A stretch of DNA of 64,000 nucleotides. Origin: Chlorella sorokiniana. Taxonomy: Eukaryota > Chlorophyta > Trebouxiophyceae > Chlorellales > Chlorellaceae. Below the pieces are notes generated by a model. It saw only the letters and a program-made list of their open reading frames with translations. It was not told the DNA's origin and did no database searches. The translations under genes were made by a program, and so were the position numbers. Location of the stretch: NCBI GenBank assembly GCA_025917655.1, contig CP084618.1, positions 682,001 through 746,000 of the forward strand, in the 5' to 3' direction. Positions 1 to 64,000 of the stretch are shown here, piece by piece. Position 1 is the stretch's first letter, and each line of letters starts with the position of its first letter.

Positions 1-397
1 GCTCTCACGGGCATGTGTTCTTGGCACAAATGCATTCGGATAGATTGCAAATGAAGCCAACAGTTGATTCACTATATTTCGCGATGCAGTAACAAGGGCA
101 GGACCAAGCTGCGGCTGGGATTGGCTGAGAAGCGGACCAACAATAGGAGTTGTTTGCCTACCCAGCGACTTGACGTGCATATGCAGCTAATTGCATGTTG
201 CCTTTGAACAGTTTGGTTCTCTGACATGCCCTGATCGGGTGCATCATTAAAATATTGTAGAGCATAACTAAAGGCCTGGCTATCTCATCTCTTATACATT
301 ATGCGTACCACAGTTTCTCACCTAGGAACGATGAGAAACCAGATCACTATTGGCAGCACCATCTAGTGCTTGTGAATTTTACAAAGTGCGATGTCAA
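1..397. other. Left-edge non-coding stretch
   Basis: No convincing coding exon, RNA gene or repeat is visible. It lies downstream of the minus-strand coiled-coil gene that stops at 398-400 and probably holds its 3' UTR. Confidence 0.4.
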
Positions 398-1073
398 TCA
401 TGTAGGTTGTGTAAGATTCTTTGTAGCCTCCTCTAGCTTTGAGTTAGCGTCAGCTAGCTGCAGCCCACAAAACACCAAGTCAACTGACTTTTCCACATCA
501 AGGGGACTGGGCAACAACACGTGGCTCACTTGTTTCTTCAAGTTGGCCAGTTCTGCATCTGTTGAAGAAGCATGGCTCTCTCGCTCAGCCTGTGCTTTTT
601 CAAGGCCACAACCTCAGCTTGAGCATCTGCACCTGCTTTCAAGGCAGCGTCCCGTGATTGAATGGCTTCGTCTTTGGCTTTTCGCGCTTCATCTCTTTCT
701 TTGCTGGCTTGCTGTGCTTGATTCTGTAGTTTGTCATTCAATTCTATTAAGTCGTGGGTTTGCTTGGCCATTTGCTCCTCGCACTGAGTAAGAATCCCAC
801 ATTTAAACGATCCATTGACCCTTGAGCAAGCCAATTGTGCTTCAATCAGCTGTTTATGGCTCGATCCTGCAACAATGGGTCTGCTAAACGGTTATCGGAC
901 TAACAGGCTTCAGGACTCAACGCCGATTGTTCAACGCATGTGGCCGACACAGCCAGTGAGAAACGTTCACCTGGTGCTAAACCTGCCAAAATAATTACAG
1001 CTGCGGCGATCACCCCAGCCGTGAGTCCAAGAACTGCAAGACGCACGCCTCGGCGGGGTCGTTCTACCGTCAT
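398..1073 (-). CDS. Hypothetical single-pass membrane protein with coiled coil
   Basis: Not recognised as a named family. The first exon, from ATG at 1073, gives a short basic N-terminus and a hydrophobic segment (LAVLGLTAGVIAAAVIILAG), so it is probably a type II membrane protein. A middle exon (about 795-875) joins to a last exon rich in E, K, A and Q in heptad-like order (ELNDKLQNQAQQASKERDEA), a long coiled coil. The reading frame slips at the A-run complementary to 594-600; with one more A the coil continues to a stop at 398-400. The exact splice between the membrane exon and the coil is uncertain, because the obvious donor and acceptor would create a stop codon. The gene is divergent from the O-fucosyltransferase-like gene with about 160 bp between start codons. 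Existence of the coil exon is fairly secure; the full model is not. Confidence 0.45.
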
Positions 1074-1233
1074 TGCAGCCCTTCCCAACTATTTGATTCG
1101 TCCTCCAAAAGCCTACAAAGTTAATGGGAACGCTGCCGCCGAACAGAAGATCCAAACCGAACCGGCCACGAACACACGTGTGAAAACGGAACAATGCAGA
1201 CTCCACGTGTCAAGGAAGACATTTCAGTGCGTT
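1074..1233. promoter_or_regulatory. Probable bidirectional promoter
   Basis: 160 bp separate the start codons of the minus-strand coiled-coil gene and the plus-strand O-fucosyltransferase-like gene. Both 5' UTRs and promoters must fit here or overlap neighbouring exons. No TATA box is obvious. Confidence 0.4.
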
Positions 1234-2986
1234 ATGGTCGACAAAAATGCGTTATTGTCAGTGAACAACATGGATCGCGTTCAGCGGTCGTACACAAAGC
1301 CAAGGTCATGTCGAGTTTTCATCATCTCGGCGGCCACAGCCTTTGTTACTTCTTTAATATGTACTTGGTTGATGAATTACTCCAATAAACACACGACTAT
1401 ATCATTTTTGCCGCCTTCCAGCTTGAGAAGGGAGGCACTGGGCGCATTTCAGTCGGAGCTGGCACACAGAAACAATCTCACCCAACTTAAGGAAGCCTTG
1501 GACACTTTCGACATTCGCACATATCGACTTTTCAACCCAGACGTCATGCATGTATTGGACCAGACAGCAGAGCACACCGGGGCGAAGAAACCCAAGCCCG
1601 CCTTCATTTCCTGCACACAGGCCGGCAGGAGGGCAGAGTAGGAAAGCAAGTCCCGTTGTTTATAAACTATACAGCCCCCTATGGCCTTGCAAACCAAATT
1701 TTCTCACATTTAAATGCCTTGACCATAGCATACAGCATGAAAGCAACCCTTATTGTTGCTGATGCTTGGAGTCGCAACTCATTCGAGTCGGTTCACGTGA
1801 TTGGCACTCAGTGGGGCAAGGAGCCTGTTGAAAGCCTTCTAGATGTCCCTGTCATGCAACAGTACTGGAGCAACCTCGGCATAGAACTGACTCAGGCAAG
1901 CCCACATGAGCACTGCCGCTCTGGCGTGACATGACCTGGGTGTCACTGCAATGTTTGCCTTGTGTTATCTTGGACTTGCAGGCACCAGAGTCGACTGATT
2001 GTTTGCAAATTGATGTTACAACCGGCAATGGAGACCCCTTCCGTATCACTGATGGACCTCAACATGTTTCTGTGTATGAGGCTGTCTCACACATCACTGC
2101 AAATGTAAGCCGGCAGTTGCAGGCTGTTCTTGCTAAGGACCCAAAGAAGGATATGTGCGTTGTGATTTTCATAGGACGTCCCATCGTGTTGCTGAATCAT
2201 CGCAGGCAGGTTTACAACCAGTGGGTGTTGTGCTGAAAGCTCAACACTATCAATATCAACTGACCTTTGTAGTGCAGGTCTTATCCAATGGGCGCAGCTG
2301 TTGCACGTGGCATGTTTTTGCGCCAGCAGTCGTCGAGGCAGCCACAGAGATTTTAGGTATAATAAATGACGCACAGTTTCTTGGTGCGCACCTGCGCCTT
2401 GAGGATGACTGGCGGGCGTTGTTGAAGCAAGATCCACTGGACACTTATCTGGCATTGATGAAATCTGCTGGTTTCAATGAGCAATCAACTGTGTATGTCG
2501 CGTCTGGGTTGCTTGGATATGCCAACCACTCAGGTAACTATAGCCAGCTCATTATTGGGGTCTGGGTATACCTTATGGTTTGTTTTTACCAGTTTCGGCC
2601 TGCTTTCAGAATACGGCAACTTGACAGAAACCCTCCTGCAAAAGGGCGTTGCTGGAAGGGTGGTACACAAGGAGAACACGCTCAAACCGGACACATTGAA
2701 AGGCAGGAAGTTTTGCATGCACGGTCATTGCCAACAACGCAAACAGGAAACAAGCAGGGATCTAACATTGACACTTTTACTCTCCATGAATACAAGCAGG
2801 TTTCCACTCAGAGCAGAAAGGTCTTGTGGATTTGCTTGTGATGACCCAGGCTAGAAAAGTCATCAGCGACCACAGAAGCTCTTTTGGAGTGTTCATTCGT
2901 GAATTTCGAGCAATTCATGGGTTGCCACGAAACACATTCTTTGCTGTGGGGGTCAGGCGGTATTTCCAATGCTTGGGCATTTGGTG
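1234..2986 (+). CDS. O-fucosyltransferase-like (GT65/GT68-type) type II membrane protein
   Basis: Likely a Golgi/ER enzyme that transfers fucose or a related sugar from a nucleotide sugar. ATG at 1234 (alternative 1270) is followed by a basic stretch and a membrane anchor (VFIISAATAFVTSLICTWLM). The next exons carry the donor-site-like segment FINYTAPYGLANQIFSHLNA, then GAHLRLEDDW, which matches the conserved HLR-[FIY]-E motif of the PF10250 family with its key arginine, then STVYVASGLLGYANHS. The last exons encode LTETLLQKG and AEQKGLVDLLVMTQARKV. The stop is at 2984-2986; a possible missing G near 2945-2950 would change the last residues. The gene at 61964-64000 on the minus strand is a clear paralog that shares these blocks. 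About seven exons with GT-AG introns. Family membership is well supported; substrate is unknown. Confidence 0.75.
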
Positions 2987-5290
2987 AATGAACTTGATAC
3001 ACAATCCCCAATGAGAAATAGGGCTACAAGCCAAGTCACAAGGTGAATCAAGAATGATTGAGAAGCTAACAGCAAACTGCTGCCTCTGCCAAAGACCCAG
3101 CATGATATAGAATCTGGCTGTTGTTTACTGTGGGTTGCTGCTATGCATCACCCCTAACTGCTTCCGCTGCCATTCCTTGCCAAATGACATCTGCGATGAA
3201 CTTACATTTTGTACACCCGCCTGGCGCTGCCTGGAACCTCAGGCAGCGGCAGGCGGCAGGCAGCGGCACTTAGCAGCATCCAGCTTGAAGCTAAATTGTT
3301 GGCAACAGGTGCTCGGGGATGGTGTGTGCGCTGGTTTTTGAAGTACACGTGGTGCCATGCTGGCTGGTTGGGACTACTGGTCAGCCACACCAGCGAGTCG
3401 ATGCGACGCGCCCTAATCAGGTGGTCGTCGGTGTGAATGTTGGCACGTCCAACGCGCACACGCCGCAGCCCAGGGAGGCGCCCGTCTTCAACCATCTCAC
3501 AGAACCACAGCACGCTCATCAGCGTGTGTTGCTGATTGCCAATGGGCACCACTAGCATATCTTGCAGCCGCCCCACATACAGCTGGCTAGACGCTGGCGT
3601 GGGCGTGGGCGGGAAGCTAAATGTGGCCGCCGCAAAAGACTTTGCGCTGATCAGCTCGCTCCACTTGCAGCCGCAGCTCCAGCGCCTGCATTCATGCCAC
3701 ACATGCCCATAGTGATCTGCAGGTTTCCACCAGCAGTCCGCCAGTGTACACAGCTGCAGGCAGATTGCAGCAGCAAAGTTGCAGCCCTGCAGGCACTCGC
3801 ACCTGCACAAGCGTGTATCGTTCGCCAACGGCGGCTGGGCCAGTCAAGCAGTCCTGGGCATTCGGACTGAGGCGCTGTCGCAGGCTGGGGCTAACTGCAT
3901 CCAGCCGGCGCATCCACGATACAAAGTCAAGGCCAGCAGGGCTGGGGACATAGTGCTTGCGCATGCAAGAACTCAAATCAAACAGTTGCAAGACAGAACC
4001 AGCTGTCCCGCCAAGCCTCATGCAAGCTGCTGCGGCAGCCACCCAACCTGAGTAGCTTCTCATAGAGCTCGAAGCGTCAGCTCCATCAAGTCAGCAACTC
4101 GGACACAAACTTGTCAATTGCCAGGGTGGTGCGGCGCCCGCCTGGCTTCACCTCTGCCACGTCTTTTGGGTTTGCCACAAGCACCTCCTAGTTCTGCTGA
4201 GCCATCACGCAAGTGTTGCGGTCATCTGCAAGGAGCCAGGGGTGCAAGGCAGGTTTGGGAAAGCTGAGCTCTGGCACAAACCGAAACCAGCTGAAACAGG
4301 CAAAGGCAGGCTGAATAAGGCAGGAACCAAGCTGTAAATCACTTCTTCTGGCATGAATACCTGTGCGTGGCAGGACGGAGGCACGGGCGTGCTTGAGCAG
4401 GGCATCACCATGACGCAGAGGCGTTCAATGGCCAGGCACACATAGTTGTGCAGAAGCACAGGCATTGCCTTCTATTATGCGATTCCTCGCTGCCACACTT
4501 GATTCCTGCAAGCAAACGAGGGTTGGAGGCACCCACATCATATGAATTGATGCAACATGCAGTACCTATGCGTAAGGCGCGGCGGCATGGCTGCAAGCAC
4601 ACTCAGAGCAGTAGATGTCGACTGCCCGGGCTCAAAGGCCCGTGCACAGCCGATGTATTAATAATTTACTGTGAGACGTGCCACCGGGGCTGCCGAAAAA
4701 ACCAAATGTATTTTTGCAAGCAAATGCTGAAGTGCTGTCGACTGCTGCCGCTGGCGGGGCACACCTGCAGAGGGCGATGGTGGGATGCAAGAGCACGTGC
4801 ATCATGCTGGGTTCGATCTGCAGCACCGATCACACGCTTGTCTATGTCACCTTGGCAGCGGGATCAAGCACACCGTGCATCTGCCCGTGTCTGCAACGAG
4901 TGCTGGCCGGTTGAGGCGCCCCCGAGATTTGGGGCACCGGAAAGGCTGCTGTCACATCAAGGTTGATCCACGGATTCCTCGTGAAAATTCCGGGGCGTGA
5001 AAAGCGCCAAAGGGTCAGGTCGCCAACTGAAACAAGGTGACGGCGTGCAGTTGCACCGATGCATATTGTAAATTTAGGAAGAAAAACTTTGCATACTACG
5101 GCATAGGAAGAGAACGAGAAACTGATTTCCGGTCCACGGTACACCCAGCTATTGCAATATTGTACTACAAGGATACAAGCGGCGAATAGTTGAAGGAGTC
5201 CTTCGGCGTTACCACCGTATAACAGTTTGCCGTTATTGAAAGCTGTACCTCGTGATTATCCGTTTCCGCTATCGTCGGTATGAAGAAAAA
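2987..5290. other. Gene-poor stretch between two glycosyltransferase genes
   Basis: About 2.3 kb without a gene that can be modelled. Minus-strand reading segments at 3202-4063 look protein-like (listed separately). The stretch 4205-5144 holds only short open segments with no recognisable motif. It may contain a decayed gene or DNA transposon and the promoter of the gene starting at 5291. Confidence 0.4.
3202..4063 (-). pseudogene. Degenerate coding stretch, possibly a transposase-like remnant
   Basis: An open segment of about 208 codons (3202-3828) encodes LYVGRLQDMLVVPIGNQQHT followed by SVLWFCEMVEDGRLPGLRR and RARRIDSLVWLTS. A second minus-strand segment in another frame (3692-4063) precedes it. 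The layout, a GRL/GRV..L.V strand followed by a WF...DG and a RI(D) strand, recalls C-terminal parts of large algal and fungal cut-and-paste transposases, but no catalytic motif or terminal repeats were seen, so this is only a resemblance. No clear start codon or promoter. It could equally be a broken host gene. Confidence 0.25.
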
Positions 5291-6379
5291 ATGCTCCAGC
5301 AGCGCAAACCTGGCCTGATCTCTTTCCTGTGCCTCACGCTTGCTGCGTATAGTTACCTTTACAATCGGATCGGCGCAATACCAGGCTATTCTCCCCGATA
5401 CCTTGCCTTGGGGTCGTTGTTGGGTCAGACCCTCACCTATTCCTCATGCGGCTGTTTCACAGCATGGATCATCCTATCCAGCGCTTTGTTGTGGTTCATG
5501 GCGGCATTGAACCCTCTGTGAATATCCAGATCAATCATATAAAACATGCCAACGTGACTGGCGGTGACTTTGTTGAGGTCACCCTTCAAAGGTGGCCTGG
5601 AGTATCAGAGGGCTGGAATGCTGTCTTGCAGGCATGTCCTGCAGCTTCCTGGATAATGCTTCTAAACATCGACATTGAGGTGAGAGTACTGTCTGCATGG
5701 ATCAATCGTGTTGTGTGTTTGATGTCGAATCAAAGCAACCATACTGCATCCTGCTTGCCTCAGTTCACGCCTGGAGCCTTATCAACTTTTTCTAGAGCTT
5801 TCAGCAGTGACATTGAACAACAAAAAACCGATTTTGGAGAGCCAACTTGCATTGAAGGCAGCTGGACGGATGCAATCTGTGGCTTCCGTGCATTTGCATT
5901 AACTCGCCATGCCATTAGCACTGTTGGTTTATTTGATGAGGTAAGGATTACGTTTGTGTCTGATAATCGATAGAAATAAGATGCCTGCCCACCTGCCTAT
6001 GCAGAATATCTTTCCAGCTTACTATGAAGATGCAGATTTTTGGCGACGGTTTAAAGCCAGCAAGTTACGCAACACATACTACAAGCGGAGCAGAGCATGG
6101 CACAGCTGGCACAACCACAGCCAATCCAGCTCAAGATTTCTTAATACAAACACCAGCACAGTCACCTTCTCTGCCATTCAAAAGGCTGTGCAGCGCTTCA
6201 CTGTACCCTACCTGACTGAAAAGTGGGGCTGTTTCAATCAATCGCATGGCTTCAAGGTTTCAAATTGCACATATTCAGTCCCATGGGGCAACCAAAGTTT
6301 ATCGCACTGGGTGAAGCCATCAGCTGCTCTGCAGAAAGAAAAGATTGCGTTCCTTCTTGCTAATTCACAAGTCGCATGA
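5291..6379 (+). CDS. GT-A-like type II glycosyltransferase, paralog 1
   Basis: ATG at 5291 gives a short N-terminus and a weak membrane anchor (LISFLCLTLAAYSYLY). Three exons (5291-5679, 5764-5940, 6005-6379) encode a GT2-like fold: an N-terminal strand LFHSMDHPIQRFVVVHGG, the acidic strand WIMLLNIDIEV that could be the metal site, GFRAFALTRHAI, and DADFWRRFKASKL. The C-terminus holds a conserved tryptophan-rich block (AWHSWHNHSQSSSRFLN) and TVPYLTEKWGCFNQ. The frame slips at the C-run 5393-5396; one more C gives SPPIPCLGVVVGSDP, which matches APPVPCLGVALGSDP of the convergent paralog. Probably a Golgi enzyme of unknown substrate. Its partner at 6632-7822 faces it tail to tail. Confidence 0.7.
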
Positions 6380-6631
6380 CCAACGCTGTGTTTGATGGTT
6401 AAGTTTACTGAGTTATGCCTAGCTCAAGCTGAAGGTTTACAGTACGCGCCATTGTTACACGTCGTGTTGCTAGATCTCCTTGATACTAATCATGCTATCA
6501 ACAGATTTTGATTGTAAGTTTCAATTTCAAGTTGACTGCTTCCTGTTGGGCCGTCCCACACAAGAGCAGGTTGACCACTCTTACCGCTGCTGCCTCTTGC
6601 CCGGACGTTTGACATATTGACATTTACATCG
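6380..6631. terminator. Shared 3' region of two convergent genes
   Basis: 252 bp lie between the stops of the convergent paralogs. TGTAA, the usual green-algal polyadenylation signal, occurs at 6513-6517 on the plus strand, about 134 bp after the plus-strand stop, and on the minus strand at 6437-6441, about 190 bp after the minus-strand stop. The two 3' UTRs would therefore overlap. Confidence 0.45.
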
Positions 6632-7822
6632 TTACTTGTCCTTCCTTGATTCAGCCAACAGAAACTCGACTTTCTCGTTTTGAAGAGCATCTGATGGTTT
6701 CTCCCAGCGTGTCAAATCGCTTGAGTTCCATGGTGTGGCAAATGTGCAATTCTGGAACTCAAACCTATCTGTCTGATTGAAACAGCCCCACTTCTCCTTC
6801 AAGTATGGGACCGTGTACATTTTGGTTGCCTGTTGAATGGCACGGAAGGTCACCGTGCTGGTTTCTCGCGTTAGGAATCTTGAGCTAGATTGGCTTTGAT
6901 TATGCCACGAGTGCCACACGTGGCTGTCCTTGTATGGCTTTGTTGGCAGCTTGGATGCAATCACTCGCCGCCAGTAGTCGCTGTCTTCAAAATAGGCCGG
7001 ATAGATGTTCTGCAACCCATAGAATAAATTTGCTTGATTGGGACCGGCCATAATCCAAGCTTGCTGTGGTAAACACCAGCAACGAAGCATTTGCAACTCA
7101 CTTCATCAAACAAGCCCACAATTTTGCGCATCCTTTGAGAAAGGGCAAATGCTATGAAGCCGCAGCCTGATTTGCCTTCCCCTATATTGACACAGATTGG
7201 CCCGCCAAAGTCTGCCGTACCCTCGCTAACATCTTTGCTGAAGCCTCTGGAGAACTCTGCCAAGGCACCTGGCTTGAACTGCGCAAACAAAATCAATGCA
7301 CGTTGTTTGTATTTCAGTGAGCTGTAGGCAATCAGAGTGACAAAATCATCACCAAACTACCTGCACATCCATATTTAAAATCATGTACCACTTGGCTTCG
7401 GGGCATGATTCAATGATTCTATTCCAGCCTTGTGCGACTCCTGACCATCTTCCCAAGTACGTTGTGGTCAGGTTGGGAAACGAGTGGATTCCGTGATTCA
7501 GTTCAGCTTCAGTTGATGTCTCGTTTCCACCATACGCAACAATAATACGCTCCACCGGGTGGTCAATGCTGTACAAGAGTCTTAAAAGGAACAAGTTTGG
7601 ATCTGACCCCAGCGCGACGCCAAGGCAGGGCACAGGTGGTGCATAGGCTGGTGCCTCCACATGGGTCGCCTTGTCTTCGGCCTTATCCTGGTGCTCCAAC
7701 AGCAGAACTGGACATTTTTCAGACTGGCTGAAGCGGGTACCAAGTATCACGACGAACAAGCAAATAAAAAGGATGAAAAGAGCCAGTCTCACGTAGCGCC
7801 GGGCCTTTTTCTTGGTAGCCAT
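6632..7822 (-). CDS. GT-A-like type II glycosyltransferase, paralog 2
   Basis: ATG at 7822 (MATKKKARRYVRL) gives a classic type II N-terminus: a basic cluster, then a membrane anchor (LALFILFICLFVVILG). Three exons (7822 to 7361, 7278 to 7102, 7010 to 6632) encode CLGVALGSDPNLFLLRL, IDHPVERIIVAYGGN, the acidic strand WYMILNMDVQ, GFIAFALSQRM, FEDSDYWRRVIASKLP, VWHSWHNQSQSSSRFL and TVPYLKEKWGCFNQT. Intron positions match paralog 1 exactly, so the pair came from a duplication. Length is about 340 residues. It is divergent from the LamG/GT4 gene with about 206 bp between starts. The acidic strand plus the later ED.D are candidate metal-binding sites. Its substrate is not known; it is presumably Golgi-located. 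Confidence 0.75.
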
Positions 7823-8028
7823 AGCGTTGCTTGGCTTATGAAGGTGTGCGCAAAACGCGAACGCTTCGAGGGCCGGCGTGCACTCCACGTCATCACAACA
7901 ACAATGCACCATCCAACATTCGCGCAGCATTCATGTCAAGACGTTAATTTTGTCTCATCATTACCTTGTTCCATCAGTTATCACACAGTAATAGCGAAAG
8001 ATCCGGACATCGGCAACCGGCAAGGTTC
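7823..8028. promoter_or_regulatory. Probable bidirectional promoter
   Basis: 206 bp between the minus-strand glycosyltransferase start (7822) and the plus-strand LamG/GT4 start (8029). The arrangement suggests co-expression of two secretory glycosylation genes. No clear TATA box. Confidence 0.4.
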
Positions 8029-11000
8029 ATGAAGGCGTTGGCTCGCAGTTCATCGTCTCTATTCGCCTTTGTGTTTATCTACACTGCATTACACTGCATT
8101 CATCTGCATTTCTTGCTTCCGGCGAACATAGAAAATGCGGACCCCTACGAAGTCAGCAATCAAGGAGATACCGAGGCGGACAGCAGGGCTGTCATTAATT
8201 GGGAGGCCATTAGGTTCTTGAAAAGTGATGGCGTCCAACCAAAGGCGGCATGGGCCGAATTGCCCTCTTTGGCATTTGCCAGTGGGCAGGACTTGCCCCC
8301 AGCCCACAGTCTGACCTTGTCAGGCAGCGCTACATTTTCTGCATGGTTGAAGCCAGAGATGCAGCTACCGCTGCAGTGCATTGCTAGTCTGGATCAGCGC
8401 TGGATGCTAGCACTCAAGCACGGTGCTGTGTTTATATCATCAGCAAGAAGTGGAGGCCATACAACCTTTACCACTTTTCTCACTGCTCCCCTTCACAATT
8501 GGACGCATGTGGCTGTTTCGCTCCACCCTCAAAATGGCAGTGTGTCTGTGTACATTAATGGTACAAGCGCTCCAGTCCTTGCGGAGCTGTTGGCTGTAAG
8601 GCAGCCCACCTGCATTTTATACCTGTCAAGCATTACTCTCACAAACGCCCATTTTTTGCAGGGCAATTTTTCTGATGCGAGCACTAACGCAGCAAAACAG
8701 CTGCAGCTGGCCACATGTGATCGGTACAAAGCGGGCGTAGGGAGCCACTGGGTGGGATGGCTTGCAGGCGTTCATGTGCTTGATCGAGCACTTAGTCCTG
8801 GAGAGGCACAGCAGTTGCAGCTTAACAGCCATCTTTCCGACACCATATATAGCCTGCCTTCCTCAGCAATCAAGCAATTGAATTTTTCTCAAGTTCCGTC
8901 CCAGCCTGCACGGGCTAGCATCGTGCAGCAAATGTCTCCATCACGGGCGTGTGCGCTGCCCTCTCCAAATTCTATCATAGTACTGGGCATACCTAAGCCA
9001 CCATCTTTGACAGCCATGGCCTGGATACAGATGGCTGATGCACCACGAATAAAAGAAGCTTGCATTATGTCACATGGCTCCTGGGAAAAGGGATGGAAGC
9101 TGAGCATGTAAGTGCGTTTGCTTGCTTTGCTGTATTGTATCCTGGTACACTGAAGTGGTTGTCCATTCTGCAGAACGCCTCACATGAACCTTCAGTTCAC
9201 AGTGCATACAACTGGTGGCCTGGTTCGCAATTACTTTTCGCGGCGTATGGAGTCTCACGGAGACTGGCAACATGTGGCTGTTGCTTATGACGCCATGGAT
9301 GCCAAAGTACAATTTTATGTGAATGGGTTTCCAGTTGAACTGGATGCCTCCCCATATGTGAGAACACTGCGGTGGCTGCATGCTCAAACATATACATGAG
9401 TCTCTGCCTACTGATTGTTGTGTTGACATTGCAGCCTATAACTGGACAGCATCCTGTGCACGTTGATCAGGCCCCACTCACCCTTGGCCGGTAAAGAAGT
9501 TATTCCAAGTATACTGGCAGGCGAACCAATTGGCCCCTTAAGACTTGGGCATTGTCACTCATGTGCAGATGCCAGGCTGACAGCAATGAAGATGAAATCT
9601 TGCATGGACACATTGCTGATGCAGTGGTTTGGAATAAGGCCCTTGATTTCCTATCACTGCGAATGGCTCTTCACCGTGGGCTGGCAGCTGCTCACTCTCT
9701 TCTTCAAAATTTAGACTCGACAACAGACATTATATTTGCTACCCCAGCTGATGGTTGCCCATTCAGGTGACGTGATGGATTGTCAAGGGCACAGTATCAC
9801 CATACTCATTGTTGAAGATGGTTGCAGGGCGATGGATGCACCTTCTTTTAGAGGGTTGGAAACCTTTGCCGCACATCACGACAATTGCGCATCTACAGCG
9901 TGTTCAAGAGGTTTTGGCCAACACAGTAGTTATCGTCTCTTTTACAAGTAGGTGCTTTAAGGCCATGCGTTGTTAGTATCGCACAAACTGTGCTATTTGT
10001 ATCTTTGCATATGCAGACAAACCTCAGGCAGCCATGCGCACCCTACAGTTTGTAGACGCCGAGCTCAGCTTATTATATGGGTCAAAGGCACAAAAATTGC
10101 CAGCTGCTGTTCTAAGTAGCAGCAGTACAAATGGCACCTGGGCGTACCGACACTTGAATGTCACGACAATACAGAGCTCCTTTGACCGTCGCTCAGGTGG
10201 AGGAGAGTTGCAGCTCGTTGCGGCAGCAGCAGCCCAGTTTTCTGCAGGTTGGGTGTTGATAGTCAGCGACTCATTGGCTCCCATGGAGTATTGGCTGTGG
10301 AACCTGGCCACAGCAGTTGCTGAAGATGTGGATAGCTCACACCCTACAAAGGCAGCCAAGTCCCTCACTGTGAACCACGCGGGAACCATAAAATCTGCCG
10401 GTCTGCAGCATCAACTCACAGTGGTTGGTGATGGGAGTATTTCAACCTTACCTTACATGCTCTACAGGTCAGGAACATGTCGTACTAAAGCTGAGCACTA
10501 ACTTGATATAAAGTCGAGATGTTGTCTGCTGATGGTGAACTTTCAGGGGCTACCCAGTCAATTACTTGTCAAGTGTGCAACATGTTCTGTCCGACAAGCT
10601 AGAAGCAACTTCATGCAAGTCACTGTTGATTGATCGCAACGAACTACTTGCTGGAGCTGGCAAGGTCCCTAAAGGTGCGTTGCACAGGGAGCTCTCCCAG
10701 TGCACATATCCTTTCTCACTTTTATCATACATCTACAGCTTTTTGCCTGCCTGCAGCAATGGATTTCTTCTTACAATGTGCCGCAATGACCATCCCACTT
10801 GTCCAACGCAAAGACTTACGAATGGCATATAACAGCTGGGCACTGGATCTCTCATCTGCTGAAGAGGAATGGAATTCCAATGTTGACAGCATGCTCACAT
10901 ACCACGAGGCAAATAAAGCATCTGCTGAGGAGTACAGTGCACTAGTGGAAACACAAGTCAAGGACCTTCTGAAGAATGACCTTCAGTGCAATCTCACAGT

Positions 11001-14000
11001 GAAATGGATGTTGGCATGCGGCGGAAGCTGGGCATGGGAAGCTGCCAACATGGCAAGCAATTGCAGTTGCTCTCATCCCCTGGGACATCGCTTGGCGTAT
11101 CACATGTTGCGGCTAATGTGTGCCTCTGCAGATTGAACACTTGGATCGCAAGGTTCAACTTCGGGTGCAAATCCAAAAACCATTCAAATATTGTGATGGA
11201 CATAACGTACTTGGTGCTGCTGCACCAAGCTTTGGCGAAAGGATTGAACGGATGGTAAGCCATGCGTACCACACTTACATTGATTAAGTCTGAATCTTGA
11301 TTCTGATTTCTTTTGGTGTAATACTGACTGTTGCAGATGCATCTTCCCAACACGCAACTCCTCTCAGCTTCATTTGCAGAGAGTTTCGTTCAAGATGACA
11401 TTGTCATTTTCCACCGGTAGGCTTGCAATCAACACCATCACTGGGCTGATTGTCACCGTGATGCATCCACCATTGCCATTCAACCGATTCAAAGTGCTGC
11501 ATGCAGAGATTACTTCCGTGTCACCAACTGGATGAATCCCAATGTGCAGCGGCCAAAGTACATAATTGGGCGCTACATGAACGAAGTATCATCGCTCCAT
11601 GCAAGGTATGCCTATGATATCTGATAGCGGGTGTTGCGTTTATATTGGTTACTAAGATGCCAATCCTGACAGCAGACTTGTGGAGCAATGCAACACCCTC
11701 GACGAGGTGTGGGTGCCATCGGCCCATCATGTGGAAGTATTTGCTGCAGCTGGGGTTGATCGAACCAAGCTGGTAGTGATTCCTGAATCTATCGATACCA
11801 ACTTTTTGATCCCAACAAAGTTCCACCACTACCATTGCCTGGGTAGGCGTGGATGCCAGATACAGTCACTGCTCCCCTTCTGAAACATCAGGCAGCTGAC
11901 CTTGACAGACTTTTGACAGTCTGGCAGTCTTCTCTGTAGGCGAAAGGCATTTGTGTTTCTCAGTAACTTCAAGTTTGAGGAGCGCAAGAACTGGAAGGCT
12001 TTGATCTGGTGAGCCGGCTTGGCTTAACATGTGGCCATCATCTTCCTTTCCACCAACACTGTTCCATGCTTCTCTTTGCAGGGCGTTCTGCGACGCATTC
12101 TCCAACAGTGATGACGTTTCACTGTACATACATACAAACCTGTATGGTAAATTCAACAAGATGGACCTCATCATGGAGACCATACAAACTTTCATTGAAT
12201 CAGCTGTTGTGGGCCATACAATGCATAAGGGCAAGGCGACTATCCCCCACATTGCACTCACGGGTCGCCCCCTGTCCACCAGCGACATGATGTCCTTGTA
12301 TAAGGCGTCAGATGCGTTTGTGTTGCCCACACATGGCGAGGGGTGGTGAGCAGGACTTGCTGTTGCATGTTGCTGCCATCCACTATGCATCATCAACCTC
12401 ATGCATGCAATGCAGGGGCCTCCCACTCCATGAGGCCATGGCTATGCAGTTGCCAACTATTTCCACTGCCTGGGGTGGTAACACCCAGTTTATGACACCT
12501 CATAACTCATACTTGATTCGGTAAGGTTTCACAAGCTTACTGTCGCCACTTGTACAGGAAATCACCGGATAGGCATGTACTGCAGAGTCAGAGAACTTGA
12601 AAGCAGCGACCCATATGATGACTGGTTGCGAAACATGCGGTGGGCCAAGCCTGATGAGAAGCATCTTGCGAAGCTTCTGCGGGTGAGCTTGATTGATTGA
12701 CTCTCCAGCTTGCTCAGCAACCATGCGGGTATGTAGAGCATCCATGGAACACAAACATCAACATTTCATTGAAAATGCATGACAGGAAGTTTACGATCAA
12801 CCAACCAAGGCCAAGCAAAAGGCGCAGCTGGCAAGGCAGGACATTGTGTCAAAGTACAGCAACGAGGCTGTAGCACACCAAATTTTGCAGCGTTTCAAAT
12901 CCATCGAGTTGAAGTTGCAAAAACCAGCTCAGCCTGCCGAGCTGAGATTCGGCTATCAATTTCAATGGTGCGCAATTTGGTCTTGCATTTGACTGGCAGC
13001 TTCAAAGTTATCCAAATGCCGCTTCTTGCCTTGATACAGGACAATTGCCGCAGACGTCCAATTATGTAGCTCCATGCCTTCTGCGAAGCGTTTCATTCCC
13101 AATAACTCATCTTTCACAAGCAAAGATTCAGTGGAGTCTTTGTGCTCATCTGGCAAGCCTGTCAAGCTTGCTTTTGTCACGCCTTACCCACCAAGGCATG
13201 ATGGGCTTTCAGAATATGCATCCAATCTTCGCACTGCCCTGCTGGAACAATGCAAAAATCTTCAGGTGAATCCAGCCCTGCTTGAGCAGCTGTTGCCGTA
13301 TGCTGAGCTTTTGATCTTTTTTCTTCAGCTGCAGATTGACGTTTTTGCAGTCGTTCTTGATTTCTGGAATGCTGAGCATGAGGATTATGACAAGAACATT
13401 GGTGAAGGCTTGTGTTATGTATCAACTTGGTATTAAAGAATCGCTCTGCTGATTTGCTGTATTGTGAAATGTAGTCAAGCACAAGATCTGTCGCGAGTCA
13501 TACTCGGATTATGAGACTGCTGCACAATCAATCAACCAAGACTATGATGGTGCCATTTTGAACTTAAAGCTAGGTGAGCAAACACCACTTTGCTGCATCA
13601 TGGATGTGTTTCGAAAGCTAATCTCAAGTGAAGCTGCACACTTATTTTTCTGTAGGAGCGCTTGGCGGCACGCAGTGTGCCTTAGCCATCTGCTTTGCCA
13701 AGCTCCTCGCAAAACCCCTCGTTACGATAGTTCATTCAATCACACATAATGTAGATGATGCCTATCAGGTAAGCGTTTGTATGCCACATGCAAACGGAAA
13801 ACATGACTGTAAACACAGACGCTGCCCTTACAGGCAACATTAATGCACACTTTGGCGGAGTCAAGTGCTGCTATCGTGTTCAGTGAACGAGCGAGACTCG
13901 AGCTTGATACTGCCATTGGTTACCTTCCTGCCAACAGCAATATACTTCAGCCGGCAAACATTCATGTCATTCCTCATGGAGCTCATACATTACCTTCACT

Positions 14001-14757
14001 TCCTGATAAAGAACAAAAGAAAGCCAAGCTAGGGCTAAAAGGCAAAACAGTACTGATAACAATTGGATATCAAGGTCCAGATAAGGTAAGTAGGAAGATG
14101 CTTATAAATGATGTCCATGTTGTTCTCCTGACAGAATGCTGTAGCTGCAGGGGATTGACCATGCAATGCGAGCTGTGGCACTCTTACCAAACACAACCAG
14201 ACAAGACCTGATTTATGTTGTCGTCGGGCAGCCTGCGGACTGCGGCAGGCGCTGCGTTGACCATTACAGCACAATTGAACAATTGGCGAATGAACTTTCG
14301 CTAACAGATCAAGTTCTGACGATCAACGAGCACCTTTCACAGGTAGAGGAGAAATCATACCTTGCAATTTTGTGACGTTTAGGTCAATCTAACTTTGAAG
14401 GTTTACTTGCAGGATGCTTATCTCACTGTCCTGCAAGCAGCGGACATCTATCTAGCCATGTACCCTGAAGACCTGCTTCCCCATCCTGCAACGTTCTACG
14501 ATGCTTTAGCCAATGGCTGTGCTATGCTGACTACATCATCAAAGGCTGCTTTGAGTCATTTGCCTCAAGATGCTGGACGCATTACATGGAGCACGGCGCC
14601 TGAACTAGTCAGCAGAGAAATGTTTGCTATGCTTGACAATCCTGTCGTGCTGGCAGGTATGCAAACGGCTGCATGGCAGGCCAGCAGAAGCTTCAGCTGG
14701 CAGCGTTCTGCATATTCGCTTCTAGGCGCTGTACTAGCTCCATTGCTTGTAACATAA
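8029..14757 (+). CDS. Giant LamG-LamG-GT4-GT4 membrane protein
   Basis: One long multi-exon gene, my estimate about 1,500 residues. ATG at 8029 leads into a membrane anchor (LFAFVFIYTALHCIHLHFLL). Exon 1 (8029-9107) holds a LamG/concanavalin-like domain (TFSAWLKPE, WTHVAVSLHPQNGSVSVYIN). A second one spans about 8990-9700 (WQHVAVAYDAMDAKVQFYVN, HGHIADAVVWNKAL). A middle region (9.75-11.1 kb) is not recognised. The first GT4 domain (about 11.3-12.9 kb) has TLDEVWVPSAHHVEVF, LVVIPESIDTNF and a full E-x7-E motif (HGEGWGLPLHEAMAM). The second (13.1-14.75 kb) starts KLAFVTPYPPRHDGLSEYAS, then GALGGTQCALAICFAK and NIHVIPHGAH; its acidic motif is altered (EDLLPHPATFYDALANG). The frame slips at the T-run 11803-11807. 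The stop is at 14755-14757, just after a TGTAA. Whether the middle exons all belong to one transcript is inferred from continuous strand, spacing and splice sites. Confidence 0.65.
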
Positions 14758-16055
14758 TAAACAAAAAACTTACATGCACAACCGGCTTTTGAAGCTCAAG
14801 ACATGGAGACATAACCATCGGCAACTACGGCTGATCAGCATGACAAACATTGAAGGAACACTAGAGTCAGCTGCCCCTTGCGTGGGTCCTTCACTTGGGA
14901 AGAGGCGGGCAGGGCTTTGGCGGGGAGGGGGCGTGGGGGAGTCATGGCGTGGGCTTGGGTGGGTCTAAGCCGGATGAAGGAGTGGACCCCCATCAACATA
15001 AACAGGTTTCAGTGCAAAAGCAGCCGCGTCCGTCAGCTGTGCCATCACTTTCCTTCTCCATTTTGCTCTGGGTTGATGGTGGAGAAAGTCAAGATAACGG
15101 GGATTGACTGCATGCCTGCAAGAAATACTGTCACGAGTGAAACGAAGAACACAAGGAACTTTTGTAGTTGTAAAAACACAGACTACCCCACCCAGCGTCG
15201 AACACAAATGACTTGCCTTGAGCTAACAAGCGCCCCAGCACTGGTCATGTAACTTGCGCTTTGTAGGCTTGTCAGAGGCCAAGACTGGTCACAAGGTTGT
15301 GAGCAGCTTCCACGAGAACAGCCAAACCAACCTCAGAGTGCACGTTTGTGCCCTTCACAATATGCCTCGTGATCAGTGGCCTGCCTTCAGTTAGTGCTAA
15401 CTTCACATGCCGTTGTCACAAACTGGGCAGCTTAACCGCCGTCGCTGCAGCCAGAGCGAGGGGACAGCAGGATTGCAGCAGACGCTCTCGAACATTGCAG
15501 AAAGGCAAAGCAAGGTTCTAAGCCAACCCCAGCATGAATATCAAGCAGACAGCTCCACTGTTTGAATCTATCAAGATAAACAAATTTGCCTGCTTCCACG
15601 AGAACTCCACAGCAGAAACTGTGTCAAATGTGAATGCGAGCACTCCCAATGGCTGCATTAACCCAAAGCCAACAAGTCCCCTCCCCTACTCCCCACACCC
15701 ACCCACCCACCCACTTGTTCACAAGGGCTACCCGCCCAAGTCAGGCAGAGTATTGAAGGGAGTAGGCATTTTCTACAGGCAGTAGCGCTTCCTCGTCAAC
15801 GATTAATGTTCGCAAATGTCTGTTCTATGCCTACAGGTTCGCGCAAAATGTTCGCGAACAGGCCGGGTTATCCCTGACGTTCGCCACCTGTCTTTTTGGA
15901 CTCAACACACTGTTTCAGGAGAATAGTGCCGTAACGGAACGCCCAAAAGACCCTGTTTCTTCTGCGTAAGTACTGCCTGTCCAGGCACTACGCAAATGCC
16001 CTTTCCGCTCTCCTCTGCACAGTTGGCGCTTAACCTCTAACCAGTGTATAATTTA
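14758..16055. other. Intergenic stretch
   Basis: About 1.3 kb with no exon I can support. It includes a short run of CCCA units (about 15698-15714) and the presumed promoter of the GT90 gene. Short open segments on both strands lack motifs and plausible splice partners. Confidence 0.4.
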
Positions 16056-18044
16056 ATGGCAAGAAAGAGACAATCGAAGCCTAAATCATGCATCCGTTTG
16101 GTGTCGGCGTTGGCCATATTCGTGACATGTTTTGTCCTTATTCAGTTTGCACCTACAAAGAGTGCAGGTATGATCGTGTGTACATCTGTCGTATCGTATG
16201 CGGTTGTGTGACACTGTTCAATCTTACTCTGCAGCGCCTGCAAGCTGCGTCACACTCAAGAGTCAGGTAGGAGCCGTTTACATCTGTGAACTAGTACAAT
16301 GGTCTGCGACGACTTAATCGTGCCAATCTGCAGGCAGAAGGCAATGAGCTTCAGTGGAAAGCAAGGGTTGCAAATGAGTTACGATATTTCAAGGAGGGTG
16401 TAACCAGGGAAGGCTTATGGAACATAGCTACTTATTTGTCACCTTGGAGCCTGGTCGTTCATCTCACGTCAGACCGGGAAATATGGATACCGCCACAACC
16501 GTTTGTTCGACCATTGCCAGATGATATTGCCAGGGTTGCTTTCCCAAAGTATGCGTTTGGTGCGTCTTGCCTTGTGCATGCATAGGTTTGCTGAACAATA
16601 CATGCTAACAAGTCGAATCGTTTCTGCAGGCTCGCTTGCAGCCCTCCAACTCTACTTAAAAATGCGAAGTCAGTTCCAGACGTGACGATCGTGCTCTTCT
16701 TCACTGCAAATTGTATATACACGCTCTCCGATTTGGCCCTGCTGATGAATTACGACCTTGCGACGAAGGATGTGCCCATGACTGCACCATGGAAAGATTG
16801 GCTTGGGAAAGATGTTGATAGGCGTGCTAGAGCAACACCACCATTGAATGTTACTATTGCTCCTGCTCTGCACTATCAAACTGCAAGCTGGACCCCCACC
16901 AGCCTGGAGTGTCGGGACTGACTTTTCCCCAGTACGATTGGGTTTGGGAGCAGCAGGTGACCTACAGGCCTCCCACCCAACATGATTTTGGCAGTACTTT
17001 CTCTTCTGAGCTTTCATTTCATGATGATGTAGGACTTCACTGACGGCAGCGTCGACCGCAAGGATGGTTTACAACATGTAGCATGGGAACAACGGAAGCC
17101 CATGCTGGTATTTCGTGGCGGTATTAAGAGTGACAGCATTCCCTTCAGCAGTAACAGTGGTTTGAAGTCCATTCGGGGTCGTGCAGCTCACCTAGCACTC
17201 GAGTTTCCAACGTTGTTGGACATCAAGCTGACAGACCCTGTCTGCTCACCTCCAGTGCCTCCCAACTGCCGGGACCCCAAATTAAGTTTGGAGCTTTATG
17301 ACACATCGTGAGTAGCAGAGCTCAATCAAGCTTGCACATGTTTGGAAATGGACATTGAACTTTTCTCATCTTGCAGGCCCAGCAGATTTTTGACTTATAA
17401 AGAGCAGCTAGCGTACAAGTACCAGTTAGATCTGGATGGACACGGCGGTACGTTCAGGTTTAAACATTTACTGCTCACCGGCTCTCTGGTGTTCAAAGTT
17501 GATTCACCCATGAATCAATTCTGGATGCCACAACTTGTCCCTTGGGTAGGTGTATGCTCTGCTCCGGTTCCACAATGATCTAATAACTAACAGTGAACTC
17601 AATGTCCTGTGACTAGGTGCACTACATCCCTGTTCGATGGCATGATTTTGAAACTGACCTTGTAAAAAAGGTTCAGTGGGCAGTTGCCAACGATGCAGCC
17701 GCAAAATCCATCATGCTGATGGGCAGAAAGTTTGCACAAGAGGAGCTGACTGATGCTATGGTAACTCGCTATCAAGAAGAGGTGTGCTGTGATTGCTGTT
17801 TTTGCACACGGCCAGTGGTTGTCCCTGGCTTGAATGAGCTTCACGTTCTGTGCAGGTTCTTAGTCAGCTGGCACTTCTACAAAACCCTCCCTTCCCAAAA
17901 CTTGATGGATCCGTCAAATTCTGTTGTGCTCTGATTCCCGACGGAGATGAGTGGATGCACTACAAGGCAAAGTGCCTCCAGTACGAGGGGACATGTTCAA
18001 CGGATGCAAAAGGGAGCATCAACTTCAATGGCTTAGTACAATGA
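16056..18044 (+). CDS. CAP10/KDELC-type glycosyltransferase (GT90)
   Basis: Family GT90 enzymes (fungal CAP10, animal POGLUT1) transfer glucose or xylose in the secretory pathway. ATG at 16056 encodes MARKRQSKPKSC followed by a membrane anchor (LVSALAIFVTCFVLIQFAP), so it is type II. Diagnostic blocks follow in order: DFTDGSVDRKDGLQHVAWEQ, KPMLVFRGGI, SIRGRAAHLALEFPTLLDIK, FLTYKEQLAYKYQLDLDGHG, TFRFKHLLLTGSLVFKVD, FWMPQLVPWVHYIPVR, then a helical C-terminus. The LDLDGHG...FRFK...SLVFK order is the hallmark of the family. The stop is 18042-18044 and TGTAA lies 23 bp later (18067-18071). The frame slips at the C-run 16893-16897; one more C joins the flanking blocks. Neighbouring genes to the left are also glycosyltransferases, which suggests a shared surface or glycoprotein glycan role. 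Confidence 0.85.
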
Positions 18045-18066
18045 AGCTTGCTGTTTTCGTATGCTT

Positions 18067-18071
18067 TGTAA
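18067..18071 (+). terminator. TGTAA polyadenylation signal of the GT90 gene
   Basis: TGTAA 23 bp after the stop codon, the common green-algal signal. Confidence 0.5.
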
Positions 18072-18617
18072 TGCCTCTTGCAAATATTAGCACTTATTTC
18101 ATTTTTAACTTGGCTGTATGTGTCCTGAGATTTGATTCCAAGACAATGGAGGAACAAGAGACCCTTACTCAGAAACCTTGAATATGTTTTGGGCAGGTAC
18201 TCAAATACATCGATCTCTTTAGAGTTGTCGAACCTCAATCAGTGTGAAACTGCTTGATGCAGTGCCAACAGTTACCGATGGATGACGGGGCCAGTTCTTC
18301 TTCCGCACTGGCCTCCTCTGTCTGAAAAGTGCATGAGTGCATGAGAGGAGTGCTGTCGCGCTGCCAGCAGTGCAATACTGCCCTGCTGGGGAGCATATTG
18401 GTGTTGGCCAGCGGAGCAAGCAGGACGGCTGTTTTTATTTCAAGACCACATTCACACTCTCTGATCATGGGGCAATTGCATGGGGCACTTTGGCTTACTC
18501 ATTGCCACGAGCGAAGGTGAGCATATCGCGAGGAAGCCTGGGCCAAGTGCGCACGAAAGCGCCGCCACTGGCTGTTTGTATCTTCTCTCCCTGATCATTG
18601 CAGCATCTATCCAAATG

Positions 18618-18622
18618 TTACA
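18618..18622 (-). terminator. TGTAA polyadenylation signal of CK2 alpha
   Basis: TGTAA on the minus strand about 90 bp beyond the CK2 alpha stop. Confidence 0.45.
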
Positions 18623-18712
18623 CTGCTAGTGGTGTACGCAAACATTCTCGCCACGGCATAATCCTGGCGCAGGGCGATGCCGCTGGTGACGCTGCCCGGG
18701 CTGCTGCACGGC

Positions 18713-20947
<2,235 letters not shown>

Positions 20948-21577
20948 TTGCTTGGGCACGGCAGACGAGGCGGCCGCGGCGTGGAGGGAGAGGGCACTCT
21001 GCAGGGCAAGAGGCAACAGCGGGTGGGCAGCAGGTAGGGCAGCCAGCAGGCCGGGCAGCGTGCATGCACTCTGTGGCATCCCTGACCAGCAACAACATCC
21101 CAGTTGTGCATATGGTGATAAGTGTAGCCAGCTAAAAGCCGCAGATGGCCCCCACCTAGCGGTGCAGCAGGCGTGCACACCCCGGATACAATAAGAGCTC
21201 ACCCCAGACACACGACGCTTCGTCTCAACGCCAGACGTAAGAGAAAGCCTCGTAGCTAGCAGAAAAGGTGTGGCAGTCGCGAAAGCGGAGACCCCGCGCA
21301 CTCTCATACAAGGTTTTGGCTAACAAGCCGTTCTATGCAAAGTCAGGGCATGCTCGGGAAGCAGGGGCCTCAAGCCAGACCCCGTACTGCGCCTAGTACA
21401 TCTCCCTTCCGAAAGCCGCACTTCCCTGCTGCGTTGCCTCCCCGCACAAATTATTGAGTCAGGAGCAAATACGACTGGCTCAGGTTTTCGTGCTGTCTTC
21501 TCGCTGATCGCACGCGATTCCCTCGCAGCCGAGCAGCTGCACCGGAAGTGGGATGCAGGAAGTGTGTTATCTTTGAA
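20948..21577. other. Divergent intergenic region of CK2 alpha and the PNUTS-like gene
   Basis: About 630 bp. The minus-strand half (20948-21307) stays open in the CK2 frame and may be a 5' extension. The rest holds the two promoters. No repeat or RNA gene was seen. Confidence 0.4.
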
Positions 21578-24500
21578 ATGGAGGCCGACATAGACGCAGC
21601 GGCGGAGGACCATGCGATGCTGAGAAGAACACCAACTCTGAGGCCTTGAGGAGCTCCTCAGAGGAAGAGAGCTCAGGTGAAGCTGCAAATTGGGCGGGGC
21701 GCTGTTGCGAATCGCTGCTTCACCACCATCCATCCATGGTCGTCACTGGCTGCTTTGGGCTTGTGAGCTCTGGGTTGTCATTGGAATTGTGAGCACATGT
21801 GTTCTTGCACGCACTGTCAGCACCGCATGTTGTAAACGCATTTGTCTATTGCAGAGTCTGAGGCCTCCAGCAGCAGCAGCAGCGATGAAGACGACAAGAA
21901 GCCCCTGGCCGAACGCACCTCCGCCACGCAGCGTGCGGCCAGGAAGCCGCCTGGAGAGGAGGGCCGCAAGCGAGTCAACAGGTTCCCAAAGATTCCCAAG
22001 CACATGCGTTGCGGCAGGTGTGCACCGGCCGCGCCGGACGCAAGCCACGGGGCAGGCAGGGAAGGCTACGCTGCGCATGCCTGTGCTGGCTCACTCTCTC
22101 GACACCGCAAGCACCGCGCGTCCATGCACTGCCCCCGCAGATGCGAGAACTGCCTCAACCCCCAGCGTAAGAAAGCCTGCATCCCTGCTCGGCAGCGCAT
22201 GGAGCAGCAGATGCGGGAGCAGCGGGGCGGCGGCAGCAGCGCGGCGCACGCCCCTGCGGCGGCAGCGGCCAAGCGCCCCACCGACGACCCCTTCACCCGG
22301 GCGCTGACTGGCATCCTATCCAGCGGCGGCGGCGTGGTGCAGGATCGCCACGTGGGCATGCTGCTGCAGCTGGTCAAGCGCGCCAGGAGCAAGCCGCACC
22401 GCACCGCGCTGCTGGTGGTGCTGCAGCTGTCGGCGCCCGAGGTGCAGCGCCAGGCGGTGGCCGCCGGGCTGCTGCTGGACCTGCAGGACTGGCTGCGCGA
22501 GTTCGTTGCGGAGGGCAAGCAGGCATTGGTGCAGAAGACGCTGGGCTGCCTGGACAGGCTGCCCGTCACGCTGGCCGCGCTGCAGCCGCCCTGCGAGCTT
22601 GGCAAGATGGTGGGGCGCCTGCGCAAGCACGAGAGCTTCGGCAGCCCGGTCGTTGAGCCCGCCAAGCGGCTGGTGGCAAAGTGGAAGGCGGTGGTGGAGC
22701 AGGGCGCCAAGGGCGGCGGCGCGCCTGCCAACGCAAGGTCCGCACGCTGCGCTCACGCGGCCCAGCCTGGCAGCACTCTCGGCCCACCCGCGCCACCACA
22801 GGGCCTCTTGCATGCACCACTCCTTGGCGGCATGTGTAATTGCTGCTCTGCACACGCCAATGTTGCGGATGCGGCGGTGGAACCGGGCACCTGAATCTCA
22901 GATGGTCGCAAAGCTTGCGGCGCCCGCTGGCAGACTTGTTCGTACCAGGCCCCACTTGGCTGTCACAAAGCGTTGATGCACAGCAGACATGAAGCTTGCT
23001 GCTTGCCCGGCTTCCCTGCTCGCAGTTCTGCACCGCCTGCGGCGGCTGCCAAGGCGGCCCCCGCCGCTGCCGCCGGCAGGGCGGCCCCGCCCCGGCCCGA
23101 CCCGTGCCAGCCGCCGCGGCCAAGCCAGCGGCGGCAGGCAGGCGGCGGCGCCCTGGAGGAGCAGGCGTCTGGCAGCCTGGCTGTCGCGGAGGACGGAGAC
23201 CTCTTCAAGGGCACCGACAAGCAGCGGACGAGCATCAAGGAGGCGGGGCCCCGGCCAAGAAGGCGAGCAGGCGCTGCCCTGAAGCACCCGCATGCCATGT
23301 GCCCATGCATGTCCTTCGATCACTCCATCCCAGACAGCGCATGTTGCCTTTGCCCGATGCTGTGCTGCTGCGCTCCATCCCTCGACCACCTCCTTTTCTA
23401 CAGGTGGCCACAGTGAAGACCATCATCGTGGAGCCGACACGGGGCAGGGCCATTGCCGGCGCGCAGGCCGGCTCTGGTGCTGGCGGCGGCGCCGCGCCCA
23501 AGGGCCAGGCCGGGCCCGGCGCGTCCAGCGGGGCCCCCCGCAGACGGACGTCGCCAGGGTCAGCGCGAGTCCTTTCAGCTCGCTGGGCGGCCTGGGCAGC
23601 GGGGTGACGGTGGTGGGGAGCGGGGGCGGCGGGCTCAGCCTCGCGCTGCCCACGGTGGGCAGCGGGTTTGGGGGCGCCAAGGAGCGTGCGGCGGCGGCAG
23701 CGCGACGCGTGCCCTCGCCCGAGCCGCAGCCCCGCAAAGAGAAGGGGAAAAAGTGTCGTGGCAGAAGGATGACGCGATGGTGGGCGTGCGCTGGTTCCGC
23801 AAGGTGGGCCCCAGCACTGTCAGGCCAACCAGACATTTCAGCCTTAATTTCATGTGGAGAAGCAGCACAGCAAAGTCTATGCTGGAAAGGTCGTGCGCTT
23901 TATCGGCCCGCCTCCAAAACATTGCTTCCTGCTCGCAGGACGACCCGCCGTCTGCCGCTCAGCGCGACGCCACGGTGGATGGTCCGGTCGGCGCCGCCGC
24001 CGCCGCCGCTCGCGCTGCATCCCCACCCAAGTTTGAGTCGGCTGCCAAGAAGGAGCACCTGTCGGAAGCCGCGGCCTTGCGGCAGCATCGCGCAGAGGTG
24101 GGTCCACCTGCTATGTGCCAACTGCGTATCCCTGTTCCCTCTGCCATGCTGTTTTATGCCTCTGCTCTGTCGCGCTTCAATGTTCAAAGAGGATGGTCTG
24201 TCGTGTTGACCTTGAGCGTGAGCAGGCACTCACAACATCGGAATGCATGATGCATGCAGGAGGACCAGGAGCGCCATGCCATGGACCAGCGGCTAGAGCA
24301 GATGGTGCCCGCCACGGCTTGGACGAGCCCGCAGCCCAACGATGCGCTGTCAGCGGCGCAGCAAAGCCCCGCGCCCCGGCCGCCGGGAAGACAGCACGGA
24401 GGCGGCTCGCGCAGCGGCCGCTTGCCACCAGGTGATGTATCTTTTGTTGTCTTTATGTTCTGACTTCAAAGGATGAGGATGTGCTGTGCTGAGCTGTTTG

Positions 24501-25458
24501 TTGACTTTGTTGTCCCCTCCATGCGGCGGCTGCAGGAGCCGGCAGCCACCTATGCACAGGCTGCGGACGTGCCAGATTCTCCGGAGGAGCCCTTGGCTGC
24601 TGCAGACTGCGGCCGGGTGCAGCACCCTGCCACCATTCCTCGCATGCCCCTGTCCCTCGAGGTGGCCGCGGCCGCGCAGCAGCAGCAGCAGCAGCAGGAG
24701 TGGCAGCCAGCGGGCGCTGCCACGCAGCAGGCCCCGTACGCGCCAGCACCGCAGCTGGGTGCGCAGCAGCACCAGCAGCAGCAGGCACAAGCACCGCAGC
24801 ACCAGCAGCAGAACCTTGTGCAGCCGGTGGGAGGGCAGAACTCCGGGCTGCCCGACATCAGCGCTGCCCTTGCCCAGCTGGCCGCCAGCGGCATCCTCAA
24901 CAGCGTACCAGGCCCCACGCCTCAGGGCAGCTTGCAGCACCACCAGCACCACCAGCAGCCGCAGCACCCCAGCACCAGCAGCCCCAGCACCAGCACCAGC
25001 CTAGCCATAGCGGCCACGCTGGCATGCCCCGACCTGGGCAGCAGTGGCAGGGTGAACCAGGCCGGCCAGCACGTCCGCCCGCCACGCAGCGTTCCCACAG
25101 CCAGCGGCCGTGCCGCTACTTCAACACCCCCAAGGTGAGGCTGCTGGTGTCTTGCAAAGACACGGGAGCAGCGTGCACAAATGATGTTGACATGGACAGC
25201 GAGCGCATTGAGACACCATGCTGCAACCATGCCTTCGTCAACCGCAAAAGCAGCTGCTCACAAATGTTTGCAGGGCTGCTATATGGGGGATCGCTGCAAC
25301 TTTGCGCACATTCCGCAGCCTGACACTGGGCAGGCACGGCACACCAGCGGCCTGAAACGGCACCGCAGACGCGGGCAGCGGCGACATTTGGCGCGGCGGC
25401 AGCTTCAAGCGCGGACGTGTTTGAGCTGTTGCGAGCCGCACGGGAGGACAACCTGTAA
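21578..25458 (+). CDS. PNUTS-like protein phosphatase 1 regulator with CXXC finger
   Basis: Domain order: acidic serine-rich N-terminus (ASSSSSSDEDDKKPLAE); a short CXXC-type zinc finger formed across an intron (RCGRCENCLNPQRKKAC); a TFIIS N-terminal/LW helical domain at about 22.28-22.70 kb (LLLQLVKRARSKPHRTALLV, ALVQKTLGCLDRLPVTLAAL); a PP1-docking RVxF-type motif KKVSWQKDD then VRWFRKDDPPS; KFESAAKKEHLSE and MVPATAWTSPQP; a Q-rich tract (24.66-25.0 kb); and a C-terminal CCCH finger CRYFNTPKGCYMGDRCNFAH (C-x8-C-x5-C-x3-H). This order, with the AAK.E.LSE and W..P.P blocks after the PP1 motif, is that of animal PNUTS (PPP1R10), which acts with PP1 in Pol II termination. The CXXC finger is an addition. 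The frame slips at 23748-23752 (A-run) and near 25351; the last residues are then VFELLRAAREDNL with the stop at 25456-25458. Confidence 0.75.
24661..24990 (+). repeat. Glutamine/histidine codon-rich tract
   Basis: CAG/CAC-rich low-complexity coding DNA inside the PNUTS-like gene, encoding several runs of Q separated by A, P and H. It is in frame with the flanking domains and is a disordered linker, not a separate element. Confidence 0.6.
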
Positions 25459-25774
25459 CGAGAGCGACGTTCGCCAAAAGATTAAGAGTTCATGACATGT
25501 TCGGGCGGCAGGTCTTCGCGGACACAAACAATGGGGATGACGCGCTGCACTGTTGTAAGTTCTTAATTGAAAGCTTGCTAGCGCAACACGAACATAAGGA
25601 AATCGACAAAGGACGGTGCAGGAGCAGGCGCTCTTTGACCCCTGCCCCATGCATGAGCTGGCAAAGGAAATGGCATGGGGAGCGCCCACTGCAAGAGCCG
25701 GTTTCGCCCTGTGAGGGAAGCACATTGCGCCAGAGGGTTGATTTGTGTGGCTGGCCGACGGTAGGGGCGGCAAC
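25459..25774. other. Intergenic stretch before plastid bL3
   Basis: 316 bp; contains the 3' UTR of the PNUTS-like gene (TGTAA overlaps its stop codon at 25454-25458) and the promoter and 5' UTR of the bL3 gene. Nothing else seen. Confidence 0.4.
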
Positions 25775-27109
25775 ATGGCCTTCGCAGTGCAGCCATTCTC
25801 CAGCAGCGCCTTCGCGGGCCAGAAGCTGACCGCGAGGAGCAACGCAGCTCGCGTCGCAGTCTCCAGGCAGCAGCAGAATGTGCAGTGCAGAACTCTGGAG
25901 GCAGGTGAGAGCCCCACACCTTGCTCCTGCCTCCGGGCCTGTTCTTCTCAGCAACTCAGCCGCTCAATTTTGCATGATGCAGGCGTCGGCGTCTACGGCA
26001 CCAAGGCGGGCATGATGCAGGTGGGCACCGGCGGGGCGGGCGGCCTGTCTGGGCGCGGGTGCCTGTCTGGGCGTGAGCTCTGCGCCTGCACGCCCTGCAC
26101 TTCAACGCAAGCATTTGCGCAGGTGCAACATCGTCGAGCCTCGCTCTGTTGGTCCCACGCTCTCGCCTGCAGTTCTTCAAGAACGGCGCCGCGCTCCCGG
26201 CCACAGTGATTGCGCTGGACCAGGGCAACATCGTGACGCAGGTGAAGACCGCGGAGAAGGACGGCTACGCAGCGGTGCAGGTCGGCTACAAGGTCTGCCG
26301 AGATGACAAGATCACAAAGCCGGAGCTGGGCCACTTGAAAAGGCGGGCGCGCCAGCCATGAAGCACCTGCGGGAGTTCAAGGTGGGCCGGCTGTGGGGAA
26401 GTCATGCTCATCGAGGGCAAAGGATCTCATGGGGCCTTCTGCCTTCAACAAAGTGCAACACATCAGCTTCCGCTGCTGGCAAACGCACGCACAAGACGGG
26501 ATTGATCTGTCAAGGCACATCGTGCAAGCCTGCCGCCGCTGAGGTCACGCTCCGACATCACGCAGGTCAAGGACGCGGCCGGCTTCGAGCCCGGGCAGCA
26601 GCTGAACGTGGCAGACATGTTCAAGGCAGGCGACTACGTGGATGTGGCAGGCACCACCATCGGCAAGGGCTTCCAGGGTGCGTGCGTTTCCCTACAACCT
26701 ATGCTTCCTACCACAGTCAGCAGTGCCACCCGCCATGGAGCGCCGCGCGCTTGCTCAGCCTGCCCCGCTCTTTGTCCTCTCACGTGCTTGCCCCTCACGC
26801 CTGCACTCCCTCCCCCTGCACGCTGCTCCAGGTGGCATCAAGCGGTGGGGCTTCGCGCGCGGCAACATGACGCACGGCTCCAAGTCCAAGCGCGAGCACG
26901 GCTCCACCGGCCCCGGCTCCACCCCTGGCCGCGTGTTCCCTGGCCTGAAGGCCGCGGGGCAGATGGGCAACGTGCGGCGCAAGCTGAAGGCCGAGGTGCT
27001 GATGGTGGACGCCGAGAAGGGCGCCATCGTCGTCAAGGGCTCCGTGCCCGGCAAGCCCGGCAACGTGGTGGAGATTGCGCCGGCCAAGGTGGTGGGCGTC
27101 AACGTGTAG
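25775..27109 (+). CDS. RPL3 (plastid): Plastid 50S ribosomal protein bL3
   Basis: Structural protein of the large subunit of the chloroplast ribosome, placed near the peptidyl-transferase centre. ATG at 25775 starts a transit peptide rich in A, S, Q and R ([20 protein letters not shown]). The mature part then follows: [96 protein letters not shown], and the bacterial-type L3 signature [20 protein letters not shown] with [19 protein letters not shown]. Bacterial-type, not cytosolic eL3-like, so it is plastid. Six exons. The frame slips at the GG at 26342-26343; one more G gives [18 protein letters not shown], the expected sequence. Stop at 27107-27109; TGTAA at 27162-27166. Confidence 0.95.
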
Positions 27110-27161
27110 GCAGCCTCGCCCCTCCTGCAGCCCTCTTCTCACGCCACATACTTTTCACCAC

Positions 27162-27166
27162 TGTAA
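27162..27166 (+). terminator. TGTAA polyadenylation signal of bL3
   Basis: TGTAA 53 bp after the bL3 stop and only 44 bp before the likely cyclin start codon. Confidence 0.5.
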
Positions 27167-27209
27167 TCTCTCAGTTCTTCCGCAAGCGTGGGGTAATGGT
27201 GCGAAAGGA

Positions 27210-29643
27210 ATGAAGTGGCTGCCCGGCGAGGCTCCATCCAGCATGGCGCGCTGTGCGCGGCAGGTGGCGGCCCCCATCAAATGCCCGCGTAGGGCAAACC
27301 TGGCCGGGTTGGGGTTTGCGACACGGGTGGCTTGTTGTCAACGTGCGCTGTGCCCCATGTCTGTAAGGGAAGCCCTTCCCAGGGCTTTGCCTGATCAGAA
27401 TCTGAGTTGCACACTTCTTGGGTGCCCCAGCATTAATGTCGGCAGCGATTCGAGCTCTCAAAGCATAGAATCTGTGTTAGCGGACCTCAGCCAACGTGAG
27501 GGGCTGCTTGGCGGCTTGCCCTTTCAGGGGTTCATGGATGGCCCGGGAGGAGCGGGCTCAGGGCCCTGCTCAAAGCGACGCCGGATGGATGCAAAGGTGG
27601 GCATGCTGGGAGCACTGGACGGATGCGTGAGCGCATCCTCTGCCGCCGCGCTTCCCGCCCTGCTTTCCCGCCGCTGCTGCCCGGCCGGGGCACCTCCCCT
27701 TTTGGACGCTACGGGTCTCACGGTCCGCTCCTCGTTGATGCTGCAGGATGCCCAGAAACAGCTGACCCAGGTCCAGGACATCTCCCTGTGCTGCTCCGAG
27801 GCACAGGAGGCTCTGGAGGAATGCACGAGCCTGGGCCCAGCTGCCCGCCAGGGTTCTGTCGCGTGCGAGTCGCTCCTCAGCCTGCAGCCGCAGCCGCACA
27901 ACCATCCCGCGCCCGACGCAGCCCAGGCCCTGCCGCAGCAGGCCGTCGCGCTGTCTTCGCAGTCGCTGCCGCCGCTGGCCTCCGACCCTGACCTAGCAGA
28001 GATGCTCGGGTGCGGTGCCCTGGCTGCCCCCTTCTGTGACCCCCTCCTGCCTTTGCCAACTCTCTGCGCCGATAGCTCTTGAGTACGTGCTCCTGCCACA
28101 TCTCAGCCTTCTATCTGTGCCTGCCTGCTGCAGCCTGCTGTTTGACAGCGAGGCCGAGCTGCAGCCCAGCCCCTCGTACCTTGAAGACAACCATGGGCGG
28201 CGGACGCTGCCGCAGCATGCGCTGGACGCGCGCTGCCGCGGCATGGCCGCCAGCTGGCTGTCTGAGGTGGCGACAGAGTATGGGCTGCACCAGGAGACGC
28301 TGTTCTTGGGTGTGGCCCTGCTGGACCGCTTCCTGTCGGCCACCAAGGTGTGTGCGCCAGCTGCCGCACGCCCGGAAGCCGCCCGGTACTTCAGGCAGGG
28401 GTCACGTGGGCGCGCGGCCCAACTTGCTCTCCTTGCTCGCCTCTCTCTGCACCGCAGGGCGTGCCAAACACCCAGCTGCAGCTGGTGGCTGTGGCCTGCA
28501 TGCTGGTTGCCTCAAGCATGAGGAGGTGAGGCTTGCCTGCCAGCTTCCTGTCTGGCTGCCTCCCAGATCCCTCTGTTGAATTTCAACTGAACGAGTCTTC
28601 ATCGCGCTCGACACACGACGACCCCTTCACTTTGTCTGCAGGAGATGCACCCATCCGTCGCAGATTTCACCAGCATTGCAGACAACTGCTTCGCGGTGCG
28701 CCCCTGCCTGTGATCCAACCGCACGGCTCTGCGCCCAACTCCTCCAAACTCTGCCTCACAGCATCATCGTCTTGAAACCCCCTGAACCGGTGCCAAGGCC
28801 ATTTTTGAGTTTGCTGACATGAGGTTTCCGGTTGCGCTGCTCACGCGTTGCGCAGGTTGAGGATCTGTTGCGCATGGAGGCGGTTGTGCTGGACTGCCTG
28901 TCGTTCAGGGTCAACACGCCCACCGCGTACACCTTCCTGTCCATGTACAAGCAGGCGCTGGGCGTGGCGCCGCGCACATGCGCCCTGGCCTGCTACCTTG
29001 CGGTGAGGGCGGCCGACTGCCCGGCACAAGCGCACATGCGTGGGTCAATCTGATGCTCTGCGACCTGTGAATCACACCCTCGCTGTGCACTCCCAATGCT
29101 CTGCAGGAGCTGGCAATGCTGGAGTACGAGCTGCTGCGCTTCCGCCCCTCGCACCTGGCGGCGGCGGCCACCTGCCTGGCGCAGCTGTACGCCACAGACA
29201 TGGATGGCCTGAGGTGGGATGCCTTAAATGTCTTGTTGTTGTGTGTGGGGAGAGGAGGGAAGGGGGAGAGACGGTTCCCGAAAGCGCAGCGTGTAGGATG
29301 CTGTGCTGAGCACTGCTGATGGTTGTTCCTCCTGCAGCCACTTGCCATACGTCACCAACTATTCAATAGACGACCTGAAGCCTTGCATGCACCGCATGCT
29401 GGCGCTGCAACATGAAGCATACAATACAACAAATGTCAATTCTGTCTTCCTGCCAGGTGATGCTGCCTTGAACCCGACCTCCGATTGTTGATGCCGCCTT
29501 GCTCACCCGCGCTGCATGCTGACCCCGCAGTGAAAGAAAAATACAGCGGCGACAACTGGCTGGCCGTCGCAAAAACAATGCCATACACACGCCTTCCTAC
29601 ACTCGTGTTGCGCCCCAGCAACCACGCGCCCAAGCACAGCTAG
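27210..29643 (+). CDS. Mitotic-type cyclin (A-like)
   Basis: Cyclins activate CDKs. A long, low-complexity N-terminal region (27.2-28.1 kb) precedes the cyclin box. Cyclin_N blocks: CRGMAASWLSEVATEYGLHQ, ETLFLGVALLDRFLSATK, PNTQLQLVAVACMLVASSM, EEMHPSVADFTSIADNCF, VEDLLRMEAVVLDCLSFRVN and PTAYTFLSMYKQAL. Cyclin_C blocks: ELAMLEYELLRFRPSHLAAA, LPYVTNYSIDDLKPCMHRML and KEKYSGDNWLAVAKTM. The ...MLVAS.....EMHP..V.DF..I.D pattern and the length fit A/B-type cyclins; assignment to A, B or the algal cyclin-AB group is not secure. ATG 27210 is chosen because it lies after the bL3 polyadenylation signal; ATGs at 27243 and 27359 are alternatives. About seven exons, last exon from 29531 to the stop at 29641-29643. 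Confidence 0.8.
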
Positions 29644-29708
29644 TTTCATTCCATTTTTGTTAGCTCATATCTGTACTCTCGAGAGGACTTGCAACTCTGC
29701 TGGTCATG

Positions 29709-31848
29709 TCATTGTACCACTGGCAAGCTCTTGGCAGCGGGCAAGCCCGTGCCGTTTGCATGCGCCGGGGCTCCTGCTCCTGCTCCAGATTGCTGCCAGG
29801 AATTAATAGATGCCGCCGTAGGACCCCTGCTTTCTGCTGCATCCCACACACCAACTGCTTGCTGCACATCATAAAGTGCTTCGTCCACAAATACGCCGTC
29901 CATCCCATTATTGTCAAATGGATCTGCATGCATGTGTAAGATGGACACAAGTTCAGGGATATGACGGCGGAAGCGCTACAACTGAACAGCGCAAGGGCAT
30001 CACGTACCCTCCAGTGCAATCGTCACATTGACAACGCCAGTCACCGCCATTTGCAGCTGCACAAGCACAACCCAGGCACAGCTTGGACGTTGGAGCAGGT
30101 TTCCCAGTGCAGGCTGCTTGGACATTGGAGCAGGTTTCCCAGTGCAGGCTGTAAGGGAACATTGCACATACCAGGCAGCAAAAGAAGAAGGCAAATGCAA
30201 AGTTGGTCTGATGGGAGACCCAGCTCCAGTACGGGCCGAAGAAGACTGGTATGAAGAGGATCAAGTAGAACCGGGATAAGCTGCGCACACCCTGCATGAT
30301 GGGACGCCACTTGGGCGGCGGGTGTGAACCAACGAGGATCAACAGCCCTCCCAACCAGACAGCACAAACCTGGGGAGTTCTGAACTCCTTGATGTTTGCC
30401 AACCTCTGGATGCTGATTTGCAGCTGCTGGTTGCGCTCATGCAGCTGCAGCACAAAGGCAGGGTGCCCGTCTCATAAAGGCTTTTCAACCTGTGTGTGTG
30501 GGTGGTTCGCTGAACGGGTTTGACTGACTCCCTTGCCTGTGCGACCAAGGCCGGGCTCACGGTGCTGCTATGCAGTGCTACAACCGCTGCTTCCAAGGTA
30601 TCAATGCTCTGATTAATGCGCCGCATCTGCAGGCAGGAGTCGAACTTGCTCTAAGCGACTGCAATGGGCATCCCCAAGCGCTGCTCATTCGAGCCGCTGC
30701 AAGAGCGTATGGGCATGGGCTAACCTGGCGAGTGCGTTCCAACGCAATGTGCACCATGGCGTTTTTGAAACCCATGTAGGGATAGTACCTGCAGGCAAAA
30801 TGGCAGTACGGTTGATGGGCAGCCTGATCAACATGATTGTACCGACAGCGCAGTATGCGGCAGGCTTTGCTACTGTGCCTACCTGCTGTAGAAACGAACT
30901 GGTAACAGGTACAGGTGCAAGGCGTCGACAACAACAGCTAGCGCCTCCTGCATGATTAGGTGCACAAACTTGGCTGCTTGTAAGGAAGCCCTCAAAACTT
31001 GTGAGGCATGTCGGGCGGCACCATACCTGCACTGCGGGCAGATGGCTGTCTGCGGAGTTGGGCACCCAGTCGCGGTGCGCCGATAAGATGCCCAGCATCA
31101 GGACCCTCACTGCACCAATGCACGTACCAAACACTGATGGCTGCACCGCCTGGGCACCCAACCAGCTGCCATCTTTGACAAGCAAGACCAATAAAGCACG
31201 CAGCTGCTTGTTGTCAGGCGCTGCTTGCCTTTGGCCATCTCGTCCAGCGCACGCTCGCGTCTCAGGTAGGCGACCCACAGGAAGCCAACGGCAGGCAGGA
31301 CGGCGACGGAGCAGATGAGGACCCAGTCAAGCTGCGCGGCGAGGGGCCGGCCGTTGGGCTCGTAAAAGGCAAAGAAGGTGACGGAGATGAGGGTGATGAG
31401 GAAGGACCACAGCGTGAGCCACCTGGGCGGATTGGGGAGGGAGCAGGCGGCAGGCTGAGAGTCAGCAGCAGCAACATGTGCAAGGCGCCTGCTGTGAGCT
31501 GCACGCCCCCTTTGATTGAAATACTTTGATTACTTTGACTTACGATTGGCAGCTCAGAAAATAGAATAGAGCAGAACTGACATCTCGCAGATCCAAGAGC
31601 ATGCGCGCCACATGTCGGGAAGATCACAGAACCGACCCTTGTCGAACAGAGGCACACCACGGGCCTGCAACAGCAGCAAGCAGCAAGTGAATGCTCAGCA
31701 GGACAGCGGCTCCGCTGGGCCGGAGGCGGGGCGAAGGCGCCAGAAGTAACGGGCTGACTTTGGCTGGATGCGGCGCTTGGAACCAACCCAGTCCTACATG
31801 TGTGCTGAAAGGGATAGTGCCAGAGGCGCCAGGAGGCGGTTGAGACAT
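29709..31848 (-). CDS. Uncharacterised multi-pass membrane protein, bestrophin-like layout
   Basis: ATG at 31848 (MSQPPPGASGTIPFSTH) joins to GVPLFDKGRFCDLPDMWRAC, then two hydrophobic spans (LTLWSFLITLISVTFFAFYE and LDWVLICSVAVLPAVGFLWV) followed by AYLRRERALDEMAK. After a central part with LMLGILSAHRDWVPNSAD and YYPYMGFKNAMVHIALER come ELHERNQQLQISIQRLANIK, two more spans (FYLILFIPVFFGPYWSWV and FAFAFFFCCLV) and a C-terminal exon FDNNGMDGVFVDEALYDVQQ. The order TM pair, charged middle with a HRDW-like motif, TM pair, DPF..N..DG tail resembles bestrophin-like/DUF4239 proteins of algae and plants, but I cannot confirm this. Convergent with the cyclin gene (65 bp between stops). A 35-bp tandem duplication sits in its 3' part at 30083-30150. 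Confidence 0.5.
30083..30150. repeat. Tandem duplication, two copies of a ~35-bp unit
   Basis: The unit beginning ttggacgttggagcaggttt occurs twice head to tail with one difference. It lies within the minus-strand membrane-protein gene, most likely in an intron near its 3' end. Confidence 0.75.
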
Positions 31849-32413
31849 GCTGACGGAACGTAGAGATGAGAACCCTCGGAGCTGTCACTCACGCAACCTC
31901 TTGGTATTTCTCGTGCTGTCGTTTACTGGCGTTGCTGATCCAGACGGGTTTACGAGTTCACGAAGCTTGCGTGCGGTACGAGAGATGTACATTGTTTTCT
32001 CGCCCAAGACACGAAGAACTGGGGCTCGGGACTGCAGTCCGACACCCTTAATATCCAGCAGCATGCGCTGATGACAAAGAAATCTCGCGTTCTTGCCCCC
32101 GATCGTCGCTTCTTCTCTTTGCTCCAATCGACCCGTATCGATTGATCAGGTGCACAGGAGAGCGAGGAGAGGCTGCCTAGATCATTGCTGTCTGCAGGCG
32201 CGACGAAAGCCAGCAGTCGTTGCCGTCCCCATTGCTGAGCTGCTGGCTTTTCAGGTGGGCCCGCATCACCATAATGTTGGAAACATAAAGTTTGTTTGTG
32301 TGTCTTCGGGTGCAAGCTTTGCAGCCTCCTGCTGTATGCAGAGGCACTGCTGCCATGGCTGGTCCTGCAGTATGCAAGCGCTCCTTTCACTGTGCAGGCA
32401 TCGCTCCTGTTTC
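31849..32413. other. Divergent intergenic region
   Basis: About 565 bp between the membrane-protein start (minus) and the kinase start (plus). It must hold both promoters and 5' UTRs. No motif stands out. Confidence 0.4.
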
Positions 32414-36142
<3,729 letters not shown>

Positions 36143-36365
36143 ACAGGCAGCATTAACTTCTGATAAGCCTGTGCAGCCTGTGCAGATGTGAAGACATCAA
36201 CTCTCCTGTGCAGTCCTGTGCAATCACTTCTCAACGGCCTAGAACAACAGAGCAGCGGACATCATGCACCCGCGCTTGGCGTGACACTAACCCAGCAGGC
36301 ATTTGCAAAACTCGGACATTCACACCTTGTGCACTTTACAAGTTTCTTTGCTGTTTCTGAGCACA

Positions 36366-36984
36366 ATGCTGCTAGACAACGGCCGCTTCTTGACAGAGCT
36401 TCTTCGGCTCTACCAAGCAACGCGGACACAGGGCTCCGTGAGGGTTACAATGAAAAGAAGTGAGAGGGGCTTGTTGCTGCGTCTTGGCAACCCTCGATCG
36501 AGTGTGACACTGATGGCCCACCTCGCTTTTTGCGCAGCCAACTTGAAGCCCCGCAAGGGCAAGAAGGATTACTCAGAACTGGCTTATCATTGTCTAGTGC
36601 GGGCCACCGATGGCACCAAGAAGCTGAGCACAGTAGTGGAGGTGCGGCGACAGCGGCGGAGACAGCCTGCGTCGAAAAGGCAGGCCTATGTCTCTGTTGC
36701 AGGAGAGCAACGTAGAAAAACCCTCGGTTTGGTCTGCAGGGCAAGGATTTTGCGCGCTTCCATGAATCCTACAGCACGATTGTGCGGGTGAGGAGGGCTC
36801 ATCGGGTTGCGTTGAGACGTGATTGAAGGGGGCGCTGCCACAGCGGTGCGACGGCATTGCCGACTTGCTGCCTTGCAGCTGTCAACAGCATATACTGCAC
36901 CCCTGCCACTTGATGGTGCAGGGTCACATGGACTCGCTGAAGAAGCGTGTGCGGCAGTCGGCCAAGACGCAGGCGCAACAGTAG
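36366..36984 (+). CDS. SRP14: Signal recognition particle 14 kDa subunit
   Basis: SRP14 pairs with SRP9 on the Alu domain of SRP RNA and slows translation during ER targeting. ATG at 36366 gives MLLDNGRFLTELLRLYQATR then TQGSVRVTMKR, followed by exons NLKPRKGKKDYSELAYHCLV, RATDGTKKLSTVV, GKDFARFHESYSTIVR, and AHMDSLKKRVRQSAKTQAQQ with the stop at 36982-36984. The blocks FLTEL.RLY...R..GSV..T.K, CL.RATDG.KK.STVV and A.MD.LKK are diagnostic. About 105 residues, usual for the family; the tail is basic. Start 223 bp after the PKG stop on the same strand. Confidence 0.93.
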
Positions 36985-37204
36985 CAAGCGTGGCTTGCCT
37001 CATTCATAGGCAATTTTCTGCAATGCATGAAACCGCCCATTTAATTTCACTTTTCAGACGACCTCCCCCTTCCGGCCCCTTGCTGAACAAGTCCTCATTA
37101 CCGTCCCCTGCCCTGATCGGCGGGTGTACTGCCATCGTTGCCGCCAATGTAAGAGCAACGCCTCCAAGCGGTTTGTTTGGTTTTGTTGCAACTTGCACGT
37201 CGCC

Positions 37205-40200
37205 ATGGCGACGACACAGGCCAAGAAGAACTATAGAATCACCAAGAAGCTTGAAGTTTTTTACACAGGAGGGGCAGTGAGGCTCTCAAGGACTGGAGAG
37301 CTCTTAGCCTGCGCTTGCGGAGACGAAGTCAAGGTGCTGACAGTTTTTGCGTGCATAATGCCTGAGCGTCTGCGGGCTCACGCCGACTCTGAGAGCATGC
37401 TTGCCTGCAGGTCGTGGATGTGGCCAGCGGCGCTGTCTTGAAGACTTTCCCGGGGGTAAGGAGTGCATGCAGTTGTGCACCTGATCGAGAAGCCGCTGCT
37501 CACTGCTGCCTGCCGCCGCCGCCACCTGTAGGACTCCGAGCCCATCACAGCTGTGGCGCTCAGCCCCGATGGGGCCCTGCTCTATGCCGCGTCGCGCAGC
37601 CTGCAGCTGCGCTGCTGGGCGCTGGAGAGCGGACAGCAGCTGCGCAGCTACGTGGGCCACAAGGCCCCGGTGGCCGACCTGGCGGTCGACCCCACCGGGG
37701 CCTGCTGGCCTCGGCCAGCGCCGACAGAACGGTGCGGGTGTGGGACGCAGACGGCGGCTTCTGCACCCATTCCTTCACAGGGCACAGGTGAGGGCTGCGC
37801 TGAGCGCGCAGCCGCAGCGCTTGGGCGGGCGTGGCCAGACAAATCCGCCCCTCCCGCCCATGGAGGGGCGCCGACCAAACGACCACGCCAAAGCAAACTG
37901 CTCTGCCTCTTGGTACCAGGCCCCGCTGCTTGTGCGGCGGCCTGTCAAATAGAGGCCGACATGCCCCGTGCACAGCTCCTTGCGCTTGGACCTGGGGCAA
38001 TCGAGCCTGTTCCAGCCCGCGCGCTGGTTGAATTATTGAACCTGCGCTGAATGAATGATGATGCCCGCCTGTCGCTCACCTTGGGTGGGTGTTCTGCCTG
38101 CCCGCGCGCTGCGTGCAGCGGCGTGGTGCTCCGCACGCTCTTCCACCCGAAGCAGCTGGTGCTGGTCAGCGCGGGCGACGACGCGCAAGTGCGGGTGTGG
38201 GACCTCGTCACCAAGTCGTGCATAGCAGGTGGCGGCGCCGCGGGCTTCCCCACAGCTTCCCAGCCCCAGCAGCCACGTCGGCGGGGGCTGCCGCCGCTGC
38301 TGCTCGCCGCGGCGCGCTCCGCCCGCTGCGCTCACTCTGTGCCGCACGTACCGCCCGCCCTCGCCCCCGCCGCCGCAGTCCTCAAGGGCCACTTCTCCGC
38401 CGTGACGTCGCTCAGCCTGTCGGCCGACGGCTGGACGCTGCTGTCGGGGGCGGGACAGCGTGGTGATCCTGTGGAGCCTGCGGGACCACGCCAAGCTGGC
38501 CACCATCCCGGTGTACGAGCCGCTGGAGGGTGGGTGGCGGCAGTGGCTGGGGTTGGGGAGGGGGCCTGGCAGCCGTGAGAAAGGTACTATAAATAAGCAG
38601 GGGGCCTGGCAGCCGTGAAAGGTACCCTAATAAGCAGGGGGCCTGGCAGCCGTGAAGCTTTGTTTGGAGGCTGGGTGGCAGCCTGGAGCCTCCCTGACAG
38701 GAGCAGAATGGAGGAAGGCTCCTGCCCGGTCCTGTCCAGCCCACCCCTGGCTGCCCTGCTGTGCTGCCGGCTATGGCGTCAAAGGGCGGCGGCAGCCGGC
38801 ATGCTCCTGCTGAGCTGGCCTGCCCTGCCGCGGCGGTGGAGCGTCTCTGACATCCGTCTGTTGCCCCTGCAGGGGTGGCCTACCTGCCCCCACGGCGCCC
38901 TTCCCAGGCCTGCCGGGCAGCGCCGCGCCGCCCGCGCCCGGCAAGCCCGCCCCGTCTTCTTCGCCACCGGCGGCGAGAAGGGCGTGGTGCGGCTGTGGCG
39001 CAGCGACACCGGCCGCTGCGTGTACGAGCAGCCGGCGGCGGCGGCGGCAGCCGCCGCCGCGGCCGGCGGCATCATGGAGCTGGAGCTGCTGCCCGGGCGG
39101 CGGGGCTGCTGGCGGCCACGCAGGACTGCCGCCTGCTGTTCCACCGGCCGGCCGACGGCGGCCTGGCGGTCGCCCGGCAGCTGGTGGGCAACCAGGACGA
39201 GATCACAGACCTGCGCCTGCTGCGCTTGCAGCCCAGCGGCGGCGGCGCGCAGAGCGGCGGCGGCTCCGCGGGCGGCGGCGGCGGCGGGGAGGGCGACCAG
39301 CCGCCCACGCACGTGGCTGTGGCCTCCAACAGCGACCAGGTGCGGGTGTTTGACGCCGCCAGCATGAGCTGCGTGGCGACGCTCAGCGGGCACAGCGGCG
39401 CGGTGCTGGCCCTGGACGCGCTGCCGCTGCCCGGCGGCGCCGCGCTGCTGGCCTCCGCGGGCAAGGACGCCAGCCTGCGCCTGTGGAGCCTGCCCGCCGG
39501 GCGCTGCGTCGCCGTCGGCGCCGGCCACGTGTCGGCCGTCGGCTGCGTCGCGTTTGCGCGCGCGGCGGCGGCTTTGTGGCCACCGGCGGCACCGACAAGC
39601 TGCTCAAGGTGCGAGGGCGGCGGGTTGGTGGGTGGGTGGGGGGTGCAGAGCTGGGGGAGGGTTTCAGCAGGAGAGCGTGTCGTGGCAGCAGCAGCATCGA
39701 ACAGCAGCCTGGCTGCGGACAGCTGCTGCCCACCATTCTTGTCATTTGGATGTGCATTGTAGATTGCTCGATGCCTGTGTATTGCACGAGGTGCTGACTG
39801 CCCCCATCCCCCACTACACCCCCTCCCAACCCCCACCCACCTCTCTTCTCAAGGTGTGGGACACCAAGGGCCTGTCCCCCGACGCGGAGCAGCCCGCCAA
39901 GCTGCGCGTCAGCGCGGCCGTTGCGGCGCACGACAAGGACATCAACGCGGTGGCGGTGGCGCCCAACGACTCGGGTGGGTGCATGCAAAACTCTAACAGG
40001 TTGTTCTGAAAGCCTGATTTGAAAAAATTACAAAATTACAAAAATAAAAAACCACAAAAAGTTACAAGTTTACCGTTAAGCCATTTTCTCGTCCTTGAAC
40101 AATGCTTCCTGAGGCCCGCTCCTTTGGCTGCTGTGCGGCTGTGGGCTGGGCTTTGCAAGGCTGAAGGGGGCCGTGGGGGGAGGACGAGTCAGGGCGCTGT

Positions 40201-42674
40201 CAATTTAGACCCTGCGCAGCTCCGCGGCGGGCACCGCATGCTTGTCAGCAAGGGCGCAGTAGTCCCTGGCCACAACCAGGCTGCGCAACCGCCTCTGCCC
40301 GCCCCCAGCTCACCTCTGCACCCCCGCACCGCCACCCACCCTCACCAAACCACCCTACCCCCGCCGCCGCCCCCGCAGTCATCTGCACCGGCAGCCAGGA
40401 CCGTACCGCCAAGGTGTGGCGCCTGCCCAGCCTGGTGCCGGCGCTGACGCTCAAGGGCCACCGCCGCGGCATCTGGGCCGTCGCCTTCTCCCCAGTGGAC
40501 CAGGCTGTGGCCACCGCCTCGGGTGCGTCGCTCCGAGCGCCGCCGATGCCTGCATGCCTGCAAGGTTTCGCTTGTCGTGATGCCACTCCTGATGCATCAC
40601 CGGGGTGGTCTATGAAGCGTCTGAGGAGCGCCTTGTTTTAGGGCAGCCTGAAGACTCGGCACCTGCATTCTCTTTGAGCCGCTCAACCAGACCGCTGAAG
40701 CAAATTTTTGAAAGGGTCCCTGCAGCAAGATCAAAACCATACATTTCTTTTCCGATTGGTCGAGCGCCGCTTGCTCGCGCCCCCCCCCCCCCGCCCGCAG
40801 GCGACAAGACGGTGCGGCTGTGGAGCCTGGGCGACGGCGCCTGCCTGCGCACGTTTGAGGGCCACCTGGCCTCCGTGCTGCGCCTCGACTTTTTGTCGGC
40901 CGGCTCCCAGCTGCTGTCGGCAGGCGCCGACGGCCTCGTCAAGCTCTGGAGCGTGCGGCTGTCGGGTGGGCTGGGCTGCGCTGCTGCTGCGAATGGGGAG
41001 GGAGCCTTACATGCGGCGCTGGGGCCGCCTGCGCCGCTGTGCGTGAGGCTTGTGCTCTGCTGTCGGCGCCTGCTTGCAACTCCTTCGTTCGTGAGCTTTT
41101 ACACTGTTCTATTGTCCAGCTCGCTTTCTTCTTGTTCTGCCACAACCGACTTGCTAAGTGCCGCCCTCCGCGCCCGCCCTCTCCCGCCTCGCCTGCCGCC
41201 GCCCGCCCGCAGAGTGCGTCAACACGTTTGACGCGCACGACGACAAGGTGTGGGCCCTGGCCCTGGGCGGCCGCTCGGCGCGGTGTTCGCCTCGGGCGGC
41301 GGCGACGGCGCGGTGGCCCTCTGGGAGGACTGCACCTCGGCGGATGCCGACGAGGAGGCGGCGGCGGCCGAGGCGGCGGTGCTCAAGGAGCAGGAGCTTG
41401 CCAACGCGCTGCGGGTGCGGCGCAGAGTGCGCAGCATGCAGGGCACGGGCAGCGCGCTGGGCGGGCTCAGCGGAGCAGTGCGGCCTGTTGAGCTCTTGCT
41501 CGCTGGCCTGTGCGCTCGGGTGCCTCTCACAGCCTGCAGCTTCCGGGCTGCCAGAGGGGGCCTGTTCTTGCTGGCTTGGCGATATCGCTGCCAAGGAGGA
41601 TGCCTGGCTTCATCCACCATGTCCAACCCCTGCAGGACGAGGACTTTGGCGAGGCCGCCCGCCTGGCCTTTGAGATGCGGCACCCGGGCCGCCTGCTGGC
41701 CGTGGTGCGCCAGGTGCTGGAGCTGGGGCCAGGCCAGGCTGGCGCCACGCTGGCGCGCCTGTCGGCCGCCATGAGCGACGGCGACGTGCAGCAGTGCCTG
41801 GAGTACTGCCGGTGGGTTGCAAGCGCGCCCAGCCGCACCGTTTGGATCATCACCACCAGCAGCACCGCACCGTCCCCTCTTCATCAACATCCAGCATTGC
41901 TGCTTTTCCCTGCACGCGTCTGCCCCCGTGCTTGACCCCGCGCGGCTGCCGCCCTGCCCCCTTGGCGCGTAGCGAGTGGAACGCTAACGCCAGGAACTGC
42001 CACGCGGCCCAGGCCATGCTGCACGCTGTGCTGCAGAGCAGGGCGCCCCAGGTGGGCTGCTCTGGGCTCGTCGATTGCAGGGCTGCTCCACTGGGGGAAA
42101 GCCAGGTGGAAAGCCAAGCATCTGGCCGCCGGCTGGCTCAGCGGGTGCTGACTGATCTTTGATGTGGGGCCTAAACGCCGCTGTCTCCGCCGCCGCGGCC
42201 CCCGTCCCCAGGAGCTGCTGGCGGTGCCCGGGCTGGGGACGCTGCTGGAGGGCCTGCTGCCGTACACGCATCGCCACTTTGCCCGCGCCGACCGCCTGCT
42301 GCGCTCCACCTACCTGTGCGACTACATCCTGGCAGCCTCCGGCGTGCTGACGGATGCGCAGGCGGACGCTCAGCAGCGCGGCAACGCCGCTGGCGACGCG
42401 CAGCCGGCGGCAGAGGCGGAGGCGGGGCAGGAGGACGCGCCGCGCAAGCGCCAGCGCCCGTGCGGGCGCTGCTGGGCCCCCCGCGCCTGCGGCCGCGGCA
42501 AACGGGAGCGCCGAGCAGCAGCAGGAGGATGGCGGCGGGCACGAAAAGGGCGACCTAGCAGCAGCGCCAGGCGGCACAACAGCAGCAAGCACCCAGCCTG
42601 CAGCTGATTCAGCGAAGCCAGCACAGCGGAGCGCCGGCAGCACCAAAAAGAAGAAGCGGTCCGCTGCTCGCTGA
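37205..42674 (+). CDS. UTP13: U3 snoRNP WD40 protein UTP13/TBL3
   Basis: Component of the UTP-B complex of the small-subunit processome, nucleolar. ATG at 37205 (MATTQAKKNYRITKKLEVFY). A dozen or so WD40 blades follow, such as ITAVALSPDGALLYAASRSL, LLASASADRTVRVWDADGGF, LVSAGDDAQVRVWDLVTKSC, AVLALDALPLPGGAALLASA, VICTGSQDRTAKVWRLPSL, GIWAVAFSPVDQAVATAS, DKTVRLWSLGDGACLRTFEG and DDKVWALALGG. The Utp13 C-terminal domain is clear: DFGEAARLAFEMRHPGRLLA, EWNANARNCHAAQAMLHAVL, and GLGTLLEGLLPYTHRHFARA. The tail is rich in A, Q and K and ends KKKKRSAAR (stop 42672-42674). Frames slip by one base at several G-runs, for example 37695-37698 and 38446-38450, which the WD40 pattern lets one recognise. 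At least 14 exons. TGTAA at 42695-42699. Confidence 0.92.
38559..38657. repeat. Short tandem repeat, three copies
   Basis: Three copies of a unit beginning gggggcctggcagccgtga, spaced about 37-41 bp, with ggtac and taataagcag between them. It lies in an intron of UTP13. Confidence 0.8.
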
Positions 42675-43008
42675 TCCTTGTGTTTCTTGTGTGGTGTAAC
42701 ATCTGTAGCACGTTGCTTGGCTCAAACAGGCGGGTCGTCTCCACTAGCGTGGTGCACCAAGGTCTTGTCTTCTAGGCTGTTATCGCGGCGTCAACGTGCA
42801 TATTTCATTTGTTTTGACGGTTTTCGGCATGAAAACGTTTCACAGGACGGCCGGTGAGCACCGGGGCGCTGAATGAGAGGTGTCTGGCTGCAGCTTTTCT
42901 GCTCGGTATTTTTGCATTCAAAGCCATGTGCTGAGTGCAGGAGTCCATCGGGCGGCATGGGGCGTGAAGCCCGTGGCAGCGCCAAAAGGCTTGCGGCGGC
43001 GGCAGGCT
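42675..43008. other. Intergenic stretch between UTP13 and the coiled-coil gene
   Basis: 334 bp with the UTP13 3' UTR and the next promoter and 5' UTR. Nothing else seen. Confidence 0.4.
42695..42699 (+). terminator. TGTAA polyadenylation signal of UTP13
   Basis: TGTAA 20 bp after the UTP13 stop codon. Confidence 0.55.
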
Positions 43009-44071
43009 ATGGCCGCGACTGCCAGTGCCACCCCACAAGAGCAGCTGGCAGCGCAGATTGCCGAGAAGGAAGCCTACCTGGCCAGCTTGTTTGAGCCCAG
43101 CAAGCCGCAGCCTCGTGCCGGCCAGGTGCGGAAGAAGGGCAGGCAGCAGTAACCGGCTCGCGCGCGTGGCCTGCACGTTGGGTGCCGCAGACTGGTGCTA
43201 CAGGCTCTCTTGGCTCCCGATCCATTTCCGCAGGTGGCCGGCCTGCGCCGGGAGATCTCCGCGCTGCGCAACCAGCTGCAGGAGGGCCTGGGGGCGGCCG
43301 CCCGCCCGTGCCACGCCACGTCGCCGCCATCTCTGCCGGCACCGCCGGCACCACGGTCGGCGCCTCGCTGCTGTCGTCGGCCGGCGGCGGCAGCGCGGCC
43401 AGCAACAGCAAGGTGCTTAACGCGCTGAAGCTGGTGGAGGCGCAGATGGCGGTGTCGCGCCAGGCGGCGGGCGGCACCTTCTTCCAGCTCACCGCCGAAC
43501 AGCGCCAGGAGCTGCTGCGGCTGCAGGAGGAGAATACAGCCCTCAAGTGAGGCACACTGGGCACGGGGGCCTGCATGCTGGCGCGTGACCTCTTTGGCGT
43601 GTGGGCCATCAGCAACCAGCGATCGCGTCCTGACTTTGTGCCAGTGAAGCAGGCACACACGTGTGCCTGCCCTGAAGACATGCGTGTGCCCCTTTTGTTC
43701 AATTTTTCGTCTTTTTGGGTGCAGGGCCCAGCTGGATGCGGTGCAGGCCCGCCAAGCGCAGCTGCTGGCTCTGGCCGACCAGCATGGCCTGCTCAGCTCG
43801 CGCAGCGTGCTCAGCGCGGCGGACAACCCCAGCAGCCCTCCTACCTCGGGAGACTGGCCCGCCCCAAACATGGCGCCCCCTGGCGGCTGCCGCGCAGATG
43901 GCTGAACAGCCGGCAGCCGTGTAGGCCGCAGCGTGATAGGGCGCCGGCCTGTGCCTCGGCCGCCGGCGCCTGCCCCTGTACCAACAAGAACCGTACAACC
44001 CTGCGTATGCGTACAACGTCTCGACCCATTCTTCTCCATCCACACTGCCAGCTCCCCGATTGTCTGTTTGA
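43009..44071 (+). CDS. Hypothetical coiled-coil protein
   Basis: Not recognised. ATG at 43009 begins MAATASATPQEQLAAQIAEK and continues EAYLASLFEPSKPQPRAGQ. The second exon has VAGLRREISALRNQLQEGLG, an AG/GS-rich linker, then SNSKVLNALKLVEAQMAVSR and FFQLTAEQRQELLRLQEENT, and the third has AQLDAVQARQAQLLALADQH. The heptads predict two coiled-coil segments, so it may dimerise. The C-terminus is unsure: one frame stops at 43924, another continues into a tyrosine- and proline-rich tail (LYQQEPYNPAYAYNVSTHSS) and stops at 44069-44071; the tail looks genuine, which implies a lost base or two near 43850-43940. Only about 130 bp separate it from the convergent U1-70K stop. Confidence 0.55.
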
Positions 44072-44202
44072 TTTGCAACCTGAATGCACCTAGCTGTCGC
44101 AACATTTCATGGCTGGCCTGGTCCTGCGGCTGGCTGCCCAGCAGCAAGCGCCCTCGGCGGCATGCTGCTCTGGGTTTGTGCGCCGCGCTGCCCGCGCCGA
44201 TG

Positions 44203-47200
44203 TCAGAGGTCTCGCTCGCGCGGCCGCTTTGCCTCCCGTCTGTCGTAGTGATCGTCGCGCTCCCGCTTGCGGTCGTAGTCCCTGCACAAACCCACCCACA
44301 CCCTTAGCACGCAGTACCCTGTGAAACCGTGTCGTGTAACATTGCCCTTCCATCCCTTGCTGGGCTCGACGAGGGCAGCCCCTGAACCCGGCATGCCCAA
44401 GCGTCACTGGGGCCTGCGCCTGTCGCACGGCGTGCTGCGTCGTCTGCGCCGCCGCCCCACCTGTCGCGGTCGGGCCGCCGCCGCGGTCTCGGTCGTCGTG
44501 GTGCCGGCTCCTGTCGCGATCCCTGCACGGGCGCAGCATTTGAAGATGGGTTCAGGGTCGGCGCACAGGCAGCCGCGTGCGCCTATTTCACAGGGTGCAT
44601 TGGGGCGCCACCGCAGCAGTGGGAGCAGCCCCCAGCCACAGCCTGCGCTGGCCGCGCCCAAGCAGGCGCGCCCCGCGTGCAGGCAGCGCCGCACCTGCTG
44701 CGCTCGCGCTCCCGCCGGCGCTCGCGCTCCCGGCTGCGCTCGCGGTCCCGCTCGCGGCTGCGCTCCCGCTCCCGCTCCCTGTACCCTCAGCGGGCCTCAG
44801 CGGGCGGCTCAGTGAACAGCTCTCGGCCCCGCAGACAGGCCCGCCAGGCCAGGGCAGCGCTCCTCCAGCAGAGAGCACACAATGAAGTGGCTCTGTGCTG
44901 CCACCCTCTCTCACTCGCCTGCTGCGGTCGCGGGGCCGCTCCTCCCGCTCCTTGTCCTTGCGCTCAAGCCGCTCCCTGCAGGCCGGCCAGCCAGGCAGCA
45001 GGGTAAGGGGTCAGTCGGGCGCACATCCAGCCAGCTGCCGCGGGCACAGGGGGAAGGGGTTGGGGGGGGGGCTCTTCCTGCACAGGGTACGCTGGAGCGG
45101 TGCATCCTCTCAAGCGCGGACGCCCTTCAGAGCGGCAGGAACAAGAAGAAAGCAAGAAAACAAAAAGAAGAAGAACGAAAACAACCCACTTCTCCGCCAG
45201 GAACTGGTCCACCAGGCGCGCCACAAACTGGCGCTTCAGGCTCTTGGGCGGGCGCACTATCAGCCGCGACTCGCCGCCCTTGCCGCCGCCCAGCCGCCGC
45301 GGCCGCCTGCACGGAGCAGCACGCACAGCACGGCGTCAGCAAATTTGAACCAGGGTCGCTCACGCCTTCCAGCATGCCCGCGCCTCGCTGCGAAGCCTGC
45401 CTTGATGCGAAGCTGTCACAAGAGACAGCAACCCCGAAGCATGTTGCCCCGTCCAGGGCGGGCACGCTTGTGCAGGGGGCTGCAGCAGGGGAGCGCACCA
45501 GTTGGGCACGGTGCGGCCCCGCTCCACATCCACCAGCACCCGCTTGTCCTCGATCTTGCGCCCGTCGGCCAGCTTGTACGCCTGCTTCATGTCGTTCTTG
45601 TGCTCGTACTCGATGAAGGCGTAGCCGCAGGGCTTGCCTGCGATGGGGGTGGGGTGGGGGTGGGGGCAGAGGGGACATGAACAGGTGAGCCAGGGAGGAA
45701 AGATGGGAGAGATGGGATGGAGGGTGGTAGGATGGTGAAATGGGAGCAGAAGGGAAGGGAGCAGGGTGCACCAGCGACCCTCGGGGATGGCGGGGGAAAG
45801 CAGCAGGAGCACAAGGAGATCCCGGGTTTGCTGCGTCACAGCCTCATTGCTGCCGATGCGCTGCGGCCAAGCCAGGCCTGTACACCGGCTCCTCCTCCGA
45901 CGAAGCCTAAGCCAAGCAGAGCAACCCACAGAAGAGCAGCGCAGCCGCACCCGAGTTCTTGTCGTGCACCAGGCGGATGCTCTTGATGGGCCCGTACTCC
46001 TCAAACTCGCGCTTGAGCCGCCGCTCCGTGACGTCGTACGACAGCCGCGCCACAAACAGCGTCTTGAAGGGGTCGCCCTGCGGCCGGGCGGCAGGGAAAA
46101 CGCGTTGGTGTTGGGGTTATAAAAGACACATAAGGTATACATACATTTGTTGTAAATATACATAGGAGTTAGTCTGGGGGGGACCCATGCGTGGTATGTC
46201 CACCTTCTGTCTCCCTTGGAAACGTCGGGGCAGGCAGTTGCAGAGGCGCCGGAGACACTCCCCAGCCTGCCCTGGCCCCCTTGATGGCTCAGCACAGGCA
46301 GGGCGGTGTTCGGCCCAGAGTGTCAGAGCAGTGGCGGGCGCTGGAGCAGCGACGCACCGCGACGTTGGGGTCCTTGCTGGGGTCCCAGCCCTTCACATTC
46401 TCCTCCCGCTGCTCCGCCGCTCGCTGCTGCTTGTCCTGGCGCACGCGCAGGTCCCTGCACGGGGGTCGAAAGTGTTGAGGAGCAGGAGCAGCCGCGCAGG
46501 CAGCAGCTTGAAACATGGCGGGTTGCTGCACACGCGGGGCAGCCGCCTCGCCCGACACACCAAGGGCGATGCGGTTAGCAGACTAGCAAAGGTGCCTAGC
46601 CAGACAGAGAACGTGGAAGGGGTGTGTGCAGCGGTCACAGCAGGAAGCACTGCTGTTCTTCCCGACTCACTTCTCCACTTTGCTCTCAATGTCCACGCGT
46701 GCCTGGGCACTCAGCTCGGGGTTGCGGAAGATGCGCGGCTCAGGCGGCCGCGTCTCGGGCGGCGGCGGCTCGTACTCCTCCTGCCCCGGCTCCGCGAAAT
46801 GCTGCACGTACTGCGCAATGCCCGTGTAGGGCAGCTTGGGCGGCTTCTTGGGCGGCCCCTTGTACGGCGGCAGCGGCGCTCGCGGAGCAAACAGGCGCAG
46901 CAGTCGATCGGGTAGGCCGGTGCGGTGACCGGCCACCGCCTCCTGCAGACGCTTCTTCTCCGAGATCCTATTTGACAAGAATGATCTGCAGGGGAGGCCA
47001 GCAGCCCAGCAGCAACGGCTTCAGAAAGGAGCAGCGCGAGCTAGCGACGGCGGCCGAAGGCTAGCGGCCGCTGGGGTGCTTGGATGCAACGTCTCAACCT
47101 CCGCGACGATCCCTCGCGATCAGGGTGCTAAACAAGCGTGCCGCCCTGCCATCCAGCCCCAGTGCCCCGCAAAACATAATCTGCGCGCCATCACCGCCGA

Positions 47201-47236
47201 TGTAGGCTGCTGTTCGCACCTCTGACGGTCTGCCAT
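44203..47236 (-). CDS. U1-70K: U1 snRNP 70 kDa protein
   Basis: Core U1 snRNP protein that binds stem-loop I of U1 snRNA and recruits the snRNP to 5' splice sites. The start is ATG 47236: exon 1 encodes MADRQ and splices to [20 protein letters not shown], then [20 protein letters not shown] and [15 protein letters not shown]. Next come [20 protein letters not shown] and the [23 protein letters not shown] (RNP2) and [20 protein letters not shown] (RNP1), [20 protein letters not shown], and [11 protein letters not shown]. The tail is an RS/RD-rich domain ending [11 protein letters not shown] (stop 44203-44205). All family blocks are present in order. About nine exons. Divergent from PUM3. Confidence 0.95.
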
Positions 47237-47500
47237 GGTGTGAAGCGCGCGAAGACGCGCGAAGAAAAGAGGGCACCAAGCCTATGCGCGGCACCTCGCC
47301 TCGTCAGCCCAACAAACCCCCACAAGTCGTGTGTATTTAGGGGCACCTCTGAAACCGTGGATTCCTTCACAGAGCCCAGGCTGGAGCCTTTGTCAGTACA
47401 ACACCAGTACGAGACTGTGCGGTTCGATTGTGCTTCGTGCATGCATTGTCTGGTGATCTCATGCAAGTCTGCACCACTTGAAACATTATAATTAGCAGCA
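47237..47500. promoter_or_regulatory. Probable bidirectional promoter of U1-70K and PUM3
   Basis: 264 bp between the two divergent start codons. Both genes are nuclear RNA/ribosome factors. AT content rises just before the PUM3 start (aaacattataattagcagca). Confidence 0.4.
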
Positions 47501-50500
47501 ATGCCGGTAAAGGAGCAAAAGGCGGGTGCTCCGAAGAAGAGGCGGCCCCAGGGCCCGCCCCAGGCCTCGCCTGCGGCCAAGAAGCACAAACAGACTAAAC
47601 CCACCAAACCGGCACCTCCTGCAAAGCTGAACCGGTGCGCCGCCCCCTGGTGCTGCCGCTGCTCTGCTGCCCTGTTGAAGCCACGTTAAAATCCTGTACA
47701 CTTTCGGCCGGAATTTGCATTATGGGTGCAGGAAGGAGCGTAAAGAGCTGGACAAGGAGCGCAAGGCGCGTCGCAACAAGAACTTTGGGCTGATTGAGGA
47801 GGCCAAGGGGCTGTGGGAGGAGCTGCGGCGGCACGACCTGTCCGCCGACAAGCGTGCCAAGCTGGTGACAGCCATCCTTGCCAAGTGCCAGGGGCGGCTG
47901 GCCGAGCTGGCGGGGTCGCACTCCGCCTCCCGCATCATCCAGTCCTGCGCCAAGTATGGCACCGCCGCCGAGCGGGCCGCCATCCTGAAAGAGCTGCAGC
48001 CCAAGCTGCTCGAGCTCGCCAAGAGCCCATACGGCCACTTTGTGGTCAGCAAGCTGGTCGCGCTGGCGCCCAAGGAGCAGCTTCCAGGTGCGCAGCAGCC
48101 GCCGGCCCTGCCCTGCACCACAGAGCCCCCATCTTTTCTACGGCGTCCCCCCTTCACCCCTCTGGACCTCTGGAAGAGCCCTCGGCTGCATGCGCACCCG
48201 CTCACCCGCCAGCATGGCACCAACTCGACATGTTGTTGTGTCGTTCTTGCCGCCCGCGCCCATGCAGGCCTGCTCAAGGCGTTCCGCGGCCACCTGGGCG
48301 AGCTGCTGCGCCACCCAGCGGGCTGCCAAGTCGTGGACGACTTGTACGCGGGTGAGGCGTTGTGCGGTGCAAGGATGATGCTGAGGGACTGCCCGCGCTG
48401 TGGGTTTGTGAACCCACCCAGGACACTGCTGCCGTCGTCCTGTTTCACCTGGACAGCGGCGTCTGTGGGGCCTGTGTCGCAAGGCTTCCAAACAACAATC
48501 AATCGCATATCCCATCTCGCGCGTGATGCGCCCCACGCGCTTGACACACTGCCTTCGCACAAGCCTGCCCTGCCGGTGGTCCTCAGCCCTCCCTCTCCTT
48601 TGCGCCACGGCCGCAGCCGCCGACGCCAAGCAGCGCAACCTGATGGCGGCAGAGTTCTACGGCAAGGAGTATGTGCTGTTTGAGGGCGGCACGCTCAACA
48701 ATACCGAGGGTGCGCTGCGAGGCCTGCACTGGCTGGCCACGGGCCCTGCGCCGAGCGAAACGCGGCGCTGGCCTGCGGAAGGAGCGGCAGCACGAGCTGT
48801 GCTGCCGGCGCTCCAGGGGTTGGCACCCCCAGGATGCCTGGCCCGTCTGTGCAGAGGCAGCGGCCCTGGGCTGACTGCTTCGTGTTGCTCTGCCGCCGCC
48901 CCGCAGGCGCGCCCGCCCGCCTGGCCGACCTGTTTGCGCGCGTGGACGGCGCCAAGCGGCGCTCCGTGGTGCAGCACATGAGCAAGGACCTGGTTCCCAT
49001 CAGCGAGAAGGGGCTGGTGGACTGCCCCTTGGTGCACCGGTGAGCTGCTGGGCTCGGGCTTGTTTGTCGGCGCACAGCGCCCTCGCTTGTGGCCTTGTGT
49101 GTGTTGTTTGGAACACTTCGTTGAAGCGCCGCGTGCACCGCCAGGCATCCGCGCCGCACCCACCCCCTGCTGCGGCTGCCTGCTGCGCTGGCCTGCTGGC
49201 GGGTCCACCTCCGAGGGTGGCCTGTTTGTCCCCCACCCCCGGTTGCCTCCCTGCCATGCCCGCACCCTTCTCTCCCCGCCTGCCAAACATACGTCCTTCA
49301 AACGCCAGTTTTGTTGACCATCAGCAATGTTTCATCAACCTGCCCACCCCCAGGCTCCTGAGCGAGTATATGGAGCTGGCCCCTGCCTCACTGGTGGCCG
49401 ATGCCGCCGAGAACCTGGCTGGCGAGCCGCTGCTGCACATGGTGCACACAAAGGTGTGAGCGGGCTGCTAGAGGAGGATGGATGGGCTTGTTGGGGGGTG
49501 GAGGTGGGGGTGGAGGGTCTTTCATCAGTGGATGCATTCAAGCTAGGCGCCGCGCACGCGGCTTCCTTCTGTTTGCGGGTGATGGGAGCATGGGGGTGCT
49601 CGCCGCCCGCCGTGCACTCGCGCAAGGCGCTCAGGGCCGCTGCCGCGTGCCGCATGCGCGCAGGAGGGCGCCAAGGCCGCATGCATGGTGCTGGCGTATG
49701 GCACCGCCAAGGACCGCAAGAAGGCGCTCAAGGCCATGAAGGTGGGTGGCTGGGCCGATAAGCGGGGTGGCTGAGGCTAGTAGGTAGGTGGTGGTAAGGG
49801 GGATGGGGACGGGCATGCACCTGCGCAAGTAGTAGTGCTTACGCAGGTCATGACACTTACTTCATGGGTGGTGTTGAGACATGCATAGCAAAGGGCTGGT
49901 ACGGGCTGTCGCCAGTGAGCACAAATCTCCAAGCGCTGCGCCTGCGTGCGCCGCGCATCCACGCCCGCCGGCCCCCGCCCGCCGCGCCTGCAGGGCCACG
50001 TGGGGGCCATGGCCCGCGACGAGTGGGGCCACCTGGCCCTCATCACCGCCCTCAGCGTGGTGGACGACACCGCGCTGCTACGCAAGACGGTGGTGGCGGA
50101 GCTGCAGGCAAGCCGTGCTCATTGATTCTTTGAGCTATGATTCGCGCAGTCAACGCTTGACTGCACCGGCGGCTGCCACACGTTTCTGCTGCCCCAAGCC
50201 GTGTGCTTTCGCTTGCGCTACTTGCGCTGCTGCAACGTGCCCCTGACAGCAGCATCAGGGCACGTCGGGCCGCGACACACACCCGCCCGCCGCCGATGCG
50301 GACTCGCAGAAGGGCGCTCTGTGGCGCGCTTTTCGGTTTCCCCAGCGCCCGCGTGCATCCGCCGCGCGACGCGCAGTCCTGTTGTACCGCTCCGTACCGC
50401 AGACCGACCTTGCCGAGCTGGCGGAGCACAAGTACGGGTACCGCGTGCTGGTGCAGCTGCTGCACCCCTACGGCCCCCGCTGCCTGCCGCCCCAGCTGCT

Positions 50501-51463
50501 GGCCCTGGCACGCCCGCCCCCAAAGAATACTCGGCCGAGGCGATGCAGCGGGGGCAGCGGCAGGGCCCGACCAGCAGCAGCAGCAGCAGCAGCAGGAGAA
50601 CGGCGCCGGGGGGACGCGGCCTCAGACTCTGATGATGAGCAGGTGCTGGCTGGGCCTGCTCTTCTGTGCACGCCCGTGCTGTTCCTGTTCCCCCTCAAAG
50701 GGGTTGTGCTTGCCTCAGCGCTGCTCTGCGGGGGCTGATGTGCGTCCTGGCTGCTTCCCTGTGCAGGGGGCGGCGGGCGGCGGCCGACCTCAGGGCCGCT
50801 GGGCGCCAGCAAGAAGGCGCCCGAGGTGCGGCGCCGCGAGCTGCTGGGCGGCGGCGGCGCAGCCTGGCGGCCGCGTTGGCGGAGCTGTGCGAGCAGCGCG
50901 CGGCGGCGCTGCTGCGCCGCAGCACGGCAGCGAGGTGCTGGTGGAGGCGTGCTGCGGCGGCCAGGGAGGCCTGCTGGCAGACTGCCTGCAGGGCGGCCCA
51001 GCGCTGGCTGCCGTGCACGACGCGCTCGTGGCGGCGGTGGCCGACGGCAGCGCCGGCCCCGCTACCGGCGAGGCCGGCGGTCAGGAGGCAGGGGAAGAGG
51101 AGCCGGCGCTGTCCCACTTCTTCGGCAGCCGTGCGCTGCGCCGCCTGGTGCTCGCCTCGACGTGCGACGACGACGCGCCAGCCGCGGCGGCGGCAGCCGA
51201 GATTGTGGGCAAGCTGTGGCGTGGCGCTGCGGGGCCGCTGTGCGCCCTGGGTGCACACGCACGCGGCCAAGGTGCTGGCGGCGCTGCTCAAGTGCGGCGA
51301 GCCGTCTGTCAGGGCAGAGGCAGCCAAGGAGCTGGCGGCCGCGGTGCCTGGCAGCTTGGACGACTGGGCGGCCAAGCTGACGGGCGGCGGCGAGAAAGGC
51401 CCCGCCGCTCAGGGCCACTCGCAGAGTGCGGGCAAGAAGCCTAAGAACAAGCAGAAAGCGTGA
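47501..51463 (+). CDS. PUM3: Nucleolar Pumilio-repeat protein PUM3/Puf6 (APUM24 type)
   Basis: Ribosome biogenesis factor acting in 60S maturation. ATG at 47501 begins a basic nucleolar-type N-terminus (PAAKKHKQTKPTKPAPPAKL). Then RKERKELDKERKARRNKNFG and LIEEAKGLWEELRRHDLSAD lead into the Puf repeats: SHSASRIIQSCAKYGTAAER, LAKSPYGHFVVSKLVALAPK, LRHPAGCQVVDDLYA, NLMAAEFYGKEYVLF, LLHMVHTKEGAKAACMVLAY, WGHLALITALSVVDD and ELAEHKYGYRVLVQLLHPYG. The C-terminal CPL domain has LADCLQGGPALAAVHDALVA, HFFGSRALRRLVLAS and HTHAAKVLAALLKCGEPSVR, ending KKPKNKQKA. Several one-base frame slips occur in GC-rich exons of the second half (about 50.5-51.3 kb). Stop 51461-51463 and TGTAA at 51476-51480. The KLWEELRR...K..LV..I segment and K-rich tail distinguish PUM3 from cytoplasmic Pumilio. 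Confidence 0.9.
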
Positions 51464-52120
51464 CTGTGAGCATGCTGTAACGTGCTGGTGGTGCGGACTT
51501 TGCATAGTTGGCTTGCAGCCTGGGGCTTTGACGCAACGGCACGAGCAGCGGGCCCTCGGTCCGTGCCGAGTCGTTGCCAAGCGAGGGGCAGGAGCCGTGC
51601 ATGTGGGGAGGCTGCACAAGTGGGAGCGCTGCAGAGTTGACTGCCTCTTGCTGCCGTTGTCCCTTCAAAGGCTGGGCTTGTGTAGTATCCTGGTGTAGTG
51701 CCCTGATGACAGCAGCTTGCTTTGAGTGCTCACTTGGCATTCTGGTGTATCAAAGCACTATTGTTACAGGCAGTGAACAGGCGTCGAATACGCTGGTTTC
51801 GCACTATAGACGATCTAGGTCACTGGTGGCATTTCAAGCAGTTGCAAGCAGTTTGACAAGACATAGGCTGTCTGTGCACGCAGTACTGATGCAAAGAATT
51901 GCTGCGGACTGCTGGTTAGTTTGCTGGCTGAAGAGGTCATGCTCTCACCAAGGCTTCAGCAACCCATCTGGGTAAACAGCTGTGTGATGCACAGCTGGGC
52001 TTGACCGTCTCCATAGCTGCTCGCTTATGGAAACTACAAGCTGCTTAGTCCAACCATCTTCTGAAAATATCTGGTATAAAGTAGAAATGTCCTGCAGAAG
52101 AAAGCAAGAAGATGTGCAAA
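51464..52120. other. Intergenic stretch
   Basis: About 657 bp between convergent genes. No exon, repeat or RNA gene is evident. Confidence 0.4.
51476..51480 (+). terminator. TGTAA polyadenylation signal of PUM3
   Basis: TGTAA 13 bp after the PUM3 stop codon. Confidence 0.55.
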
Positions 52121-53091
52121 TCAGAAGTTAAGGCTGCAGGTTGATGCATTTGTACCGGTGCAGGACCTGCGGCGAGCCTCATCACCTGTCAGCAGCTCCT
52201 GAGGGTCTCCAAACAGCGCAAGGAAGGCCACTGTTGCGATGCTCCCAGCAGCAAAAGCCACAGCAGCGTCTGGCACAAGGTCACCCGCTGCCCCCAGATC
52301 CTCGTTGCAGGCCACGCCAAGCGCAATGCATCGTTGCTCCAATTGACGCTACTCCCAGCGCAAACGAGATCCTCGCCATCAGGGCAGACTCTTCAGCCCA
52401 GAAGGCAAACAGCCTGGCAAGACCTGCAGGTGGACTGGGGAATTGTGCGAATTAAGGCAGGAACAGGGGTGCACAGCCACGTGGCTGTGTAGCTTGACAT
52501 CTGCCACTGAATAGCTGCTCGATACAACTGCAGCCAGAGCAGCAGTCGCAGGCGCACCAGCCAGGAAGAGGGGGATGCAGGGCACCAGTGGAGAGAGGGT
52601 GCCCAGGTCAGCAGCCTGTCGGACGGCATCTGCAGACATGGCCAGCGCAGCCATGCCTGCCAGCAGAAGGTTGGATTTAAGGGTGCTGCCTCCCTCCCAA
52701 AAGCAAATCACAGCTCTGTGCTTCCCAGTAACAGCGCCACTGGGATGGCAAAGGCATGCCATTTGGGAGCTTGAGTGCTGCCTGCAGGGTTTGCGGCAGC
52801 AGGGCACAAGGGTGACATGATGAGGGACCTCAACATGTAGGACGCGCAAGTAATGCGTGCAACCTCAGGCTGGCCACCGAGAGTTTGTTGTACAGCGTAG
52901 CTGCGTCTGGCACTGTACCTGGCGTGGGTGGGGGCGGCGGGGGCGGACTGGCCGGAGGGGCCTGGCTGGGCGCCGGGTGAATGCGATGCGTGATCAGCGT
53001 ATTGAGTGCTGCCATGCATGCACACAGCATCACTAGGTTGGTCAAACCGACCAGCCGCGACCAGTGCTCTTGGGCTAAACGAAACCGCCAT
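52121..53091 (-). CDS. Hypothetical multi-pass membrane protein
   Basis: Not recognised. ATG at 53091 lies inside the left arm of a large inverted duplication. The first open segment runs MAVSFSPRALVAAGRFDQPS onward to ASYMLRSLIMSPLCPAAANP and KWHAFAIPVALLLGSTEL. Further segments, reached by splicing or a one-base slip, are hydrophobic: NLLLAGMAALAMSADAVRQA, PLFLAGAPATAALAAVVSSS, ALMARISFALGVASIG and DAAVAFAAGSIATVAFLALF, the last leading to a stop at 52121-52123. About five predicted membrane spans with polar, negatively charged links. Exon borders are only partly clear. A second, shorter open frame at the left-arm start (LVMLCACMAALNTL) is conserved in both arms, so the true reading frame of exon 1 is uncertain. 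Confidence 0.45.
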
Positions 53092-53490
53092 GGCGGCGTT
53101 TTGCAGCGGGACTGTTGGGTGCATCAGTCTGCTGCAAAACGCCGCCATGGCGGTTTCGTTTAGCCCCAGACCTCTGGTCGCGGGTGGTCGGCTTGACCAA
53201 CCTAGTGATGCTGTGTGCATGCATGGCAGCACTCAATACGCTGGTGACGCATAGCATTCACCGGGCGCCCAGCCAGGCCCCTCGGGCCAGCCCGCCCCCG
53301 CCGCCCCCACTCACGCCAGGTACAGCGCCAGCCAGACGCAGCTCCACATCCACATGACAACCTGCTTCGTCACAATTGCAGGCTATTTTGCATGCCCTAC
53401 ATGTTGAGGTGCCTCGTCAGCCCCCCGTCTGCCCCCCTGCCGCAAACTCAGCAGGCAGCGCCCCAGCTCCTGAATGGCAGCAGCGCAGGG
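52745..53490. repeat. Large imperfect inverted duplication with perfect 36-bp core arms
   Basis: Left arm about 52745-53107, right arm about 53131-53490. The inner 36 bp are a perfect inverted match (53072-53107 against 53131-53166), centred on ccgccatggcgg, with a 23-bp spacer (53108-53130). Further out the arms still align with scattered differences, for example around tgtgcatgcatggcagcact and cctacatgttgaggt. Arm ends are my estimate by eye. The arms carry the 5' part of the minus-strand membrane-protein gene pointing outward. Confidence 0.8.
53147..53490 (+). pseudogene. Outward-facing partial copy of the membrane-protein gene
   Basis: The right arm repeats the start region: ATG at 53147 gives MAVSFSPRPLVAGGRLDQPS but stops at 53254 after 35 residues unless spliced. 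The alternative frame LVMLCACMAALNTLVTHSIH is shared with the left arm. Similarity ends near 53490, before any of the hydrophobic exons, so this is a truncated copy. It could still supply a divergent promoter or an antisense transcript. Confidence 0.5.
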
Positions 53491-54547
53491 TGAAAGGAAA
53501 CCATCCAGCACGCGCGCCCTGCACGGAAATACAAACCAAGCAGCCAGGCATCAACACAGGCGCTGGAGCGGCGGCGCTGCAGGCCCAACAAAAAGGCAAG
53601 TGTCTTGCAGGCCCAAACCAGCCTGAACCTGCCATTCTAGGTCTACAGGCTCGCCCACAGGCTCTCCAAGGGACGGGGCACGTAGAGAGGCCTGACACGC
53701 CCCCTCAGAAGCCCTCAGCTCCCCTTACCACGAAGCTAACAGCCACTGGCATCCACTTTCAGTTCAGCTTGACTTGTCTTCCCAAAGGTCTGGCTCACCT
53801 CAACCAAAAGAACTCTTCTCCTGTGCGGAAGGTTCTGGACGGGGTCGCAGACGGCTGTATATCAGCGCAACAGGGGTTGAATAAACGATAACACACTGGC
53901 ACAAGGTGATAGCCTGGAATCAGGCCAAGCACTGAAGAGGGCTTCTTTCGGGCAAAAGAGGTGGGATGAAACCACGATTGTGTGCTGTCCCTGGTCAACT
54001 GAAGTTGCCAGGCGCCATCTTCATGTGCTGACTGGCGTTGCTGCAGGCGTGAACGAGTTGGGCAGACTAAGAGCACCATGTGAGACCGGCGCTTGAATAC
54101 GTCGATGCGGCCGCCTGCCGCGGCGAGGCAATTGAACAAAGTACGCAGGCTGGAACCCAGGTATGTGATACTGGAAATGTTTACCAGTATGAAACCTTGT
54201 TAACAAGGGATCGAGAGTATGCAAGTTTCTGGTGTCATGAAGTATGCTGGTGCTGGCCTGTCGAACTCGTTCGGCGAGCGTCCAAAGGAGCTTGCATGGC
54301 GGTGCAGGCAAGACCAGTCTATCAATCTTGTCCATGCGCGTTGATACCTGTCAGCATATAGACTGTAACAAATGCCCTTGCATGCACACACCCGGGACGA
54401 GGAGGCGAGGAGAGGAAATGACCTTGAACCGTCATCGCAGCATGCACGCCAGCGCCATGCTGGCTTGTTCCTGTCACTTCAAACTCATGACCGGCCAAGC
54501 TCCTTACTGCAGAAAGGCGACACAACTTATCATTAAAACCATCTATC
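53491..54547. other. Non-coding or unresolved stretch
   Basis: About 1.05 kb. Open segments on both strands (for example minus 53795-54139 and 54021-54335) have no motif, start context or splice partners that convince me. It must contain the promoter of the gene at 54548. Confidence 0.35.
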
Positions 54548-56032
54548 ATGCAGGTTGTGGCAGCCCTGTCGCAGGCGTGGCAGTGGCTTTACGACGTGTT
54601 CCCGCCGATTCCCGGGACGGAGTGGCATTACAACAGGCTCGCTCAGGCCAGGCGGGAATGGAACGAGGAAGGGAACAAGCCTCGGGGAAGGGAACAAGCC
54701 TCGGGGAGAGCGGGACCTGGCCAAGCTGCATACTGCTGAAAAAGAGATGCTATGGTTGGAAGAGCAATATTACGCGGTGGGCTGAATGTTCGGGAAGAGG
54801 CAGCAGCGCCCAGTGAAGTGTGGTGTCCCACTGCAGAATGGGACTGGGGTGGTGGCGTTGCGCGGGTGTCCTGGTCGTGCTGCTTTTGACTCTATGACAT
54901 GTGCTGCAGTTCTGGGCAGACCATCATGAGCTTGCTGCACGTAAGTGGAAGAGGACCGCCAGAGTGCCCAAGTGCCAGGGCTGCGTCGGCGGCGCCCTGG
55001 TGCCCCGCGCCTCTCTGCCTCTTTCGCAGCCCAGGCAGCCTACCTGCGGCGCGGCAGCGCCAGACGGATGAGGAGCTGAGCGCATTGCAAGAGGGTCGCA
55101 AATCACGTCTCGTTGCCCGGGCTCGCTTGGAGGTGGATGAGGGCCCTGTGGCGGCGCTGCGGGCGCTGGCGCCTGGGGACTTGTGCGCTGTGTGTCACCA
55201 CGAGCTCGAGCAGGTAAGGAAGGGCTTGCGGTGGAGGAGCATTGCACACAGGTGTCTTGCCTTGCCTTTCTACTGGGTTAACGGCCAGTGTCAGCTGCCT
55301 GGGTTTGTGGCTATGCGGGTGCAAGGCCAGCTTTCTGACATGTTGTGTGTCGTAGGCTGAGTGGAATGAGCAGGGCTTGCGCAAGGACTGCGACAGTATA
55401 GAGGAAGATTGCCGAGCTGCCGGGATGCTGCCTCCACTTGAGGAGGAGGGCGAGCCGCAGCCGCCGCAGCAGGCGCAGCAACAGCAGCAACAGCAGCACG
55501 CACCAGCCCCACAGCGGCAGGCAGCACCTGCGGCATCGCCAAAAGTGGCTGCCAGCGTGTTTGACGAGGATGCAGCCGCCTGCAAGGTCAGCACGCCGCA
55601 GGGCGCTGCCGACACGCGGAGCAGCAGCGCGCTGCAAGCCGCAGCAGCGTCGGCGGGGCAGGGGCGGGAGCTGTAGGCTGCGCTGCTTCGCGCACCGGAG
55701 CGCCGGGCGGCTGCTGACTGGCTGCAGTTGCTGCGACGATATGCTGCTGTGCTGTGCTGTGCTGTGAACAGGCTGTGGAGGACCCTGCAGCTGCGTTGCT
55801 GCTCTGGCCCGACTTCTGCGACACTGCCGTAACTTCTCCAGCCTTCAACGGAGCGCAGTGGCCACCTGGCGAGTGGCAGAAGGTGGCGTCTTACACTCTC
55901 GAATTTTGCTGTCCGAATCGTGAGCAGCAGCGCGCGGCATGCAGGGCAGCGCAGAGGGAAGGGCACACGCAGCGGCAGGGCAGGGGGAAGGACAGGGAGC
56001 AGGCAGCACAGGCGCAGCAAGCGAGGCGCTGA
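54548..56032 (+). CDS. Hypothetical protein, family unknown
   Basis: ATG at 54548 (MQVVAALSQAWQWLYDVFPP) continues IPGTEWHYNRLAQARREWNE, then ERDLAKLHTAEKEMLWLEEQ, DEELSALQEGRKSRLVARAR, VAALRALAPGDLCAVCHHEL, AEWNEQGLRKDCDSIEEDCR, a Q/P-rich linker (55440-55540) and a final exon ALLLWPDFCDTAVTSPAFNG with WPPGEWQKVASYTLEFCCPN. A CxxC-H segment (CAVCHHE) and paired cysteines near the end could bind metal. No signal peptide or membrane span. The first coding exon contains a 19-bp direct duplication that shifts the frame. Stop at 56030-56032. Convergent with the THP3/LENG8-like gene. I do not recognise the family. Confidence 0.5.
54666..54703. repeat. 19-bp tandem duplication inside an exon
   Basis: The 19-bp unit gaagggaacaagcctcggg occurs twice in a row. 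Because 19 is not a multiple of 3, it moves the reading frame between EWNEEGNKPRG and ERDLAKLHTAEK, which both look genuine. Confidence 0.7.
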
Positions 56033-56401
56033 CAGCAGGGAAGCAGCGTCCAGCAGGTGTGCGGCCCTCGGCCGCTGCGTCGTCGTCGAGCGGGCCAGGA
56101 GGGCGGGCATGGGCGGCGGGCCTTGCGACCAGGTGTCTGTCCGGCACGGCGCCGCCGGGCAGGAATGAAAACGCAGAGGGGCTCTCCAAACGACACCACC
56201 GTGCTGCCGTGTGCTGCCCCCCGCGGCTGCCTCCTGCTGCTGCCCTCGCCCGCAGCGCAGACCTGCGCACCGCAACGCCCCCATGAACGCGCGGCGAACC
56301 GCGGTCGCGGCAGCAGCTGGCCGCCACTCCCAGGCCGCCGCGTGGCGCTCTGCGCGGCGGCCCGGCGCCGAGGGCACCGCCGCCGCGCCGGGCGCCCCGC
56401 C
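56033..56401. other. Convergent 3' region
   Basis: 369 bp between two convergent stops, low-complexity and GC-rich. Long open frames cross it on both strands but look like composition effects. Confidence 0.4.
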
Positions 56402-59400
56402 CTACTGCATCGCGCTCTTCAGAAAGTCGTCGAGCGAGAGGTTGGCGTCGTCGTGCGCCACCCGCTCCTTGGGCTCCGGCATCTTGAGCTGCCCCGCGCT
56501 CGCCTTGCAGTCCAGCGCCGCGGCGGCCGGCGGCTCGGGCGCGCCCTGCAGCACGCCGCCGCACTCGAGCAGGAAGTCGATGCAGTCGCGGCAGCCCACT
56601 GCCAGATCAACCTGCGGGCGCAGGGGAACGGCGGCTGTGGAGTGGGAGCGGCGGGGAGCTGCAGGGATGCAGGCCGAACGGGGACGGAAGCACAGGCACA
56701 GCGTTTGTGCAGGTGTGTGCCGGCGGCAGCAAGAGGGTGGGGCGGCAGCCTGCGGCGCTGCGGCACGCTGGAGGGCATGAGGGCCGGCAGTGGCATCTGC
56801 CACCCACCTGGGGCGCATGCTCGCCCTCAAAGTGCGCCTCGATGCAGCCCGGCAGCGGCTCCCCAGCGCTGCCGCTGCTGCCGGCCGCGGCGCCAGGAGC
56901 CGCCGCCGCCGCCGCCGCCGCCGGGGCGCCCGCCCCCGGCGGCCGACACCTCGCCGCCGTCCCCGCTGCGCTCACTGGCCTCACCACCCACCGAATCAGA
57001 CTCACCTGCGGCGCCCCTGCCGCTGCCCGGCGCGGTGGGCTTGGCAGCGGCGGGGGCGCCGGACGTGGTGCGGCGCGGCGGCGCGACAAAGCCCAGCAGC
57101 GCGGCGAGGAAGGGCACCGGCAGGGTGGGCAGGAAGGCTTTGGTCAGCACTTTGAGGGCATCGTACCGCAGCGCCGGTACAGCCAGGTCCATCAGCGCCC
57201 TGCCCAGCCCGGCGGCGGGTGCGCTGGCATACAGGCGGAAGAAGCCGGGGTAGTCGGCGGCCGCCAGCGCCGAGCGCACAGCGAGCGCGTGCGCCACCCG
57301 CTGGTCGGCCCTTTCCTGCGCGGGCGGGCGGCAGGGAGCAGAAGCGGCAGGCCGATCGAGGCTTTTGCTTGCCACGCAAGCAGCAGGTCCACGCCGGCAA
57401 TCAGCACTCAGCCCGGCCAGCCGCTCGTGCCAGCTGGCAGGCCAAGCGTGGAGGCACGGCCCAGCGACAGGCTGGGAAGGCTGGGGAGCACCGCTCGTCG
57501 GCTGGGGCTGCGGGGTGCGGCTGCGGCTGGGCGGCAGCGCCGCAGCGCCGCACCTCAGGCGTGATCTTCTTCAGAGTGTTGAGCAGCTGCAGCATCTCGC
57601 CGTGCTTGGCGTGCACGCTCTGGTACAGGATGCGGTACGCCAGCATCTCGCACCGGCAGCCGGGCGCCCTCTGCGGGTGCAGGCCGTCAGGCGGGCGGAT
57701 AAGCGCGAAGCACAAAACAAGCAGCGCAGCGAGCCAAGCGCTGTTTCTCCCTTGCAGCTGGCCACGCAGCGCCGCGCAGGGGTGTATGGGGTGCGGCCAC
57801 ACAAGGGGCAGGAGGGCGTGCTGTGCAGGGCCGCCGGCAGGGTGTACCGCCTGCCCCGCGGCCGCGCCCACCGTTGTACAGCACCCGCAGCTGCTGCTGG
57901 CACTGGTTGTACTCGGCGACGTCGCCGTACTCAAGAGCGGCGCGGGCGTGCGCCTCATACACCTACGACAGTGATTTCGTGATGATTGTATGTGTATGAG
58001 TGGTTGTGGTGGTGGGGGCACAGCAGAGCCGGCAGCTGCACTGGGGGCACGCCCGCAGGCCGCGAACGAGCGCGGGACCAGGCATCCGCCGCATAGCGGT
58101 GCTGCAGCCCTAATGCCCCACCCAGTAACTGCGGCAGCCCTCCCTGGTCCGCACACACCACCCGGCACCGCTCGCGGCTCATTGTCCCCCCCCACCGCTC
58201 GCGGCTCATTTGTCCCCCCACCCACACCCCCACGCGCATGCACTCACACGCACCAAACCCAAACACACAAACAGTGCCCACCTGCACCGCCAAGTCGTTC
58301 CTGATGTGCTGCACTGTGCAGTCTTGGCGCATGCCCTGCACCAGCAGCCAGCCAGCCAGAACCTTGGGCAAAAACGGCGATGCAGCGGCACGAGCGGGGC
58401 GGCGGGAAGCACGGGGCCAGCCAATCTGTCCAGCTGTTGCTTCAACTCTCTTATCGCTAGCATCCCAGTTCTACAATCATTGCTGAGCTGTTGCATTTCA
58501 CTTACCTTGAGCTGGTCCAGGGCGTAAAAGTAGTTCACGGCGCCGTCCCGCAGCAGCCCCACCAGCCGCCGCAGCGCCGCCCGCAGCACCGGCTCGGGCC
58601 TGCACCCGCCGGGCAGCAACCTCATCAGCCAAACCGCGCCCAGCATGCAAGCATGCATGCATGCGATCGCAGATGCAGGCGCTGTGCACGGGGTGTGGTT
58701 CGCATGGGGGCTGCCTGCAGCGCACGCAGAGCGGGCGCAGCGCAGCGTGGGCGCCTCGCCTGACTGTGGTCGGGTCGGGGGCTGAGGTGAGGCGGAAGTA
58801 GCTCTTCTCCAGCTCCTGGCAGGTGCCCTGCAGGCGGAACACAAGGCAGCGCTTACCCACAGACACAAAAGGCAGTGCAGAAAAGTCGAGAGACCTCTAA
58901 GACTGCAATGAGAAAGGGTAGCCACAACCCGTGCAAGGCGACGAGGCCCATGGCCGCAGGCCAGCCGCCGCGTTCGTGCGAGCGGTTTGGCCCCGAAGCC
59001 CGGTGGGAGCAAAGCACGCAGCATGGACAGCGTGCACAGCGTGCACAGCGTGCACAGCGTCGCGCCTTGATGGCCACCGCGTCCCAGTTGGGCTCCTCGT
59101 CGCTCTCCCCCTCCTCCATCATCGCCGCCAGCTGGCGCCGCCGCTCCTCCATGTGCCACCCGGCGCCGCCGCTCCTGCCCCTGCGCACCAACAGCAACTG
59201 CCCAGCTCAACCTCGCGCAACGCAGGAAAAGCTCAAGATTTGTAGAGGAGAACAGAAACGTAAGAGCACAGGAACAGGAAGCAGACAAGGCCAGGCCCGG
59301 CGCGGGGCAGAGTCGCCGCCACACGCGCCTGCTGTCCTGGAAGCGCCCCGCCCGCTTCTTGCGCCGCTGGCGCTCGGAGCGGGACCACCCATCGCCGTCT

Positions 59401-61604
59401 GCACAGCAGGGGCAGCAGGCGGGCAGCAGGGGCAGGGGGCACCATCAGCCACCAGCTTGTGTGGGGATGTAGAGGCAGGGGTTGACCAAGGCAAACGCCG
59501 CAAGGAGGCAGCTCAGTGACATGCACCAGGAGAGAAGAGGCGCAGGGAGGGGGTACCCCCAAGCATGCGGCAACAGCTGCCCACCCGAGTCTGAGCGAGA
59601 AGACTCGCTGTCGTCTCGGTAGGCGCGCTTGCGCTGCCGCCGCCCGCCCCGACGTCGAGCCGCTGCCGCTGCGCCCCGCCCGGCCTGCCGCTGCTGCTGC
59701 AGCCGCTGCAGCGCGGCGGCGGCCTGCTGCTGCTTCTGCTGGCGCTGCTGCTGCTGCAGGGAAGCGGCGGCGGCGGCCCCTCCCCACCCATGGAAGGCCT
59801 GGCCGCCCGCCGCCGCGCCTGCCGCCGCCGCCGCGGGCCCGCTCACCGCCGCCACCTCGGCCAGCAGCGCCGCCGCGTCGCCCGCTGTTTGGGAGAGGTC
59901 GGGCAGCGGCATCGCCCCCAATCTCGCGTCCACAGCTCGCCTGCAACACAGGCAAGCCGTCACGCCGTCGCCGCGACTCGCGAGCAACAGGTTCAAAAGG
60001 ATCAGCAGCAGCGCGCCGCGGCGCCCTTAATCCGCTGCAGACACAGCACCCACAAGGCTGCTTCAAGTAAAAAGAGGACCAATACATTGTTGCAGTGCTG
60101 TGCCGCCACCCACCTGAGGCCTGCGCGTCTGCGATCACCTTCTTGAGCACATCCTGCAGCTTGGGCCGCTGGCGCTGCAGGGGGAGATGGGGCGGAGGCG
60201 CAAGGGCGGCAGCGATATGTCAGGCACAGAGAACCAAGCGCCGTTTTGGGGTGAAGCAAATTTGTTCAGCGATGAAAGCTTGCTGCCTGCCGGATTGGTG
60301 TGACGACCACGCCGGGAAGACTGGCGTCAGCGACACATTTTTTTGAACAATGGCATGATGTGCGTTTGAACAATGGCATGATGTGCGGGTGCAACAAGAG
60401 AGCGTTGTGTGGGTGCAACAAGAGAGCGTTGTGTGGGTGCAGCAAAACAAACTGTTGTGGGTGCCGGGCGCCGCTCACCAGATCGCTAGCCTTGAAGGCG
60501 CGCTCCACATAAGCCTTCAGCGCGGGTGGCCACTGCTGCGGCGACAGCGCCGCCGCCGCCTGCTGCTGCGCCGCGGCCCCTACCTGCACGCGCGTGTACG
60601 CCGGGCCCGCGGCGGCGGCCCCCGCCGCGCCGCCGCCGCCCAGCTTGGCGGCGGCCTGCTGGAAAGCGGCGACCAGCGGGTTGGCGGGCTCGGGCGGCTT
60701 GGGCTTGGGCAGCTGCGGTCGGATGGAGAAGCCGCGCCGTCCGCCAGCCGGCAGCGGCGGGTTGGCCAGCGACGCGGGGGGGCACCGCCGAGTAGCTGTC
60801 CGACGCGTAGCGCTGCTGCTGCGCCTGCTGCGCGTGCTGCGCGTGCTGGGCGGTGACTGCGGCGGCCGCCGCCGACGGCGAGGCCGCCGCCGACGGCGGG
60901 GGGCTGGGGCGGCGGCGCGGGGCTGGCAGCGGGCGGCTGGGCGCCGCTGGGCCACCCTCCCGCACCCTGAGGCCTGCGCAGCAGCATGGGGACGGAGCGG
61001 CTGTCAGGAGGCACACGCACGCTTCACCAAAAACTGTCCTGCCCAGCACACACAGGGCGCGCTGCACACAGAGGACCCAGCTGTTTGGCGCAGCAAGCAG
61101 GCCGCACCTGGCATAGGCTTGGCCTGCGTGCTGCTGCCAGGCCTGGGCCTGGCTGCCTCCATACTGCTGCTGCTGCTGCTGCCAGTAGTATTGGTCATAT
61201 GAGGCTTGGGTGCCCGCTGGGTAGGCGCCGTAACTGCCATACTGCTGCTGCTGCGGCTGCTGCTGCTGCCACTGCTGCCCATACCCCGGGTACGCCTGGC
61301 CGTAAGCTGCATAGTAGGCCGCGTGAGCAGCGGAGTAGCCGGATGGGTCGCTGCCTGCGGCTGCTGGCTGGCCGGGTGGCGACGGCTGCGCAGCGGCGGC
61401 GGTGCTGGGCGGCGGCGGGGGCTGGGCATACTGCTGCGGCCACTGCTGCCCTCCCGCCCCTGCGTACGCCTGCCACTGCTGCTGCTGGTGCTGTGACCAC
61501 TGGTTGGACTGTGCGTAACCAGCCGCTGGCTGCTGTGGGTCTGCGGGCGGCAGCGGGGGCTGCCCAGGAGGGGTGGGCTGCACTACCCAGCTTGAGTTCG
61601 CCAT
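56402..61604 (-). CDS. SAC3/GANP-domain protein of the THP3/LENG8 type
   Basis: Nuclear mRNA-processing factor; yeast Thp3 and human LENG8 are the named relatives. ATG at 61604 starts MANSSWVVQPTPPGQPPLPP, then a long Q/Y/G/P-rich low-complexity region (AYYAAYGQAYPGYGQQWQQQ), an A-rich segment, and RGGRRQRKRAYRDDSESSRS. The SAC3 domain follows: DEEPNWDAVAIK, GTCQELEKSYFRLTSAPDPT, RDGAVNYFYALDQLK, RQDCTVQHIRNDLAVQVYEA, EYGDVAEYNQCQQQLRVLYN, EMLAYRILYQSVHAKHGEML, VAHALAVRSALAAADYPGFF and YDALKVLTKAFLPTLPVPFL. The C-terminus is LDDFLKSAMQ with the stop at 56402-56404. The GTCQ..EK.Y.RLT.APDP..VRP, IRQD.TVQ.IR and NQCQ.QL..LY blocks are shared with LENG8 and plant SAC3A. More than ten exons. Tandem on the same strand with the O-fucosyltransferase-like gene. 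Confidence 0.85.
59028..59062. repeat. Short tandem repeat of a 9-bp unit
   Basis: About four copies of cagcgtgca in an intron of the THP3/LENG8-like gene. Confidence 0.7.
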
Positions 61605-61963
61605 GATCGGGTCGAAGGCGGGTTACCCGACCCCCATCAACCGCTCCCCGCCTGATGGCAGCGAGGCTGCCCCGAAAGCGAAAACCGCGTCGATACCACA
61701 GAGAAACGTGCAAAACAACAAGAATCTTGCTGATCACCGTCTGAACGAGAGCCATGCGGGCCACCCCATCGTGCAGGTGGAGCAAAGCAGCGTCCGCCAA
61801 CGCTGCCGCCTGCCCTGTGAACGTGCGGGCCATGCACTGCCGTCCGGCAGTCCAGTTTACAAGGTATCAATTATTCCTTTGCAAGTCTGTATCAAGTTCT
61901 AGCAATCTTGTTTATGTGTCATGGTGCATTATTCAGCCGAGCGCTTCAACTGGGTGCAGACGC
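61605..61963. other. Intergenic stretch, promoter of the THP3/LENG8-like gene
   Basis: 359 bp between the THP3/LENG8-like start and the stop of the upstream O-fucosyltransferase-like gene on the same strand. It holds a minus-strand TGTAA at 61857-61861 for the latter and the promoter of the former. Confidence 0.45.
61857..61861 (-). terminator. TGTAA polyadenylation signal of the right-end O-fucosyltransferase-like gene
   Basis: TGTAA on the minus strand about 103 bp after the stop at 61964. Confidence 0.45.
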
Positions 61964-63734
61964 TCAGCGCGGGCTCACGGTTCCAGCCTCGATGAACAGA
62001 TTGTCTGTTCCGATGACATGCGCATCCACCAGCGCAGAAGTGTCCCGCGGCAATCCCTGTAGGGGCGCAGGGAGCGGGGAGCAAACAGTGAGTGTGTGTG
62101 TGTGTGGTGGTGGTGTGTGTGTGGGGGGGCGCGCATGCGCAGCGACTGCACCCGCACAGCCCCTGTGGCTTGCCGTGCAGCAGCGCGGCCGGCCTGCGGG
62201 TCAGAACCAACGGTCGCTGCTGCACAGAGCCGACGCGTGCCCCCTGCTGCACTGCCCGTCTGCCTTTTGCCCTCCCAGGTGAAGGTGGAGAGTCGGGGCG
62301 GGGTGGAAAGCGGGGCGGCGCACCAGCAGGGCGCGGTACTCGCGCAGGTAGAAGGAGAAGGTGGAGGAGCCGAAGCCGGCAAAGCGCTGCGAGCGGGCCA
62401 GCACCAGGAAGTCCAGCAGCGCCTTCTGCTCGCTGTTCAGCGCTGCGGAGGAGAAAGAGGGGGGCTGGTTCAGAGGGGTGGGGGCGGGGGAGCCGAGGGC
62501 GGGCCAGGCAGCGCTCAAACAAAGAGAGGTATCTGCAAGCAACCCGCCCCTGGCCTGCAGCAAGCCGCCGCGGCAGCCAGGGCCGCGGGGCTCAGCGAGC
62601 GACGGCGCCTTGGCGCCACGCTGTACCGCTCACCCTCCAGCTCCTTCTGCGGGATGTACTGCTCCTTGTGGTGCACCCGGCTGCACACCCCGTGTGCATC
62701 AGGTAGTTCTTGGTGCGCTCCATCTCCACTGCAGGGGGCAAGAAGAGGAGCAGTTACAAAATCAGGCATCGCCAGCAGGGGGTAGTGACCCGGCATGCTG
62801 AACAATAGGCAGGGTCACTACATCAAGGCGCTCCGGCAACCTTGCGCTGCTTATCTGGCCGTCCAACTGCAGGCGCCGGCCTCATGTGCCCCCGGCTGCC
62901 AACCCGCATGAGTCACCCGCGCTGCATCCTCACAGATCACCCACCCTCCGACGCACACCCAACGCGCACCCACATCCCCACCCACGCTGCCCACCTCTCA
63001 CCCACCCACACACCACACCACAACACCCACCCACCCACACCCACCGGATGCGCCGTATGTGAGCATGCCGGAGGCGACGTAGACACGCGTGGAGGCGTTG
63101 AAGCCCACCGACCGCATGGTGGAGATGTAGCCCTGCCACACCACCTGCGAGTGAAAAGAATCGAACCGGGGGAGAGGGCGGCAGCATGATTGCAGAGGAC
63201 TGGGCCCACAACCCGTAGGCATTGGCGGGGAGCGGGGAGTCCAGCCAGGTGGGGGCTGATGTGGCCTCGACCAACCACTTCGGGCCGGGACCTCCCACCA
63301 CCAGCCCGGGCCCCCACTCGGCTCCTAACGACATGTGGCGCATGGGGAACACCGGGCACTGCGCGTGTAAGCTGCGGCGCCTGCCCCGCCCCGCGCCTCA
63401 CCTGCTGGCCGCCCATGATGGTGGCCCAGTCGCGCGCGTCCTTCTCGATGCGCAGGTGCAGGCCGTTGAAGGGGCGGCGCCGCCCTCCGTCAGCTCACTA
63501 AGTATGCGGTCGGCCAGGGCGTGCAGCTCGGGGGCGAAGCGCAGGCTGCGGGCGACCTCCGTCACAACGGGGAGGTTGCTGCAGGGATGGATGAGGACCA
63601 CGAGGGAAGGGGGAGGGAGGGGCGATCGACTTGTGAGGAGGTTGGATGGGGCGCATGGGCCGCAGCTGTGGCGCCGGAGTGGCGTCCCCTAGGTGTACAA
63701 CTGCAAGCACATCGTCTGCATTTGCCTGGCAGCG

Positions 63735-63767
<33 letters not shown>

Positions 63768-64000
63768 CCCCAGGCCCACGCACCTCAGCGCGCGCAGCGA
63801 GAAGAAGCTGCAGGGCATGTCGAGCACTATGTACTGCAGGTCGGCGGCGGGGTCGTCCCGCAGCACCGCCGTCGCCTGGCCCACCACCGCCGCCCGCGCG
63901 CTCCATCAGCTCCGCCAGCGGCAGGTTCCTGAGGTACACGCCCTCCAGCCTGCGGTACGAGCGGAAGAGAGGGAGCGGCACAGTCGGCAGCGCGGGACGG
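61964..64000 (-). CDS. O-fucosyltransferase-like protein, 5' end beyond the window
   Basis: Partial; the N-terminus and anchor lie to the right. Visible exons in order: LEGVYLRNLPLAELMERA, AVVGQATAVLRDDPAADLQY with IVLDMPCSFFSLRALR, NLPVVTEVARSLRFAPELHA, FNGLHLRIEKDARDWATIMG (the HLR-x-E motif of PF10250), GYISTMRSVGFNASTRVYVA with SGMLTYGASG, MERTKNYLMHTG, CSRVHHKEQYIPQKELEG, SEQKALLDFLVLARSQRFAG with SSTFSFYLREYRALL, and GLPRDTSALVDAHVIGTDNL ending at 61964. Paralog of the gene at 1234-2986 with which it shares HLR.E, (S)VGF...T.VYVASG, EQK.L.D.LV and RE.RA..GLPR. Frames slip by one base at the C-run 62688-62691, near 63480 and near 63892. Several short introns carry GT- or CCCA-rich repeats (62091-62126; 62938-63042). 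Confidence 0.78.
62091..62126. repeat. GT-rich simple repeat
   Basis: Run of GT dinucleotides with GGT units and a G-run, in an intron of the right-end O-fucosyltransferase-like gene. Confidence 0.7.
63737..63768. repeat. Tandem CCAGCCGG-type repeat
   Basis: Alternating ccagccggccag units, about three copies, in an intron of the right-end gene. Confidence 0.65.

Follow-up and report, generated by a model that had tools for sequence, protein, structure and literature searches.

The window, a 64,000-nucleotide stretch of the Chlorella sorokiniana contig C13 (GCA_025917655.1, CP084618.1), carries a group of glycosyltransferase genes at its left end, inside a GC-poor block. The features are listed below by window position.

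1..18660, no strand: in-window portion of the low-GC block (segmentation), which starts at C13:675,261, about 6,740 bases before the window begins
550..855, minus strand: coiled-coil-like coding piece (by eye) from the coding scan, GC3 0.47-0.49
1234..2990, plus strand: O-FucT (PF10250) gene, 5 exons (script model), N-terminal anchor, Pfam E = 2e-10
3202..3843, minus strand: open frame not recognised as a sugar gene, no Pfam match, GC3 0.73 in its best segment
5291..6379, plus strand: GTA1, glycosyltransferase by profile match to phrog_29879; the ATG at 5291 is in a different frame from the domain
6632..7822, minus strand: GTA2, profile match to phrog_29879, 3 exons, N-terminal anchor, 338 aa
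8029..14757, plus strand: LamG-GT4 protein by Pfam, 21 exons (script model), about 1,650 aa, N-terminal hydrophobic stretch
16056..18044, plus strand: GT90 (POGLUT-like) gene, 8 exons (script model), N-terminal anchor, 462 aa, Pfam E = 1.4e-23
18716..20629, minus strand: protein kinase gene, the first to the right of the block and outside the cluster, GC3 0.89

The gene models are single-gene script models made from sequence alone, and 8 of the 37 modelled introns start with GC; therefore, some exon joints are probably wrong.

Profile searches bore out the identities that the preliminary description had proposed for the O-FucT, LamG-GT4-GT4 and GT90 genes. The O-FucT gene scored 41.3 bits for PF10250, above the curated cut-off of 31.5, and HLR..DW and SSF..F..R stretches were recognised by eye in its protein; the protein searched against Pfam was hand-joined and is unlike the script model near the end. 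The LamG-GT4 protein matched Laminin_G_3 (E = 1.1e-26, two stretches) and Glycos_transf_1 (E = 3.2e-20, two stretches; PF00534, 72.8 bits with a cut-off of 26.4), and EX7E, which we take to be the motif of the GT4 family, is present in the first GT4 stretch and absent from the second. The GT90 gene reached 83.9 bits for PF05686, above the curated cut-off of 24. The two genes described as GT-A-like, GTA1 and GTA2, had no Pfam match, and their assignment as glycosyltransferases was upheld by phrog_29879, a phage glycosyltransferase family (E = 4.2e-13 and 3.5e-10). They are inverted neighbours and paralogues, 54% identical. The five genes had been placed back to back, which is inexact, since no sugar gene was recognised in 2,990-5,290 or 14,760-16,055. 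A single relative of the open frame at 3202..3843, in the first of these gaps, lies at C1:516.7 kb, with 46% identity across 107 aa.

Using a Kyte-Doolittle mean of at least 1.6 across 19 residues as the anchor criterion, we found an N-terminal hydrophobic stretch in four of the five proteins (O-FucT, GTA2, LamG-GT4 and GT90) and no hydrophobic stretch within the modelled part of GTA1. LamG-GT4 has three further stretches and GT90 one more, and O-FucT and GTA2 have none. Thus, of the suggested single N-terminal anchor in most of these enzymes, the N-terminal position stands for four of five, but the anchor is single only in O-FucT and GTA2.

The GTA family has 102 relatives in viral contigs, and the two viral neighbourhoods that we inspected (L056 and L181) were phage-like by eye. 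L056 is a single protein in which phrog_29879 (GTA-type) and phrog_21658 (MT-type) domains are joined to a further methyltransferase domain. A different viral-contig member, L054, has a predicted GT-A-like fold (pLDDT 89), and the Foldseek matches of its model include B4GALNT1, GalNAc-T2, WrtF and RmlT. Both algal copies keep most of the conserved residues of the family, and the fold predicted for L054 suggests a putative GT-A fold for GTA1 and GTA2.

Beyond the left window edge, the block also contains two anchored methyltransferases, MT1 and MT2 (53% identical), and one more gene without a family assignment. MT1 matched 3ssm (E = 1.6e-15, 148 residues) and 8ia9, "Demethylmacrocin O-methyltransferase" (E = 1.2e-9), which we take to be MycE and TylE. 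As judged from these alignments, MT1 and MT2 are relatives of the MycE/TylE-type sugar O-methyltransferases over the catalytic domain, with methylation of sugar hydroxyls as their putative activity. Pfam gave weak Methyltransf_24 matches below the cut-off for both (E = 0.04-0.05), and NCBIfam returned nothing above cut-off for GTA2, the YLHSKG gene, MT1, MT2 or L054. MT relatives were present at 10 bacterial loci, and a tblastn search of plasmids with MT1 gave no match. Viral scans by a few short peptide patterns, which are weak negatives, confirmed none of 56 MT stretches, 0 of 4 for the YLHSKG gene, 0 of 1 for O-FucT and 0 of 5 for GT90. Within the genome, the two GTA genes lie side by side, as do the two MT genes, and neither family has another match at E 0.001; the YLHSKG gene also has no second locus.

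A stand-alone RHM-type nucleotide-sugar 4,6-dehydratase lies just to the left of the block. Its GC3 is host-like (0.88 in selected exons, 0.78 in the full model), and we rejected it as a block member; the genome has a very similar exon at C2:3,755 kb. In the flanks, 16 of 20 coding pieces (picked from 85 listed, two of those inside the block) matched Pfam at E 0.01; these matches include the dehydratase and RGP as nucleotide-sugar enzymes and no glycosyltransferase among the rest. One Pfam-negative flank piece (C13:746 kb, GC3 0.975) is similar to the O-FucT gene; a PF10250 family search of the whole genome gave no match and missed the window O-FucT gene itself. The kinase has one exon matching Pkinase below the cut-off (E = 2.4e-5) and is casein-kinase-II-alpha-like by eye.

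The left 18.6 kb had been described as less GC-rich than the rest, and the composition agrees: the single best split of the window alone fell at 18,650, with GC 0.492 to the left versus 0.647 to the right (log-likelihood gain, 658). Segmentation of the window together with its flanks placed the block at C13:675,261-700,660 (window about -6,740 to 18,660; 25.4 kb, GC 0.496), between neighbours of 0.584 on the left and 0.619 on the right. Of the limits first given as 1-18600, the right one corresponds to a sharp edge, but the left one is merely the window edge. In an assembly of 38.8 Mb with 13 large contigs and two organelle-like ones, 35 nuclear stretches (15 measuring 2 kb and 20 measuring 400 b, hand-chosen positions, two organelle samples excluded) had a mean GC of 0.666, and none was at or below 0.52; the minima were 0.526 and 0.53. 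These genome figures fit a Chlorella-like alga. Three 2-kb samples of C13 (1,206,010 bp) had a GC of 0.66-0.70. Exons, introns and third codon positions are all GC-poorer inside the block: GC3 was 0.45-0.57 in its nine coding units versus 0.78-0.97 in twelve flanking gene sets. The six block gene models have about 37 introns, with a median length of 73 (n = 37) versus 172 in one flank gene (n = 7).

Assembly contamination is unlikely, because the block contains a dispersed repeat of this genome, common to C1, C2, C4, C5 and C8 (longer copies, 72-78% identical), and the contig carries host-like genes on both sides. We also rejected low GC as a trait of glycosyltransferase genes per se, because family members elsewhere are GC3-rich: nine GT4-type exons outside the block had 0.76-0.96, five GT90 exons 0.67-0.94 and eight PF16363 exons 0.67-0.96.

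Low-GC segments occur on several ordinary chromosomes, including the C13 block, C2:370-450 kb (30 of 40 two-kb bins below 0.60 GC) and one C8 sample (0.526). For Chlorella, low-GC regions scattered over the genome have been published before, as cited in the available parts of PMC3491373 and PMC3446292, and these together with C2:370-450 kb indicate that low GC is not special to the C13 block.

With moderate confidence, we favour the reading that the block would be a cluster of Golgi glycan-building genes for a methylated surface polysaccharide, set in one such scattered GC-poor region of an ordinary chromosome. Seven block genes match glycosyltransferase or sugar-methyltransferase families (O-FucT, GTA1, GTA2, LamG-GT4, GT90, MT1 and MT2), and six of the seven have an N-terminal hydrophobic stretch, GTA1 with its out-of-frame ATG being the exception. 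Counting against a glycan cluster, several block stretches are not glycan genes, the block yielded no recognisable sugar transporter, the dehydratase falls outside it in composition, and the GT90 and GT4 families have further members elsewhere in the genome. The enzymes would be type II proteins working sequentially in the Golgi: GT-A, GT4, GT90 and O-FucT-fold enzymes may attach sugars, and the two MycE-like enzymes may then methylate the sugar hydroxyls. The product would be an O-methylated polysaccharide or glycoprotein glycan sent to the wall or surface, and the adjoining dehydratase, although not unique to the locus, could provide a 6-deoxyhexose donor. The low GC may reflect weaker GC-biased gene conversion or selection here rather than a recent foreign origin, given the many introns of the genes and a dispersed repeat found on other chromosomes too. 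The sugar-chain enzymes probably serve the cell surface, making the block a candidate locus of surface-sugar variation. Chlorella vulgaris polysaccharide contains 2-O- and 3-O-methyl-L-rhamnose and 3-O-methyl-galactose, according to the accessible portions of PMC7612518 and PMC4446615, and the chlorovirus receptor is described in part of PMC7019647 as unknown, with a carbohydrate thought probable. The compact locus provides named gene candidates for the methylated surface sugars of a Chlorella-like alga. Searches of an open-licence library showed no published description of it; the Chlorella NC64A genome paper could describe it.

An ordinary low-GC region, in which tandem duplication and chance made glycosyltransferases neighbours with no shared pathway, is an unlikely alternative. 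It gains from the reported scatter of such regions (in the available text of PMC3491373 and PMC3446292), from C2:370-450 kb, where RNA polymerase subunit genes and signal peptidase genes accompany GT90, and from the duplicate origin of GTA1/GTA2 and MT1/MT2, which leaves fewer independent families than genes. However, five glycan-enzyme families remain even with the pairs counted once (O-FucT, GTA, LamG-GT4, GT90 and MT), and the flank Pfam matches hold no glycosyltransferase; the Pfam-negative piece at C13:746 kb is O-FucT-like.

We give still less credence to a block gained from a lower-GC organism, by horizontal transfer or introgression, and not yet adapted to the host composition. Its GC3 of about 0.5, against mostly 0.8-0.97 in the flanks, would fit, as would the frequent viral GTA relatives, the bacterial MT relatives and the lack of a second genomic locus for GTA, MT and YLHSKG; arguing against it are the many introns, the genome's own repeat within the block, the identity of just 26-35% to the viral and bacterial relatives, and a GT4 homologue on C1 with host-like GC3. 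A recombination-poor locus (a mating-type region or centromere) in which low GC is primary is very improbable: the low GC, short introns and dispersed repeat are reminiscent of BOC1, a region about which part of PMC3491373 mentions a sex-chromosome hypothesis, and AT-rich candidate centromeres appear in the available text on Auxenochlorella (PMC12636532), but those are intergenic and 2.1-7.6 kb long, whereas the C13 block is dense with glycan genes and has no recognised regulator or housekeeping set.

Returning to the clustered glycan-building genes, the closest counterparts of the methyltransferases are MycE/TylE (3ssm, 8ia9), which share the methyltransferase domain and its DDG(S/G)H stretch; the algal proteins add an N-terminal hydrophobic stretch and have a shorter region ahead of the domain. 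The viral and bacterial phrog_29879 and phrog_21658 genes, such as L056, likewise join a GTA-type glycosyltransferase with a MycE-type methyltransferase, and, by eye, an epimerase gene and a further methyltransferase gene are neighbours of L056. These genes differ in being single open frames of low identity, and L056 lacks an anchor before its glycosyltransferase domain.

The scattered Chlorella regions resemble the block as low-GC stretches on ordinary chromosomes of a genome with about 67% GC; unlike here, a focus on glycan genes is not mentioned in the accessible parts of PMC3491373 and PMC3446292. C2:388-428 kb is low in GC and holds GT90 together with weak PLOD-type GT, O-FucT and FkbM signals below the cut-off. 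It is conceivable, though doubtful, that the scattered chlorellalean regions serve as loci dedicated to surface glycans and form a counterpart, of independent origin, to the outlier chromosomes of Mamiellales, exempt from the GC drive, with fast turnover of glycosyltransferases and sugar methyltransferases that sets virus attachment or symbiosis specificity; C2:388-428 kb would then be a second such locus.

The analogy drawn earlier with the small outlier chromosome (SOC) of Mamiellales (e.g. Ostreococcus tauri chromosome 19) held in part, as far as the available sections of PMC5082852 describe it. The GC is below that of the genome (0.496 versus 0.666 here), and among the SOC gene classes (glycosyltransferases, methyltransferases, epimerase/dehydratases and sugar transporters) the first two occur here as well, with a dehydratase just outside the block. 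In a term search of the accessible text on O. mediterraneus (PMC13390643), the word glycosyltransferase was absent. The analogy fails in that the SOC is a whole small chromosome, whereas here a 25-kb, intron-rich block with no recognised sugar transporter lies within a GC-richer chromosome of 1.2 Mb, and low GC is not specific to the locus. With this locus, one can test directly if green algae evolved glycan loci in low-GC DNA twice.

The window corresponds to C13:682,001-746,000, and the low-GC block was delimited by segmentation of this stretch extended by 100 kb on its left and 20 kb on its right. It forms one 25.4-kb segment, C13:675,261-700,660 (C-numbers are contigs of the assembly), with a GC content of 0.496 between neighbours of 0.584 (left) and 0.619 (right), and GC falls toward it in stages from the left (0.642, 0.584, 0.496). 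The dominant single split of the window lies at 18,650 (GC 0.492 on the left vs 0.647 on the right). This split and the segment end at C13:700,660 place the right edge where the preliminary description had put it; the left limit, set there at window position 1, has to be moved, as the segmentation locates the true edge about 6.7 kb beyond the window. The genome comprises 38.8 Mb in 15 contigs, 13 of them nuclear after C14 (77,013 bp, mitochondrion-like) and C15 (117,793 bp, plastid-like), both judged by eye from open frames, were set aside. In a small sample of 35 nuclear stretches at positions that we chose, mean GC was 0.666, none had a GC of 0.52 or below, and one on C8 had 0.526. This mean agrees with a Chlorella-like alga, the G+C content given for C. 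variabilis being about 67% (PMC7019647).

The composition shift is regional, reaching introns and silent sites. Intron GC is 0.43-0.53 in the modelled block genes; the models are predictions made in this analysis, and 8 of the 37 modelled introns begin with GC. GC3 is 0.495 in the O-FucT gene, 0.565 in GTA2 (one of two GT-A-like paralogues), 0.494 in LamG-GT4 and 0.490 in GT90, and, left of the window, 0.560 and 0.500 in the methyltransferase genes MT1 and MT2 and 0.448 in an unassigned gene with a YLHSKG stretch. Two exons of GTA1, the other paralogue, have 0.50-0.52 and a coiled-coil piece 0.49; one unassigned block ORF is higher, at 0.73. Across 12 flanking gene sets, including those adjoining the edges (dehydratase 0.883, kinase 0.889), GC3 was 0.778-0.965. 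Because these sets had been selected with a finder biased toward G/C at third positions, the comparison was redone with an unbiased finder, which gave a median of 0.49 (range 0.33-0.57, 17 segments) in the block and 0.82 (0.29-1.00, 106 segments) in the flanks, the two sets overlapping at the 17 flank segments with GC3 of 0.60 or less, many of which are probably false frames. With the biased finder on both sides, the medians were 0.61 (0.49-0.67, 7 segments) in the block and 0.91 in the flanks (GC3 of 0.60 or less in 1/192 segments). For the complete dehydratase model, built with the block codon table, GC3 is 0.78.

The block most likely encodes a group of type II Golgi enzymes which extend and O-methylate a secreted glycan, a reading based on domains, N-terminal stretches and physical clustering. 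The enzymes would act in an order in the Golgi, and their product would be a methylated glycan bound for the surface. The O-FucT, LamG-GT4-GT4 and GT90 genes are what they had been taken for: Pfam returned O-FucT, two LamG, two GT4 and GT90 domains, and the GT90 protein can be aligned to structures of Rumi and of Protein O-glucosyltransferase 1. In the LamG protein (window 8029-14757), EX7E is absent from the second GT4 domain, which may be inactive. On a 184,787-bp viral contig of phage-like appearance, two adjacent GT4-like genes were seen by eye (L181 2295-4843), one of whose proteins is 35% identical to the window GT4.

GTA1 and GTA2 had no Pfam match, and GTA2 had none by sequence among solved structures. 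Both match phrog_29879, named galactosyl transferase; the GT-A-type resemblance was modelled only for a viral-contig member, L054 (pLDDT 89), whose model is similar to glycosyltransferases such as B4GALNT1, GalNAc-T2, WrtF and RmlT with TM-scores of about 0.5-0.6. Searches with both algal proteins found relatives in 102 of 324 pattern-matched viral-contig stretches, of which 80 were kept, proteins from 33 examined and 15 aligned. Across both algal copies and seven viral-contig members, the D of N-x-D, VGLFDEN, P-x-Y-x-E-D-x-D and KWG are invariant, and the N of N-x-D varies. At the 5' end of GTA1 (window 5291-5401), the ATG at 5291 is out of frame with the domain, reflecting a missed exon, an assembly error or a broken gene.

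MT1 and MT2 are adjacent anchored methyltransferases (C13:676.8-679.6 kb), 53% identical, and both match phrog_21658. MT1 also matches 3ssm (E 1.6e-15), which we take to be MycE, and 8ia9, a demethylmacrocin O-methyltransferase (E 1.2e-9); both enzymes methylate a 6-deoxyhexose. After the G-G-x-Y strand, an E-D pair is kept in MT2 and is E-S in MT1. Searches of Pfam, PHROGs and NCBIfam gave nothing significant for the YLHSKG gene (C13:675.6-676.2 kb). A protein from a 452,799-bp viral contig (L056 4998-7073) joins a GTA-type glycosyltransferase to two methyltransferase domains, one of them of the MT1/MT2 family, which suggests that the two activities go together elsewhere. An epimerase-like gene adjoins this fusion. 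2-O- and 3-O-methyl-rhamnose and 3-O-methyl-galactose are described in Chlorella vulgaris polysaccharides (PMC7612518, PMC4446615), and therefore such chemistry exists in algae of this sort.

Features located outside the window
C13:671,023-673,222 (L009/L008), minus strand: stand-alone 4,6-dehydratase, E 1.1e-79 to 6vlo
C13:679,619-681,241 (L008 7619-9241): dispersed 0.5-kb repeat, two diverged inverted copies
C13:746,322-746,678 (L018 322-678), minus strand, just right of the window: O-FucT relative, GC3 0.975

The dehydratase, of RHM type, lies just outside the block, with the reductase-epimerase domain absent downstream by eye; an exon at C2:3,755,389 is closely similar. Beyond it come ribosomal L1, malate dehydrogenase, Ost-alpha-type and sodium:sulfate-symporter-type genes, and further left again a UDP-arabinopyranose mutase. 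The repeat has longer copies on C1, C2, C4, C5 and C8, plus short matches in other places. Own-genome searches went exon by exon and scored the best candidates only, so distant copies may be missed; they found no second locus for the GTA, MT or YLHSKG genes, one weak GT4 relative of LamG-GT4 (C1:4,093 kb) and one O-FucT relative (C13:746.3 kb), preceded by an HPDL..HYLQQGRAEGR stretch. GT90-family exons also occur on C2, C11 and C9, and GT4-family exons on C1, C3, C4, C7 and C13.

A second low-GC region, C2:370-450 kb (C2:370,001-450,000, L020-L027), was picked for its GT90 exons; 30 of its 40 two-kb bins are below 0.60, the lowest at 0.507. Ten pieces scanned there gave under-cut-off matches to GT90 (E 0.12), a PLOD-type GT (0.004), O-FucT (0.006) and FkbM (0.013); matches to RNA polymerase and signal peptidase were clear. 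Long-range GC variation has been described in chlorella genomes (PMC3446292), where low-GC regions are reported as dispersed over chromosomes, unlike the outlier chromosomes of Mamiellales (PMC3491373). The small outlier chromosome of O. tauri carries glycosyltransferases, methyltransferases and epimerases, and glycosyltransferase over-expression is tied to virus resistance (PMC5082852). The proposed analogy with Mamiellales thus holds in part: the locus resembles their small outlier chromosome in GC and gene classes, yet it is not such a chromosome.
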